DNA from: Thauera sp. GDN1
GTDB lineage: Bacteria; Pseudomonadota; Gammaproteobacteria; Burkholderiales; Rhodocyclaceae
DNA length: 64,000 bases
Direction: 5' to 3'
Assembly: GCF_029223545.1 (NCBI RefSeq)
Contig: NZ_CP097870.1
Location: 1,116,001 to 1,180,000 of the forward strand
Shown: in pieces, positions 1-64,000 of the stretch
Layout: each line of letters opens with the position of its first letter
Position numbering within the stretch: the stretch's first letter is position 1
Position numbers and translations under genes: made by a program
The notes under the pieces: generated by a model
The model's input: only the letters and a program-made list of their open reading frames with translations
Databases searched by the model: none
What the model was told of the DNA's origin: nothing

Positions 1-2
1 AT

Positions 3-305
3 GCGAAGTTCTGGGGTGTGGTGGCGATGGGTGCGTCGGTGGTGATCATCGCCTTCCTGCCCTGGCTGGACCGCAGCCCGGTGAAGTCGATGCGCTACAA
101 GGGGCCGATCTTCAAGATCGCCGTGGCCATCTTCGTGGTGTGCTTCTTCATCCTCGGCTACCTGGGCGTGCTGCCCCCCACCCCGGGTCGTACGCTGGTG
201 TCGCAAATCTGCTCGGTGCTGTATTTCGGCTTCTTCCTGCTGATGCCCTGGTACAGCAAGCTCGACAAGTGCAAACCCGAACCGGAAAGGGTGAATTTCA
301 AATGA
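3..305 (+). CDS. petB: Cytochrome b of the bc1 complex, C-terminal part (5' end outside the window)
   Basis: This is the last 100 residues of the membrane cytochrome b of ubiquinol:cytochrome c oxidoreductase (complex III). The reading frame is open from the first bases of the window, so the start lies upstream. The piece has hydrophobic transmembrane segments (around VIIAFLPWL, FVVCFFILGYLGVL and LYFGFFLLMPW) and the loop with PWLDRSPVKSMRYKG typical of bacterial cytochrome b C-termini. The haem-ligand histidines are not in this part. Its stop overlaps the petC start by four bases (ATGA), so the two are translationally coupled. The Rieske gene petA would be expected upstream but is not visible. 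Confidence 0.93.
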   Translation, partial: AKFWGVVAMGASVVIIAFLPWLDRSPVKSMRYKGPIFKIAVAIFVVCFFILGYLGVLPPTPGRTLVSQICSVLYFGFFLLMPWYSKLDKCKPEPERVNFK

Positions 306-1057
306 AGATGCGTCTACTCAACCTGATCAAGCGAGCGGCGGCGGTGCTGCTGTTCGCGCCGGCGGTCGCGATGGCGGCAGGCGCGGTGCTGCACCTGGAC
401 AAGGCGCCGGTCAGCAACGACCCGGCGGCCCTCCAGCACGGCGCCAAGCTGTTCGTGAACTACTGCCTGAGCTGCCATAGCGCGAGCTTCATGCGTTACA
501 ACCAGCTCGAGAACATCGGCCTGGGCGAGCAGGAGATCCGCGACAACCTGATGTTCACCGGCGAGCGCGTCGGCGACCTGATGAAGATCGCGATGCGTCC
601 GGCGGAGTCGAAGGTGTGGTTCGGTGTCGCGCCCCCCGACCTGACCCTGGTCGCGCGTCAGCGCGCGTCCGAGTTCGGCAGCGGTGCCGACTGGCTGTAC
701 ACCTACCTGCGCCAGTTCTACCGCGATCCGGCCCGCCCGACCGGCTGGAACAACGTGATCTTCGCCAACGTCGCCATGCCGCACGTGTTCTGGCAGCTCC
801 AGGGCGAGCAGATCGCCAAGGTGACGCAGAATGCCGACGGCACCACGTCGACCGCGCTCGAGCTGGTGAAGCCGGGCGTGATGTCGCCGGCGGAGTACGA
901 CAAGGCGGTCGCCGACCTGGTCTCCTTCCTGGTGTGGATGGGCGAGCCGGTGGCCGACAAGCGCAAGACGATCGGCACCGTCGTGCTGATCTTCCTCGCC
1001 GGCCTGTTCGTGCTCAGCTACGCGCTGAAGAAGAACTACTGGAAGGACATTCATTGA
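302..1057 (+). CDS. petC: Cytochrome c1 of the bc1 complex
   Basis: This 251-residue haem-c subunit of complex III passes electrons from the Rieske protein to soluble cytochrome c on the periplasmic side. It begins with a cleavable signal (a hydrophobic stretch ending near AVAMAAG). The CLSCH haem-attachment motif has Cys55, Cys58 and His59. A Met in NVAMPHVFW is the likely sixth iron ligand, and a single C-terminal membrane helix (TVVLIFLAGLFVLSYAL) precedes a positive tail. I chose the ATG at 302 because it overlaps the petB stop; a longer frame from 140 would lack a signal peptide at its N-terminus. The gene is followed directly by a perfect palindrome likely to end the operon. Confidence 0.95.
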   Translation: MKMRLLNLIKRAAAVLLFAPAVAMAAGAVLHLDKAPVSNDPAALQHGAKLFVNYCLSCHSASFMRYNQLENIGLGEQEIRDNLMFTGERVGDLMKIAMRPAESKVWFGVAPPDLTLVARQRASEFGSGADWLYTYLRQFYRDPARPTGWNNVIFANVAMPHVFWQLQGEQIAKVTQNADGTTSTALELVKPGVMSPAEYDKAVADLVSFLVWMGEPVADKRKTIGTVVLIFLAGLFVLSYALKKNYWKDIH

Positions 1058-1106
1058 TCCCAGTCGCCACGGCCCCGAGGGCCGGTTAGTGCGGTACTGA
1101 CCCAGA

Positions 1107-1144
1107 CGCACCACGCGGTACCGCGTGGTGCGCTTTTGCTTTTG
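1107..1144 (+). terminator. Rho-independent-type terminator after petC
   Basis: Positions 1107-1132 are a perfect 26-base palindrome (half-site CGCACCACGCGGT) followed by a T-rich stretch (cttttgctttt). It lies 50 bases past the petC stop and just before sspA, so it probably ends petABC transcription. As the palindrome has no spare loop bases, the real hairpin would open a few central pairs. Confidence 0.75.
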
Positions 1145-1164
1145 AATTCCGGAGTCGCAACACC

Positions 1165-1761
1165 ATGATGAACCTGTATTCGGGCACGACCGATCCCTTC
1201 AGCCACCGCTGCCGGATCGTGTTGTTCGAGAAGGGCATGGATTTCGAAGTCATCGACGTCGATCTCTACAACAAGCCCGAAGACATCGCCGTGATCAACC
1301 CGTACAACCGCGTCCCGGTCCTCGTCGACCGCGACCTGGTCCTGTACGAGGCCAACATCATCAACGAGTACATCGACGAGCGCTTCCCGCATCCGCAGCT
1401 GATGCCGCCCGACCCGATCATGCGTGCGCGGGCCCGCCAGCTGCTGCACACCTTCGAGCAGGAGCTGTTCACCCACCTCGAGGCGCTGGAAGCCGCGCAG
1501 AAGGGCGTCGACAAGGTCCGCGCCCATGTGCGCGACCACCTGACCCAGCTCGCGCCGGTGTTCACCAAGCAGAAGTACATGCTCGGCGAGGAGTTCTCGA
1601 TGCTCGACGTCGCCATCGCCCCGCTGCTGTGGCGCCTGGAGCACTACGGCATCGAGCTGCCCAAGGCCGCCGCGCCGCTGATGAAGTACGCCGAGCGCAT
1701 CTTCAGCCGTCAGGGTTTCATCGACGCGCTGACCCCGTCCGAAAAGGTCATGCGGCGCTGA
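1165..1761 (+). CDS. sspA: Stringent starvation protein A (glutathione-S-transferase fold)
   Basis: This 198-residue protein is homologous to SspA, an RNA-polymerase-associated regulator used in stationary phase and starvation. The N-terminal thioredoxin-like half (NLYSGTTDPFSHRCRIVLFE) and the helical GST C-terminal half (LGEEFSMLDVAIAPLLWRLE) are both complete. As in other SspA proteins the fold is that of a glutathione transferase, but it is thought not to act as one. It lies directly before sspB in the usual sspA-sspB order, downstream of petBC as in many Betaproteobacteria. An SD-like GGAG sits upstream of the ATG. Confidence 0.92.
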   Translation: MMNLYSGTTDPFSHRCRIVLFEKGMDFEVIDVDLYNKPEDIAVINPYNRVPVLVDRDLVLYEANIINEYIDERFPHPQLMPPDPIMRARARQLLHTFEQELFTHLEALEAAQKGVDKVRAHVRDHLTQLAPVFTKQKYMLGEEFSMLDVAIAPLLWRLEHYGIELPKAAAPLMKYAERIFSRQGFIDALTPSEKVMRR

Positions 1762-1825
1762 TCCGCCCGACCGCAACCAGGCCGTGCCGCGCCCCTGCGG
1801 GCGATGCACGGCCGCCGGAGAGCCG

Positions 1826-2290
1826 ATGAGCACAGTCTCGACCAAGCCCTACCTGATGCGCGCCATCTGGGAATGGTGCGTGGACCAGGGTTTCACGCCC
1901 TACCTCGCCACCCTGGTGGATGAGAATACCCGCGTGCCGCCGGGCTATGCGCGCGACGGCCAGATCGTGCTGAACCTGGCGCCGGACGCCACCGGACAGC
2001 TGCAGATGGCCAACGACTACGTCAGCTTCCAGGCCCGCTTCGGCGGCGTGGCGCATTCGCTGGTGATCCCGGTCGCCAACGTGATCGCGATCTACGCCCG
2101 CGAGAACGGCCAGGGCATGGCCTTCGAGCCCGAGCTCGAGACCGACGAGGCGGCCGAGGACGAGGCGGCCCCCGCGGACGAAGGCGTGGAAGACATGGCC
2201 GAGACCACCGCCGCGCTGCAGCGCGAGCAGGAGCCGCCCGCTGCGCCGCCGCGGCCGCCGCGCGGCAGCCACCTCAAGGTCGTCAAGTAA
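1826..2290 (+). CDS. sspB: ClpXP protease specificity-enhancing factor SspB
   Basis: This 154-residue adaptor binds ssrA-tagged proteins and delivers them to ClpXP. The N-terminal substrate-binding domain is well conserved (YLMRAIWEWCVDQGFTPYL, then IVLNLAPDAT and the VSFQARFGG strand). It is followed by an acidic, Glu/Ala-rich flexible linker. The extreme C-terminus (GSHLKVVK) matches the short ClpX-docking tail of the family. The ATG at 1826, with GGAG just upstream, gives the family-typical MSTVSTKPYL start; the in-frame ATG at 1784 would add 14 unrelated residues. It forms an operon with sspA. Confidence 0.93.
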   Translation: MSTVSTKPYLMRAIWEWCVDQGFTPYLATLVDENTRVPPGYARDGQIVLNLAPDATGQLQMANDYVSFQARFGGVAHSLVIPVANVIAIYARENGQGMAFEPELETDEAAEDEAAPADEGVEDMAETTAALQREQEPPAAPPRPPRGSHLKVVK

Positions 2291-2299
2291 GGATCGCCC

Positions 2300-2803
2300 A
2301 TGCCCAGCCTGACCTGGAACGATGCGCTCAAGAACGATCTGGCGCCGATGGACCAGACCCACCGCGAGTTCGTCGACTGCTACAACGCGGTCGCATCGGC
2401 CTCGCCGGAAGACTTCCTGCCCGCGTTCGATCGCCTGCTCGAGCACACCGTGGCGCATTTCGAGCTCGAGAACGGGTGGATGGCGGCGGTCGATTTCCCC
2501 GGCTGCCACCGTGGCGAGCACGATCGCGTGCTGGCGGTGATGCGGGACATCCGCAAGCGCGTCGAGAAAGGCGACATGTTCCTCGGGCGGCGCCTGATCG
2601 AGGAGCTGCCGGCCTGGTTCGAGAACCATGTGAACGGAATGGATGCCGCGCTTGCGTTTCACCTGACGTCGATCGGTTTCGACTTCGAGCAGGGCGCACT
2701 CGAGCCCCTGGCCGAAGGTGAGACCCGTGCTGCGGGCTGCGCCTGCGCCACCCTGAGCGGCGCCGACGAAGGCTGCGCGACCACGACCCCGAACGCCGCC
2801 TGA
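2300..2803 (+). CDS. Bacteriohemerythrin with a cysteine-bearing C-terminal tail
   Basis: This 167-residue non-haem di-iron oxygen-binding protein has all seven expected iron ligands: His21, His53, Glu57, His70, His74 (HRGEH), His110 and Asp115 (HVNGMD). The family stores, carries or senses O2, typically in microaerobic or denitrifying bacteria. The hemerythrin fold ends near residue 130. The tail that follows contains Cys147, Cys149 and Cys159, which is not a normal part of the fold. It starts nine bases after sspB and may be co-transcribed with sspAB, although a functional link is not evident. Confidence 0.9.
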   Translation: MPSLTWNDALKNDLAPMDQTHREFVDCYNAVASASPEDFLPAFDRLLEHTVAHFELENGWMAAVDFPGCHRGEHDRVLAVMRDIRKRVEKGDMFLGRRLIEELPAWFENHVNGMDAALAFHLTSIGFDFEQGALEPLAEGETRAAGCACATLSGADEGCATTTPNAA

Positions 2804-2806
2804 GGC

Positions 2807-2827
2807 AGGCGCCGGCGCGCGGCGCCT
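2807..2827. terminator. Possible terminator hairpin between convergent genes
   Basis: AGGCGCC, a seven-base loop and GGCGCCT form a GC-rich hairpin between the hemerythrin stop and the end of the convergent oxidase gene. There is no clear T run on either side, so this is only a weak bidirectional terminator call. Confidence 0.35.
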
Positions 2828-4090
2828 TCAGGCGCCGAGGAAGGGGAAGTCCACCGGCGGCCGGCGCCCGCACATCAGCTCCGCCAGCGCCGCGGCCGAA
2901 CCGCAGGCCAGCGTCCACCCCAGCGTGCCGTGGCCGGTGTTGAGCCACAGGTTGGGGTGGCGGCCGCGCCCGATCAGCGGCACGTTGCCCGGCGTCGCCG
3001 GGCGCAATCCCGCCCAGTGTTCCGCACGGTCGATGTCGATCGCGCCGGGGAAGCGGCTCGCCGCCCATTCCAGGATGCCGGCGATCCGCTCCGGCCGGAT
3101 CCGCGTATCGAAGCCGTTGAGCTCGGCCGTGCCGGCGATGCGCAGGCGCGAGCCGAGCCGCGAGCACACGATGCGGCGCGACTCGTCGGTCAGGCTCACG
3201 CTCGGCGCCCGCGCCGGGTCGAGGACCGGCGCGGTGATCGAGTAGCCCTTGACCGGATAGATCGGCAGGTGCTCACCCAGGCCCGCCAGCAGGCGCGGTC
3301 CGTGACTTCCCAGGCACACCACCCAGGCGTCGGCGTGCAGGATCTGCGCTTCGCCGTCCGCGCCGCGCACCTCGACGCCGGTGATGTCGCCGCCACTGCC
3401 CGCGGAGCGCAGGCGCAGGATCTCGGTGTCCCAGTGCAGGGCCGCGCCCTGCGCCGCGACATGCGTGGCGAGCGCCTGGGTGAAGCGGCAGGCGTCGCCC
3501 GACTCGTCTGCCGGCGCGTACAGGCCGCCCGCCAGGCTGGCCGATCCCGCGCCGAGCGCAGGCTCGATCGCCAGGCATTCGTCGTGCCCGCACACCCGCG
3601 CCTCGATGCCGAATCCGGCCAGCATGCGCGCGCGCGCCGGCGCCTGGGCGAACTCTTCCGCGCTGTAGAACAGATGCAGGATGCCGCGCTCGAGCTGGTC
3701 GTACTCGAGGCCGAGCCGTGCGCGCAGCGCGCGCAGCTGCCGTCCGCTCCAGGTCGCCAGCGCCGCCACCGCGCGCGTGTTGCGATGCGCGCGCGCGGGC
3801 AGGCACTCGAGCAGGAAGCGCGCACCCCACAGCCACTGCGCCGGGTCGCGGGTCGGCCGGAACATCAGCGGCGCGTCGTCGCGCCCGAGCCAGCGCAGGA
3901 TCTGGCGCGGCGCGCCGGGATTGGCCCAGGGTTCGGGATGGCTGATCGAGATCTGCCCGCCGTTGGCGAAGCTGGTCTCGCGTGCGGCCTCGGGCTGGCG
4001 GTCGACCAGGCTGACGCGGAAACCCGCCTGCTGGAGGTACCAGGCCGTGGTCACGCCGGACAGGCCGGCACCGAGAACCATCACGTGCAT
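2828..4090 (-). CDS. FAD-dependent D-amino-acid dehydrogenase-type oxidoreductase (DadA-like)
   Basis: This 420-residue protein of the glycine/D-amino-acid oxidase (DAO) family is most like the small subunit of D-amino-acid dehydrogenase, which deaminates D-amino acids and feeds electrons to the respiratory chain. The N-terminal Rossmann FAD motif GAGLSG (residues 7-12) and the [16 protein letters not shown] segment typical of DadA are present. C-terminal motifs include [17 protein letters not shown] and [19 protein letters not shown] chose the ATG at 4090, because the longer frame begins with TTG at 4126 and adds a Pro-rich leader ahead of the FAD motif. It is transcribed alone, convergent with the hemerythrin gene. 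The exact substrate cannot be read from sequence. Confidence 0.82.
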
Positions 4091-4294
4091 GGGCGGGGGT
4101 TGCGTGAGGAGGGTGGGCGGAGGCAAGGGGCGGGACCTGCGGGAAGGCCGTCGATGATACCCCCAGCCGCGGTGCCGAGAAACCGCGCCGGGGCCGGCAA
4201 TCGTGCGCGGCGATACGCTTTTGTCCGTGCGCTGAGGGCGTGGAACCGCGATAATTCGCGCCTGTCCGTTCCATACGCTTTCACGGAGTCCCCC

Positions 4295-5296
4295 ATGCGC
4301 CGAGTCACCCTAACCCAGTTCCTGATCGAGCAGCAGCGCGCCGGGCGCGTCAACCCCGAGCTGCGCCTGCTGATCGAAGTCGTCGCGCGCGCGGTGAAGG
4401 CGATCAGCGTCAACGTCTCCAAGGGGGCGCTCGCCGGCGTGCTCGGCGAGGCCGGCACCGACAACGTGCAGGGCGAGGCGCAGAAGAAGCTCGACGTCAT
4501 CGCCAACGAGATCCTGGTGCAGGCCAACGAATGGGGCGGCCACCTCGCCGCGATGGCCTCGGAAGAGGTCGAGACCGTGTGCCAGATCCCCTTCGACTAT
4601 CCGAAGGGCGGTTTCCTGCTGCTGTTCGATCCGCTCGACGGCTCCTCGAACATCGACGTGAACATCTCGGTCGGCACCATCTTCTCGGTGCTGCGCAACC
4701 CGCCCGACCATACCGAGCCGACCGAGGACGACTTCCTGCAGCCGGGTCGCGAGCAGGTCGCCGCCGGCTACGCGGTGTATGGGCCGTCTACCCAGCTCGT
4801 GATCACCGTCGGCAACGGCGTGCACGGCTTCACGCTGGACCGCGAGATGGGCAGCTTCATCTACACCCAGCCCTTCATGACCATCCCGGTCGATACCCAC
4901 GAGTTCGCGATCAACGCTTCCAACGCGCGTTTCTGGGAGCCGCCGGTCAAGCGCTACGTCGACGAGATGACGCTGGGCAGGAGCGGTCCGCTGGGCAAGG
5001 ACTACAACATGCGCTGGGTGGCCTCCATGGTCGCCGACGTGCATCGCATCATGACCCGCGGCGGCGTCTTCATGTACCCGATGGACGAGAAGTGCCGCGC
5101 CAAGGGCGGCAAGCTGCGCCTGATGTACGAGGCCAACCCGATGGCGATGCTGGTCGAGCAGGCCGGCGGCGCGGCCTCCACCGGCCGCGAACGCATCCTC
5201 GACGTGCAGCCGACGCAACTGCACCAGCGCGTGCCGGTGATCCTCGGCTCCCGCAACGAAGTGGAGCGCGTGGTCGGCTACCACAAGGGCGCCTGA
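4295..5296 (+). CDS. fbp: Fructose-1,6-bisphosphatase class 1
   Basis: This 333-residue gluconeogenic and Calvin-cycle enzyme hydrolyses fructose 1,6-bisphosphate to fructose 6-phosphate. The metal-binding motif [10 protein letters not shown], the upstream Glu-rich segment MASEEVE and the substrate segment [20 protein letters not shown] are intact, and length is typical for class 1. The ATG at 4295 follows an acggag SD-like sequence. The much longer frame from 2930 only reads antisense through the neighbouring oxidase. The following tamA begins five bases after the stop, so the two are probably co-transcribed. Confidence 0.95.
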
Positions 5297-5301
5297 GGCC
5301 G

Positions 5302-7065
5302 GTGCGGGGGCTGGCCCAGCGCTCGTTGCGCACGCGCTGTCTCGGTGCCGCGCTGGCGGTCGGGCTGACGCTCGCCGCCGCGCCGGCCGCCGCCCAGCAG
5401 GCGCTGACGGTCCGCCTCGAGGCGCCGGACACCGTGCGTCCGGTGCTGGAGGAACACATCCGCCTGCTCAAGCGCGACGCCCTGATGCTGCCGGAGGCGC
5501 AGGCCGACCGGGTGGCGATGACGCGGCGCGCGCGGCGCGAGATCGCCGAGCTGCTCGCCACCGAGGGCTATTTCTCGCCGCGCATCCGCTTCGACCGCGA
5601 GGATCCGGCGAACTGGGTGCTGGCGGTGGAGCCCGGGCAGCGCACCGAGATCGCCGCGGTGGAGATCGACTTCACCGGTGATCTGGCCGTGTCCGGCGAA
5701 GGCGGAAAGGAATACCTCGACCTGCTGCGCGCGAGCTGGGGCTTGCCGGTGGGCCAGCCTTTCCGCCAGGCCGCCTGGGACGCCGCCAAGACCGCGCTGC
5801 TCGACACGGTGAGCGCGCACCGCTACGCCGCCGCCCGCATCGCCGAGAGCCGCGCCGAGATCGATCCCGAGACCGCGCAGGCGCGGCTCAAGGTGCGCAT
5901 CGACAGCGGTCCGGCCTTCTACCTGGGCGAGCTCGAGGTCGAGGGCCTCGAGCACCTGCCCGCCGACCTCGTGCTGCGCTATAGCCAGCTGCGCCCGGGC
6001 TCGCCCTATGACCGCGAGCAGCTGCTCGCCTTCCAGACCGACCTGCAGAACACGCCGCACTTCGGCTCGGTGATCGTCGACATCGAGCGTGATCCGGCGC
6101 TCGCGGCCGCGGTGCCGGTGCGGGTTCAGGTGACCGAGGCGCTGCCGCGCTACGCCGGTGTGGGCGCGGGCTATTCGACCAACACCGGGGCGCGCGTCGA
6201 GTTCAGCTACCGCGACTCGAACCTGCGCAAGCGCGGCTGGGAATTCTCCACCGGGCTGCGCCTGGAGCAGCGCCGCCAGGCCTTGTACGCGGACGTCTTC
6301 CTGCCGCCGCGCGGCAGGCATCGCGACAGCTTCGGCGCGCTCGTCGAGAGCAGCGACCTCGAGGGCCTGCAGGTCGATACCCAGGCGGTGGGCGCCACCC
6401 GCACCACGCTGCGCGGCGACATCGAGACCCAGCTCGCGCTGCGCCTGCAGCACGAGAAGATCGAGCCGGCGGGCGGCGAGGCGCGTACCAGTAACACCTT
6501 GACCGCGAACTGGACCTGGATCAAGCGCGCGGTGAACGACCTGCTCGATCCCACCGACGGCTATCTGCTCGAGTACCAGATCGGCGGCGGCCCCGAGATC
6601 GCACTTGCCGAACAGGACTTCCTGCGCCTGTATTCGCGTTTCGTGCGCTACCAGCCGGTGCGGGGCAGCGACGTGTTCATCCTGCGCGGCGAGGCCGGCG
6701 TCACCCTGGCCGACAGCCGCGACGGGATCCCGCAGGACTTCCTGTTCCGCACCGGCGGCGCGCAGTCGGTGCGCGGCTACGACTACCTGAGCCTGGGCGT
6801 CAAGGACGGCAACGCCACCGTCGGCGGACGCTACCTCGCCACCGCCAGCGCGGAATACGTGCACTGGTACAAGCCGCAGTGGGGCACGGCGGTCTTCATC
6901 GATGCCGGCGATGCCGCCGACAGTCGCGAGGACTTCGACCTGCGCGTGGGCTACGGCGTGGGCGCGCGCTGGCGCAGCCCGGCCGGGCCGCTCGCGATCG
7001 ATCTCGCCTGGGGGCACCAGGAGCGCAGCCTGCGCCTGCACTTCGGGGTCGCGATCGCGTTCTGA
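5302..7065 (+). CDS. tamA: Translocation and assembly module outer-membrane protein TamA
   Basis: This 587-residue Omp85-family protein has a signal peptide (GAALAVGLTLAAAPAAAQQ), periplasmic POTRA-like domains (roughly residues 35-260) and a C-terminal beta-barrel ending in the outer-membrane signature VAIAF with terminal Phe. Barrel features include GAGYSTNTGARVEFSYRDSN and FLFRTGGAQSVRGYDY, the latter containing the conserved VRGY motif. TamA works with the inner-membrane partner TamB to assist assembly of outer-membrane proteins. The start is the GTG at 5302, which gives a clean signal peptide. TamB does not follow; the next gene is convergent pncB, so any tamB must lie elsewhere. Confidence 0.88.
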   Translation: MRGLAQRSLRTRCLGAALAVGLTLAAAPAAAQQALTVRLEAPDTVRPVLEEHIRLLKRDALMLPEAQADRVAMTRRARREIAELLATEGYFSPRIRFDREDPANWVLAVEPGQRTEIAAVEIDFTGDLAVSGEGGKEYLDLLRASWGLPVGQPFRQAAWDAAKTALLDTVSAHRYAAARIAESRAEIDPETAQARLKVRIDSGPAFYLGELEVEGLEHLPADLVLRYSQLRPGSPYDREQLLAFQTDLQNTPHFGSVIVDIERDPALAAAVPVRVQVTEALPRYAGVGAGYSTNTGARVEFSYRDSNLRKRGWEFSTGLRLEQRRQALYADVFLPPRGRHRDSFGALVESSDLEGLQVDTQAVGATRTTLRGDIETQLALRLQHEKIEPAGGEARTSNTLTANWTWIKRAVNDLLDPTDGYLLEYQIGGGPEIALAEQDFLRLYSRFVRYQPVRGSDVFILRGEAGVTLADSRDGIPQDFLFRTGGAQSVRGYDYLSLGVKDGNATVGGRYLATASAEYVHWYKPQWGTAVFIDAGDAADSREDFDLRVGYGVGARWRSPAGPLAIDLAWGHQERSLRLHFGVAIAF

Positions 7066-7092
7066 GCCCCGGGCCCTTGGCCCCCCGCCGCG

Positions 7093-8448
7093 TCAATGCG
7101 GCTCGCGGTCCAGGCGCTCGGCGAGCGCGCGCAGGCCGGCGGAGATCATCACCGGATGGGCCTCGCCGGCGCCGGCCGGATCGAGCCCGCGCAGCGCGGG
7201 CGGCAGGCGGGCGAGGCTGTCCGCGGCGCCGGCGCGCAGGGTCGCGAGCGGCGGCGACGGCTCCAGCCGGCGACCCGCGCGCATCACCATCTGCAGCAGG
7301 GCTTGCGCGCCGGGTGCGGGCGGGGCCTCGCCGGCGAGCGTGACGTGGTCGCGCAGCAGGCAGCCGTCGTCGTCGTGCTCGCGCCACACCTGCTTGGCGT
7401 CCGGCCAGGTGGCCTTGCCCTCGGAGCGCTTGCGGCGCGGGATGCCGGCGTAGCGCTGCAGCTTGTACACCGCGTCCAGGGTCGGTGCGTCGGCCGACGT
7501 GGTCAGATGGGTGCCGATGCCGAAACCGTCGATCGGCGCGTCTTCCCCGAGCAGCGCGGCGATGCGGTATTCGTCGAGGTCGCCGCTGGCGAAGATGCGC
7601 ACGCCTTCCAGTCCGCCGGCGTCGAGGATGGCGCGGACCGCGCGCGCATGGGCGGCGAGATCGCCGCTGTCGATGCGCACCGAGGCCAGCTTCACGCCGC
7701 GCTGCTGCAGCTCGGGCGCGAGCGCGACCACCCTCCGCGCGGCGGCCTCGGTGTCGTAGGTGTCGATCAGCAGGGTCACCTTGTCGGGTTGCGAGGCGGC
7801 GAAGCGCAGGAAGGCGTCGGCTTCGCGCGCGTGGGCCTCGATGTAGGAATGCGCCATGGTGCCGAACACCGGGATGCCGAAGCGCTGGCCGGCGAGCACG
7901 GTGGCGGTGCCGGCGAATCCGGCCAGGTGGCTGGCGCGCGCGGCGAGCAGCCCGGCTTCGGCGCCGTGCGCCCGGCGCAGGCCGAAATCGACCAGCATGC
8001 GCTCCGGAGCGGCGAGCACGCAGCGCGCGGCCTTGGAGGCGATCATCGACGACAGGTTGATCAGGTTCAGCAGCCGGCTCTCGACGAACTGCGCCTCGCC
8101 GATCGGCGCCTCCACGCGCAGCACCGGCTCGTTGGCGAAGAAGACCGTGCCTTCTGGCATCGCATGCACGGTGCCGGTGAAGCGGAAACCGGCCAGCCAG
8201 TCGATGAAGCCGGGCTTGAAACGCCCGCTCGCGCTCAGCCAGTCGAGTTCGGCCGCCGTGAAGTGCAGGTTCTCCAGGTAGTCGAGCGCCTGCTCGAGGC
8301 CGGCGCAGAGCAGGAAGCGGCGCTGTTCGGGTAGCCGGCGCACGAAGAGCTCGAACACCGCGGTGTCGTGCAGGCCCTCGTCGTGGTAGGCCTGCAGCAT
8401 GGTCAGCTCGTAGAGGTCGGTCAGCAGCGCGCTGTCGTCCGGGTTCAT
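7093..8448 (-). CDS. pncB: Nicotinate phosphoribosyltransferase
   Basis: This 451-residue enzyme of NAD salvage joins nicotinate to PRPP, giving nicotinate mononucleotide. Family motifs include the N-terminal LLTDLYELTMLQAY, FGLRRAHG with the conserved phosphorylatable-His region, FGTMAHSYIEAH, VRIDSGDL and FASGDLDEYRIA. The ATG at 8448 overlaps the pncA stop by four bases (ATGA on the minus strand), indicating translational coupling. Together with PncA it converts nicotinamide to NaMN. The C-terminal ~80 residues are Ala/Pro/Arg-rich and less conserved. Confidence 0.94.
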   Translation of the reverse strand: MNPDDSALLTDLYELTMLQAYHDEGLHDTAVFELFVRRLPEQRRFLLCAGLEQALDYLENLHFTAAELDWLSASGRFKPGFIDWLAGFRFTGTVHAMPEGTVFFANEPVLRVEAPIGEAQFVESRLLNLINLSSMIASKAARCVLAAPERMLVDFGLRRAHGAEAGLLAARASHLAGFAGTATVLAGQRFGIPVFGTMAHSYIEAHAREADAFLRFAASQPDKVTLLIDTYDTEAAARRVVALAPELQQRGVKLASVRIDSGDLAAHARAVRAILDAGGLEGVRIFASGDLDEYRIAALLGEDAPIDGFGIGTHLTTSADAPTLDAVYKLQRYAGIPRRKRSEGKATWPDAKQVWREHDDDGCLLRDHVTLAGEAPPAPGAQALLQMVMRAGRRLEPSPPLATLRAGAADSLARLPPALRGLDPAGAGEAHPVMISAGLRALAERLDREPH

Positions 8449-9086
8449 GCGGGCGCGTCCTCCAGGTCGTCGAACGCGATCACTCGGGCGCCGCCCGCCA
8501 GCATGGCGGCGATCGCGCGCTCGCCGTCGCCGGGCTGCACATCGACCGCGCGGATCGCATCGCCGAGCACGAACATGCCGAAGCCCGCCGCCAGCCCGTC
8601 GCGCGTCGTCGTCAGCACGCAGTAGTCGGTGGTGAGGCCGCCGATGAACACCCGGCGCGCGCCGCGGGCGTGCAGGCGGTCGGCGAGGCCGGTGTGGTCG
8701 AAGCTGGAATAGGCCTCGGCCTCCGCGCTGGTGGCCTTCGACACGATCTCGGGGGCGGCGGGCAGCGCGAGCCCGGGCGCGAACTCGGCGCCGGGAGTGC
8801 CGGCGACGCAGTGCTGCGGCCAGGGGCCGCCCCGGGCGTGGAAGGAGCAGTGGTCGGCTGGATGCCAGTCGCGGGTGAACACGACCGGCAGGCCCTGCGC
8901 GGCAAAGCGCGCGAGATAGCGGTTCAGCACCGGGACCACCGCATCGCCGTCCCGCACGCCGAGCGCACCGCCGGGCAGGAAGTCGCGCTGCACGTCGACG
9001 ACCATCAGGACGTCCCCCGGCTGCAGGCGGACGGGGGGTCGAGTGCTGGGGCTTGGCGTCGTTGCCGAGCGGGCGGGGGCTGACAT
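8445..9086 (-). CDS. pncA: Nicotinamidase
   Basis: This 213-residue isochorismatase-fold hydrolase converts nicotinamide to nicotinate. The catalytic triad is visible: Asp in MVVDVQRDF, Lys in VSKAT and Cys in TTDYCV. The metal site Asp-x-His appears in TRDWHPADH. The ATG at 9086 is preceded by GGGAGA at seven-base spacing; longer frames lack comparable support. It is the first gene of a pncA-pncB operon, divergent from the phosphoribosyltransferase-archease-RtcB set. The 253 bases between them (9087-9339) probably hold both promoters, but I could not identify convincing boxes. Confidence 0.94.
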   Translation of the reverse strand: MSAPARSATTPSPSTRPPVRLQPGDVLMVVDVQRDFLPGGALGVRDGDAVVPVLNRYLARFAAQGLPVVFTRDWHPADHCSFHARGGPWPQHCVAGTPGAEFAPGLALPAAPEIVSKATSAEAEAYSSFDHTGLADRLHARGARRVFIGGLTTDYCVLTTTRDGLAAGFGMFVLGDAIRAVDVQPGDGERAIAAMLAGGARVIAFDDLEDAPA

Positions 9087-9339
9087 CGCATGTTCTCCCG
9101 GGAGGTCGTGCCGATGCGGCGGATGCCGGCGCCCGCCGCATCGATGAACTTGCGTGCGCAAACGGCGCAGGCCGTCTCGCCGGCGAGCCCGTTCATCGAG
9201 GGCTGTTCATCGAGGGCTGGCCGGCGCCGGGCGACAGGAGTAAGTTTTCACTGCGCCGATCGCCATGCTGTTTGCAGTGTAGTCCGATCGGCGCTTCCCG
9301 GTGACGACGGCCCCGCGCTGCGGGGCAGGCGAGGCGAAC

Positions 9340-9906
9340 ATGGATCGACCGCCCGGCATGCGAACCTGCCTGTACGAGGGCGACGCCCTCGACGGCGTGA
9401 TGGACGACATGGCCCGCCGGGCGGCGGCGCTGCTCGCCGGCCGCGAGCGCGTCGCGGTGATCGGCATCCTGCGCCGCGGGGCGCCGCTCGCCGACCGCTT
9501 GTGCGAACGCCTGGTGCGCCGGCACGGGCTGGTGCCGCCGCTTCGCCTCGACCTCCAGGTCAAGCGCTACGCCGACGACCTCACCCTGCTGCATCCCGAG
9601 ACCCGGCTCACCGAGGACGCCGCCCACGCCGCGCTCGACCTCGAGGGCCGCAGCCTGCTGGTGGTCGACGACGTCCTGTACACTGGGCATTCGCTGCTGC
9701 GCGTGCTCGAATACCTGGCGCGCCGCCGGCCGGCGGAGATCCGGGTGGCGGTGCTGGTCGACCGCGGCGTGTGCGTGCTGCCGGTCCATGCCGACGTGGT
9801 CGGCCGCCGCCTGGAGGTCGCCGCCGGCGACGTCATCGAGTGCAACGTGCCGCCTTACGAGCCGGACTTCCGCATCGAGCTGCTGCGGCCGCTGCGGGCG
9901 GGTTGA
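9340..9906 (+). CDS. PyrR-type phosphoribosyltransferase
   Basis: This 188-residue type I phosphoribosyltransferase resembles PyrR/uracil phosphoribosyltransferase. The PRPP loop SLLVVDDVLYTGHSLL lies near residues 105-120, preceded by the GILRRGAPLADRL substrate-side segment. In Gram-positives PyrR is an RNA-binding attenuator, but this role is not established in Proteobacteria, and no pyrimidine gene is nearby. The ATG at 9340 has an upstream ggcgaggcga SD-like sequence; a GTG at 9301 is the alternative. It is the first gene of a run ending in RtcB, and divergent from the PRPP-using NAD-salvage genes. True substrate unknown. Confidence 0.8.
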   Translation: MDRPPGMRTCLYEGDALDGVMDDMARRAAALLAGRERVAVIGILRRGAPLADRLCERLVRRHGLVPPLRLDLQVKRYADDLTLLHPETRLTEDAAHAALDLEGRSLLVVDDVLYTGHSLLRVLEYLARRRPAEIRVAVLVDRGVCVLPVHADVVGRRLEVAAGDVIECNVPPYEPDFRIELLRPLRAG

Positions 9907-9937
9907 GGACGGTGGTTCCCGCAAATGGAGGCAGACG

Positions 9938-10537
9938 ATGTTCCGTGATCGACTGGATGCCGCCGCGCAACTGGCAAAGGCGCTCGACGCCTGGCGCGGC
10001 AGGAACCCGCTGGTGCTGGCGATTCCGCGCGGCGCGGTGCCGATGGGCGCGGCGCTGGCCGAGGCGCTGGGCGGCGAGCTCGACGTGGTGCTGGTGCACA
10101 AGCTGAGCTCGCGCTGGAATCCGGAGTACGCGATCGGCGCGGTCGACGAGGCCTGGCTGGAGGCGGAGAAGGCGCGCCGCGTGCAGCAGCTGCGCGCGCG
10201 CCGCGCGCTGTATTCGCCCGAACGGCCGGCGGTCGATGCGCGCGGGCGGGTGGTGATCGTCGTCGATGACGGCCTGGCCACCGGCGCGACCATGGTCGCC
10301 GCGCTGCATGCGGTGCGGGCGCAGTCGCCGCAGCGCCTGATCTGCGCGCTGCCGGTCGCCGCGCCCGACAGCCTCGCCCGCGTCGAGCCGTACGCCGACG
10401 AGATCGTGTGCCTGGACAAGCCCTGGGGCTTTCGCGCCGTCGGCCAGTTCTACCAGCACTTCGACCAGGTCGAGGACGAGGAGGTGGTCGACTGCCTGCG
10501 CCGCTTCGCCGGGCGCCCGGCGGCCGGTGGGACATGA
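9938..10537 (+). CDS. Phosphoribosyltransferase-domain protein
   Basis: This 199-residue protein belongs to the stand-alone type I phosphoribosyltransferases. The N-terminal IPRGAVPMGAALAEALGGELD and the PRPP loop VVIVVDDGLATGATM (about 105-119) are intact. A KPWGFRAVGQFYQHFDQVEDEE C-terminal segment, common in this subfamily, is also present. Many relatives are annotated only as putative phosphoribosyltransferases. A strong GGAGG precedes the ATG at 9938. Its stop overlaps the archease start (ATGA), so it is translated together with the RNA-repair genes. The substrate cannot be told from sequence. Confidence 0.82.
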   Translation: MFRDRLDAAAQLAKALDAWRGRNPLVLAIPRGAVPMGAALAEALGGELDVVLVHKLSSRWNPEYAIGAVDEAWLEAEKARRVQQLRARRALYSPERPAVDARGRVVIVVDDGLATGATMVAALHAVRAQSPQRLICALPVAAPDSLARVEPYADEIVCLDKPWGFRAVGQFYQHFDQVEDEEVVDCLRRFAGRPAAGGT

Positions 10538-10962
10538 TCGGCTGGCAGACCTTCGAGCACGAGGCCGACGTCGGCGTGCGCGGCACCGGGGCGACGGTCG
10601 ACGAGGCCTTCGCCGGCGCGGCCCTGGCGATGATCGCGGCGATCTGCGACCCGGCGACGGTGGCCGCGCGCGAGCCGGTGGCGATCGAATGCACCGCGCC
10701 CGACCTGGAGCTGCTGCTGCTCGACTGGCTCAATGCGCTGGTGTTCGAGATGGCGACGCGGCGCATGCTGTTCGCGCGCTTCGAGCTCGCGATCGCGCCC
10801 GCGGACGGCGGGCCGCGCCTGCGGGCGACGGCGTGGGGCGAGCCGGTGGAGGTGGCGCGCCACCAGCCGGCAGCGGAGGTCAAGGGTGCGTCCTTCTGCG
10901 AGCTGAAGGTGGCGCAGCAGGCCGATGGCCGATGGCTGGCGCAGTGCGTGGTCGATGTCTGA
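10534..10962 (+). CDS. Archease, RtcB co-factor
   Basis: This 142-residue archease helps RtcB undergo repeated guanylylation and turnover. The N-terminal motif FEHEADVGVRGTGAT and the conserved Asp/Glu side chains fit the family's metal-binding site. The C-terminal AEVKGASFCELKV segment matches too. It overlaps the preceding phosphoribosyltransferase gene by four bases and is followed 29 bases later by rtcB. That order is functional logic: archease and ligase are made together. Confidence 0.88.
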   Translation: MIGWQTFEHEADVGVRGTGATVDEAFAGAALAMIAAICDPATVAAREPVAIECTAPDLELLLLDWLNALVFEMATRRMLFARFELAIAPADGGPRLRATAWGEPVEVARHQPAAEVKGASFCELKVAQQADGRWLAQCVVDV

Positions 10963-10991
10963 GGCTGCGCTCGGCGCAGAGGGAGGCTGGG

Positions 10992-12425
10992 ATGGATACG
11001 AGCAGACTGAAGCGGCGCGGCCCCTGCGAGTGGGAACTGCCCGCCAGCGGGCGCATGCGGGTGCCGGGGGTGATCTTCGCGTCGAAGGAGCTGGTGCAGG
11101 CGATGGACGACAAGGTGGCCGAGCAGGTCGCCAACGTCGCCAGCCTGCCGGGCATCGTCGATGCGTCGTACGCGATGCCGGATGCGCACTGGGGCTACGG
11201 TTTCCCGATCGGCGGCGTCGCGGCCTTCGACGCCGACGAGGGCGGGGTGGTGTCGGCCGGCGGCGTGGGCTTCGACATCTCCTGCGGGGTGCGCACGCTG
11301 CACACCGGGCTGCGCGAGGCCGACCTGGCGGCGGTGAAGAAGCGGCTCGCCGACCTGCTGTTCGCGCGCATTCCGGCCGGGGTGGGCAGCACCGGCGCCT
11401 TGCGCCTTTCGGCGGCACAGATGGACGCGATGCTGCGCGGCGGCGCGCGCTGGGCGGTCAAGGAGGGCTACGGCAGCGAGGGTGACCTGGCCCACATCGA
11501 GGAGCACGGCTGCGTCGCCGGGGCCGACCCGGCTGCGGTGTCGGACATGGCCAGGCAGCGCCAGCGCGACGAGATGGGTACGCTCGGCGGTGGCAACCAC
11601 TACCTCGAGGTGCAGGTGGTGGAGGCGGTGTTCGATGCCGCCGCGGCGCAGGCCTACGGGCTCGCCCAGGGCGATGTCGTGGTCAGCATCCACTGCGGCT
11701 CGCGCGGGCTCGGGCACCAGATCGGCACCGATTTCCTGCGCGAGATGGTGATCGCCGCCGGGCAGGCGGGCATCGTGCTGCCCGACCGCGAGCTCGCCTG
11801 CGCGCCGCTGAAGTCGGCGCTCGGCCAACGCTATCTGGGCGCGATGCGTGCCGGCATCAACTGCGCGCTCGCCAACAGGCAGATCCTCACCCACCTCGCG
11901 CGCGAGGCGTTCGCGAGCCTGCTGCCGGGCGTGCGCCTGCCGCTGCTGTACGACGTGTCGCACAACACCTGCAAGGAAGAGACGCATATCGCCGCCGACG
12001 GTCGCCAGCGCCGCCTGTTCGTGCATCGCAAGGGCGCGACGCGCGCCTTCGGGCCCGGTCATCGGGAGCTGCCGGCGGAATATCGCCCGATCGGCCAGCC
12101 GGTACTGATCGGCGGCAGCATGGGCACTTCGTCATGGGTGCTGGCCGGTTCCGCGGGTACGGAGGAACGCGCCTTCGGCTCCGCCTGTCACGGCGCCGGG
12201 CGGGCGATGAGCCGTAACGAGGCGCTGCGGCGCTGGCACGGGCGCAACGTGGTCGATGAACTCGCCGCCAGGGGCATCCTGATCCGCAGCCCGAGCTTTC
12301 GCGGTGTGGCCGAGGAAGCACCGCTGGCCTACAAGGACGTGGGCGAGGTGGTGGAGGCGGCAGACCGCGCCGGACTCGCGCGCAAGGTGGCGCGCTTGCG
12401 CCCGCTGGTCTGCATCAAGGGGTGA
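10992..12425 (+). CDS. rtcB: RNA-splicing ligase RtcB
   Basis: This 477-residue GTP/Mn2+-dependent ligase seals 2',3'-cyclic phosphate or 3'-phosphate RNA ends to 5'-OH ends. Active-site motifs are all present: PDAHWGYGFPIGG, GVGFDISCGVRTL with the metal-binding Cys, TLGGGNHYLEVQ, HCGSRGLGHQ, DVSHNTCKEE, HRKGATRAFGPG and CHGAGRAMSR with the His that is guanylylated. An SD-like gggaggctgg precedes the ATG at 10992. No transcriptional activator RtcR or RtcA cyclase is adjacent, unlike the E. coli rtcBA arrangement. It is the last gene of the run. Confidence 0.95.
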   Translation: MDTSRLKRRGPCEWELPASGRMRVPGVIFASKELVQAMDDKVAEQVANVASLPGIVDASYAMPDAHWGYGFPIGGVAAFDADEGGVVSAGGVGFDISCGVRTLHTGLREADLAAVKKRLADLLFARIPAGVGSTGALRLSAAQMDAMLRGGARWAVKEGYGSEGDLAHIEEHGCVAGADPAAVSDMARQRQRDEMGTLGGGNHYLEVQVVEAVFDAAAAQAYGLAQGDVVVSIHCGSRGLGHQIGTDFLREMVIAAGQAGIVLPDRELACAPLKSALGQRYLGAMRAGINCALANRQILTHLAREAFASLLPGVRLPLLYDVSHNTCKEETHIAADGRQRRLFVHRKGATRAFGPGHRELPAEYRPIGQPVLIGGSMGTSSWVLAGSAGTEERAFGSACHGAGRAMSRNEALRRWHGRNVVDELAARGILIRSPSFRGVAEEAPLAYKDVGEVVEAADRAGLARKVARLRPLVCIKG

Positions 12426-12501
12426 AGGCGGCTGTGGGAGGCGGGGCCAGGGGGCAGCGCGGCGACGGTGCGGCGCTTGTCGTGAGGCCCGGGAGGCGCA
12501 A

Positions 12502-12526
12502 GGTGCGCGGCGCGGTGCCGCGCACC
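12502..12526. terminator. Hairpin between convergent rtcB and glycine-zipper gene
   Basis: GGTGCGCGGC and GCCGCGCACC form a perfect ten-base stem with a five-base loop in the convergent gap after rtcB. No U tract follows in either direction, so it may be a factor-assisted terminator or simple transcript-end structure. Confidence 0.4.
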
Positions 12527-12534
12527 GGTCATGC

Positions 12535-12864
12535 TCAGCAGCGGCCTTTCTTGGCCTGGCCCGGCGGGCAGAAGTCGCTGCCGCGGTAGCGGCGGCCGTC
12601 CTCGTAGTAGTAGCCGCGCTCTTCGTAACGCACGCCGTCGCGGGCGCGGCGGCCGTCGCGTTCGTTGTCGTAGCCGGCTGCGGCACCGACGCCGCCACCG
12701 AGGGCGCCGCCGATGATCGCGCCTTCGCGGCCGCCGACGGCTTCACCGATTGCGGCGCCGGCCGCGCCACCGAGGCCGCCGCCGAGCGCGGTCGAGCCGC
12801 CCGCGTGTGCGGTACCGGCGAGGGAAAGGACGAGGAGGGCAGAGGCGAGGAGTCGGGTTTTCAT
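12535..12864 (-). CDS. Small secreted glycine-zipper protein
   Basis: This 109-residue protein has a signal peptide (LLASALLVLSLAGTAHA). A glycine-zipper stretch follows (GGGLGGAAGAAIGEAVGG, then GGALGGGVGAAAGY), the kind of small-residue helix that packs in membranes. The C-terminal part is charged and aromatic (RGYYYEDGRRYRG) and ends in a FCPPGQAKKGRC segment with two Cys that could pair. Related proteins are described only as glycine-zipper or YMGG-like proteins of the cell envelope. It is transcribed alone, and its function is unknown. Confidence 0.7.
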   Translation of the reverse strand: MKTRLLASALLVLSLAGTAHAGGSTALGGGLGGAAGAAIGEAVGGREGAIIGGALGGGVGAAAGYDNERDGRRARDGVRYEERGYYYEDGRRYRGSDFCPPGQAKKGRC

Positions 12865-13008
12865 GAGTCGGTACTCCGTTCTTGTTGGATGGCTGCGATC
12901 TTAAGCGCCGGTCCGCACGCCTGTCGAATGCGACTTGTCAGGGAATGTTGCCCTGTGATGGTGTCGGCGCGCGCCGCCCGGCAGGTGTGGGAGCGGGGGC
13001 GTCCGCGG

Positions 13009-15456
13009 TCAGTCTTCCTTTGCTGAAGAGATCCCGTCTCCGGCGCCCTCGCTGCTGCCGTCGTGATCGTCGCCGAAGGCGTGGCGCAGTTGCGCGAGCT
13101 TCTTCAGACCGGCGATCGCGCGTCCGTTCACCGAGTCCTCCGGCATCGTCCCGTCGGCGTCCGGTGTGCCGGCGGGCAGGCCGGTCAGCAGCTCGAGCGC
13201 TTCGTCCACGTCGGCCACCGCCCAGATGTCGAATCGGCCGGCGCGTGCCGCATCGACCACGTCCTGGCGCAGCATCAGGTGGCAGAGGTTGGGGCGCGGG
13301 ATCAGCACGCCCTGTTCGCCGCTGAGCCCACGCGCGGCGCAGATGTCGAAGAAGCCCTCGATCTTGTCGTTGATGCCGCCCACCGGCTGCACCACGCCGA
13401 ACTGGTTGACCGAGCCGGTGACCGCCAGCGCCTGGCGGATCGGCACGCCGGACAGCGCCGAGAGCAGCGCGGTCAGCTCGGCGAGCGAGGCGCTGTCGCC
13501 CTCCACGCCGCCGTAGGACTGCTCGAACACCAGGCTGGCCTTCAGCGACAGCGGCATCGTCCACCCGAAGCGCGCGGCCATGAAGGCGGACAGGATCAGC
13601 ACGCCCTTGGAGTGGATCGGTCCGCCGAGCTTGACCTCGCGCTCGATGTCGATGACCTCGCCCTCGCCGACGCGTACGGTGGCGGTGATGCGCACCGGGT
13701 GGGCGAAGCTGTCGTCGCCGAGCGGCACCACCGCCAGGCCATTGACCTGGCCGACGTGGCTGCCGGCGGTGTCCACCAGCCACTGGCCGCGCAGGATCTC
13801 CTGCTGGTAGTGCAGGCGGATGCGCTCGTGGCGGTGGCGGTGGGCGTCGAGCGCGGCGTCGACGTGTTCGCGTTCGATGCGCGTGGCGCCGGCGGCGGTG
13901 GCGAAATGCGCCGCTTCGCGCAGGCGGTCGTCGATCGGCTGGGTCTGGGTGCTGAGACGCTCGGCGTCGCCGGCCAGCCGCGCCGCGTGCTCGATCAGGC
14001 GCGCCATGGCCGCAGCGGAAAGCGGCGGCAGGGCGGCGCGGCGGGCGAGGGTGACGATCAGGCGCGCGTAGGCGGCGGTGTTGTCCGGCGTGCGCGCGAC
14101 CTCGCTTTCCATGTCGGCGTTGATGCGGAAGAGCGCGGCGAACTCGGGGTCGTACTGGCCGAGCAGGTAGTAGATCAGGCGCTCGCCGATCAGGATCAGC
14201 TTGAGCTCGAGCGCCATCGGCTCCGGTTCGAGCTGCACCGAGCCGGTGACGCCGATCAGCTCGGACAGCGACTCGATGCGCAGCCGCCCGGACTTGAGCG
14301 CGCGCTTGAGCCCCTCCCAGGCGAAGGGCTGCGACAGCAGCTTGATCGCGTCGAGCACCAGGAAGCCGCCGTTGGCGCGGTGCAGGGCGCCGGCGCGGAT
14401 CAGCGTGAAGTTGCTGACCAGGGTGCCCATGTGCACCAGATGGTCGATGCGGCCGACCAGGTTCTGCAGCGTGGGATGGTCCTCGTAGACCACCGGCCGG
14501 GTGCCGTCGGCGGGGTTGGCGACCAGCAGGTTCACCAGGTAGCGCTGCACCGAGATGCTGCCGGAGTAGGTCAGGGTGTCGCTGTCGTCGTCGCTGTGCG
14601 GCGCGGCGTGCAGCGACTCGCCGCTGGCGACAATGTCCTTGAGCACGTCGTCGAGGTGGGCGCACACATCGCGGAGGTCGGTGTAACGCGGCTGGAGGTC
14701 CTCGATCATGTGGGTGACGGTGGCGCCGAGCGCGTCGCGGCCGGCGTCGCGGATGCGGTTCTGCAACTCGCGCCGCCAGCGCGGGAACTCGTTCATCAGC
14801 CGGTGCATGCGCTCGTGCAGCGTCTTGATGTGCTCGCCGAGCTCGTGCTGGCGTTCCTCGGGCAGCTTCTCGAACTCCTCCTGCGACAGCGTGCTGTCGG
14901 CGTCCTTCATGGGCAGGAAGGCGAAGCCGTGCGGGGTGCGCAGCAGCGCGACGCCGAGGCCTTGCGCCTCGTCGCCGAGCTTGCGCAGGGCGGTCTCCTC
15001 GCGCTGCTTGGCTTCTTCCTGCAGGGCCTCGATGCGGTTGCGGTACTCGTCGCTCTCGAACACCGCGGCGATCGCCGGCATCAGCTCCTCGACGAAGCGC
15101 TGCATGTCGTCGCGAAAGGCGGGGCCGCGGCCGCAGGGCAGGCGCAGCAGGCGCGGGTGGGAAGGGTTGTCGAAGTTCCAGACGTAGCACCAGTCGGCTG
15201 GCGGCGGGCCCTCGTGGCGCTCTTCCTCCAGCAGGCGGGTGACGATCTCGTGGCGGCCGCTGCCGGCGTCGCCGAGCACGAACAGGTTGTAGCCCTCGCC
15301 GGCGATGTCGAGCCCGAGGCGGATCGCATCGACCGCGCGGGCGTGGATGTCGGCGGCGTCGAGCTCGGGCAGTTCGGCGGAACTCTGGAAGCCGAGCGTC
15401 TCGGGCGCGCAGGCGGTGTGCAGGCGCTCCGGCGGAAGCGGTGCGGGAATCGGCAT
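13009..15456 (-). CDS. Lon-family AAA+ protease-like protein (YcbZ/LonB-related)
   Basis: This 815-residue protein has an N-terminal AAA ATPase part and a C-terminal Lon-type peptidase domain. Its P-loop region reads GDAGSGRHE (about residues 62-70), with Arg where the Walker A Lys is expected; I recall similar Gly-Arg loops in the YcbZ-like group. A Walker-B-like NGGFLVLDAIKLL lies further on. The Lon catalytic Ser is in EGDSASLAE and the Lys in GGINDKIEGF. A long charged helical insertion (about 140-270) separates the ATPase halves. An acidic tail (DDHDGSSEGAGDG) ends it. Substrates are unknown. It is single and not next to clpX or classical lon. Confidence 0.85.
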   Translation of the reverse strand: MPIPAPLPPERLHTACAPETLGFQSSAELPELDAADIHARAVDAIRLGLDIAGEGYNLFVLGDAGSGRHEIVTRLLEEERHEGPPPADWCYVWNFDNPSHPRLLRLPCGRGPAFRDDMQRFVEELMPAIAAVFESDEYRNRIEALQEEAKQREETALRKLGDEAQGLGVALLRTPHGFAFLPMKDADSTLSQEEFEKLPEERQHELGEHIKTLHERMHRLMNEFPRWRRELQNRIRDAGRDALGATVTHMIEDLQPRYTDLRDVCAHLDDVLKDIVASGESLHAAPHSDDDSDTLTYSGSISVQRYLVNLLVANPADGTRPVVYEDHPTLQNLVGRIDHLVHMGTLVSNFTLIRAGALHRANGGFLVLDAIKLLSQPFAWEGLKRALKSGRLRIESLSELIGVTGSVQLEPEPMALELKLILIGERLIYYLLGQYDPEFAALFRINADMESEVARTPDNTAAYARLIVTLARRAALPPLSAAAMARLIEHAARLAGDAERLSTQTQPIDDRLREAAHFATAAGATRIEREHVDAALDAHRHRHERIRLHYQQEILRGQWLVDTAGSHVGQVNGLAVVPLGDDSFAHPVRITATVRVGEGEVIDIEREVKLGGPIHSKGVLILSAFMAARFGWTMPLSLKASLVFEQSYGGVEGDSASLAELTALLSALSGVPIRQALAVTGSVNQFGVVQPVGGINDKIEGFFDICAARGLSGEQGVLIPRPNLCHLMLRQDVVDAARAGRFDIWAVADVDEALELLTGLPAGTPDADGTMPEDSVNGRAIAGLKKLAQLRHAFGDDHDGSSEGAGDGISSAKED

Positions 15457-15526
15457 GAGCGGGCCTCGCGCGGTTCGAGTTGTTTGGCCCCATCATAAAC
15501 CCCGTCCGCGCATCGAGGCGCGTGGA

Positions 15527-16738
15527 TCAGCGCACGCGGAACGGCAGGTTGGCGGTCGCCGCCTTGCCCATGCGGTCGCGCACGGTGATGAAGAGCCGGT
15601 AGGCGCCGGGCTGCGCGGGGGCGACGAAGCGCACCGTGGCCGCGTCGGCATGCAGCGTGCGCACGTCGATGCGCGCCGGCGCGTTTTCCGCATCGCCGCC
15701 CTTGCGCAGGTCGGTGGCCTCGGCGAACACCGCCCAGTCGGTGACGAGCGGGCCGCCGTCGTGCGCCGCCGCATCGACGCCGGCGGAGATCTCGGCGCCG
15801 GGGGCGAATTCGTCGGCGCCGATGCCGATACCGCGGATCACCGGCGCCGGCGCCACGACCGGCCGTCCCCAGGCGGCGGCGAGTGCGTCGCTCATCGCGG
15901 TGGCGCTGCCGTCGGCGAGCAGCAGGCCGTGCCAGGTCGCGGTCTGTTCCTGCTTGGCGCCCCACAGGAAGGGGAAGGCGCCGCGGATCTGCGGCTGCGT
16001 CTTCAGGAAGGCGAGCGCCTCGGTGAAGAAGCGTGCCTTCTCGGTGCTGGTGAGTTCGACGGGCGCCCCCCAGGGCTTGCGTCCGGCCTGCCACTGCCCG
16101 AGCGGACCGAGCTCGGCGACCACCACCGGCTTGGTAATGCCCGCTTCGCGCAGGCGCTGCGGCAGGTCGAACACCGCGCCGGCATAGACGTTGATGCCGA
16201 GCAGGTCGACGTTCCGGCAGCAGCCGGCGAGCGCGCGGAAGGCGTCCATCCCGGTGTCGGCCACCACCATCATGGTCGGATGCGCGGGGTCGAGCCGCTT
16301 GATGAGGCCGGCCAGGCGATCGACCTCGCGCCACAGCGGCAGCGGGTCGGCGACGCCGGTCTCGATCTCGTTGCCCACGCCCCAGGCGAGCAGGGCGGGG
16401 TGCTCGCGGTAGCGCGCCACGACCCCGAGCAGCGCCTTCTCCTGCGCGCCCACCGCAGCGGCTTCGGTGTAGTCGAAGCCGTGGCGCGGATGCTCCAGCC
16501 ACAGGCCCATCACCACCTTCATGCCCAGCCGCTGCGCCTCGTCCAGCACCCAGGCGTCGCTGGCGCGATAGACGCGCACGACCTTGGCGCCGGCCTCCGC
16601 CAGGCGGGCGAGGCTGGCGCGGTCGCCTTCGAAGGCCGCGCCCTGCCAGGCTTCGCTCGCCGTGGCCGGGACGGCGCCGAGCAGCATGAGCGCGGAGATG
16701 AGCAACTGGACGAAGGGAATGCGAATGGAGGCGGGCAT
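15527..16738 (-). CDS. Secreted glycoside-hydrolase-like TIM-barrel protein
   Basis: This 403-residue protein has a signal peptide (LLISALMLLGAVPATAS) and a TIM-barrel like the catalytic domain of glycoside hydrolase family 2. The acid/base Glu would be Glu124 in WGVGNEIETG, and the nucleophile Glu209 in VVVAELGPLG; both match the usual strand-4 and strand-7 positions. The last ~90 residues look like a beta-sandwich (RIDVRTLHADAATVRFVAP). It is divergent from the giant adhesin gene, so the two could share control, perhaps in surface or matrix polysaccharide handling, but no substrate can be stated. Called glycosidase-like rather than a named enzyme. Confidence 0.68.
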   Translation of the reverse strand: MPASIRIPFVQLLISALMLLGAVPATASEAWQGAAFEGDRASLARLAEAGAKVVRVYRASDAWVLDEAQRLGMKVVMGLWLEHPRHGFDYTEAAAVGAQEKALLGVVARYREHPALLAWGVGNEIETGVADPLPLWREVDRLAGLIKRLDPAHPTMMVVADTGMDAFRALAGCCRNVDLLGINVYAGAVFDLPQRLREAGITKPVVVAELGPLGQWQAGRKPWGAPVELTSTEKARFFTEALAFLKTQPQIRGAFPFLWGAKQEQTATWHGLLLADGSATAMSDALAAAWGRPVVAPAPVIRGIGIGADEFAPGAEISAGVDAAAHDGGPLVTDWAVFAEATDLRKGGDAENAPARIDVRTLHADAATVRFVAPAQPGAYRLFITVRDRMGKAATANLPFRVR

Positions 16739-17018
16739 GGGGTCGAGGTCGAGACGTGAGGGGCGGGCGCGATGCTGGGCCGTGGTTCATGCGCGGCGGC
16801 TGGCTGACGCCGATGAGGATTGTGCCCTCCCGCGCGTCGCGGCAGGGGTGATGCAGGAGATCGTCCGTCGCCGTGACGTGTTTCACAACGAGGCGCTCGG
16901 CTTGTACCTCCGGCCAATGTCTTCCGGCCGCGCACGGTCCTATGCTGTCGTGGAATGCAGGAGGAATCCCGCGTGGCTGCCCCGGCGGCTTCGTCAGACG
17001 ATCAGAGGAGCAGGAAAA

Positions 17019-20000
17019 ATGGCACAAGCGATTGCGGTAGTCGTGGCGGTCACGGGCAGGGCGTTCGCACGCGACGCGGAGGGTAACCTGCGTGCGCTTA
17101 AGGCGGGTGACACGCTGAAGGAAGGCGAAGTGGTCATCACCATGTCCGGCGGCAGCGTCGAGCTGGCCATGTCCGACGGCGCTCCGATGACGGTGGCTGC
17201 CGACCAGACCGTGACGCTCACTGCCGATGTCTCCGAGACCACCCGCCCGGCGCGTGAGGATGCCGAGATCATCCAGGGGACCGTCGATCAGGTGATCCAG
17301 GCCCTCGAGCGTGGCGCCGACATCGAGGATCTCGAAGAGCCCGCGGCCGGTCTCAGCGGCGGTGGCGGCGGCGAAGGCAACAACTTCGTGCGCCTGCTGC
17401 GGATCACCGAAGGGGTCACGCCGCTCGAGTTCGATTACCGCCTGTTGAGCACCGAGCGTCTCGAGCCGGAAGAGCGCGGGCTGCCCGCCGAAGAGGAGGA
17501 GCCGGTCAACGCGACGGTCACGCTCAGCGACCTCATCGTGTTCGAAGGCTCCGGCACCGCGACCATCACCGCGACCGTCAGCAGCCCCGTCACTGGCAGC
17601 GACCTCGTCATCGAGCTCAGCAACGGCGCGGTCATCGTCATCCCGGTCGGCTCGACCACCGGCACCTCGACGCCCTTCCCGATCCAGGGCGAAGACCCCT
17701 ACATCGATCCCGAGACCATCACCATCGAGGTCGTCGACACCGGCGGCAGCGACTTCGGCACCGTGACCCCGACCGGCCCGGCCACGGTCGAGGTGCGCGA
17801 CACCATCGACAGCACCAACACCTCGCTCACGGTCACGCTCGAAGCGGCCCCGTCGCTCACCGAGGACGGCACCACGCTCACCTACGTCGTCACGCTCGAC
17901 GCGCCGGTGCGCCCGGGCGACGACCCGGTCAGGGTCAGCTTCATCGACCTGGCGGGCAACCCGCAGACGATCACCATCACCGAAGGCACGAGCGCCTTCC
18001 TCGACGTGCTGATTCCGGAAGCGCTGTTCGAGGATGTGTACAAAGAAGCGGATGCGATGCTGCCGGTCGCGACCAACGTCGTGCTGACGGGCGGGTCGGA
18101 CTTCGAGGCGCTCGATCCGCCTGTGGTCGGGAGTGTGACGCTGGTCGATACGATCGATACGACCACGGTCACGCTGGGCGACGTCACGGTCGCCGAGGGC
18201 AGCGGCACGGCGACGATCACGGCGACGGTGAGCAACCCGGTGACCGGCAACGCGCTGGTGATCACGCTGTCGAACGGGGCCACGGTGACGATCCCGGTGG
18301 GCCAGAGTTCGGCGGTCTCGACGCCGTTCGCGGTGCAGGGCGACGATCCGTACCTGGATGCCGAGAGCTACGCGGTCAGCATCACCGGCGCGGCGGGCGG
18401 CAACTACGAGGCGCTCGACACCAGCGACACGGCCACGGTCACGATCGACGACACGACGAACACGACCACGGTGACGCTGGGCGACGTCGCGGTCGCCGAG
18501 GGCAGCGGCACGGCCACGATCACGGCGACGGTGAGCAACCCGGTGACCGGCAGCGCGCTGGTGATCACGCTGTCGAACGGGGCCATGGTGACGATCCCGG
18601 TGGGCCAGAGTTCGGCGGTCTCGACGCCGTTCGCGGTGCAGGGCGACGATCCGTACCTGGATGCCGAGAGCTACGCGGTCAGCATCACCGGCGCGGCGGG
18701 CGGCAACTACGAGGCGCTCGACACCAGCGACACGGCCACGGTCACGATCGACGACACGACGAACACGATCACGGTGACGCTGGGCGACGTCGCGGTCGCC
18801 GAGGGCAGTGGCACGGCCACGATCACGGCGACGGTGAGCAACCCGGTGACCGGCAGCGCGCTGGTGATCACGCTGTCGAACGGGGCCACGGTGACGATTC
18901 CGGTGGGCGAGAGTTCGGCGGCCTCGACGCCGTTCGCGGTGCAGGGCGACGATCCCTATGTCGACCCCGAAAGCTACACGGTCAGCATCGCCGGCACGGC
19001 GGGCGGCAACTACGAGGCGCTCGACACCAGCGACACGGCCACGGTCACCATCGACGACACGGAAGACACGACTATCGTCATGCTCGACGCATCGAGCGAG
19101 GTGCCCGAACTGGGTGGAACGATCACTTACACCGCCTCTGTGGCCGACGCTCCGCTCGGTACTCCGTTGACCATCAGTTTGTCGAACGGTGCCGAGATCG
19201 TGATCCCGGTTGGCAGCCTTTCTGGCTCGACCACTGTCCCGATGACCAAAGCTGACCTCGAGGCGATCTCGGGGGACAGCGTGACGGTGACCATCACCGA
19301 CGCCACCGGTGGCACGTATGAGGCGCTCGATACCTCCGACGATGCGGTGACCCGCATAGACCGGGTCGTCGAGGTCGAGGGCGATTCGCTCGCCTTGAAC
19401 GAGGCGGATCTCGTCGGTGCAGGTGGCACCCTCACACCGGTCACGGCACAGGGCAGCTTCGTCATCACCGCGCCCGATGGCGTCGGGTCGCTGACGATCC
19501 AGAACCTGACGATCGGTGACATGCAGGTGATCGTCGACGGCGTCTTCACGCCGACCTCGGCGACAACTCCGCTCGGCAACACCCTGGCTGTCACAGCGTT
19601 CGACCCGGCTACCGGCACCATCACTTACAGCTACGAGCTGAATGCGGCCGAGACGCATACGCAGCCGACCAACGATACCGAGCTGGTCGAGCAGTTCGGC
19701 GTAGTGGTGACGGATGGCGATCCGGTGGATCCGAACGTCGCAAGCTCCCTGCTGACAGTGACCATCACCGACGATCGCCCCGTTGTCGAGATCCAGGAGC
19801 TTGGGAGTTCGGTCAGCCTGGACGAGACGAACGCCTTCACCGGCGGTACGCCGGGCAGCTTCCCGATCACGGCGACGAGCGCCGATCCGGTGCTGTCCTT
19901 CACGTCCGACTTCGGTGCGGACGGGGCGGCGGCGAGCAACGCCACGACCTACGGCCTGTCGATCGTGGGCGACGGCGCGACGCTGCTCAAGACCGCGGTG

Positions 20001-23000
20001 GGCGACCAGGCGATCACGCTGGTGCAGACCAGCGCGACCACGATCACCGGCCAGTACGGCGCGGGTCTGACGGCCTTCACCGTGTCGATCGGGGCCGACG
20101 GCAAGCTGACGGTGACGCAGAGCGTCGCGCTCGAGCACACCACGGACGGCGGCACGGCGGCGGATCACAACGATGCGCTCACGCTGAACGGCCTGATCAA
20201 CGCGTCGGTCACCGTGACCGATGCCGATGGCGACACCGCGACCGACAGCATCGGCGTCGGCGGCGCGATCAGCTTCTATGACGACGGTCCGGCGGTCGAT
20301 GTGACCGCGGTGGCCAGTTCGGTCAGCCTGGACGAGACGAACGCCTTCACCGGCGGTACGCCGGGCAGCTTCCCGATCACGGCGACGAGCGCCGATCCGG
20401 TGCTGTCCTTCACGTCCGACTTCGGTGCGGACGGGGCGGCGGCGAGCAACGCCACGACCTACGGCCTGTCGATCGTGGGCGACGGCGCGACGCTGCTCAA
20501 GACCGCGGTAGGCGACCAGGCGATCACGCTGGTGCAGACCAGCGCGACCACGATCACCGGCCAGTACGGCGCGGGTCTGACGGCCTTCACCGTGTCGATC
20601 GGGGCCGACGGCAAGCTGACGGTGACGCAGAGCGTCGCGCTCGAGCACACCACGGACGGCGGCACGGCGGCGGATCACAACGATGCGCTCACGCTGAACG
20701 GCCTGATCAACGCATCGGTCACCGTGACCGATGCCGATGGCGACACCGCGACCGACAGCATCGGCGTCGGCGGCGCGATCAGCTTCTATGACGACGGTCC
20801 GGCGGTCGATGTGACCGCGGTGGCCAGTTCGGTCCGCCTGGACGAGACGAACGCCTTCACCGGCGGTACGCCGGGCAGCTTCCCGATCACGGCGACGAGC
20901 GCCGATCCGGTGCTGTCCTTCACGTCCGACTTCGGTGCGGACGGGGCGGCGGCGAGTGGCGCCACGACCTACGGCCTGTCGATCGTGGGCGACGGCGCGA
21001 CGCTGCTCAAGACCGCGGTAGGCGACCAGGCGATCACGCTGGTGCAGACCAGCGCGACCACGATCACCGGCCAGTACGGCGCGGGTCTGACGGCCTTCAC
21101 CGTGTCGATCGGGGCCGACGGCAAGCTGACGGTGACGCAGAGCGTCGCGCTCGAGCACACCACGGACGGCGGCACGGCGACGGATCACAACGATGCGCTC
21201 ACGCTGAACGGCCTGATCAACGCGTCGGTCACCGTGACCGATGCCGATGGCGACACCGCGACCGACAGCATCGGCGTCGGCGGCGCGATCAGCTTCTATG
21301 ACGACGGTCCGGCGGTCGATGTGACCGCGGTGGCCAGTTCGGTCAGCCTGGACGAGACGAACGCCTTCACCGGCGGCACGCCGGGCAGCTTCCCGATCAC
21401 GGCGACGAGCGCCGATCCGGTGCTGTCCTTCACGTCCGACTTCGGTGCGGACGGGGCGGCGGCGAGCAACGCCACGACCTACGGCCTGTCGATCGTGGGC
21501 GACGGCGCGACGCTGCTCAAGACCGCGGTGGGCGACCAGGCGATCACGCTGGTGCAGACCAGCGCGACCACGATCACCGGCCAGTACGGCGCGGGTCTGA
21601 CGGCCTTCACCGTGTCGATCGGGGCCGACGGCAAGCTGACGGTGACGCAGAGCGTCGCGCTCGAGCACACCACGGACGGCGGCACGGCGGCGGATCACAA
21701 CGATGCGCTCACGCTGAACGGCCTGATCAACGCGTCGGTCACCGTGACCGATGCCGATGGCGACACCGCGACCGACAGCATCGGCGTCGGCGGCGCGATC
21801 AGCTTCTATGACGACGGTCCGGCGGTCGATGTGACCGCGGTGGCCAGTTCGGTCCGCCTGGACGAGACGAACGCCTTCACCGGCGGTACGCCGGGCAGCT
21901 TCCCGATCACGGCGACGAGCGCCGATCCGGTGCTGTCCTTCACGTCCGACTTCGGTGCGGACGGGGCGGCGGCGAGCAACGCCACGACCTACGGCCTGTC
22001 GATCGTGGGCGACGGCGCGACGCTGCTCAAGACCGCGGTAGGCGACCAGGCGATCACGCTGGTGCAGACCAGCGCGACCACGATCACCGGCCAGTACGGC
22101 GCGGGTCTGACGGCCTTCACCGTGTCGATCGGGGCCGACGGCAAGCTGACGGTGACGCAGAGCGTCGCGCTCGAGCACACCACGGACGGCGGCACGGCGG
22201 CGGATCACAACGATGCGCTCACGCTGAACGGCCTGATCAACGCATCGGTCACCGTGACCGATGCCGATGGCGACACCGCGACCGACAGCATCGGCGTCGG
22301 CGGCGCGATCAGCTTCTATGACGACGGTCCGGCGGTCGATGTGACCGCGGTGGCCAGTTCGGTCCGCCTGGACGAGACGAACGCCTTCACCGGCGGTACG
22401 CCGGGCAGCTTCCCGATCACGGCGACGAGCGCCGATCCGGTGCTGTCCTTCACGTCCGACTTCGGTGCGGACGGGGCGGCGGCGAGTGGCGCCACGACCT
22501 ACGGCCTGTCGATCGTGGGCGACGGCGCGACGCTGCTCAAGACCGCGGTGGGCGACCAGGCGATCACGCTGGTGCAGACCAGCGCGACCACGATCACCGG
22601 CCAGTACGGCGCGGGTCTGACGGCCTTCACCGTGTCGATCGGGGCCGACGGCAAGCTGACGGTGACGCAGAGCGTCGCGCTCGAGCACACCACGGACGGC
22701 GGCACGGCGACGGATCACAACGATGCGCTCACGCTGAACGGCCTGATCAACGCGTCGGTCACCGTGACCGATGCCGATGGCGACACCGCGACCGACAGCA
22801 TCGGCGTCGGCGGCGCGATCAGCTTCTATGACGACGGTCCGGCGGTCGATGTGACCGCGGTGGCCAGTTCGGTCAGCCTGGACGAGACGAACGCCTTCAC
22901 CGGCGGCACGCCGGGCAGCTTCCCGATCACGGCGACGAGCGCCGATCCGGTGCTGTCCTTCACGTCCGACTTCGGTGCGGACGGGGCGGCGGCGAGCAAC

Positions 23001-25598
23001 GCCACGACCTACGGCCTGTCGATCGTGGGCGACGGCGCGACGCTGCTCAAGACCGCGGTGGGCGACCAGGCGATCACGCTGGTGCAGACCAGCGCGACCA
23101 CGATCACCGGCCAGTACGGCGCGGGTCTGACGGCCTTCACCGTGTCGATCGGGGCCGACGGCAAGCTGACGGTGACGCAGAGCGTCGCGCTCGAGCACAC
23201 CACGGACGGCGGCACGGCGGCGGATCACAACGATGCGCTCACGCTGAACGGCCTGATCAACGCGTCGGTCACCGTGACCGATGCCGATGGCGACACCGCG
23301 ACCGACAGCATCGGCGTCGGCGGCGCGATCAGCTTCTATGACGACGGTCCGGCGGTCGATGTGACCGCGGTGGCCAGTTCGGTCCGCCTGGACGAGACGA
23401 ACGCCTTCACCGGCGGCACGCCGGGCAGCTTCCCGATCACGGCGACGAGCGCCGATCCGGTGCTGTCCTTCACGTCCGACTTCGGTGCGGACGGGGCGGC
23501 GGCGAGTGGCGCCACGACCTACGGCCTGTCGATCGTGGGCGACGGCGCGACGCTGCTCAAGACCGCGGTAGGCGACCAGGCGATCACGCTGGTGCAGACC
23601 AGCGCGACCACGATCACCGGCCAGTACGGCGCGGGTCTGACGGCCTTCACCGTGTCGATCGGGGCCGACGGCAAGCTGACGGTGACGCAGAGCGTCGCGC
23701 TCGAGCACACCACGGACGGCGGCACGGCGGCGGATCACAACGATGCGCTCACGCTGAACGGCCTGATCAACGCATCGGTCACCGTGACCGATGCCGATGG
23801 CGACACCGCGACCGACAGCATCGGCGTCGGCGGCGCGATCAGCTTCTATGACGACGGTCCGCGCGTGATCTCCCCGGACGCTGCGGTACTGTCCGACGCG
23901 GTCGGCCAGAGCCAATGGTTTGGTCTCGACCGTGACGACAGCGTGACTGACAACTATGGTGCCGATGGCGGTACGGTGCGCTTCAGTTCCGACCTCTCCA
24001 GCTATCCTGCACTGACGTCCGGGCTGCAGCCGATCAGCTATTCGCTCTCTCCCGACGGCCTTGTTCTGACGGCGTCCACGAGTGCCGGTACCGTATTCAC
24101 GGTAACGCTCGATCCGGGCAACGCGCAGTATCAGGTGAACATGATCGGGACGGTGGATGGCGGTGTCACGACGATCGACTTCAACCAGCCGGGTTTGTAC
24201 AACTTCACGGGTGGAAATGCCGCGTGGGCTGGGTTCAACACGCTTGCCAACGATGACAGCAATGACCTGCTGATTACCCCGATGATCAAGACCGGCGAGG
24301 TTTATGCGAGTGGCAGCACGGTGAATACCAACGCCACGAGTGGCGGCGTTGGAGCGGGCGGCTCCGTCGGAACGGGCGAAGCGATCCGAATCGATTTCGT
24401 GACCGATCTGACGGGTGACCCGGTCTCCGGAAAGCCTTACGTGGCCGGGGATCCGACCCATGACTTCGAGGGGCACTACACCACGAACGGCGCCTCCGCC
24501 CTTTTCTTGGGCATCTCCGGATCGAACCCGACGAGCAAGGTGCGGATTCGCGCTTATGACGACAACGATGGCGACAACGTCGTCGGGGATGGTGTGCAGG
24601 ATTCGATCACGGCCGTCGGCGTCACTTACAACGGGCAGAGCCTGCTCGTATCCGTCGCTTCCATCGGCACGGCGGCAACGTCCTACACGATCGGCGGCAA
24701 GACATTCACCGTGCAGTTCATCGACGTCGATCCGACGGACGCAACGAAGTACGAAGTGACGATCGATGGCGTCGCGGGGGGTAGCAAAGACGGGACGCAG
24801 ATCGCCACCTACACCGCGACCGGGTACTCGAGCCTCGAGTACTACCACGATGGCGGTCAGCCTTTCAGCGTCGGCGACTTCGGTGCCACGACCATCAACG
24901 AAGGGACGCCCGTCAGCTTCGGGCTGCCGATCGAAGTGGTCGACAACGACGGTGACTTCGCTTCGACGCAGATCAACGTCACCTTGATGCCGGAAGGCTT
25001 GCCGACGGCCGATTACTCGTCGAGCACGACCGGCGTCGACGAAGAGGCCACTGCAACGTCGCCGAACATCATCGGCTCCTCGCATGACGACTCGCTCACG
25101 GGCGACGAGGCTGACAATGTTCTGTATGGCGGGGCAGGTGGGGATGTGCTGGCAGGCGAGGGCGGCAACGACTATCTCATCGGCGGCGACGGCGACGACG
25201 AACTGACTGGCGGTCTGGGTAACGACATCCTCGATGGCGGCGTCGGCGCCGACACCTTCAAGTGGTCGCTCGCCGACGTGGGTGCGGGAGCGGTGCCCAC
25301 TGATACGATCAAGGACTTCGACACCGCTGCCTACGGCGACGGTGGCGACCGCCTCGATCTGGGCGATCTGCTGGAAGGTCTGTCGGCGACCAACGAGAGT
25401 CTCGACAACTACCTCGACTTCTCCTACGACAGCGCGACGAACTCGACGACGATCTCGGTGCATTCGGGCGGGAGCGGAACGCCGGTCGATCAGGTCGTGG
25501 TGCTCGAGAACGTGGATCTGACCAACGGTGGGGCGCTGACCTCCGACCTGGCGATCATTTCCGACCTCATGACCAAGGGCAAGCTCATCACCGACTGA
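17019..25598 (+). CDS. Giant LapA-like RTX adhesin with retention module, secreted by a type I system
   Basis: This 2,859-residue protein has the architecture of a large repetitive surface adhesin. The N-terminal ~130 residues form a retention module with a di-alanine site (PAAG, residues 108-111) like that cut by the LapG protease to release LapA. Calx-beta-like units follow, including three near-identical 101-residue copies (nt 18161-19069). Eight near-identical 170-residue copies resembling the T1SS-143 repeat occupy nt 19806-23861. The C-terminal part has RTX nonapeptides (GGAGGDVLAGEGGND, nt ~25066-25263) and a type I secretion end. There is no classical signal peptide, as expected. The ATG at 17019 follows AGGAG. 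No lapBCE transporter or lapD/lapG regulators lie in the window. It would promote attachment and biofilm formation; the family link is strong, the ligand unknown. Confidence 0.88.
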   Translation: MAQAIAVVVAVTGRAFARDAEGNLRALKAGDTLKEGEVVITMSGGSVELAMSDGAPMTVAADQTVTLTADVSETTRPAREDAEIIQGTVDQVIQALERGADIEDLEEPAAGLSGGGGGEGNNFVRLLRITEGVTPLEFDYRLLSTERLEPEERGLPAEEEEPVNATVTLSDLIVFEGSGTATITATVSSPVTGSDLVIELSNGAVIVIPVGSTTGTSTPFPIQGEDPYIDPETITIEVVDTGGSDFGTVTPTGPATVEVRDTIDSTNTSLTVTLEAAPSLTEDGTTLTYVVTLDAPVRPGDDPVRVSFIDLAGNPQTITITEGTSAFLDVLIPEALFEDVYKEADAMLPVATNVVLTGGSDFEALDPPVVGSVTLVDTIDTTTVTLGDVTVAEGSGTATITATVSNPVTGNALVITLSNGATVTIPVGQSSAVSTPFAVQGDDPYLDAESYAVSITGAAGGNYEALDTSDTATVTIDDTTNTTTVTLGDVAVAEGSGTATITATVSNPVTGSALVITLSNGAMVTIPVGQSSAVSTPFAVQGDDPYLDAESYAVSITGAAGGNYEALDTSDTATVTIDDTTNTITVTLGDVAVAEGSGTATITATVSNPVTGSALVITLSNGATVTIPVGESSAASTPFAVQGDDPYVDPESYTVSIAGTAGGNYEALDTSDTATVTIDDTEDTTIVMLDASSEVPELGGTITYTASVADAPLGTPLTISLSNGAEIVIPVGSLSGSTTVPMTKADLEAISGDSVTVTITDATGGTYEALDTSDDAVTRIDRVVEVEGDSLALNEADLVGAGGTLTPVTAQGSFVITAPDGVGSLTIQNLTIGDMQVIVDGVFTPTSATTPLGNTLAVTAFDPATGTITYSYELNAAETHTQPTNDTELVEQFGVVVTDGDPVDPNVASSLLTVTITDDRPVVEIQELGSSVSLDETNAFTGGTPGSFPITATSADPVLSFTSDFGADGAAASNATTYGLSIVGDGATLLKTAVGDQAITLVQTSATTITGQYGAGLTAFTVSIGADGKLTVTQSVALEHTTDGGTAADHNDALTLNGLINASVTVTDADGDTATDSIGVGGAISFYDDGPAVDVTAVASSVSLDETNAFTGGTPGSFPITATSADPVLSFTSDFGADGAAASNATTYGLSIVGDGATLLKTAVGDQAITLVQTSATTITGQYGAGLTAFTVSIGADGKLTVTQSVALEHTTDGGTAADHNDALTLNGLINASVTVTDADGDTATDSIGVGGAISFYDDGPAVDVTAVASSVRLDETNAFTGGTPGSFPITATSADPVLSFTSDFGADGAAASGATTYGLSIVGDGATLLKTAVGDQAITLVQTSATTITGQYGAGLTAFTVSIGADGKLTVTQSVALEHTTDGGTATDHNDALTLNGLINASVTVTDADGDTATDSIGVGGAISFYDDGPAVDVTAVASSVSLDETNAFTGGTPGSFPITATSADPVLSFTSDFGADGAAASNATTYGLSIVGDGATLLKTAVGDQAITLVQTSATTITGQYGAGLTAFTVSIGADGKLTVTQSVALEHTTDGGTAADHNDALTLNGLINASVTVTDADGDTATDSIGVGGAISFYDDGPAVDVTAVASSVRLDETNAFTGGTPGSFPITATSADPVLSFTSDFGADGAAASNATTYGLSIVGDGATLLKTAVGDQAITLVQTSATTITGQYGAGLTAFTVSIGADGKLTVTQSVALEHTTDGGTAADHNDALTLNGLINASVTVTDADGDTATDSIGVGGAISFYDDGPAVDVTAVASSVRLDETNAFTGGTPGSFPITATSADPVLSFTSDFGADGAAASGATTYGLSIVGDGATLLKTAVGDQAITLVQTSATTITGQYGAGLTAFTVSIGADGKLTVTQSVALEHTTDGGTATDHNDALTLNGLINASVTVTDADGDTATDSIGVGGAISFYDDGPAVDVTAVASSVSLDETNAFTGGTPGSFPITATSADPVLSFTSDFGADGAAASNATTYGLSIVGDGATLLKTAVGDQAITLVQTSATTITGQYGAGLTAFTVSIGADGKLTVTQSVALEHTTDGGTAADHNDALTLNGLINASVTVTDADGDTATDSIGVGGAISFYDDGPAVDVTAVASSVRLDETNAFTGGTPGSFPITATSADPVLSFTSDFGADGAAASGATTYGLSIVGDGATLLKTAVGDQAITLVQTSATTITGQYGAGLTAFTVSIGADGKLTVTQSVALEHTTDGGTAADHNDALTLNGLINASVTVTDADGDTATDSIGVGGAISFYDDGPRVISPDAAVLSDAVGQSQWFGLDRDDSVTDNYGADGGTVRFSSDLSSYPALTSGLQPISYSLSPDGLVLTASTSAGTVFTVTLDPGNAQYQVNMIGTVDGGVTTIDFNQPGLYNFTGGNAAWAGFNTLANDDSNDLLITPMIKTGEVYASGSTVNTNATSGGVGAGGSVGTGEAIRIDFVTDLTGDPVSGKPYVAGDPTHDFEGHYTTNGASALFLGISGSNPTSKVRIRAYDDNDGDNVVGDGVQDSITAVGVTYNGQSLLVSVASIGTAATSYTIGGKTFTVQFIDVDPTDATKYEVTIDGVAGGSKDGTQIATYTATGYSSLEYYHDGGQPFSVGDFGATTINEGTPVSFGLPIEVVDNDGDFASTQINVTLMPEGLPTADYSSSTTGVDEEATATSPNIIGSSHDDSLTGDEADNVLYGGAGGDVLAGEGGNDYLIGGDGDDELTGGLGNDILDGGVGADTFKWSLADVGAGAVPTDTIKDFDTAAYGDGGDRLDLGDLLEGLSATNESLDNYLDFSYDSATNSTTISVHSGGSGTPVDQVVVLENVDLTNGGALTSDLAIISDLMTKGKLITD
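18161..19069 (+). repeat. Three tandem 303-bp repeats (Calx-beta-like units)
   Basis: Three consecutive near-identical in-frame units of exactly 303 bp (101 codons) each carry GDVAVAEGSGTATITATVSNP and a matching ...GNYEALDTSDTATVTIDD ending. The first differs in one codon of the opening segment (GDVTV versus GDVAV), and the third diverges towards its end (YVDPESYTVSIAGTA). Confidence 0.9.
19806..23861 (+). repeat. Eight tandem 510-bp repeats (T1SS-143-like domains)
   Basis: The array starts at AGTTCGGTCAGCCTGG (19806) and recurs at 20316, 20826, 21336, 21846, 22356, 22866 and 23376, exactly 510 bp apart. The last copy stays matched to 23861 and then diverges. Copies differ only at a handful of positions (Ser/Arg in SSVxLDE, Asn/Gly in AASxATTYG, Ala/Thr in GTAxDHND, and a few silent sites). 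Such identity means recent duplication or gene conversion, and makes collapse likely in short-read assemblies. Confidence 0.96.
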
Positions 25599-25612
25599 CA
25601 CCCTGACGGTGC

Positions 25613-25646
25613 GCCCGGCGGCCTTGCGGTCGCCGGGCTTTTTTTC
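25613..25646 (+). terminator. Rho-independent terminator after the adhesin gene
   Basis: GCCCGGCG and CGCCGGGC form an eight-base stem with a ten-base loop, followed directly by seven or more T residues. It lies 14 bases past the adhesin stop. Confidence 0.9.
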
Positions 25647-25718
25647 GTCCGTACCCGGGAGGAAGGGGGCGTGCGCCCTTGCCTGGATCGGCCCAAAACT
25701 TTTTTCCGCCGGTCGCGC

Positions 25719-25747
25719 TTGAAATCCCCGAACCCCGTCCCTATTAT
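25719..25747 (+). promoter_or_regulatory. Sigma-70-type promoter of groESL
   Basis: TTGAAA (25719-25724) and TATTAT (25742-25747) are spaced by 17 bases. Its -10 element touches the CIRCE operator, so repressor binding would block the polymerase. The -35 is also CTTGAAA-like as in sigma-32 promoters, but no matching sigma-32 -10 occurs at the right distance. Confidence 0.8.
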
Positions 25748-25773
25748 TAGCACTCGTTGGCGATGAGTGCTAA
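25747..25773 (+). promoter_or_regulatory. CIRCE operator (HrcA binding site)
   Basis: TTAGCACTC, nine bases, GAGTGCTAA: an exact match to the CIRCE inverted repeat. HrcA binds this element and represses groESL until heat shock. It overlaps the end of the -10 box and lies in the transcript leader, 120 bases before groES. Confidence 0.95.
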
Positions 25774-25892
25774 CAAGCCCCGCGGAAGCCGTCGGCTGCT
25801 CGCGAGGCTCACTGCAAATTTCGTCCTGCGGGTCCGTTCCCGCGAACCGATCAACCCAAACAGTTGAAACCAATCAGTTAGGAGAGAACTCG

Positions 25893-26183
25893 ATGAAGAT
25901 TCGTCCCCTGCACGATCGCGTGATCGTCAAGCGTCTGGAAGCCGAGCGCAAGACCGCCAGCGGCATCGTGATCCCGGACAGCGCCGGCGAGAAGCCCGAT
26001 CAGGGCGAGGTCCTGGCCGTCGGCAACGGCAAGATCCTGGACGACGGCAAGGTCCGTCCGATGGCCGTCAAGGTGGGCGACAAGGTCCTGTTCGGCAAGT
26101 ATGCCGGCCAGACCGTGAAGGTCGAAGGCGACGAGCTCCTCGTGATGCGCGAGGAAGACATCATGGGTGTGGTCGAGGCCTGA
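25893..26183 (+). CDS. groES: Co-chaperonin GroES
   Basis: This 96-residue ring-forming lid of the GroEL chaperonin has family motifs [14 protein letters not shown], the mobile loop around [16 protein letters not shown] and the C-terminal EDIMGVVEA. It is preceded by AGGAGAG at good spacing and by the CIRCE-controlled promoter. groEL follows after 53 bases, as in the standard groESL operon. Length is normal. Confidence 0.97.
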
Positions 26184-26233
26184 GCCTCCCGTCATCCCGA
26201 ACAACGCTAGTCGAAACAATTCAGGAGTTCTGA

Positions 26234-27886
<1,653 letters not shown>

Positions 27887-27930
27887 TTCGCCCGGCCCGG
27901 GACCCCGCGCGGGTCCCGCCCGCAAGCAAC

Positions 27931-27967
27931 ACGAAGAACGGCTCCGCAGTGCGGGGCCGTTCTTCGT
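27931..27967 (+). terminator. Stem-loop after groEL
   Basis: ACGAAGAACGGC and GCCGTTCTTCGT form a perfect 12-base stem with a loop of 13 bases, 45 bases past the groEL stop. The T-rich part lies in the stem and not after it, so it is a probable but unusual terminator. The gene-free stretch 27887-28205 holds this element, then nothing recognisable until the direct repeat at 28178. Confidence 0.6.
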
Positions 27968-28177
27968 TGACGCGCCCGCAGCGGGACGAACGCGGTCCCG
28001 CCGCCGCACGCAGGGCGCGGAAGCGTGGGATAATCCAGCGGTTTTCGAGGGAGAAAAGTCGGTGGGGAGCGCGCACGCCTGATCGAGCACGCACTCCCCG
28101 GAACGCCGCGGCAGAGACCGCCACGTTCCCGAAGACCGAGCAAAAGGAGAACAGCGGAGCCATTCTCGAAACCTCCG

Positions 28178-28194
28178 CTTACAACCAACTTACA
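28178..28194 (+). promoter_or_regulatory. Candidate response-regulator box upstream of the two-component genes
   Basis: CTTACA, five bases (ACCAA), CTTACA: an exact direct repeat with 11-bp periodicity, 12 bases before the regulator's ATG. This geometry matches PmrA/QseB/TctD-like OmpR-family sites, so it may be an autoregulatory site. No promoter boxes could be assigned around it. Confidence 0.5.
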
Positions 28195-28205
28195 GCCCGG
28201 AATCT

Positions 28206-28892
28206 ATGCGTATCCTGTTGGCGGAAGACGATCCGGTGATCGCGGACGGCATATGTCGCGCGCTACGGCGCGGCGGCTGCGCGGTCGATCATGTAGCTGA
28301 TGGCATGGAAGCGGATGCGGCGCTGGCGAGCCAGGTCTATGACCTGCTCATCCTCGATTTGGGCCTGCCGCGCATGAACGGCATCGACGTGCTCAAGCGC
28401 CTGCGCGCGCGCAAGTCGGCGCAGCCGGTGCTGATCCTGACCGCGCAGGATGGCGTCGACGACCGCGTTCGCGGCCTCGATGCCGGCGCCGACGACTACC
28501 TCACCAAGCCTTTCGCGCTGCCCGAGCTGGAGGCGCGCGTGCGTGCGCTGACCCGCCGCGGCACCGGCCAGCCGCGCTGCATCGAGATCGGCCAGCTGAG
28601 CTACGACCAGGCCGACCGCGTGGTGAAGATCGGCGGCCAGCTCATCGATCTGTCGGCGCGCGAGATCGGCCTGCTCGAGATCTTCCTGCTGCGCGTGGGG
28701 CGCCTGGTCAGCAAGGACCAGCTCGTCGACCACCTGTGCGGCTGGGGCGAGGAGGTGTCGAGCAATGCGATCGAGGTGTACGTGCACCGTCTGCGCAAGA
28801 AGCTCGAGGACAGCGGGGTGCGCATCGTGACCGTACGCGGCCTGGGGTACTGCCTGGAAAACCCCGATGCTGCCCCGGCGGCGAAAGTCTAA
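28206..28892 (+). CDS. OmpR-family response regulator (QseB/TctD-like)
   Basis: This 228-residue regulator has an N-terminal receiver with the acidic cluster AEDDP, phosphoacceptor Asp51 (LLILDLGLP) and Lys in YLTKPF. A C-terminal winged helix carries the typical EVYVHRLRKKLE and VRGLGYCLE segments. Kinase-encoding DNA overlaps its end by 26 bases, so the pair is co-translated. In this family such pairs control transporters or envelope modification genes, but no target sits next to this one. A paired 6-base direct repeat just upstream suggests autoregulation. Confidence 0.9.
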   Translation: MRILLAEDDPVIADGICRALRRGGCAVDHVADGMEADAALASQVYDLLILDLGLPRMNGIDVLKRLRARKSAQPVLILTAQDGVDDRVRGLDAGADDYLTKPFALPELEARVRALTRRGTGQPRCIEIGQLSYDQADRVVKIGGQLIDLSAREIGLLEIFLLRVGRLVSKDQLVDHLCGWGEEVSSNAIEVYVHRLRKKLEDSGVRIVTVRGLGYCLENPDAAPAAKV

Positions 28893-30357
28893 GCACGACA
28901 GGGGGAGCAATCCTCCGCGCAAGTCCGGGCCGCCGAACTCGCTGTTCGGCGAGATCCTGGACTGGATGCTCGCGCCGCTGCTGTTCCTGTGGCCGATCTC
29001 GATCATCGTCACCCACAACGTCGCCGACAACATCGCCAACCAGCCCTACGACCTGGCGCTGGCCGACAGCGCGCGCGCGCTGGCGCGCCTGGTGTCGGTG
29101 GAGGACGGCCAGGTCGTGGTGCATTTCCCCGCGCCGCCGCGCGCGCTGTTCCGCGCCGACCAGGACGACGTGGTGTATTACCAGGTGGCCGACGACCAGG
29201 GCACGATCATCACCGGCGATGCGGACATCCCCGCCGCGCCGGTGCCGGCCTCGCTGATCGGCGAGGAGGTGCTGCTGCGCGATGCGCTGATCCAGGGCGA
29301 GGAGGTGCGCGTCGCCTATCGCTACCTGCGCCCGCTGCCCGAGCAACCCGACGCGATGGTCCTCGTCCAGGTCGCCGAGACACGCAACAAGCGCACCGAT
29401 CTCGCCTCGCGGGTGGTGACCGGCGTGCTGCTGCCGCAGTTCGCGATCATCCCGATCGCGGTGGTGCTGGTGTGGGTCGGCCTGAGCCGCGGCATCGCGC
29501 CGCTGAACCGGCTGCAGAGCCTGATCCGCCGCCGCCGCCCCACCGACCTGTCGCCGGTCGAGCCATCGACGGTGCCGGAAGAGGTGCGTCCGCTGATCAT
29601 CGCCTACAACGACATGATGGAGCGCCTGGAGGAGAACTTGCAGGCCCAGCAGCGCTTCATCGCCGACGCCGCGCACCAGATGCGCACGCCGCTCACCGGC
29701 CTGAAGATGCAGACCGACCTCGCGATGCACGAGACCGACCCCGAGCAGCTGCGCGAGTCGCTGACCCGCATCGCCGAGAGCACCGACCGCGCCGCCCACC
29801 TGATCAACCAGCTGCTCTCGCTCGCCCGCGCCGAGGCGAGCTTCGAGAAGCTCTACGTGGTCGAGACCGTGAGCCTGGATGCGGTCGTGCGCGAGGTGGC
29901 GCTGGAGTTGTTCCCGCGTGCGCAGGCCAAGCAGATCGACCTCGGTGTGGAAGGCGGCGAGCACGAGCTGCTGATCGAGGGCAACCCGGTGCTGCTGCGC
30001 GAGATGGTCAAGAACCTGGTCGACAACGCGGTCAAATACACCCCGCGCGGCGGCAGCGTCACCGCGCGCACCCGCTTCGCCGGCTCGCCCATCCTCGAGG
30101 TCGAGGACACCGGCCCGGGCATCCCCGAGGCCGACCGCGAGCGCGTGTTCGAGCGCTTCTACCGCGTGCTCGGCAGCGGTGTCGATGGCTCCGGCCTCGG
30201 CCTGCCGATCGTGCGCGAGATCGCCGACCTGCACCGCGCCACCGTGACCCTGGATGCCAACCCGGGCGGGCAGGGCACGCTGGCGCGCGTCGTCTTCCCG
30301 CGCAGCCACCTGCAGCCGCCGCCGCTGGTGCAGGGAGATCACGATGCCCTGCGTTGA
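28867..30357 (+). CDS. Sensor histidine kinase (TctE/QseC-like)
   Basis: This 496-residue inner-membrane kinase has a cytoplasmic basic N-terminus, a first membrane helix (MLAPLLFLWPISIIVTH, ~34-50) and a periplasmic sensor of about 130 residues like the 2CSK_N domain. A second helix (FAIIPIAVVLVWVG) follows. The H-box His270 is in FIADAAHQMRTPL. The catalytic domain has NLVDNAVKYTPRGG (N-box), DTGPGIP and GSGLGLPIV (G-boxes). It is partner to the overlapping response regulator. Ligand unknown. Confidence 0.9.
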   Translation: MLPRRRKSKHDRGSNPPRKSGPPNSLFGEILDWMLAPLLFLWPISIIVTHNVADNIANQPYDLALADSARALARLVSVEDGQVVVHFPAPPRALFRADQDDVVYYQVADDQGTIITGDADIPAAPVPASLIGEEVLLRDALIQGEEVRVAYRYLRPLPEQPDAMVLVQVAETRNKRTDLASRVVTGVLLPQFAIIPIAVVLVWVGLSRGIAPLNRLQSLIRRRRPTDLSPVEPSTVPEEVRPLIIAYNDMMERLEENLQAQQRFIADAAHQMRTPLTGLKMQTDLAMHETDPEQLRESLTRIAESTDRAAHLINQLLSLARAEASFEKLYVVETVSLDAVVREVALELFPRAQAKQIDLGVEGGEHELLIEGNPVLLREMVKNLVDNAVKYTPRGGSVTARTRFAGSPILEVEDTGPGIPEADRERVFERFYRVLGSGVDGSGLGLPIVREIADLHRATVTLDANPGGQGTLARVVFPRSHLQPPPLVQGDHDALR

Positions 30358-30400
30358 GTGCTCCTGCGGTTCTAACGCCTGAAAAAAATGCACGAGGCCT

Positions 30401-30428
30401 TTGACATCGGCGAATCTGTGGCTATAAT
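30401..30428 (+). promoter_or_regulatory. Consensus promoter of tRNA-Phe
   Basis: TTGACA (30401-30406) and TATAAT (30423-30428) are both perfect sigma-70 hexamers, spaced by 16 bases, ending 12 bases before the tRNA. Strong, as expected for a stable RNA gene. Confidence 0.9.
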
Positions 30429-30440
30429 GCGGACCTCGTT

Positions 30441-30516
30441 GGCCAGTTAGCTCAGTTGGTAGAGCAGCGGATTGAAAATCCGCGTGTCCGTGGTTCGATT
30501 CCGCGACTGGCCACCA
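30441..30516 (+). tRNA. tRNA-Phe (anticodon GAA)
   Basis: This 76-base cloverleaf has acceptor stem GGCCAGT pairing with ACTGGCC, and D-arm GCTCAGTTGGTAGAGC. The anticodon stem-loop reads GCGGATTGAAAATCCGC with GAA at 30474-30476, and the T-arm is TGGTTCGATTCC. The 3' CCA (30514-30516) is encoded. It reads UUC/UUU codons. It lies between the histidine kinase and hemA. Confidence 0.98.
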
Positions 30517-30527
30517 GAAAATTCCAT

Positions 30528-30560
30528 AATGGGCCGACCGCGTGTCGGCCCATTTGCTTT
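30528..30560 (+). terminator. Terminator after tRNA-Phe
   Basis: AATGGGCCGAC and GTCGGCCCATT form a perfect 11-base stem with a five-base loop, 11 bases after the tRNA, followed by a short T-rich run. Confidence 0.85.
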
Positions 30561-30622
30561 GCGGCGTCCGATTCGGCCAGAAGTGGCTGATTCGGCTCAA
30601 TTTTGGGGCGTTTTCGCGGTGC

Positions 30623-30628
30623 TATAAT
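30623..30628 (+). promoter_or_regulatory. Likely -10 box of the hemA promoter
   Basis: A perfect TATAAT lies 30 bases before the hemA ATG. The matching -35 is poor (TTTTGG at 16-base spacing). The leader would be very short, and no clear SD precedes hemA. Confidence 0.6.
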
Positions 30629-30658
30629 GCGCTCCGCTCCGACCGAACCCTGTTCCGC

Positions 30659-31915
30659 ATGCAACTCTTCGCCCTCGGCCTGAATCACCACACCGCACCG
30701 CTCGCGATCCGCGAGCGCGTCGCGTTCCAGCCTGAGCGGCTGGATCAGGCCCTGCACGATCTGGCGCGGGCGGATTCCGTGCGCGAGGCGGCAATCCTGT
30801 CGACCTGCAACCGCACCGAGCTCTACTTCGCGGCCGAGCAGCCGCAGCATGCCGCCGACTGGCTGGCGCGCTTCCATCGCCTGCAGCTGACCGAGGTCTC
30901 GCCCTACCTGTATGCCTACCCGCAGCGCGACGCGATCCGTCACGTGTTCCGGGTGGCGAGCGGGCTGGACTCGATGGTGATCGGCGAGCCGCAGATCCTG
31001 GGCCAGGTCAAGGATGCAGCGCGCTTCGCCGAGGAGGCGGGCACGATGGGCGTGCTGCTGCACAAGCTGTTCCAGAACACCTTCGCGGTGGCCAAGGAAG
31101 TGCGCTCGACGACCGCGATCGGCGCCAACACGGTGTCGATGGCCGCAGCCGCGGTGCATCTGACCGAGCGCATCTTCGAGCGCGTTTCCGACCAGCACGT
31201 GCTGTTCATCGGCGCGGGCGAGATGATCGAACTTTGTGCCGCCCACTTCGGCGGTGCGAAGCCGAAGTCGATGACCGTGGCCAACCGCACCGAGGAGCGC
31301 GCGCAGGCGCTCGCCGCGCGCTTCGGCGCGAGCACCATGCGCATCGACCAGATCGGCGAGGCGCTGCCGCGCTTCGACGTCGTGGTGTCCTGTACGGCCG
31401 CGCCGCTGCCCATCGTCGGTCTCGGCATGGTCGAGCGCGCGGTCAAGGCGCGCCGCCACCGCCCGATGGTGATGGTCGACCTCGCGGTGCCGCGCGACAT
31501 CGAGCCCGAGATCTCCGAGCTCGACGACATCTTCCTGTACACCGTCGATGACCTCGCCCAGGTCGTCGAGGCCGGCATGGAGTCGCGCCAGCAGGCGGTG
31601 ATCGAGGCCGAGCAGATCATCGACACCCGCGTCGACGGCTTCCTGCACTGGATGTCGGCGCGCGATACGGTGCCGGTGATCCGTTCGCTGCGCGAGCACG
31701 CCGAGGGCCTGCGCCAGGCCGAGCTCGAGCGCGCCATGCGCCTGCTCGCCAAGGGCGAGGATCCGCAGCGCGTGCTCGAGGCGCTGTCGCACGGTCTCAC
31801 CAACAAGCTGATGCACGGCCCCACCCGCTTCCTGAACCAGGCCGAAGGCGAGCACAAGGCCGAAGCCGGCCGCGTGGTGCGCGAGCTCTTCAACCTGTCC
31901 CGCGACCACCACTAG
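30659..31915 (+). CDS. hemA: Glutamyl-tRNA reductase
   Basis: This 418-residue enzyme makes the first committed step of C5-pathway tetrapyrrole synthesis, reducing glutamyl-tRNA to glutamate-1-semialdehyde with NADPH. The catalytic Cys50 lies in [11 protein letters not shown], and the N-terminal [15 protein letters not shown] and NADPH site [17 protein letters not shown] are present. The dimerisation helices follow ([18 protein letters not shown]). The ATG at 30659 gives the family-typical N-terminus; the longer frame from 30542 runs through the tRNA terminator. prfA follows 57 bases later, the hemA-prfA-prmC order common in Proteobacteria. Confidence 0.96.
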
Positions 31916-31972
31916 CCGCACGCCCTTGCGGCCGCCGCCCGCGCGGCGGCGCATGCGCGTCCGTCCTCGACC

Positions 31973-33048
<1,076 letters not shown>

Positions 33049-33052
<4 letters not shown>

Positions 33053-33912
33053 TGAACACGCCCATCCTGCCGCCCGCGGGCGTGGTCGACATCGCCGGCG
33101 CGCTCGCCTGGGCGCGGGCGCAGATCGACCAGATGGACGCACGCGTGCTGCTGCGCCACGTGCTGCAGTGCCCGGCCGCGCGCCTGGTGGCCTGGCCGGA
33201 GCAGAAGCTCGCCGCCGAGGACTGGGACAACTATCGCGGCCTGGTCGAGCGCCGCGTGGCCGGCGAACCGGTGGCCTATCTGACCGGCACGCGCGAGTTC
33301 TACGGCCGCGAGTTCATGGTGACGCCGGCGGTGCTGATCCCGCGCCCGGAGACCGAACTGCTGGTCGAGCTCGCGCTCGCCCATTTCGCCGGGCAGCGCG
33401 GCGTGCGCGTGCTCGACATGGGCACAGGCAGCGGCGCGCTGGCCGTGACGCTGGCGCTGGAGATGGACGCCCCCGACGTGATCGCGCTCGATCGTTCGCG
33501 CGAGGCGCTGTGGGTGGCGATGGCCAACGCCGCGAAGCTGGGGGCGAGCGTGTCCTTCCTGCAGAGCGACTGGTTCTCGGCGCTCGGCGACGAGCAGTTC
33601 GGGCTGATCGTTTCCAATCCGCCCTACATCGCCACCACCGACCCGCACCTGGAGCAGGGCGACGTGCGCTTCGAGCCGCGTGGCGCGCTGGCCGCCGGGC
33701 CGCGCGGGCTGGACGATCTCGCCGAGATCATCGCTGCGGCGCCGGCGCGGCTGCTCGATGGCGGCTGGCTGTTCCTCGAGCACGGCTACGACCAGGCGGT
33801 GGCCGCCCGCGGCCTGCTGGCCGACGCCGGTTTCGCGGCGATCGCGTCGTGGAAGGACCTCGCCGGCATCGAGCGCGTGTCCGGCGGGCGCTGGCTGGGG
33901 CGCGGGAGCTGA
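33049..33912 (+). CDS. prmC: Release-factor glutamine N5-methyltransferase
   Basis: This 287-residue S-adenosylmethionine methyltransferase modifies the GGQ glutamine of release factors. The AdoMet motif [13 protein letters not shown] and the signature NPPY (190-193) are intact, as is [14 protein letters not shown] in the N-terminal domain. The start may be 33049 or 33052 (ATGATG); the first overlaps the prfA stop by four bases. It is translationally coupled to prfA. Confidence 0.95.
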
Positions 33913-34029
33913 GGTTTCCGGCTGGCGTCGTCCCGCAGGGGGCGCGATCCCGCTTCAGCTGTTGACGCTGTCCACCCAGGACCCCTAGAATTTCCCGACT
34001 GTTTAACTCAACTTTTCAGGTTCCAATCC

Positions 34030-34356
34030 ATGGACATCCAGGACGTCATCCGCGAGCAGGTCACCAACAACGCCGTCGTGCTCTACATGAAGGGCTCGCC
34101 CCAGTTCCCGCAGTGCGGTTTTTCCTCGACCGCGGTGCAGATCCTCAAGGCCTGCGGCGTGCGCGAGGTGCTGGCGGTCAATGTGCTCGCCGACAACGAC
34201 ATCCGCCAGGGCATCAAGGACTTCTCCAACTGGCCGACCATCCCGCAGCTCTACGTCAAGGGCGAGTTCGTCGGCGGCAGCGACATCATGCGCGAGATGT
34301 ACGAAAGCGGTGAGCTGCTGCAGATGCTGAAGGATGCCGGCGTGGTCGAGGAGTGA
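34030..34356 (+). CDS. grxD: Monothiol glutaredoxin (Grx4-type)
   Basis: This 108-residue protein has the CGFS active site (Cys29). Family members bind [2Fe-2S] clusters and pass them to iron-sulfur proteins. The GSH-binding WPTIPQLY and GGSDIMREM motifs are present. Transcription is ended by a strong hairpin and T run that lies inside the 3' end of the convergent nucleotidyltransferase gene. It starts 117 bases after prmC, after a short AT-richer stretch. Confidence 0.94.
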
Positions 34357-34391
34357 TCCGCTGAGCGCCGCCGCGCGGCGCCGCAGTATCC

Positions 34392-35498
34392 TCAGGGAGC
34401 GCCGTCGTCCGGCGCTCCTTTTTTTTCGGCGAGCCGGGCGCGCAGTCGCAGGCTCGTCTTGCGTGCGAGATGCGGCACCAGCATGTGCAGCGGCATGCGC
34501 AGCAGGTGGTAGCGGGCGAGCATCGCGGCCCTGGCCAGCCTCGCGCGCAGCGGCGGCGGGCCGTCCGGATCGGTGGGCAGCATCGCCAGCGGCAGCAGCC
34601 GGTCCATGAGCCGGATGGTGATGCCGGGCGGCCGAGGCAGGCCGGCCATCACCGCCTCCGGCACCGGGCAAGCCATCAAGCCGGTGGCGAAATGCAGCCC
34701 GTACCACAGCGGACGCTGCAGACCGAGCGCCTCGGCGCGGGCGAGGAGCCTGGTCCAGAAGCCGTCCTCGGCAGCCGACTCGCGCAGCAGGGCGTCGATG
34801 TCGACGAGTTCGCGAATCCGCAGCGCCAGGTCGCCGTCGTGGAAGCAGTGCACGCAGGCGTGCAGCACCTGGTCCTCGGTGGCGAGCACGCGGAAGGGCG
34901 TGCCGGGAATGGCGACACTGTGCTCGAACAGCGGCGCCGGATCGAAGGCGAGGCTGCCGGTCACCGGCGTGATCGCGTGGTGCAGGTCGACCTCGAGCGC
35001 ATGGCCGGGGTAGCGCATCGGCGGCGTCTCGTGGCTCCAGTCGCGGTAGTAGCGCTCGTCGTAGGCGGAGAGCTCCTCGGTCCGCCAGCCTGCTGCATGT
35101 AGCGCCCGTTCCATGGCGCGGAGCCTTTCTCGGGGGACCATGAGGTCCACGTCCGAGACGAAGCGGCCGACCGTCATCGGCCGATCCTGCAGCAGGTAGG
35201 CGCCGCCCTTCAGCACGATGACCGGATGGTCGACGGCACACAGCGGGGCGAGCTGGAACAGCTCCGCCCTCACCATCTGGCTGCGGAACGCGGCGATGCG
35301 CGATGCGGACAGGAAGTGGCGGCGCAGGACCGCGCTCAGGTCCGGATTGTTCGCGTTGGTCGCGGCCAGGCGGGCATGCAGGCCGGTCGCGCGCGCAATC
35401 CGCAGCACGCGCTCCCAGCGCCCCTCGTCGAGCGTGAGCGGGCCGCGCATGCCGCGCAGCAGGAGCTCGACGTCGGACGGTGGGGGCGCGGCGCTCAC
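34392..35498 (-). CDS. Family-5-type nucleotidyltransferase of the HprK/PqqD cassette
   Basis: This 368-residue protein has the fold signature of the uncharacterised nucleotidyltransferase family NTP_transf_5. The motif VIVLKGGAYLLQDRP is followed by SDVDLMVPRERL, with the DxD metal site at Asp116 and Asp118. Such proteins are thought to transfer nucleotidyl groups, but substrates are unproven. The start is GTG at 35498, overlapping the kinase-like gene's stop (GTGA); the longer frame from 35687 is only an antisense reading of that neighbour. It is the last gene of the four-gene set. I infer that it modifies, with the kinase-like protein, a peptide or protein substrate. Confidence 0.78.
   Translation of the reverse strand: MSAAPPPSDVELLLRGMRGPLTLDEGRWERVLRIARATGLHARLAATNANNPDLSAVLRRHFLSASRIAAFRSQMVRAELFQLAPLCAVDHPVIVLKGGAYLLQDRPMTVGRFVSDVDLMVPRERLRAMERALHAAGWRTEELSAYDERYYRDWSHETPPMRYPGHALEVDLHHAITPVTGSLAFDPAPLFEHSVAIPGTPFRVLATEDQVLHACVHCFHDGDLALRIRELVDIDALLRESAAEDGFWTRLLARAEALGLQRPLWYGLHFATGLMACPVPEAVMAGLPRPPGITIRLMDRLLPLAMLPTDPDGPPPLRARLARAAMLARYHLLRMPLHMLVPHLARKTSLRLRARLAEKKGAPDDGAP
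34396..34426 (+). terminator. Rho-independent terminator of grxD, inside the convergent coding sequence
   Basis: GGAGCGCCG and CGGCGCTCC form a nine-base stem with five-base loop, followed by eight T residues. The element lies inside the last codons of the opposite-strand gene (34392-35498), whose Glu-Lys-Lys-Gly and following residues it encodes. Confidence 0.9.
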
Positions 35499-36364
35499 GA
35501 CGTTTCCCGGAACAGCTTGTCGATGCAGGCGATCGCCTCGTCCAGATCGCCATAGCTCAACTCGTAGGCCTGGACCGCCCGCGTCAGCGCGACCACGGCG
35601 TCGAAGCCGGCGGGGCCGAGCGCGCGATAGTTGAAGCTGTTCAGGCCCAGCCGCATCGCGGCCGCGGCCTTGTCGAGCGGCGTGCACTGCAGGGGCGCAC
35701 CGGCGCGGAAGGCGGGGAAGACGACGAGCCGGGGCCGCGCCCGGCAGTGGCGGTCGGCGAAACTCGCCCGGTCCGGGACGAAGTGGGCCACGTCGCCCTT
35801 GCGGGTCCGCGGGTAAAGCGGGCCCAGCACCGCACCCGGGCGCTGGCCGATGATCTCGATCGAGCGGTTCTTCAGCGGCGCCGGCCTGACCATCGGCAGC
35901 AGCTCGCCCGAGTCCATGTCGACGATGCCGAACTCGTCCGACAGGAAGCGCCAGCCGGCCAGGCTCAGCGCACAGCTCAGCGTCGTCTTGCCCGAGCCCG
36001 GTGCCGCCGGCAGGATCAGCGCCCGATCCTCACGCGCGACCACGCCGGCATGCAGTAGCAGGTAGGCGTTGAGGCGCTGGCTCAGCAGGTAGTTGCTGCC
36101 CCATTCGAACAGCGGCAGGGCGCTGTGGAGGGGGTAGGGCTCGAAGACACGCACGCTTTCCGACCAGAAGCCCGCCTGCTGGCCGCGCAGGCGCAGGCGG
36201 GACCCCGGCAGCACGGACACGCGGATGTCGGCGAAGCGGTCGTCGGGCGTCGGTTCGTGGTAGGGATAGACGCGATCCAGGTCGGCATGAAGGCTTGCGA
36301 TCGGCGAGGCGACGCCCAGGCGTGCGGCGCCTACGTCCAGGATGCGGTAGACGTTGTGGGTCAT
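35495..36364 (-). CDS. HPr-kinase-related protein (HprK-related kinase A type)
   Basis: This 289-residue protein resembles the C-terminal kinase domain of HPr kinase/phosphorylase. It has a conserved His105-Ala-Gly segment (LLHAGVVA), Walker A PAAPGSGKTT (about 119-128), and LSDEFGIVD (around 142-149), which matches the HprK Asp-rich loop. It lacks the HprK N-terminal domain. No HPr or PTS genes are nearby, so sugar-regulated HPr phosphorylation is unlikely. Related kinases phosphorylate Ser in lasso peptides, and families of this type occur near PqqD-like proteins; I recall one named HprK-related kinase A. The ATG at 36364 overlaps the PqqD-like gene's stop (ATGA). Confidence 0.82.
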   Translation of the reverse strand: MTHNVYRILDVGAARLGVASPIASLHADLDRVYPYHEPTPDDRFADIRVSVLPGSRLRLRGQQAGFWSESVRVFEPYPLHSALPLFEWGSNYLLSQRLNAYLLLHAGVVAREDRALILPAAPGSGKTTLSCALSLAGWRFLSDEFGIVDMDSGELLPMVRPAPLKNRSIEIIGQRPGAVLGPLYPRTRKGDVAHFVPDRASFADRHCRARPRLVVFPAFRAGAPLQCTPLDKAAAAMRLGLNSFNYRALGPAGFDAVVALTRAVQAYELSYGDLDEAIACIDKLFRETS

Positions 36365-36645
36365 CGAGTTGCCGAGATCCCGTTTCGCTCGTGCAGGTGC
36401 AGGAGCGAGTGTGCCAGGAAGGCCAGGCCCGGCTGCCAGCCGCCGGCTTCCTCGATCTCGGCGAGGAAGGCGTCGAAGCGGCCGTTCTCGATGGCCAGCG
36501 CAGCTTCACGCAGCACCAGTTCGGCGCCCGGGGTGAGCAGGTGGGTCTGCCACGACACCGGATCCAGAAAAAGAAACTGCCCGTCCAGCGACGGGCAGTA
36601 GGCATTCAGCCACTCGAGGGGCGTACGCGGATCGGGGATGCGCAC
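36361..36645 (-). CDS. PqqD-like peptide-recognition protein
   Basis: This 94-residue protein matches the size and winged-helix look of PqqD-like chaperones (RiPP recognition element). The pattern LDGQFLFLDPVSWQTHLLTP is followed by a helix (AELVLREAALAIENGRFDAFL), and a His-rich C-terminal helix (LAHSLLHLHERNG). In known RiPP pathways such domains bind a leader peptide and present it to the modifying enzymes. The likely start is GTG at 36645, six bases after the upstream Tat-protein stop, with GGGGG ahead of it. It lies between candidate substrate and kinase-like gene. Confidence 0.7.
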   Translation of the reverse strand: MRIPDPRTPLEWLNAYCPSLDGQFLFLDPVSWQTHLLTPGAELVLREAALAIENGRFDAFLAEIEEAGGWQPGLAFLAHSLLHLHERNGISATR

Positions 36646-36651
36646 CGGCGA

Positions 36652-37236
36652 TCAGCCCCCGTAGATCGTTCCCGATGGCACTGCGGCGTTCAGCGAGGTA
36701 ACGCAGGATTCTGCCGCCGGCTGCGGGAGTTGGGCGGCCGTGGCTGGAGGGGCGCCCGCCATTCCCGCCACGTAGGTGTCCGGTGCGGTGGCCACGTAGC
36801 CGTTTCCGAACTGGTCGAAGAGCACCAGCAGCCATCCCGGACGCCCGTTGCCGTTCCCTACAAGGCTCACCAGATCGTTGCGCTTGATCGGGTCGCTGCT
36901 GGCCCTGGCCCAGTTGCTTCCATTCGGGACGTTGACCTGATAGACCGTGCCGCTGGGGTATTCAAAACCACTGAACTGGTTGTTCTGCGCGTCCTTGTAG
37001 CTCCGGATCGTGACCGGAACCCATGCCCACCTGGGGCCGCTGGCCGACGCGGACGGTTGGGCCTGCACAAGCTGGTCGCCTCCGCTCGGGGCGGTGGTCG
37101 CGCCTTTCTCAATGCAGTTGAGCGATGCTAGCGCGGAACCGCTATGCCCCATCGTCGCGACGCTGGATGCCGCAAGCGCCCCTTTCAGCACCTTCCGGCG
37201 CTTTTCGACAGCTTGGTCTTCGGGGGAGTGGGGCAT
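36652..37236 (-). CDS. Twin-arginine-signal hypothetical protein, candidate substrate of the cassette
   Basis: This 194-residue protein has a twin-arginine-type start (KRRKVLKG, Arg13-Arg14) and hydrophobic stretch (ALAASSVATMGHSGSALA), so probably exported folded by the Tat system. The mature part is Ser/Gly/Asn-rich and otherwise has no recognised domain. It has exactly two Cys after the signal, Cys41 and Cys178, which could form a disulfide or bind a cofactor. Sequence ends PSGTIYGG. I do not recognise its family. The ATG at 37236 has AAGAGG upstream, and it is the first gene of the four-gene cassette. A -10-like TATAAT on the minus strand lies at 37276-37281. The position suggests substrate, but nothing shows this directly. 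Confidence 0.65.
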   Translation of the reverse strand: MPHSPEDQAVEKRRKVLKGALAASSVATMGHSGSALASLNCIEKGATTAPSGGDQLVQAQPSASASGPRWAWVPVTIRSYKDAQNNQFSGFEYPSGTVYQVNVPNGSNWARASSDPIKRNDLVSLVGNGNGRPGWLLVLFDQFGNGYVATAPDTYVAGMAGAPPATAAQLPQPAAESCVTSLNAAVPSGTIYGG

Positions 37237-37275
37237 GGCGGACCTCTTCAGCTTGCAGACTGGAAGCGCAATTTC

Positions 37276-37281
37276 ATTATA
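37276..37281 (-). promoter_or_regulatory. Possible -10 box of the Tat-protein/HprK cassette
   Basis: TATAAT on the minus strand, 40 bases before the cassette's first ATG. The -35 is poor, so recognition would rely on an activator or other features. The 37237-37444 gap holds nothing else recognisable. Confidence 0.45.
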
Positions 37282-37444
37282 GACATGGCCGCGCGACTGC
37301 CTGCCGAATCTTCACCAAATGCGTAGCAAATTTCACGCCTCGCATCGACAAATTGCGCAAGTTATTGATTGGTAAATGGATTGATCAGGCGCATGGCAGG
37401 CCGTCCGAGGCGAGTGTAAAAAATCCCGACACTCTCGAGCTTGT

Positions 37445-38377
37445 TCAATCCCTGCGCTGGGCGAGTTCCTGGTTGAGCCGCGTCGCCAGCCGCAGCGCCT
37501 CGCGCTGGTAGGCGCGGCCGAAGAGGTTCAGGTGGTTGAGCATGTGGTAAAGGCTGTACAGCAGCTTCCTCTGCTCGTAGTCCTCGTGCAGCGGCCAGGA
37601 CAGGCGGTACTCGGCGTAGAAGCTGGACGGGAAACCGCCGAAGAGTTCGCTCATCGCGAGGTCGGACTCGCGGTCGCCGCGGTGCACCGCGGGGTCGAAG
37701 ACCACCGGCGTGCCGTCGGCCAGCAGCGCCGCGTTGCCGTGCCACAGGTCGCCGTGGAGCAGGCTCTCCTGCGGGCGGTAGTCGAGGAACAGGGCGGGGA
37801 CGCGATCGAACAGGCGTTCGCCCTGGCGGTGAAGTTCGGCGTCGAAGCCCTGTGCGCGGGCGAGCGCGAACTGCGGGCGCAGGCGGTGCTCGACGAAGAA
37901 GTGCGCCCAGTTGGCGTGCGGCGTGTTGGGCTGCGGCGTGCGGCCGATGAAGTTGTCGCGGTGCCAGCCGAAGCGCTCGCCGCGGTCGCGGTGCAGGCGC
38001 ACCAGCGCATCGGCGAAGCGGACGCCGTCCGCGGCGGACTGCAGCGGGCGCAGTTCGAGGTGTTCGAGCACCAGGAAGGCGTGCGCGCCTGCGGTGCCGC
38101 AGGCGATCACCGCCGGTGTGCGGAAGCTGCCGCTGGCGGCGATCGCGGCGAGGCCGTCGACCTCGGCAGCGAACATCGCTGCGCTGCCGGCGTCGGCGAG
38201 CTTGACGAAGCAGGCTGCACCGGATCGGTCCTCGACGCGCAGCGCGGTGTGGATGCTGCCGCCGCCGACCGGGTGGGCTGCGGCGATGCGGAAGGCATTG
38301 CCGGTGCGGGTGCGGATCGCCTGCTCGACGGCAGGCAGTGCGGGGTGGTTCGCTGCGGAGGGCGGCGTCGCGGACAT
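37445..38377 (-). CDS. Fructosamine-kinase-family protein
   Basis: This 310-residue protein of the fructosamine/ketosamine-3-kinase family (small-molecule-kinase fold) phosphorylates glycated amines so that they break down (protein deglycation). The signature HGDLWHGN lies in LLHGDLWHGNAALLADG, and the downstream FDPAVHRGDRESDLAMSELFGGF motif contains the Mg-binding Asp and the family-typical Glu/Phe segment. N-terminal VGGGSIHTALRV is the nucleotide-loop region. The ATG at 38377 is intact. Transcribed on the minus strand downstream of argH, with 116 bases between. Confidence 0.85.
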   Translation of the reverse strand: MSATPPSAANHPALPAVEQAIRTRTGNAFRIAAAHPVGGGSIHTALRVEDRSGAACFVKLADAGSAAMFAAEVDGLAAIAASGSFRTPAVIACGTAGAHAFLVLEHLELRPLQSAADGVRFADALVRLHRDRGERFGWHRDNFIGRTPQPNTPHANWAHFFVEHRLRPQFALARAQGFDAELHRQGERLFDRVPALFLDYRPQESLLHGDLWHGNAALLADGTPVVFDPAVHRGDRESDLAMSELFGGFPSSFYAEYRLSWPLHEDYEQRKLLYSLYHMLNHLNLFGRAYQREALRLATRLNQELAQRRD

Positions 38378-38493
38378 GATGGTCGGCTCTCAGCGGTGCA
38401 GGCTTGCGGCTTCCGGCTCATGCGCGGCCGGCACCTTCAAGGTGGCGAGGACGCGGCCTGCGTCTGCTTGCCGCCCGGAAGGTGCCCGCGCGC

Positions 38494-39927
<1,434 letters not shown>

Positions 39928-40010
39928 AATGGGGCGCACAAAACGATACGGCCGGCGGAATGCAGCCGGCCAGGCACGGGGGGAGAACGCCGCGTCCGCG
40001 GCGCACAGGA

Positions 40011-40832
40011 ATGCGCGAAAGTATAAAGCAAAAGCCCGACCGGCTTGCCGCGGCGGGGGCGGCGGAATGGCCTGGCGCGCTGCGTGTGCTGATCGTCGAC
40101 GACGAGGCGCCCGCACGTGCGCGACTGCGCGACCTGCTCGGCGACATCGCGGCGAGCAGGCCGACGCGCATCGTCGGCATGGCGGCCAACGGCATGGAGG
40201 CGCTGCGCCTGCTCGAGGCCGAGCCGGCCGACGTGGTGCTGGCCGACATCCGCATGCCGGTGATGGACGGGGTCGAACTCGCCCGCCACCTCGGCAGGCT
40301 GGCGTCTCCGCCGGCGGTCGTCTTCGTCACCGCCTACGACCAGTACGCGGTGCAGGCCTTCGAGCTGGCTGCGGTCGACTACCTGCTCAAGCCGGTGCGT
40401 GCCGAGCGCCTGGCGGCGGCGCTCGCCCGCGCCGAGGCGCGCCGGCCGGTGGCGGACGATGCGGCGCTCGTCGGGCTGGCACCGGCGGAACGCCAGCATT
40501 TCAGCGTCGGCGAGCGCGGGCGCATCCTGCTGCTGCCGGTGGGCGAGGTGCTCTACCTGCGCGCCGAGCTGAAGTACGTGACCGCGCGCACCGCCGAGCG
40601 CGAATACGTGCTCGACGAGTCGCTGGTGCAGCTGGAGGAGGAATTCCCGCGCCGCTTCCTGCGCCTGCATCGCAACTGCCTGGTCGCGCGCGATGCGGTG
40701 CACGGCGCCGAGCGCGCCGGCGAGCCGGACGGTGGCGACGCGCACTGGGCGGTGCTGATCCGCGGCGTGCCCGAGCGCCTGCCGGTCAGCCGCCGGCAGT
40801 GGCCGGTGGTGAGGCAGATGCTCGGGCTCTGA
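40011..40832 (+). CDS. LytTR/AlgR-type response regulator
   Basis: This 273-residue regulator has a receiver with [11 protein letters not shown] and phosphoacceptor Asp79 ([11 protein letters not shown]). The C-terminal LytTR DNA-binding domain includes [41 protein letters not shown]. In Pseudomonas AlgR controls alginate and twitching genes with the AlgZ sensor. No sensor-kinase gene is next to this one, so the signal is unclear. It lies between argH and the ppc/hemC region, near the algR-hemC association known in related bacteria. The start at 40011 is chosen over 39960; the first 24 residues are not conserved and a later start is possible. Confidence 0.85.
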
Positions 40833-40844
40833 CGTGGACTTCGC

Positions 40845-43610
<2,766 letters not shown>

Positions 43611-43663
43611 TTCGTTCCTGGTTCCGTGTTCTGGGGGCGAGGGAGGGTTGAAGGAGAGGGTGA

Positions 43664-44182
43664 TCAGGGTCTCGCGGCCAGCGCCGCGCGGCCGTCGTCG
43701 ATCGCGTTCTCGACGTACTGGCCGTAGAAATCGGCCAGCCGCATGCCGACGATCGGCTCGCCCAGCGTGCGGCCGTCGGCGTCGAGCACGGCTACGGTGG
43801 GCGTGAATTTCGCGCCCAGCTGCCGGGCCAGGCGCCGGTGCGTCGACGGCTTGCCGGCGAAATCGACGAGCGCGGCGTCCGAGTCCATGTCGATCTGCCT
43901 GAACAGGGCGCGCTGCGCGTTGGCCGGGTCCTTCGCCATCGGCACCAGGTAGGTTCGCGCCTGGTCGCAGTAGCTGCAGTCGGCCTGGCTGTAGAGCACC
44001 ACCATCGGCATCTTCGCCGCGCGCATCGCGGCACCGTCCGCGCCCAGGTCCGCGGCCTTCGGCAGGCCCGGCTGGGCAGCCGAGAGTGCGATCGGCACGC
44101 ATGCTAGAATGCCGGCCAGACCGCGCACCATAGGTGCCAACCCTGATGCTGCGTTGCGGCAATTGTCAGGCGTTGTCCGCAT
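43664..44182 (-). CDS. Periplasmic thioredoxin-fold protein
   Basis: This protein of up to 172 residues has an N-terminal hydrophobic signal ([20 protein letters not shown]). The thioredoxin-like active site CSYC (Cys69-Cys72) lies in [17 protein letters not shown], followed by a cis-Pro-like [12 protein letters not shown]. Family members reduce or exchange disulfides in secreted proteins such as c-type cytochromes, but the partner is unknown. The start may be ATG 44182 or ATG 44131; the second places the signal peptide at the extreme N-terminus. It is divergent from hemC, whose promoter would overlap this 5' end. Confidence 0.75.
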
Positions 44183-44211
44183 GAAAACTTCCTGTCAGGT
44201 GAAATCCCATC

Positions 44212-45144
44212 GTGAGCCAAGCGACCCCCGAGCGCATCGTCATCGCCACCCGTGAAAGCCGTCTCGCCCTGTGGCAGGCCGAGCACATCAAGGCCCGGCT
44301 CGAGGCATTGTATCCCGGCTGCCGCGTCGAGCTTCTGGGCATGACCACCCGCGGCGACCAGATCCTCGATCGTCCGCTCGCCAAGGTCGGCGGCAAGGGC
44401 CTGTTCGTCAAGGAGCTGGAGACCGCGCTGCTCGACGGCCGCGCCGACATCGCCGTGCATTCGATGAAGGACGTGCCGATGGAGATGGGGCCGGACTTCG
44501 CGCTGCCCTGCATCACCACGCGCGAGGTGCCGCTCGACGCCTTCGTGTCCAATCGCTACGAGAGCCTGGCCGACATGCCGCCGGGCGCGGTGGTCGGCAC
44601 CTCCTCGCTGCGCCGCGAATCGCAGATCCACGCGCAGTATCCCTTCCTGGCGGTGACCAGCCTGCGCGGCAACCTCGACACCCGCCTGCGCAAGCTCGAC
44701 GAGGGGCAGTACGACGCGATCATCCTCGCCGCTGCCGGCCTGACCCGGCTCGGTCTGGGCGAGCGCATCCGTTCGGTGATGCCGGCCGAGGTTTCGCTGC
44801 CGGCCGCGGGCCAGGGCGCGCTCGGCATCGAATGCCTGGCCGCGCGCAAGGACGTGATCGGCTGGCTGCAGCCGCTGGTCGATGCCGACACCGCCGCCTG
44901 CGTGCTCGCCGAGCGTGCGGTCGCTCGTGCGCTGGCGGGCAGCTGCGAGGTGCCGCTCGGCGCCTATGCGGTGATGCGCGAAGGGCAGCTGTGGCTGCGC
45001 GGCTTCGTCGCCCGCCCGGACGGCAGCGAGATCGTCCGCGCCGAGCGCGCCGGCGCGGCGGCCGATGCCGAGTCTCTGGGGCGTGCCTTGGCCGACGAGC
45101 TGCGCGCGCAGGGCGCGGAAGCGATCCTGGCCGACATCGGCTGA
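44212..45144 (+). CDS. hemC: Hydroxymethylbilane synthase (porphobilinogen deaminase)
   Basis: This 310-residue enzyme links four porphobilinogen units into hydroxymethylbilane, using a dipyrromethane cofactor held by Cys245 ([11 protein letters not shown]). Conserved SSLRRESQ and the DVPMEMG and [11 protein letters not shown] segments are present. The start is GTG at 44212 with an SD-like AGG upstream. It is first in the hemC-hemD-hemX-hemY run. Confidence 0.96.
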
Positions 45145-45166
45145 CGGCGCGGCAACGGGTCCGCCG

Positions 45167-45982
45167 ATGACGATGTGCCAGGAGAGCACCGTGCCAGCCG
45201 CAGGCCCCCTGGCGGGGCGGACGCTGGTGGTCATGCGCCCGCGCGAGCAGGCGGGCAGCCTGTGCGAGCGCATCCGCGCCGCCGGTGGCGAGGCGCTGCT
45301 GTTCCCCGTGATCGCGGTCGGGCCGGCGCTCGATTCCGCGCCGCTCGAGGACATCGTCGGCCGCCTCGACGACTTCGACCTGGCCTTCTTCGTCAGCCCC
45401 AACGCGGCCAATTACGCGATGCGCTTCATCCTGCCGCGGCGCGCATGGCCGGCGACGCTCAAGGTCGCCACCGTCGGCAAGGGCAGCGAGCGCGTGCTGC
45501 GCGGCTACGGTTTCGAGCACGTGATCGCACCCGCGGACGGCTTCGACAGCGAGGCGGTGATCGCGCTGCCCGAGTTCGCGGCCGAGGCCGTGGCCGGGCG
45601 CAAGGTCCTGATCCTGCGTGGCGACGGCGGGCGCGAATTGCTCGCCGACACCTTGCGCGAACGCGGTGCGCGCGTGGAATATGTCACCTGCTACCGTCGT
45701 TTCTGCCCCGATGCCGACCCGGCGCTGCTGCTGCAGCCGGTGGCGCGCGGCGAGGTCGATGGCCTTCTGCTCACCAGCAGCGAGGGCGTGCGCAACCTCC
45801 GTCAGATGCTGGGCGCGGAGGGCTTGGCCGCACTGCTGCCGGTGACGGTGTTCGCCACCCACCCCCGCATCGGGGCGCAGGCGCGGGAAGCCGGGTTTGC
45901 CGACATCGTGGAGACGCCCGCCGGCGATGACGGGCTGATGCAGGCGCTTGTGAATCACTTTGGCTGGAGCCTAAAACAATGA
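45167..45982 (+). CDS. hemD: Uroporphyrinogen-III synthase
   Basis: This 271-residue enzyme closes hydroxymethylbilane to uroporphyrinogen III with D-ring inversion. The family is poorly conserved, but the two-lobe fold is visible in VVMRPREQAG, LAFFVSPNAANYAM, VATVGKGSERVLR and LLLTSSEGVRNLRQM. The start could be ATG 45167, ATG 45173 or GTG 45191. Its stop overlaps hemX (ATGA), so the genes are coupled. Confidence 0.9.
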   Translation: MTMCQESTVPAAGPLAGRTLVVMRPREQAGSLCERIRAAGGEALLFPVIAVGPALDSAPLEDIVGRLDDFDLAFFVSPNAANYAMRFILPRRAWPATLKVATVGKGSERVLRGYGFEHVIAPADGFDSEAVIALPEFAAEAVAGRKVLILRGDGGRELLADTLRERGARVEYVTCYRRFCPDADPALLLQPVARGEVDGLLLTSSEGVRNLRQMLGAEGLAALLPVTVFATHPRIGAQAREAGFADIVETPAGDDGLMQALVNHFGWSLKQ

Positions 45983-47367
45983 AGGAAGAGATTCCTGCCC
46001 TGATCCAGTCGCCGACGGCGCAGCATTCGTCCGCGAAAGACGAGCAAGGAGGCGCGCGCACGGAGGCGCGCGACGCCGAGCACAGCCGTGAGCCCGTGTC
46101 CGCCGAGGCGCGGGTATCGACGCCGCCAGCCGCCGGCGATCCGGCCGAGCCCGCACGCAGTCCCGCCGCATGGTGGGCTCTGCTGCTAGCCCTGATCGCG
46201 CTCGGGGGCACCGGGTGGGCCGTCTGGCAGGCGCGGGACACCCGCCTGCAGTCCTTCGAGCTGCGCGAGGAACTTGCGCGCCGCCTGTCGGAGGGCGAAT
46301 CGATCGCCACCGAGGCGCGCGGCATCGTGCGCCAGCAGCAGGAAGTGATCGCCTCGCTGCAGGGCAAGCTCGGCGTGCTCGAATCCAAGGTCGAGACCAC
46401 CGAGGGGCAGGCGGCCGCGCTCGAAGCCCTGTACCAGGAGTTCTCGCGTAGCCGCGAGGACGGCGTGATTGCCGAGGTGGAACAGGCGGTCGCGCTCGCC
46501 TCGCAGCAACTGCAGATCGCCGGCAACGTCGAGGCGGCGCTGATCGCGCTGCAGGAGGCCGAGGCCCGGCTCGCCATCCATGACCGCGGCCAACTCGCCT
46601 CGCTGCGTCGTGCGCTGGCGAAGGACATCGACGAGCTCCGCCTGCAGCCTGTGCTGGACGTGTCCGGCCTCAGCCTGCGCCTCGAGCGCCTGCTCGAGCG
46701 CGCGGACGCGCTGCCCTTCGCCTTCGAAGGCCAGCTGCCGGTCGAGGCGGCGGTCGGCAGCGAGATGGGGCCCGCCGACAGCGGCGGCCTGGCGGGCTGG
46801 ATGGCCGGCGCATGGCGCTTCACCCAGGCGCTGGCGGCCGATGTCTGGCATGAGGTGCGCACCCTGGTGCGTGTAGAACGCCTCGACCAGGACGATCCGG
46901 TGCTGCTCGCGCCGGCGCAGAACACCTTCCTGCGCGAGAACCTGAAGATCCGCCTGCTCACCGCCCGTCTCGCCCTGCTGGCGCGCGACGGCCGCACCTA
47001 CGAGGCCGATCTCGGCCAGGCCCGTGCCTGGGCCGAGCGTTTCTTCGACCTGCGCGACGATCGCGTCCAGGCGGCGCTGAACGAACTCAAGGAGCTGGAA
47101 GCGGTGAAGGTGCGCTACGAGCCGCCCGATCTCAGCGAGACCTTCACCGCGCTGCGCACGGTGCAGGTGCGCAGCGGCCGCCCGCCGCTGCCGTCCGAGC
47201 CGGTAAAGCCGTCTGAGCCGGCGCCTGCCGCCACAGTGGAAGCGCCGAGTGCAGTGTCTGCAGCCGGCAGCCCCGCGGCCACCGACGCTGCCGCCACCGA
47301 GGCGGCGCCTGCCGCTTCGTCCGTGGCGCCGGCGGCGGAAGCTGCGCCCGCGGCTGCGAGCGAGTGA
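45979..47367 (+). CDS. hemX: HemX-like membrane protein
   Basis: This 462-residue single-pass protein has a Glu/Ala-rich cytoplasmic start, one membrane helix (AAWWALLLALIALGGTGWAVW, ~63-83), a periplasmic coiled coil with QQQEVIASLQGKLGVLESKVE, and a Pro/Ala tail. HemX is often labelled uroporphyrin-III C-methyltransferase but is thought not to have this activity; it accompanies hemC, hemD and hemY in Proteobacteria and its function is unclear. Overlaps the hemD stop by four bases. Confidence 0.85.
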   Translation: MKEEIPALIQSPTAQHSSAKDEQGGARTEARDAEHSREPVSAEARVSTPPAAGDPAEPARSPAAWWALLLALIALGGTGWAVWQARDTRLQSFELREELARRLSEGESIATEARGIVRQQQEVIASLQGKLGVLESKVETTEGQAAALEALYQEFSRSREDGVIAEVEQAVALASQQLQIAGNVEAALIALQEAEARLAIHDRGQLASLRRALAKDIDELRLQPVLDVSGLSLRLERLLERADALPFAFEGQLPVEAAVGSEMGPADSGGLAGWMAGAWRFTQALAADVWHEVRTLVRVERLDQDDPVLLAPAQNTFLRENLKIRLLTARLALLARDGRTYEADLGQARAWAERFFDLRDDRVQAALNELKELEAVKVRYEPPDLSETFTALRTVQVRSGRPPLPSEPVKPSEPAPAATVEAPSAVSAAGSPAATDAAATEAAPAASSVAPAAEAAPAAASE

Positions 47368-47377
47368 GGGGCCGACG

Positions 47378-48571
47378 ATGCGCGCACTGATCTGGCTGAT
47401 CGGCATCTTCGCCCTCGCCGTGGGCGTGGCGATGATTGCCGGGGTGAATGACGGCTACGTCCTGGTGGTGTTGTCGCCGTGGCGGGCACAGATTTCCCTG
47501 AACCTCTTCATCGTGCTGCTGGTGGCCGGCGTGTTGCTGATCCACCTCGCGCTGCGGGTGTTCACCCGCACGCTGGCGCTGCCGTCCCGGGTTGCGCAGT
47601 GGCGCGAGCGCCGCCGCCGCGAGAAGGCGGACAAGGCGCTGCACGGCGCGATCAACGCGCTCTTCGAGGGACGTTTCGCGCAGTCGCTGAAGTCGGCGTC
47701 GACCGCCTACGCCGCGACCGAGGGCTCGTCGATGGCGGCGCTGGTCGCCGCGCGCGCCGCCCATGCCCTGCAGGACGAGACGCGCTACCGCGAATGGCTC
47801 GATCACGCGGCCGAGCAGGGCAAGGAAAGCGAGGTCGCGCGCCTGATGACCGAGGCCGAGCTGGCGATCGAGAGCCGGCAGTTCGATGTCGCCGCCTCCC
47901 GTCTCGCCCAGCTGCGCGAGGGGGGGCACAAGCACATCGCGATGCTGCGACTGGAGGCACAGGTCGCACTCGAACTCGGGCGCTGGGAGGAACTCCTCCA
48001 TATCCTGCGCCAGCTGCGCAAGCACAAGGCGCTGACGGCGGAGCAGGCCGCGCCCGGCCTGCGCAGGGCCCACATCGAGCGCATGAGGCAGCTCGGCGCC
48101 GACCCGGTTGAAGTGGAGGCCTACTGGCAGGCGATCCCGACCGAGGAGTTGCAGGACCGCGGCCTGATCGAGGGCGTGCTGCCGCTGATGGCGCGCGTCG
48201 GCTGTGCAAAGCTCGCCCGTGCGCAGACCGAGCGCCTGCTCGAGGAGCGGTGGGACAGCGGCCTGGCGCGCCTGTATGCCTATTGCGCCGATTCGGTCGA
48301 CGCTGCGCGCGCCTGCCTGTACAACGCCGAGTCCTGGCTCGAACGCCAGCCGCGCGATGCCGGCCTGCTGTTCGCGCTCGGCCAGCTGTGCCGGCGCACC
48401 GAGCTGTGGGGCAAGGCGCAGAGCTACCTGGAGGCTTCGCTGGGCCTGGAGCCCGCGGTCGAGACCCATCTCGCGCTCGCCCACCTGTTCGACACGCTCG
48501 AGCGCCGGGAAGACGCGCAGCGCCACTACCGGGCTGCGGCCGAGCGGGTGGCGGGCGGCGGCGCGGCCTGA
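47378..48571 (+). CDS. hemY: HemY-like TPR membrane protein
   Basis: This 397-residue protein has two N-terminal membrane helices (LIWLIGIFALAVGVAMIAG and LNLFIVLLVAGVLLIHLAL) and TPR-like helices further on (RLEAQVALELGRWEELLHIL, GLLFALGQLCRRTELWGKA). This Proteobacterial HemY is different from the Bacillus protoporphyrinogen oxidase of the same name. It likely assists haem-enzyme assembly or transfer. It follows hemX by 10 bases and is convergent with hemF. Confidence 0.85.
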   Translation: MRALIWLIGIFALAVGVAMIAGVNDGYVLVVLSPWRAQISLNLFIVLLVAGVLLIHLALRVFTRTLALPSRVAQWRERRRREKADKALHGAINALFEGRFAQSLKSASTAYAATEGSSMAALVAARAAHALQDETRYREWLDHAAEQGKESEVARLMTEAELAIESRQFDVAASRLAQLREGGHKHIAMLRLEAQVALELGRWEELLHILRQLRKHKALTAEQAAPGLRRAHIERMRQLGADPVEVEAYWQAIPTEELQDRGLIEGVLPLMARVGCAKLARAQTERLLEERWDSGLARLYAYCADSVDAARACLYNAESWLERQPRDAGLLFALGQLCRRTELWGKAQSYLEASLGLEPAVETHLALAHLFDTLERREDAQRHYRAAAERVAGGGAA

Positions 48572-48608
48572 GCCTCGCGTCCGCAGCTGGCGGTCGGCGC
48601 GGCCGGGC

Positions 48609-49517
<909 letters not shown>

Positions 49518-50795
49518 TCAGGTCTTGCGCCCGATCGCGCGGTGGCCGATGTCGCGGCGGTACTGGCGGCCCTCGAACACGATCGCGTCGGCGACCTCGT
49601 AGGCGCGCTTCTGCGCAGTGCGGGCGTTGTCGCCGAGCGCGGTCACGCACAGCACGCGGCCACCGGCGGTGACGATCTGGCCGTCCTTGTCCGCGGTGCC
49701 GGCGTGGAACACGTGTGCATCGTCCTGCTCGACGGCGGGCAGACCGGTGATCGGGTCGCCCTTGCGCGGATTCTCGGGGTAGCCGGCGGCGGCCAGCACC
49801 ACGCCGAGCGCGAAGCGGCGGTCCCATTCGGCCTCGACCTGGTCGAGCTTGCCGGCGATGGCGGCTTCGATCAGGTCGGCGAGGTCGGTCTTGAGCCGCA
49901 TCATGATCGGCTGGGTCTCGGGGTCGCCCATGCGGCAGTTGAATTCGACCACCCGCGGCTTGCCTTCGCCGTCGATCATCAGGCCGGCGTAGAGGAAGCC
50001 GGTGTAGGGCAGGCCGTCGGCGGCCATGCCGGCCAGCGTCGGGTTGATGATCTCGCGCATCACACGCGCATGGACGTCGGGGGTGACCACCGGGGCGGGC
50101 GAGTAGGCGCCCATGCCGCCGGTGTTGGGACCCAGGTCGCCGTCCTTGAGGCGCTTGTGGTCCTGGCTGGTGGCGAGCGCGAGCGCGTGCCTGCCGTCGG
50201 CCATGACGATGAAGCTGGCTTCCTCGCCCTCCATGAACTCCTCGATCACGACGCGCGCGCCCGCATCGCCCATGCGGTTGTCGAGCAGCATCATGTCGAT
50301 CGCGGCATGGGCCTCATCGGCGTTCATCGCCACCACCACGCCCTTGCCCGCGGCCAGGCCGTCGGCCTTGATCACGATCGGCGCGCCTTCGGCATCGATG
50401 TAGGCGTGTGCCGCGGCAGCATCGGAGAAGGTCCGGTACTTCGCGGTCGGGATGTTATGGCGGACCAGGAACTGCTTGGCGAAGTCCTTGGAGCTCTCGA
50501 GCTGGGCTGCGGCCCTGGTCGGGCCGAAGATCGGCAGGCCGGCGACGCGGAACGCATCGACCACGCCGGCGGCCAGCGGTGCCTCGGGGCCGACCACCGT
50601 GAACGCGACCTGTTCGCGCCGGGCGAGCTCGACCAGCTCCGCAATGTCGGTGACCGGCACGTTCTGCAGCAGCATCTCGGCAGCGGTGCCCGGATTGCCT
50701 GGCGCGACCAGCACGCGGGTGACCTTGGGCGACTGGGCGAGTTTCCAGGCTAGCGCGTGTTCGCGGCCGCCGGAACCGATGACGAGGACTTTCAT
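49518..50795 (-). CDS. purD: Phosphoribosylamine-glycine ligase
   Basis: This 425-residue ATP-grasp enzyme joins 5-phosphoribosylamine and glycine in purine synthesis. The N-terminal MKVLVIGSGGREHALAW, the PTAKYRTF segment and the C-terminal DGQIVTAGGRVLCVTALG and ATP-binding stretch VIKADGLAAGKGV are intact. It lies 34 bases after purH, in the usual purH-purD order. Confidence 0.96.
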   Translation of the reverse strand: MKVLVIGSGGREHALAWKLAQSPKVTRVLVAPGNPGTAAEMLLQNVPVTDIAELVELARREQVAFTVVGPEAPLAAGVVDAFRVAGLPIFGPTRAAAQLESSKDFAKQFLVRHNIPTAKYRTFSDAAAAHAYIDAEGAPIVIKADGLAAGKGVVVAMNADEAHAAIDMMLLDNRMGDAGARVVIEEFMEGEEASFIVMADGRHALALATSQDHKRLKDGDLGPNTGGMGAYSPAPVVTPDVHARVMREIINPTLAGMAADGLPYTGFLYAGLMIDGEGKPRVVEFNCRMGDPETQPIMMRLKTDLADLIEAAIAGKLDQVEAEWDRRFALGVVLAAAGYPENPRKGDPITGLPAVEQDDAHVFHAGTADKDGQIVTAGGRVLCVTALGDNARTAQKRAYEVADAIVFEGRQYRRDIGHRAIGRKT

Positions 50796-50829
50796 GTGCT
50801 GCTCCGTGTTTCTGCGGGGAACGTTCTTG

Positions 50830-52419
50830 TTAGTGGCGGAAGTGGCGGAAGCCGGTGAACACCATGGCGATGTTCTGCTCGTCGGCGGCGGCGATCACCT
50901 CTTCGTCGCGCATCGAGCCGCCGGGCTGGATCACCGCGGTGGCGCCGGCCTGGGCGAGCACGTCGAGGCCGTCGCGGAAGGGGAAGAAGGCGTCCGAGGC
51001 GACCACGCAGCCGGCGATCTGCAGGCCGGCGTTCTCGGCCTTGATCTTGGCGATGCGGGCGGAGTCGACCCGGCTCATCTGACCGGCGCCGACGCCGACG
51101 GTCATGCCGTCCTTGCAATACACGATGGCGTTCGACTTGACGTACTTGGCCACGCGCCAGGCGAACAGCATGTCGCGCATTTCCGCTTCGGTAGGTGCGC
51201 GCTTGGTCACCACCTTGAGGTCGGCGATCTGGATGCGGGCCTCGTCGGCACTCTGCACCAGCAGACCGCCGCCCACGCGCTTGTAGTCGAAGGCGCCGGC
51301 GGGCTGGCCGAGCGGGCAACTGAGCACGCGCACGTTCTTCTTGCTGGCGAGCAGCTCGAGCGCGTCGGCGGTGTAGGACGGGGCGATCAGCACTTCGAGG
51401 AACTGCGCCGACACGGCTTCGGCCGCGGCGCGGTCGACCTCGCCGTTGAAGGCGATGATGCCGCCGAAGGCCGAGGTGGGGTCGGTGGAGAAGGCTTTCT
51501 TGTAGGCCTCGAGTGCGCTGGCAGCGACGGCCACGCCACAGGGGTTGGCGTGCTTGACGATGACGCAGGCGGCGGCGGAGCCGTCGAAGGCCTTCACGCA
51601 TTCCCAGGCCGCATCGGCGTCGGCGATGTTGTTGTACGACAGTTCCTTGCCCTGCAGCTGGCTGTAGCCGGCGATGCCGCCCTCGGCCGCGCCGGGCTGG
51701 CGGTAGAAGGCCGCGGACTGGTGCGGGTTCTCGCCGTAGCGCAGGTCCTGCACCTTGTCGAAGGCCAGCTGCAGGCGCTCGGGATAGGTCTGCAGGGACA
51801 CGTCGCCGGCCTCGTTGGTGACCAGCGCGGTGAGGTAGTTGGAGATGGCCGAGTCGTAGCGCGCGGTGTGGGTGAAGGCCTTCACCGCGAGCGCGAAGCG
51901 GGTCTTGTGGCTGAGCTTGCCGGTGTTGGCCTTGAGTTCGGCGACGATGCCGGCGTAGTCCTCGGGGTCGGTCACGATGCCGACGCCGCCTTCCTCGTTG
52001 CCGTGGTTCTTGGCCGCGGCACGCACCATGGTGGGGCCGCCGATGTCGATGTTCTCGATCGCGTCCTCCAGCGAGCAGTCGGGCTTGGCCACGGTCTGCT
52101 GGAAGGGATAGAGGTTCACGACCACGAGGTCGATGCGGCCGATGTCGTGGGCGGCGATCGTCTCCATGTGCTCGGCGAGGTCGCGGCGGGCAAGGATGCC
52201 GCCATGCACCTTCGGATGCAGGGTCTTGACGCGGCCGTCGAGCATCTCGGGGAAGCCGGTGTGCTCGGAGACGTCGGTGACCGGCAGGCCGGCTTCGCGC
52301 AGCAGGCTGGCGGTGCCGCCGGTCGACAGCAGCTTGATGCCGAGGGCGGAAAGCTCGCGGGCGAAGTCGAGCACGCCGCGTTTGTCGGAGACACTGATCA
52401 GGGCTTGGGTCACGTTCAT
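50830..52419 (-). CDS. purH: Bifunctional AICAR transformylase / IMP cyclohydrolase
   Basis: This 529-residue enzyme makes the last two steps of IMP synthesis. The N-terminal cyclohydrolase half has [19 protein letters not shown] and [13 protein letters not shown], with [11 protein letters not shown]. The C-terminal formyltransferase half has [22 protein letters not shown] and the C-terminal [15 protein letters not shown]. Length typical. fis is 87 bases upstream in the same direction. Confidence 0.97.
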
Positions 52420-52506
52420 CGTTTTGGGCCGGAGACTAGGATTGGATCGGGGATGGTTGGATCGAGAACTCTGTGCTCGAAGGCGGCACCTTGCGGTCGG
52501 CGCCGC

Positions 52507-52743
52507 TCAGAGCAGTTCGTAATCGGTCAGCTTGCGGCGCAGCGTGTTGCGGTTGATGCCGAGCATCTCGGCCGCCACCGTCTGGTTGCCGTTGGCGCGC
52601 TGGAGCACGAACTCCAGCATCGGGCGCTCGACGTTGCGGATCACCATGTCGTGGATTGCGGCGGGTTTCTCGCCGTCGAGGTCGCGGAAATACTGGTCCA
52701 GCGTGCGGACGACGGCGTCCGCGATCTCGTTGCTGCGACTCAT
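52507..52743 (-). CDS. fis: Nucleoid protein Fis
   Basis: This 78-residue DNA-bending factor contains the helix-turn-helix at its C-terminus (NQTVAAEMLGINRNTLRRKL). The N-terminus is shorter than the 98-residue E. coli protein, as usual for Betaproteobacteria. It overlaps the dusB stop by four bases (ATGA). dusB-fis is the conserved arrangement in Proteobacteria, with fis level tied to growth rate. Confidence 0.93.
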   Translation of the reverse strand: MSRSNEIADAVVRTLDQYFRDLDGEKPAAIHDMVIRNVERPMLEFVLQRANGNQTVAAEMLGINRNTLRRKLTDYELL

Positions 52744-53774
52744 GCTGCGAGTTCCTGCGGGTATTCGGCTTGCGGATCCGCCTCGTAGCTCAGGCGCGCG
52801 TCGGCTTCGGCGAGCTGGCCGAAGAAGTCGTCGACCGCGGCGAGCTGGGCGGGGATGTCGGGGATCTGGTTCATCGCACGGCGGAAGGCGGCCGAGCCGA
52901 CCAGGCCCTTGGTGTACCAGGAGATGTGCTTGCGCGCGATCTTCACGCCGCGATCGTCGCCGTAGAAGGCGTAGAGGTCGGCGAGGTGCTCGCGACAGAC
53001 CTGATGAATCTCGCTCACCAGCGGCGCGGGCAGCAGCTCGCCGGTGGCGAGGAAATGCTCGATCTCGCGGAAGATCCACGGCCGGCCCTGTGCCGCGCGC
53101 CCGATCATGACGCCGTCGACGCCGGTGTAGTCGAGCACGTACTTGGCCTTCTGCGGGCTGGTGATGTCGCCGTTGGCGATCACCGGGATCTTCACCAGCG
53201 TCTTGACGTGGGCGATGGTGTCGTACTCGGCTTCGCCCATGTACTGGTCGGCGCGCGTGCGGCCGTGGATGGCGATGGCGCGGATGCCGGAGTCCTCGGC
53301 GATGCGGGCGATCGTCGGTGCGTTCTTGTTGGCGCGGTTCCAGCCGGTGCGGAACTTGAGCGTGACCGGGGTATCCGGCACGGCCTCGACCACCGCCTCG
53401 AGGATGCGCGCGACCAGCGGCTCGTCCTGCATCAGCGCCGAGCCGGCCATCACGTTGCACACCTTCTTGGCCGGGCAGCCCATGTTGATGTCGATGATCT
53501 GCGCGCCGTTATCGGCGTTGTACTTCGCGGCCTCGGCCATCATCGCCGGGTCGGCGCCGGCGATCTGCACCGAGATCGGATCGACCTCGCCGGTGTGATC
53601 GGCGCGGCGGCGGGTCTTCTCGCTGCCGTAGAGCAGGGAGTTGGAGGTGACCATCTCGGACACGGCAACGCCGGCCCCCAGTTTCTTGCACAACTGGCGG
53701 AAAGGACGGTCCGTCACCCCGGCCATGGGGGCGACGAAAAGATTGTTGCGCAAGGTGAAGCCGGCGAACTGCAT
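52740..53774 (-). CDS. dusB: tRNA-dihydrouridine synthase B
   Basis: This 344-residue FMN enzyme reduces U to dihydrouridine in tRNA D-loops. N-terminal FVAPMAGVTDRPFRQLCKKLG, the catalytic Cys100 in NMGCPAKKVC, and FRTGWN and IHGRTRADQY are present. It is first of the dusB-fis-purH-purD-hemF run. A -10-like TAAAAT on the minus strand lies at 53802-53807, with no clear -35. Confidence 0.94.
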   Translation of the reverse strand: MQFAGFTLRNNLFVAPMAGVTDRPFRQLCKKLGAGVAVSEMVTSNSLLYGSEKTRRRADHTGEVDPISVQIAGADPAMMAEAAKYNADNGAQIIDINMGCPAKKVCNVMAGSALMQDEPLVARILEAVVEAVPDTPVTLKFRTGWNRANKNAPTIARIAEDSGIRAIAIHGRTRADQYMGEAEYDTIAHVKTLVKIPVIANGDITSPQKAKYVLDYTGVDGVMIGRAAQGRPWIFREIEHFLATGELLPAPLVSEIHQVCREHLADLYAFYGDDRGVKIARKHISWYTKGLVGSAAFRRAMNQIPDIPAQLAAVDDFFGQLAEADARLSYEADPQAEYPQELAA

Positions 53775-53926
53775 GGTCGGAAGGGCAGGCGAAAACGGCG
53801 CATTTTACCCTATCGATCCTGTGCGTGCGCCCGATGGGGCGCGCGCGCAACACGGCGTTGGCGGCAAGTTCCCTCCGGATGGCGCGTCGGGTCTGAGCCG
53901 ACGGTGCGTCTCGACGCTCGGCGCGA

Positions 53927-54116
53927 GGTCGCGGTGCCGGGGCTGCGTTCGCCGCCTGCACTCGCGGCCTGCGGCTGCCCTCGGCGGAGAACGCCGCGGG
54001 GGCGGCGACGCAAACTCGGCGCTGCGCGCCTCGAACATGCGTCGCCTTGTTTCCCCCGCGACGCCCTCCGCCTCGGCGCTCGTGAAGTTGGCGACCGCAG
54101 CCCCGGCACCGCGACC
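53927..54116. repeat. Large imperfect inverted repeat (~190 bp)
   Basis: The outer arms 53927-53953 and 54090-54116 are 27-base inverted copies with one mismatch (core GGTCGCGGTGCCGGGGCTGCG). Inside, further inverse pairs are visible: CCTCGGCGGAGAACGCC against GACGCCCTCCGCCTCGG, CGCGGGGG against CCCCCGCG, and GGCGACGCA against TGCGTCGCC, at matching order. It lies in the 384-bp gap 53775-54158 between dusB and the trans-sulfuration-type gene, and no coding frame there looks real. It could be a structured RNA, a long transcript-end structure or a mobile repeat. Confidence 0.8.
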
Positions 54117-54158
54117 GGAGCCGTACCGCTCCACTCGAGGGCGACCCCCTTCGGTGCT

Positions 54159-55322
54159 TCAGCCGAGGTTCGCCGCCTGCAGGGCCTGTTCCAGGTCGGC
54201 GATCAGATCGTCGGTGTCCTCGATGCCCACCGAGATCCGCAGCAGGTCGAGCGGGCAGCGCGTGCCCGGGCCCTCGATCGGGCCGCGATGCTCGATCAGG
54301 CTCTCCACCGAGCCGAGCGAGGTGGCGCGGCGGAAGATCTTCACCGCGCCGGCGACCCGGCGCGCCGCGTCCTCGCCACCGCGCACGCGCAGCGAGAGCA
54401 TGGCGCCGAAGCCGCCGTCCATCTGGCGGCGGGCGATGTCGTGGCCGGGGTGCGAGGGGAGCCCGGGGTAGAGCACTGCAAGCAGCGCCGGGTGATGCTC
54501 GAAATGCCGCGCGATGCGCAGCGCCGACGCTGCCGCGGTGCGCACGCGCGGGAACAGGGTGCGCAGGCCGCGATTGAGCAGCCAGGCCTCGAAGGGGCCG
54601 AGCACCGCGCCGCCGGCAGCGCGTGCGGTCCTGATGCGCGCCCAGAAGTCGTCGGCGCTGCGGGTCACCAGCACGCCGGCGACTACGTCGGAGTGGCCGT
54701 TGAGGTACTTGGTGGCCGAGTGCATGACGATGTCGGCGCCGAGCGCGAGCGGGCGGGTGAACACCGGGGTCGGTACGGTGGAGTCCACCACCAGGCGCGC
54801 GCCGGCGGCATGGGCGAGGTCCGCCGCACGGGCGATGTCGGTGAGTTCCCAGGTCGGATTGGCAGGCGTCTCCACCCACACGATGTCGGCCGGGCGCTGC
54901 AGCAGCGCGGCGAGCTCGTCGGCGTCGGCGTAGAAGTCGAGGGCGATCTGCCAGTTGCTCGAGAAGCCGATCAGCCAGTTGCGCAGCGACCAGTACATGT
55001 CGTGCGGAGCGACGATGCGCGCGCCGGGCTTCAGGGCGAGCAGCACCGCAGAGGCCGCGGCCATGCCGGAGGCGAACAGCGCCGCCTCGGCGCCGCCTTC
55101 CAGCTCGCACAGCAGCGCCTCCGCCGGGTCGAAGGCCGGGCTGGCGTCGCGGGCGTAGATCCGGCCGCCGGGCAGGCTGCCGTCCTCGGCGCGCTCGAAG
55201 GTGCTCGCCATGTGGATCGGCGGCACGATGTCGCGATGCGGCATCGTGGTCGCGCCCATGCCCTGGGCGGCGAGGGTGGCGGAGGAGGGGGTGAGGGAAG
55301 AGCGCGAGTCGTCGTGCTGCAT
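54159..55322 (-). CDS. Trans-sulfuration-type PLP enzyme (Cys/Met metabolism family)
   Basis: This 387-residue PLP enzyme of the MetB/MetC/MetZ class has the PLP-binding Lys205 in HSATKYLNGHSD, with GRIYARDASPAF and ALFASGMAAASAVLLAL in the substrate part. Such enzymes work on O-acetyl- or O-succinyl-homoserine or cystathionine; the exact reaction cannot be read. It is divergent from the methionine transporter metNIQ, which supports a sulfur-amino-acid role. The ATG at 55322 has AAGGA upstream; the frame to 55469 adds an Arg-rich, unsupported leader. The trailing side carries the long inverted repeat. Confidence 0.82.
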   Translation of the reverse strand: MQHDDSRSSLTPSSATLAAQGMGATTMPHRDIVPPIHMASTFERAEDGSLPGGRIYARDASPAFDPAEALLCELEGGAEAALFASGMAAASAVLLALKPGARIVAPHDMYWSLRNWLIGFSSNWQIALDFYADADELAALLQRPADIVWVETPANPTWELTDIARAADLAHAAGARLVVDSTVPTPVFTRPLALGADIVMHSATKYLNGHSDVVAGVLVTRSADDFWARIRTARAAGGAVLGPFEAWLLNRGLRTLFPRVRTAAASALRIARHFEHHPALLAVLYPGLPSHPGHDIARRQMDGGFGAMLSLRVRGGEDAARRVAGAVKIFRRATSLGSVESLIEHRGPIEGPGTRCPLDLLRISVGIEDTDDLIADLEQALQAANLG

Positions 55323-55510
55323 GATGCGGTGTCCTTCGGCATGGCGGCGGGCGGCTTGCCCGGATGGCGGCGAGCCTAACGCCGGGGAACTGCGCTGTCG
55401 AGGTCGGCGGCCCGCCCGCGGTGCCGCGCGGCGGCCATCCGGTCGGACATGGTGCCGATTCCGCCGCACGGGTAGAATCGCGGCCTTTTCCCGCTCGGGA
55501 CGTCCTTGTC

Positions 55511-56539
55511 GTGATCCGCATCGAAAACCTGCACAAGACCTACCGTGCCGCCGACGGCCGCGAGGTGGAGGCGCTCGCCGACATCAGCCTCGAGATCGGC
55601 GCCGGCGAGGTGTTCGGCATCATCGGCCGCTCCGGTGCCGGCAAGAGCACGCTGATCCGTACCCTGAACCTGCTCGAGCGCCCGAGCGCCGGGCGGGTCC
55701 TGATCGACGGCGAGGACATCACGAAGCTGGACAGCGAGGGCCTGTACGCGCTGCGCCGCCGTGTCGGCATGATCTTCCAGCACTTCAACCTGCTCAACGC
55801 CAAGACCGTCGCCGACAACATCGCCTGGCCGCTGAAGGCGACCGGGCACACGACTGCCGCCGAGCGCGCCGCGCGGGTGAAGGAACTGCTGGCGCTGGTC
55901 GGTCTGTCCGAGCACGGGCACAAGTATCCGTCGCAGCTCTCCGGCGGGCAGAAGCAGCGCGTCGGCATCGCGCGCGCGCTCGCCAACCGGCCGCAGATCC
56001 TGCTGTGCGACGAGGCGACCTCGGCGCTCGATCCCGAGACCACGCAATCCATCCTGCGCCTGCTGCTCGACATCAACCGCCAGCTCGGCCTCACCATCGT
56101 GCTGATCACCCACGAGATGCAGGTCATCCGCACGATCTGCGATCGGGTCGCGGTGATCGACGGCGGGCGCATCGTCGAGTCCGGCAGGGTGGCCGACGTC
56201 TTCCTGCATCCGCAGCATCCGGTCACGCGCAGCATGGTCGCGCAGAGCGACGCGCTGGCCGCGGCGAGCTTCGATCCGGCACATGTCTATATGAAGGACA
56301 AGCTGCGCGGCACGCTGGTGCGCCTGACCTACATCGGCGACGTCACCTATCAGCCCATCCTCAGCCGCATCATGGCCGGCGCCAAGGTGCAGATCACGAT
56401 CCTGCAGGGCGAGGTGTCGAGCATCAAGGACGTCCCGTTCGGCCAGCTGCTGCTCGAGCTCGAAGGCGGCGAGGACGAAATCCGGGGCGTGTTCGCCGAG
56501 CTCGACCGCCACCAGATCCACCACGAGGTGCTGCAGTAA
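55511..56539 (+). CDS. metN: Methionine ABC transporter ATP-binding protein
   Basis: This 342-residue ATPase has Walker [10 protein letters not shown], signature LSGGQKQRV and Walker [13 protein letters not shown]. The C-terminal NIL domain (about residues 265-340) senses methionine and inhibits transport. The start is GTG at 55511, preceded by a -10-like TAGAAT (55473-55478). The stop overlaps metI (TAATG). The transporter imports D- and L-methionine. Confidence 0.94.
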
Positions 56540-57198
56540 TGGACCTGTCCGTCATCGACTGGAGCGACATCTGGCTGGCGACCTGGGAGACCCTGGTCAT
56601 GACCGGAGTGTCGCTGTTCTTCACCATCCTGCTCGGCCTGCCGCTGGGCATCCTGCTGTTCGTGACCGCCAAGCGCCAGCTGCTGGAGCAGGGCTTCGTC
56701 TATACGGTGCTGTCCTTCGTGGTCAACGTGCTGCGCTCGGTGCCCTTCCTGATCCTGCTGATCGTGATGATTCCGGTCACGGTGATCCTGATCGGCACCT
56801 CGCTCGGCGTGGAAGGCGCGATCCCGCCGCTGGTGGTGGGCACGGCGCCCTTCTTCGCGCGCCTGGTCGAGAACGTGCTGCGCGAGGTCGACCGCGGCGT
56901 CATCGAGGCCTGCCAGGCGATGGGCATCCGCACCCACCGCATCATCTTCGGCGCGCTGCTGCCCGAGGCCTTGCCCGGGCTGGTCGCCGCGGTCACGGTG
57001 ACGGCGATCACCTTGATGTCCTATGCTGCGATGTCGGGCGTGATCGGTGGCGGTGGCCTCGGCGACCTCGCGATCCGTTTCGGCTATCAGCGCTTCCAGA
57101 CCGAGGTGATGGTGATCACCGTCGCCCTGCTGGTCGTGCTCGTCCAGATCATCCAGTACTCGGGCGACCGCCTGGTGCTGTATTTCACCCGCAAGTGA
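56539..57198 (+). CDS. metI: Methionine ABC transporter permease
   Basis: This 219-residue membrane protein has about five helices. The permease coupling segment reads EACQAMGIRTHRIIFGALLPEALPGL, and upstream TLVMTGVSLFFTILLGLPLGILL is typical of MetI. One base of overlap with metN and 23 bases before metQ indicate one operon. Confidence 0.95.
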   Translation: MDLSVIDWSDIWLATWETLVMTGVSLFFTILLGLPLGILLFVTAKRQLLEQGFVYTVLSFVVNVLRSVPFLILLIVMIPVTVILIGTSLGVEGAIPPLVVGTAPFFARLVENVLREVDRGVIEACQAMGIRTHRIIFGALLPEALPGLVAAVTVTAITLMSYAAMSGVIGGGGLGDLAIRFGYQRFQTEVMVITVALLVVLVQIIQYSGDRLVLYFTRK

Positions 57199-57221
57199 TC
57201 CCCACGAAGGAGACTTCAACG

Positions 57222-58022
57222 ATGTCGTTTACCCTGCGCAAACTGCTCGCCGCCGCCCTCGGCACGCTCACCCTGGCCGCCGGCACCGCCGCGGTCGCGG
57301 CCGACCGCCTGGTCATCGCCGCCACCCCGGTGCCGCACGCCGAGATCCTCGAATTCGTCAAGCCGATGCTGGCCAAGGAAGGCGTGGAACTGGAGGTCAA
57401 GGTGTTCACCGACTACGTCCAGCCCTCGATGCAGACCAACGAGAAGCGCGTCGACGGCAACTTCTTCCTGCACCAGCCCTACCTCGACGAGTTCAAGAAG
57501 AAGCAGAAGAACGACATCCAGACCGTGGTCGCCAAGGTGCACGTCGAGCCGCTGGGCGCCTACTCGGGCAAGCACAAGGCGGTGGCCGACATCCCCGAGG
57601 GTGCGACCGTGGCGATCCCGAACGACCCGTCCAACTCCGGCCGCGCGCTGCTGCTGATGGCCAAGAACGGGCTGATCACGCTGAAGGATCTGAACAACAT
57701 CTCGGCTACCCAGAAGGACATCGCCGACAACCCGAAGAAGCTCAAGATCCGCGAGCTCGAGGCCGCGACCCTGCCGCGCATCCTCAACCAGGTCGACCTG
57801 GCGGTGATCAACACCAACTACGCGATCGAGGCCAAGCTCAACCCGGTCAAGGACTCGCTCTTCATCGAGGACGCCAGCTCGCCCTACGCCAACCTGCTGG
57901 TGGCGCGCGAGGACAACGCCAACAGCCCGGCGATGAAGAAGCTCGCCGCCGCGCTGAACTCGCCCGAAGTCAAGCAGTTCCTCGCCGACAAGTACCAGGG
58001 CGCGGTGGTGCCGGCGTTCTGA
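57222..58022 (+). CDS. metQ: Methionine-binding protein
   Basis: This 266-residue NlpA-family substrate-binding protein of MetNI has FLHQPYLDEFKKK and IPNDPSNSGRALLLM, both family motifs. Its leader ends in a SPase-I-type AVAADRL and has no lipobox Cys, unlike E. coli MetQ, which is a lipoprotein, so this one should be free in the periplasm. A GGAG precedes the ATG. A terminator follows. Confidence 0.93.
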   Translation: MSFTLRKLLAAALGTLTLAAGTAAVAADRLVIAATPVPHAEILEFVKPMLAKEGVELEVKVFTDYVQPSMQTNEKRVDGNFFLHQPYLDEFKKKQKNDIQTVVAKVHVEPLGAYSGKHKAVADIPEGATVAIPNDPSNSGRALLLMAKNGLITLKDLNNISATQKDIADNPKKLKIRELEAATLPRILNQVDLAVINTNYAIEAKLNPVKDSLFIEDASSPYANLLVAREDNANSPAMKKLAAALNSPEVKQFLADKYQGAVVPAF

Positions 58023-58069
58023 TCATGTGCTGACGATGGCGCCGCTCGCGGGCGGCGCGCATGAGGCGA

Positions 58070-58108
58070 AAGGCCTGCAGGTCCCGTATCGGGGCCGCAG
58101 GCCTTTTT
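58070..58108 (+). terminator. Rho-independent terminator of metNIQ
   Basis: AAGGCCTGC and GCAGGCCTT pair with an 18-base loop, followed by a five-base T run, 47 bases past the metQ stop. Confidence 0.85.
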
Positions 58109-58136
58109 CTTGGCGGCCGGGCTTGGGCGCGGCCGA

Positions 58137-59417
58137 TCAGGGCCAGGCGCGTGCGCCGAACAGCATCCGGCGCGCGACGAAGTTGCGCAGCGGCGGCAGC
58201 AGGTCGAGGGCGAACAGCGCGGCGCCGCGCGCATGCCGCAGCGGGGCGAAGTCGTTGCTGAACACCCGCACCAGCGTATCGGTGAAACGGATCGTGCCCA
58301 GACGATCAAGCCCGCGGGCGGCGGCGTAGGCGGTGAGCACCTCCGCTCGCCCGGGGTCGAACGTCACAGGGTCTTGCGTGCCGGTGCGGGCTGCGGACGA
58401 GTCCGCCGTCTGCCTCGGCGGGGCCATCGCGCCGTCGCGTGCGAGCGCAGCCGCAGCCAGGGCGGATGCGTCGCGCTGCTTCAGCAAGGTGTCCGCCAGC
58501 GCCCACACGTCGCGCAGGGCGAGGTTGAAACCCTGCCCGGCTACCGGGTGCAGGGTCTGCGCGGCGTTGCCCAGCCACACCGTGCGCTGGGCGATGGTCG
58601 AGCGTCGATAGCGCAGCACCAGCGGATAGCGCAGGCGCGGGCCGACGCCGGTCAGCCGCGCGCGGCCGCCGATGTGCGCCTGCAGGCGGGCGAGGTAGGC
58701 CGCATCGTCGAGCGCCAGCAGCTCCTCGGCGGTCTCCGGGCGGAGGACATGCACCAGCGCGTAGCCCTGGCCCTTGGGCAGGAGCGCCACCGGGCCTTGC
58801 GCGGTGAAGCGCTCGAAGGCGGTGTGGCGGTGCCCGCCGGCGACCTGGACGTCGGCGATCAGCGCGTGCTGGCCGTAGTCGTGCTCGACGACGTTGGCGT
58901 CGCCGGCCCGCAGTCCGCCTTCGGCGCAGGCCGCAAGCCGCGCGCGCAGGGGGGGCGCGGCCCTTCCGGCGGTGGAGAGGCTGGCGATCACGTCGTCCTC
59001 GCCCGCCGCCAGGTTGGTGACCTCGGTCTCGTCCAGCACCGGGATGCCGGCGGCGTCGACCGCGGCGCGCAGCGTGGCGGCGAGTGCGCCGGCGGAGCTG
59101 ACGTAGCCGAGCGCGGGCAGTTCGTGCTCGCTGGCGTCGATCAGCGTGCGGCCGAGCCCGCCCTGGTGCGAGATGTGGATGTGCTGGATCGCGGTGGTCG
59201 GCAGCGCATCCCACACGCCGAGGCGCTGCAGCGTGAGCCGGGTGCCGTGGGCGAGCGCGAGGTCGCGCGGGTCCTTCGTCACCGCTTCGCGCGCACGTGC
59301 GTCGGCGAGCACGATGTCGAGCCCCGCGTCCTTGAGCGCGAGCGCGAGCGCGAGGCCGACCGGACCGGCGCCGACGATCAGCAGGTCATGGACGCGGCCG
59401 GGCGTCTCGTCAGCCAT
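58137..59417 (-). CDS. UbiH/UbiF/VisC-type FAD-dependent monooxygenase
   Basis: This 426-residue class A flavoprotein is of the ubiquinone-ring hydroxylase type. The N-terminal GAGPVG dinucleotide motif and the DPRDLALAHGT segment are present. The C-terminal flavin motif is GNAAQTLHPVAGQGFNLALRD. An unusual insertion of about 30 residues (near MAPPRQTADSSAARTG) follows the flavin motif. Which ring carbon is hydroxylated is uncertain. pepP overlaps its start by eight bases, the pepP-ubiH arrangement also known from E. coli. Confidence 0.83.
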   Translation of the reverse strand: MADETPGRVHDLLIVGAGPVGLALALALKDAGLDIVLADARAREAVTKDPRDLALAHGTRLTLQRLGVWDALPTTAIQHIHISHQGGLGRTLIDASEHELPALGYVSSAGALAATLRAAVDAAGIPVLDETEVTNLAAGEDDVIASLSTAGRAAPPLRARLAACAEGGLRAGDANVVEHDYGQHALIADVQVAGGHRHTAFERFTAQGPVALLPKGQGYALVHVLRPETAEELLALDDAAYLARLQAHIGGRARLTGVGPRLRYPLVLRYRRSTIAQRTVWLGNAAQTLHPVAGQGFNLALRDVWALADTLLKQRDASALAAAALARDGAMAPPRQTADSSAARTGTQDPVTFDPGRAEVLTAYAAARGLDRLGTIRFTDTLVRVFSNDFAPLRHARGAALFALDLLPPLRNFVARRMLFGARAWP

Positions 59418-60753
59418 GGCGGGTGTCCCGCATCAGCGCCTCGATGTCGGCGACCGCCTTGGGTACGTCCTCGGTGATCAGTTCGCAGCCGCCGGCGGTG
59501 ACCACCGCGTCGTCCTCGATGCGGGCGCCGATGTTCCAGAACGCCTCGGGCACGTCGTCGGCGGGGCGGATGTAGCAGCCCGGCTCGATGGTCAGCACCA
59601 TGCTCTCGACCAGCGGCCGCCATTCGCCGCCGAGCTTGTATTCGCCGGCGTCGTGCACGTCCATGCCCAGCCAGTGGCCGGTGCGGTGCATGTAGAAGCG
59701 GCGGTAGTCGCCGTTCTCGAGCACCGCATCGAGGCTGCCCTTGATGAGGCCGAGGTCGAGCATGCCCTGGGCGAGCACCTTCACCGCGGCATCGTGCGGC
59801 TGGTTCCAGTGCGCGCCGGGGCGGGTAGCCTCGCGCGCGGCGGCCTGGGCGGCGAGGACCATCTCGTAGACCTCGCGCTGCGGGCCGGAGAAGCGGCCGT
59901 TCACCGGGAAGGTCCGGGTGATGTCCGAGGCGTAACCGTCGAGCTCGCAGCCGGCGTCGATCAGCAGCAGGTCGCCGTCATCGAGGCGCTGGTCGTTCTC
60001 CACGTAGTGCAGCACGCAGGCGTTGGCGCCGCCGGCGACGATCGAGGTGTAGGCCGGCGCCTGGCTGCCGGCGGCGCGGAAGGCGTGCAGCAGTTCGGCT
60101 TCGATCTCGTACTCGAAGCGCCCCGGGCGGGTGGCGCGCATGGCGCGGCAGTGCGCGTCGGCGGAGATGCGCGCGGCGCGGCGCATGGTGGCGAGCTCGG
60201 ACGCGTCCTTGACGAGGCGCATGTCGTCGAGCTCGGCGCGCAGGTCGCGCACCGAGTGCGGCGGGGTGAGGCCGGTCCTGGCCTTGTCGCGCACGGCGTT
60301 GAGCGCACCGAGCACCTTGGCGTCCCAGTCGTTGTCGTAGCCGAGGCTGGTCCACAGCAGGGGTTGGTCGGCGAGGTAGTCGGGCAGGCGCTTCTCGAGG
60401 TCGCCGATGGTCCACGCTTCGTCGAAGCCGAAGGCCTCGCGCGCCGCGTCGGGGCCCCAGCGGTAGCCGTCCCAGATCTCGCGCTCCTCGTTCTTCTCGC
60501 GACAGAAGAGGATCTGTTTCGTTTCCCTGCCGGCGACGAGCACGACGACCGCCTCGGGTTCGCGGAAAGCGGTGAGGTAGTAGAAGTAGCTGTCGTGACG
60601 GTAGGGGTAGTGGGCGTCGCGGTTGCGCACGCGCTCGGGCGCGGTGGGCAGGATGGCGACGCCGCCGCCGGCGGCCTGCATGCGCTGCAGCAGGCGGGTG
60701 CGGCGGGCGCGGAAGGGGGTGATGTCCACGGCGGTTTGGGCTGGTGCATTCAT
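59410..60753 (-). CDS. pepP: Xaa-Pro aminopeptidase
   Basis: This 447-residue metallopeptidase removes the N-terminal residue ahead of proline. The pita-bread domain has DAGCELDGYASDITRTFPV, HRTGHWLGMDVHDAG, TIEPGCYI and IGARIEDD, containing the five metal ligands. The N-terminal DSYFYYLTAFREPEAVVVL is typical. The ATG at 60753 is used, as the frame to 61137 runs antisense. Overlaps the monooxygenase start by eight bases. Confidence 0.94.
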   Translation of the reverse strand: MNAPAQTAVDITPFRARRTRLLQRMQAAGGGVAILPTAPERVRNRDAHYPYRHDSYFYYLTAFREPEAVVVLVAGRETKQILFCREKNEEREIWDGYRWGPDAAREAFGFDEAWTIGDLEKRLPDYLADQPLLWTSLGYDNDWDAKVLGALNAVRDKARTGLTPPHSVRDLRAELDDMRLVKDASELATMRRAARISADAHCRAMRATRPGRFEYEIEAELLHAFRAAGSQAPAYTSIVAGGANACVLHYVENDQRLDDGDLLLIDAGCELDGYASDITRTFPVNGRFSGPQREVYEMVLAAQAAAREATRPGAHWNQPHDAAVKVLAQGMLDLGLIKGSLDAVLENGDYRRFYMHRTGHWLGMDVHDAGEYKLGGEWRPLVESMVLTIEPGCYIRPADDVPEAFWNIGARIEDDAVVTAGGCELITEDVPKAVADIEALMRDTRHG

Positions 60754-60820
60754 GCGCTGAATTATGTCACGGGGCGCTTTGGGAGGCAGGGGCGAGACGA
60801 CCTGCGCCGGCAGCTGTGAC

Positions 60821-61540
<720 letters not shown>

Positions 61541-62569
61541 TCAGAAGGTGTAGCCGACCTGGGTTTCCTCGGGCTCGAGGCGGTCGAGCAGCTTGAGCAG
61601 GGGGCCGAGGTCGCGGTAGCGCTTGCAGGCGCGGCGCAGGTAGTCCATCACCAGCGGCATGTCGGCGAGGTAGCCGTCCTTGCCGTCGCGGTGGTACAGG
61701 CGGGCGAAGATGCCCAGCACCTTGATGTGGCGCTGCACGCCCATCCATTCGAAATCGCGGTGGAACTCGGCGAACTCCTCGCGCACCGGCAGGCCGAGCT
61801 TTTTCGCGGTCTCCCAGTAACGGATCAGCAGGTCGAGGATGAACGCCTCGTCCCAGCGGATGTAGGCGTCCTTGAACAGCGACACCAGGTCGTAGCTGAT
61901 CGGACCGTATACCGCATCCTGGAAGTCGATGATGCCGGGGTTGGGGCCGAGGCCGTCGGCCGGTTCGAGCAGCATCAGGTTGCGCGAGTGGTAGTCACGA
62001 TGCACGAAGACCCGCGGCTCGGCCAGGTTGACCGCGAGGATCCTGTCGAAGGCGGCGTTCAGCGTGGCGGTCTCGGCGTCGGTGAGGGTGACGCCCTTGT
62101 GGCGGGCGACGTACCACTCGGGAAAGAGCTGCAACTCGCGCAGCAGCAGCGCGCGGTCGTACTCGGGCAGCACGCCGGGGCGGCTGGCGGACTGGATGGC
62201 GGCGAGCGAACCGAGGGCGTCGGCGTAGAGGTGGGCGGCGCGGTGTTCGTCGTCCTGCGCCTCGAGCGCCTGCAGGTAGGTGGTCGAGCCGAGGTCCGAC
62301 AGCAGCAGGAAGCCCTGCGCCAGGTCCTGCGCGAGCACCTCGGGTACATGCGCGCCGGCAGCGCGAAAGAGTTCGGCCACGTGCAGCCAGGGGCGCACGT
62401 CCTCCTTTTCCGGAGGGGCGTCCATGACGATGCGCGGGGGGCTGCCGTCGGCGAAGGTGGCGCGGAAATAGCGCCGGAAGCTGGCGTCGGCCGAGGCGGG
62501 GGCGAGTTCGAAGGACTGGCCGGGCAGGGCGGCGGCGAGCCAGGTCCTCAGTTGTTCTAGGCGATGCAA
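61541..62569 (-). CDS. amgK: N-acetylmuramate/N-acetylglucosamine kinase
   Basis: This 342-residue aminoglycoside-phosphotransferase-fold kinase has the catalytic HRDYHSRNLM and the metal-binding IDFQDAVYGP. AmgK phosphorylates the anomeric OH of MurNAc for MurU. The start is a TTG at 62569, as GGAG lies seven bases upstream of it and no ATG or GTG occurs near the domain start; longer frames would run into the divergent lptD promoter region. Confidence 0.87.
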   Translation of the reverse strand: MHRLEQLRTWLAAALPGQSFELAPASADASFRRYFRATFADGSPPRIVMDAPPEKEDVRPWLHVAELFRAAGAHVPEVLAQDLAQGFLLLSDLGSTTYLQALEAQDDEHRAAHLYADALGSLAAIQSASRPGVLPEYDRALLLRELQLFPEWYVARHKGVTLTDAETATLNAAFDRILAVNLAEPRVFVHRDYHSRNLMLLEPADGLGPNPGIIDFQDAVYGPISYDLVSLFKDAYIRWDEAFILDLLIRYWETAKKLGLPVREEFAEFHRDFEWMGVQRHIKVLGIFARLYHRDGKDGYLADMPLVMDYLRRACKRYRDLGPLLKLLDRLEPEETQVGYTF

Positions 62570-62592
62570 ACCGGTTCTCCGCGGGCGTTCGT

Positions 62593-62598
62593 GTAGAA
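62593..62598 (+). promoter_or_regulatory. Possible -10 box of lptD
   Basis: TAGAAT, 74 bases before the lptD ATG, in the short divergent gap with amgK. The -35 is not convincing. Confidence 0.35.
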
Positions 62599-62671
62599 TC
62601 CGCGAGTTTATCAATACGGTGGTCCGGGTGTGCAGCCGTGCACGCCGGACGATCGCAAAGGCTTGATCCGC

Positions 62672-64000
62672 ATGGCTCCCCGTATGGCTCCAAACACGCG
62701 CATTCGTCTGATTCCGCTGCTGTTGCTCTGCATGTCGGGCGCGAGTCTCGCCGAATCCCTGCCGCCGCTGAAGGTGGCGCCGGATCTGCTGCGTGGCGTG
62801 CGACCCGCGGCGGTGCAGGCGCCGGAATCCGGTGTTTCGACCCCGGCAGCAGAGGAACCCGCGGCGGGGGAAGGGGCCGTGGCAGCGGGCGAGGCGCTTG
62901 ATCCCACGGCGGCGAAGGCGCCGGCCGCCCCGGTCCTGCCGGCGGCGACCACGCCCCGTGCGCCGATCGAGGAGCGCGCCGTGCCGGCCGACGAGCCCGC
63001 AGCTGCAGCCGAGGCGGCGACCGCCGTCCCCGCACCGAAATCGGCGGCCGATACCCAGCAGCGTGAGCAGTCCTCGGCCACGCCAGCGGCACCCGCATCG
63101 GCGGCCGACACCCCGGTGTCTCGGGCCCCGCGGGATGCGCAGGCTTCGGCAGCGCCGCTGCCGGTCGGCACCACGGCCATCACCGCACTGCGCATCCACG
63201 GTTCGCGCGGCATCGAACTCGTCGCCGAGGGCGAGGCGGAGCTGCAGCGTGACGACACCGTGCTGACCGCCGACAAGGTCACCTATCGCGAGCCGACCGA
63301 CGAGGCCGTCGCCGAGGGCAACGTCGTACTCAGCCGTGGCAGCGACACCATCAAGGGACCGCAGGCGACCCTGGTCGTCGGAGACCGCACCGGGCAATTC
63401 GAGTCGCCGCGTTACCAGCTTTCGCGTGCGCGCGGCCCTGCGCTGGCCGGTGATGCGCCGCGCTCGGTGTCCGGCAGCGGCGAGGCCGATGTGCTCAAGC
63501 TCGAGGGCGAGAACCAGTACCGCCTGAAGAACGCCACGTGGACGACCTGCAGCCCGACCGACCCCGACTGGTACATCAAGGCGCGCGACCTGGAGCTCGA
63601 CTACGACCGCGAGGTCGGTACCGCGCGCGGCGGCTCGATCGTGTTCATGGACACGCCGCTGTTCTGGATGCCGTGGATCGAGTTCCCGCTCAATGGCCAG
63701 CGCCAGTCAGGACTGCTGCCACCGACCTTCGGCTCCTCGAACAAGACCGGCGTCGATTTCACCCAGCCCTACTACTGGAACATCGCGCCCAACTACGACG
63801 CGACCATCGCACCGCGCATCATGAGCCGGCGTGGCCTTCAGGTCGGTGGCGAGTTCCGCTACCTGGGAGCGGACTACCAGGGCACGACCCGCGTCGAATG
63901 GATGCCGGAAGACCGGGTGACGGGCGAGGAGCGCCGCCTCGGCTCGATCCAGCACCAGCATCGCTTCGCGCCCAACCTGTACGGTACGCTGGACCTGAAC
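62672..64000 (+). CDS. lptD: LPS-assembly outer-membrane protein LptD, 5' part (gene continues past window)
   Basis: The 443 codons present belong to LptD, the outer-membrane translocon that inserts lipopolysaccharide with LptE. A signal peptide (IRLIPLLLLCMSGASLA) precedes an unusual Ala/Pro-rich stretch of about 130 residues. The OstA-like jelly-roll domain follows (LRIHGSRGIELVAEGEAEL, NVVLSRGSDTIKGPQATLVVG) and barrel strands begin (NKTGVDFTQPYYWN). Cys293 in WTTCSPTDPDWY matches a conserved Cys; the N-terminal Cys of E. coli is missing. The frame was found by translating from the ATG at 62672. Divergent from amgK. Confidence 0.93.
   Translation, partial: MAPRMAPNTRIRLIPLLLLCMSGASLAESLPPLKVAPDLLRGVRPAAVQAPESGVSTPAAEEPAAGEGAVAAGEALDPTAAKAPAAPVLPAATTPRAPIEERAVPADEPAAAAEAATAVPAPKSAADTQQREQSSATPAAPASAADTPVSRAPRDAQASAAPLPVGTTAITALRIHGSRGIELVAEGEAELQRDDTVLTADKVTYREPTDEAVAEGNVVLSRGSDTIKGPQATLVVGDRTGQFESPRYQLSRARGPALAGDAPRSVSGSGEADVLKLEGENQYRLKNATWTTCSPTDPDWYIKARDLELDYDREVGTARGGSIVFMDTPLFWMPWIEFPLNGQRQSGLLPPTFGSSNKTGVDFTQPYYWNIAPNYDATIAPRIMSRRGLQVGGEFRYLGADYQGTTRVEWMPEDRVTGEERRLGSIQHQHRFAPNLYGTLDLN

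What the first reader, a model, noticed from the sequence alone, without database searches (positions are those of the whole stretch)
34392..37236. Four-gene cassette that may be an undescribed peptide- or protein-modification system
A twin-arginine-signal protein of unknown family, a PqqD-like protein, an HPr-kinase-like protein and a family-5-type nucleotidyltransferase follow in order. The last three starts overlap stops or sit six bases away. PqqD-like proteins bind leader peptides. HPr-kinase-like enzymes and such nucleotidyltransferases accompany lasso-peptide clusters, where the kinase modifies the peptide. Here no lasso cyclase, protease or PTS gene is present. The likely substrate is the neighbouring Tat protein, or the two enzymes may act on each other or on a small molecule. 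The order and motifs are seen; the joint role is inferred.
Basis: partly seen in the sequence, partly recalled or inferred. Interest (0 to 1): 0.85.

Follow-up and report, generated by a model that had tools for sequence, protein, structure and literature searches.

The report
Signal-peptide-guided protein phosphorylation and glycosylation cassette
Four neighbouring genes probably mark one exported bacterial protein with phosphate and perhaps sugar before it leaves the cell, using the protein's own export signal as the recognition tag; the gene set recurs in many bacteria, and we found no published description of it.

Summary
In detail: a four-gene minus-strand operon encodes a twin-arginine-signal protein, a PqqD-like protein, an HprK-related kinase A (TIGR04352, 332 bits) and an NTP_transf_5 protein (PF14907, 184 bits). 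It is a real unit. In 86 unique loci from Proteobacteria and Planctomycetes, NTP_transf_5 lies beside the kinase in 86 and a PqqD-like gene precedes it in 85. A related RR-signal leader lies upstream in 83 (E<=0.1), with no hit elsewhere at that threshold in 906 kb. Leaders are related across clades while cores differ, down to ASPSS, as in RiPP precursors. Where the leader has a proline, a small residue sits at P+12 in 49 of 50; in one core class Ser sits at P+15 in 17 of 22. That is the register of the Bacillota LPP system, whose kinase phosphorylates that Ser. Best reading: an RRE-guided Tat-substrate modification system, kinase plus possible hexosyl transfer, cousin of LPP and lasso tailoring. 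The window's own leader lacks the proline and its PqqD-like protein is divergent. Unexpected: the window clade carries an intrinsic-terminator-like hairpin inside the PqqD-like coding sequence (17 of 19), probably an attenuator. All chemistry is inferred.

The parts
36652..37236 (-). Gene for the RR-signal (Tat-type) protein, the presumed substrate/precursor, 194 aa
   Evidence: ORF; R13, R14, S38, C41, C178 invariant in a 25-row alignment; no Pfam/NCBIfam family at E<=0.1
37126..37236 (-). Leader: twin-arginine signal peptide (residues 1-37), presumed also to be the leader recognised by the PqqD-like protein
   Evidence: Leader HMM, cross-clade test, single strong hit in own genome; cleavage after residue 37 inferred
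37123..37125 (-). Ser38 codon, first residue after the predicted ALA cleavage site; candidate phospho-acceptor
   Evidence: Invariant in 25 of 25 rows; compare Ser at P+15 in 17 of 22 proline-type leaders of the non-PGYW class; acceptor role inferred
37114..37116 (-). Cys41 codon, conserved N-terminal cysteine of the core
   Evidence: 25 of 25; at least 90% of 74 precursors
36691..36708 (-). C-terminal motif S-C-V-T-S-L (residues 177-182): Cys178 invariant, Ser177 and Ser181 in at least 90%
36361..36645 (-). PqqD-like / divergent RRE-type peptide-binding protein, 94 aa
   Evidence: TIGR04353 14.7 bits, below cut-off; related to the other PqqD-like proteins of the system (hhalign E 4.1e-6), which match TfuB1 and TbiB1
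36576..36599 (-). Hairpin of an intrinsic-terminator-like element inside the PqqD-like coding sequence (T-rich tail to about 36565); probable attenuator
35495..36364 (-). HprK-related kinase A, 289 aa; His105, Lys126, Asp143, Glu144 kept
   Evidence: TIGR04352 331.9 bits; these residues invariant in the 21 kinases aligned (of 86)
34392..35498 (-). NTP_transf_5 protein, 368 aa, KGG...DxD motif; proposed hexosyl or nucleotidyl transferase acting on the phospho-Ser
   Evidence: PF14907 184.4 bits; motif; PsmN analogy from PMC9266682 passages

Best explanation
The cassette makes a modified exported protein. Steps: (1) the RR-signal protein is made in excess; (2) the PqqD-like protein (a RiPP recognition element, RRE) binds its leader, which is the Tat signal peptide itself; (3) the HprK-related kinase phosphorylates a Ser near the future mature N-terminus (Ser38 here), possibly more than once; (4) the NTP_transf_5 enzyme adds a hexose or nucleotidyl group to that phosphate; (5) the finished protein leaves by the Tat route, which tolerates cytoplasmic modification and folding, and signal peptidase removes the leader; Cys41 and Cys178 may then form a disulfide. 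Shown: gene set, leader conservation and its near-exclusive position, catalytic motifs, cross-phylum linkage. Inferred: every chemical step, the acceptor Ser, cleavage and the export route. My split: the Tat protein is the substrate of at least the kinase 0.75; NTP_transf_5 adds sugar to the phosphate 0.5; Ser38 is the acceptor 0.4.
For: Linkage: NTP_transf_5 beside the kinase in 86 of 86 unique loci (79 same strand downstream, 7 opposite strand); PqqD-like ORF upstream in 85 of 86; RR leader upstream in 83 of 86 at E<=0.1, none elsewhere at E<=0.1 and two at E<=1 in 906,492 bp, both strands. Cross-clade test: 22 leaders of the mixed group find 16 of 19 Rhodocyclales leaders at E<=0.01; 34 class-search leaders find 18 of 19; none of three models hits elsewhere at E<=0.01. 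Related leaders, several core types. P+12 small in 49 of 50; Ser at P+15 in 17 of 22; in LPP the consensus YxxPxVLxHQxIxFETxxS puts cleavage at P+12 and the kinase-modified S3 at P+15 (PMC13381572). RRE identity of the wider set: TfuB1 7.7e-7, TbiB1 5.3e-6. Kinase residues kept in 21 aligned. PsmK/PsmN precedent for kinase then hexose (review PMC9266682). Sugar supply: the GalE cluster is near 15 of 63 loci; in 9 of the 12 of these tested an over-cut-off GalE lies by the cassette. TatC present; one strong leader hit in the genome.
Against: The window's own leader lacks the proline, as do 25 of 75 leaders, and its PqqD-like protein fails the TIGR04353 cut-off; its clade alone matches no PDB chain at E<=1 and its model no fold clearly. 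The candidate Ser is not in one place in all core types: Ser at P+15 in 0 of 24 PGYW-type leaders. A leader model trained on Rhodocyclales finds only 4 of 27 and 3 of 40 others at E<=0.01. Pfam's TAT_signal matches only 1 of 74 precursors at E<=0.01. Deleting lppN had no visible effect in the LPP study. None of the sugar-gene clusters falls beside the window cassette. No protein chemistry exists.
Confidence: 0.7

Rival explanations
1. The three enzymes act on a small molecule or on a polysaccharide building block, and the RR-signal protein is merely the periplasmic user or sensor of that product.
For: Many loci outside the window clade sit among sugar genes: at least one of five clusters (GalE, XrtA-type amidotransferase, VanZ-domain protein, glycosyltransferase, UDP-sugar dehydrogenase) in 27 of the 63 loci examined for this; families were tested on representatives only.
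Against: A PqqD/RRE protein has no role in small-molecule chemistry that I know of (recalled); the leader, not the core, is what is conserved; kinase homologues in lasso and LPP clusters modify a Ser of a precursor.
Confidence: 0.15
2. The kinase and the NTP_transf_5 protein regulate each other (phosphorylation or AMPylation switch) and only use the PqqD-like protein as scaffold.
For: HprK family enzymes are regulatory elsewhere (recalled); kinase and NTP_transf_5 genes overlap in the window.
Against: Does not explain the RR leader upstream in 83 of 86 loci or the P+12/P+15 register.
Confidence: 0.05
3. The product is only phosphorylated (a linear polyphosphorylated protein); NTP_transf_5 transfers a nucleotide or is conditional, not a sugar transferase.
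For: LPP: up to four phosphates, sited on S3, in the heterologous host, and deletion of lppN changed nothing (PMC13381572). The review of pseudomycoidin leaves open nucleotidylation first and sugar by a host enzyme.
Against: The review reports knock-outs assigning the hexoses to PsmN; an over-cut-off GalE lies next to the cassette in 9 of the 12 GalE-cluster genomes tested.
Confidence: 0.3

Closest known systems
HPr-rel-A system (NCBIfam TIGR04352 HprK_rel_A + TIGR04353 PqqD_rel_X)
   Same: Kinase is a full member (331.9 bits, cut-off 200); 57 of 74 PqqD-like proteins scanned match TIGR04353 at E<=0.01.
   Different: The window's PqqD-like protein is below cut-off (14.7 of 35 bits). No model names the RR-signal precursor: of 74 scanned, one matched Pfam TAT_signal and one weakly matched NCBIfam TIGR04260 at E<=0.01. 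No paper naming the system was found in the library searched.
LPP, linear polyphosphorylated peptides of Bacillota (PMC13381572; abstract and sections 6, 7, 12 read; passages)
   Same: Precursor with leader motif, discrete RRE, HprK-like kinase, NTP transferase, no macrocyclase; same P+12 cleavage and P+15 Ser register in one class of our leaders.
   Different: Here the leader carries a conserved twin-arginine; no SipW-like peptidase in the genome; most precursors are proteins of 140-300 aa; Proteobacteria and Planctomycetes. An ABC exporter is core to LPP; none is among the window neighbours identified. That text does not mention Tat, twin-arginine or Proteobacteria.
Phosphorylated/glycosylated lasso peptides (paeninodin PadeK, pseudomycoidin PsmK/PsmN; review PMC9266682, passages only)
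   Same: HprK-like kinase and nucleotidyltransferase acting on a precursor Ser, in clusters with an RRE-type B1 protein.
   Different: No B2 protease (PF13471) and no lasso cyclase over cut-off in the genome; the modified Ser in those lasso peptides is C-terminal.
SynChlorMet cassette (ScmC/ScmD) and HprK_rel_B family, NCBIfam names
   Same: The ScmD model matches 7 of 74 PqqD-like proteins at E<=0.01; HprK_rel_B and ScmC models weakly match the kinase.
   Different: Both are far below cut-off for the kinase (19.3 of 200; 12.1 of 125 bits). What those systems contain is recalled, not tested.

Membership tests
HPr-rel-A system (NCBIfam) | HprK_rel_A kinase at or above TIGR04352 cut-off | tested here: met
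   331.9 vs 200 bits
HPr-rel-A system (NCBIfam) | PqqD_rel_X partner at or above TIGR04353 cut-off | tested here: not met
   14.7 vs 35 bits; related to members by profile comparison
LPP RiPPs | HprK-like kinase and NTP transferase beside a discrete RRE-type gene | tested here: met
   the RRE here is divergent
LPP RiPPs | Leader motif YxxPxVL with cleavage at P+12 and Ser at P+15 | tested here: not met
   Window leader has no proline; a partial form (proline, P+12, P+15) in other clades
LPP RiPPs | SipW-like signal peptidase (TIGR02228) | tested here: not met
   No match in the whole own genome
LPP RiPPs | Kinase-dependent phosphorylation of the precursor Ser | not testable with these tools
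   Needs mass spectrometry
Lasso peptides | B2 leader protease (PF13471) | tested here: not met
   No match in own genome
Lasso peptides | Lasso cyclase (NF033535) over cut-off | tested here: not met
   Only sub-cut-off matches, best 197.5 vs 525 bits
RRE (PqqD-like winged helix) | Sequence relation to solved RREs | tested here: met
   Met for the non-Rhodocyclales set: TfuB1 7.7e-7, TbiB1 5.3e-6; the window clade matches none directly and is linked to that set by hhalign E 4.1e-6 over 52 columns
RRE (PqqD-like winged helix) | Winged-helix fold of the window protein | tested here: inconclusive
Tat substrates | Twin arginine before a hydrophobic region | tested here: met
   One Arg invariant, the other in at least 90% of 74 precursors; TatC in the genome at 228 bits
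Tat substrates | Match to Pfam TAT_signal | tested here: not met
   1 of 74 at E<=0.01, not the window

The most novel reading that the evidence does not exclude
A widespread Gram-negative route of protein glycosylation through phosphate: the Tat signal peptide is itself the RRE recognition leader; a kinase phosphorylates a Ser near the mature N-terminus and an NTP_transf_5 enzyme builds a glycosyl-phosphodiester on it, so that an exported protein (or, in Planctomycetes, a five-residue ASPSS tail) becomes a phospho-glycan carrier, perhaps an anchor or primer for exopolysaccharide. In the window clade the RRE gene's own codons form the terminator that sets precursor over enzyme dose.
Probability: 0.3. 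Interest if true: 0.88.

Novelty: new variant of a known kind. Interest (0 to 1): 0.72.

Why it matters
It would extend the RRE-guided phospho-RiPP logic, shown by experiment in Bacillota, to Proteobacteria and Planctomycetes and to whole exported proteins, with the export signal doubling as recognition leader. It gives a function hypothesis to three little-characterised families (HprK_rel_A, PqqD_rel_X, NTP_transf_5 of this type) and defines a precursor family that the Pfam and NCBIfam models used here do not name. A predicted acceptor Ser makes the question of what these kinases do directly testable by intact mass in cultivable Thauera. The terminator-like element inside a coding sequence is a second, independent oddity.

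Tried and rejected
Lasso peptide cluster: rejected, no B2 protease or cyclase over cut-off. Exosortase/PEP-CTERM membership: in Methylococcales-type loci the cassette sits by a cluster whose member in L022 is the XrtA amidotransferase (1059 bits) and by a TIGR03088 glycosyltransferase (other loci by clustering only), but not in the window. In the first clustering the amidotransferase cluster also took in a protein next to GlmU in sphingomonad loci, probably GlmS (not tested); I treat that context as housekeeping and used the stricter clustering for counts. A single universal acceptor Ser: rejected, its position differs among core types. C-terminal Ser as acceptor (lasso-like): kept as a possibility only, from the SC..S motif. 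Fold of the Tat protein: model pLDDT 55, no match with E<=0.001, nothing concluded. Fold search of the PqqD-like model: no clear RRE match by Foldseek, middling Z by VIA. Terminator in other clades: 4 of 26 and 1 of 39 in the PqqD-like region, against 0 and 1 of 26, and 2 and 0 of 39, in two kinase control windows, so not above control in the class-search set.

Rows dropped before counts: L086, exact duplicate of L035. Precursor alignment A1 holds 74 of 87 rows: left out are L004, L021, L029, L033, L034, L037, L051, L053, L058, L059, L075, L079, L086. The leader model was built from 75 distinct of 77 leaders. PqqD-like alignment A2 holds 74 of the 90 hits; others had long mispredicted starts, were below-cut-off loci or the duplicate. 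A6 has 18 and A7 36 of them. Kinase alignment A4 holds 21 of 86. The hairpin alignment A8 holds 18 of 19 (L008 left out, same letters as L007).
Full report
What is there. The minus strand of the window carries, in order, an RR-signal protein (37236-36652, 194 aa), a PqqD-like protein (36645-36361, 94 aa, six bases after the first stop), an HprK-related kinase A (36364-35495, 289 aa, ATGA overlap) and an NTP_transf_5 protein (35498-34392, 368 aa, GTGA overlap). NCBIfam names the kinase at 331.9 bits (cut-off 200) and only brushes the PqqD-like protein (TIGR04353, 14.7 bits, cut-off 35). Pfam gives PF14907 at 184.4 bits for the last protein and nothing for the RR-signal and PqqD-like proteins at E<=0.1. 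Neighbours are ordinary: fructosamine kinase and argininosuccinate lyase upstream on the same strand, a Grx4 glutaredoxin, PrmC and a release factor on the other.

Is it a unit. A scan of one genome per species returned 45 loci with a relative of the kinase; it seeks exact peptide words of the window kinase, so it favours near relatives. A TIGR04352 search of 370 genomes drawn from the window's class found it above cut-off in 42; loci or regions of these were read. Kinases were re-found with a model built from the first set. After removing one exact duplicate (L086 = L035) there are 86 unique strong loci including the window. NTP_transf_5 is beside the kinase in 86 of 86: downstream on the same strand in 79, on the opposite strand in 7 (adjacency of those seven). 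In five Planctomycetes-type loci (L041-L045) its score is low, 50-67 bits. One of these, L044, is titled Alphaproteobacteria in its record; I group it with the others by gene content. A PqqD-like ORF precedes the kinase in 85 of 86 by an iterated profile, which is partly circular; the miss, L087, has a short similar ORF by eye. Five weaker kinases (below the family cut-off, L088-L092) served as a contrast: none has the leader by the full model, though one reaches E<=1 with one sub-model and L091 has an RR-signal ORF of its own.

The substrate candidate. Upstream of the PqqD-like gene lies an RR-signal protein whose leader is related across clades. A leader profile hits upstream of the kinase in 83 of 86 loci at E<=0.1 (82 at 0.01, 79 at 0.001), with no hit elsewhere at E<=0.1 and two at E<=1 in 906,492 bases on both strands. 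Misses: L029 and L079 are cut by contig ends; L059 has an RR-signal ORF that the profile does not reach. Most of these leaders built the profile, so it was also trained on one group and tested on the others: trained on 22 leaders of the mixed group (L020-L046) it finds 16 of 19 Rhodocyclales-type and 15 of 40 class-search leaders at E<=0.01 (19 and 26 at E<=1); trained on 34 class-search leaders, 18 of 19 and 16 of 27; trained on 19 Rhodocyclales-type leaders only 4 of 27 and 3 of 40 (12 and 11 at E<=1). None of the three hits elsewhere at E<=0.01; the class-search model has four such hits at E<=1. In the window's own genome the leader occurs once (64.5 bits; next 13.4), and TatC is present.

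Leader and core. Across 74 precursors one Arg is invariant, the other Arg and a Cys are at least 90% conserved, mean column identity 11%. Scanned one by one at E<=0.01, one member matches Pfam TAT_signal and one weakly matches NCBIfam TIGR04260; the window protein matches nothing. Sorted by crude motif rules the cores fall into a class with Ser before Cys and a C-terminal SC..S (40 rows), a class with C[TS].S..SGN.S..PGYW (18 rows, and relatives among 18 unsorted rows), and very short tails: five Planctomycetes-type precursors all end ALAASPSS. The rules mis-sorted one of those five (L045) into the first class. In the window clade (25 rows) R13, R14, L17, K18, S38, C41, C178 and the final Gly are among the invariant columns while the middle varies.

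Register. Of 75 distinct leaders 50 have a proline 8-17 residues after the arginines; 12 residues later there is Ala, Gly or Ser in 49 of 50, the place of a signal-peptidase -1 residue. With L021 added, 51 leaders split into 22 outside the PGYW class and the ASPSS type, where Ser is at P+15 in 17; 24 PGYW-type, where it is in none; and 5 ASPSS. The LPP study gives the precursor consensus YxxPxVLxHQxIxFETxxS, cleavage after that Thr, and kinase-dependent multiple phosphorylation of S3, abolished by S3A (PMC13381572, sections 6 and 7). Counting from the proline, cleavage there is also at +12 and S3 at +15. The window clade lacks the proline and has Ser at +1 (ALA|SLNC), so the register reaches the window by homology, not by identity.

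The enzymes. In the 21 kinases aligned His105, P-loop Lys126, Asp143 and Glu144 are invariant; lasso kinases need a His-Lys-Asp-Asp set (review), so the last acid differs. The kinase profile finds HPr kinase structures only weakly (0.015), behind a fructokinase P-loop (0.0055). NTP_transf_5 keeps KG...DxD: a strict pattern matched 70 of 92 rows (all loci, duplicate and weak ones included), and most printed exceptions show the same elements with other spacing or neighbours. For pseudomycoidin, PsmK phosphorylates and PsmN installs one or two hexoses on the phospho-Ser, with a nucleotidyl intermediate not excluded (review passages; the original was not held). In LPP deletion of lppN had no visible effect.

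Context. Wider context was clustered for 63 of the 86 loci (L020-L046, 35 regions from the class search, and the window; some are short). Of these, 27 have at least one of five sugar-related clusters: GalE, XrtA-type amidotransferase, VanZ-domain protein, glycosyltransferase, UDP-sugar dehydrogenase. Families were checked on one or two representatives each. The GalE cluster is near 15 of 63. A trypsin-like protease cluster is near 18 of 63 loci (Trypsin_2 in the three representatives scanned). None of these clusters is beside the window cassette.

An unexpected part. A terminator scan found a hairpin with a T-rich tail inside the PqqD-like coding sequence, 36599-36576. In the window clade 17 of 19 loci have it; L005 and L009 do not score. 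Thirteen of 19 spell Phe-Leu-Phe as TTT CTT TTT, where kinase genes of the same loci use TTT for 46 of 256 Phe and CTT for 37 of 703 Leu codons. Resampling synonymous codons reached the observed score in at most 2 of 2000 draws in each of the 17. Two equal-sized windows of the kinase gene had 0 of 19 each. Of 9 stem pairs 92.8% of cells pair and 3 pairs show a change on both sides, against 0.5 in shuffles (2 of 500 reach it); a structure slid by one column also has 3 such pairs but only 40.5% paired cells. These sequences are related, so the support is moderate. The element occurs once in the own genome with up to 3 mismatches. It probably lowers expression of the RRE and enzymes relative to the precursor, perhaps relieved by translation of the RRE gene; that is inference. 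Part of the clade-specific CPSLDGQFLFL motif may thus be kept for RNA reasons.

Novelty. Searches for the system's names found no paper; RiPP recognition element together with Tat signal found none; further searches (listings seen) gave the LPP paper and lasso reviews as nearest. The held library lacks most subscription papers and holds no bioRxiv preprints. The families are named in NCBIfam, so I rate it a new variant of a known kind: RRE-guided phospho-modification, with a Tat-type leader and protein-sized cores.

Limits. No modification has been observed. The acceptor, the sugar, the export route and cleavage are predictions, strongest for proline-type loci and weaker for the window. Counts depend on draft genomes and on my ORF choices.

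Noticed in passing
window 36565-36599 (-): Intrinsic-terminator-like hairpin and T-rich tail embedded in the PqqD-like coding sequence, found in 17 of 19 clade members with unusual codons.
   Followed up: yes
window 18159-19061: Three tandem copies of a 303-base unit, 96% matches; a multiple of three, so perhaps a repeat protein such as an adhesin (guess).
   Followed up: no
L041-L045: Planctomycetes-type precursors of 83-102 aa all end in ALAASPSS, leaving a five-residue core if cleaved. Nearby: a cluster whose L044 member is SpoIID/LytB and a small protein that looks STAS-like to me (recalled, sequences).
   Followed up: partly
L105, L109, L111, L113, L122, L124, L131 and others: Trypsin-like protease gene directly upstream of the precursor in part of the class-search loci (cluster in 18 of 63 loci; Trypsin_2 in three representatives); a candidate processing enzyme.
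   Followed up: partly
L091: Distant kinase (99 bits by my own model) with an RR-signal protein of 106 aa ending QQHGNPVPSTASST upstream.
   Followed up: no
L003-L019, between argH and the cassette: In 14 of the 18 window-clade relatives (L002-L019) a cluster of about 430-aa proteins lies near the cassette; its L012 member gives sub-cut-off matches to Ser/Thr kinase and cyclic-nucleotide-binding models. The window, L002 and L018 have fructosamine kinase there instead.
   Followed up: no
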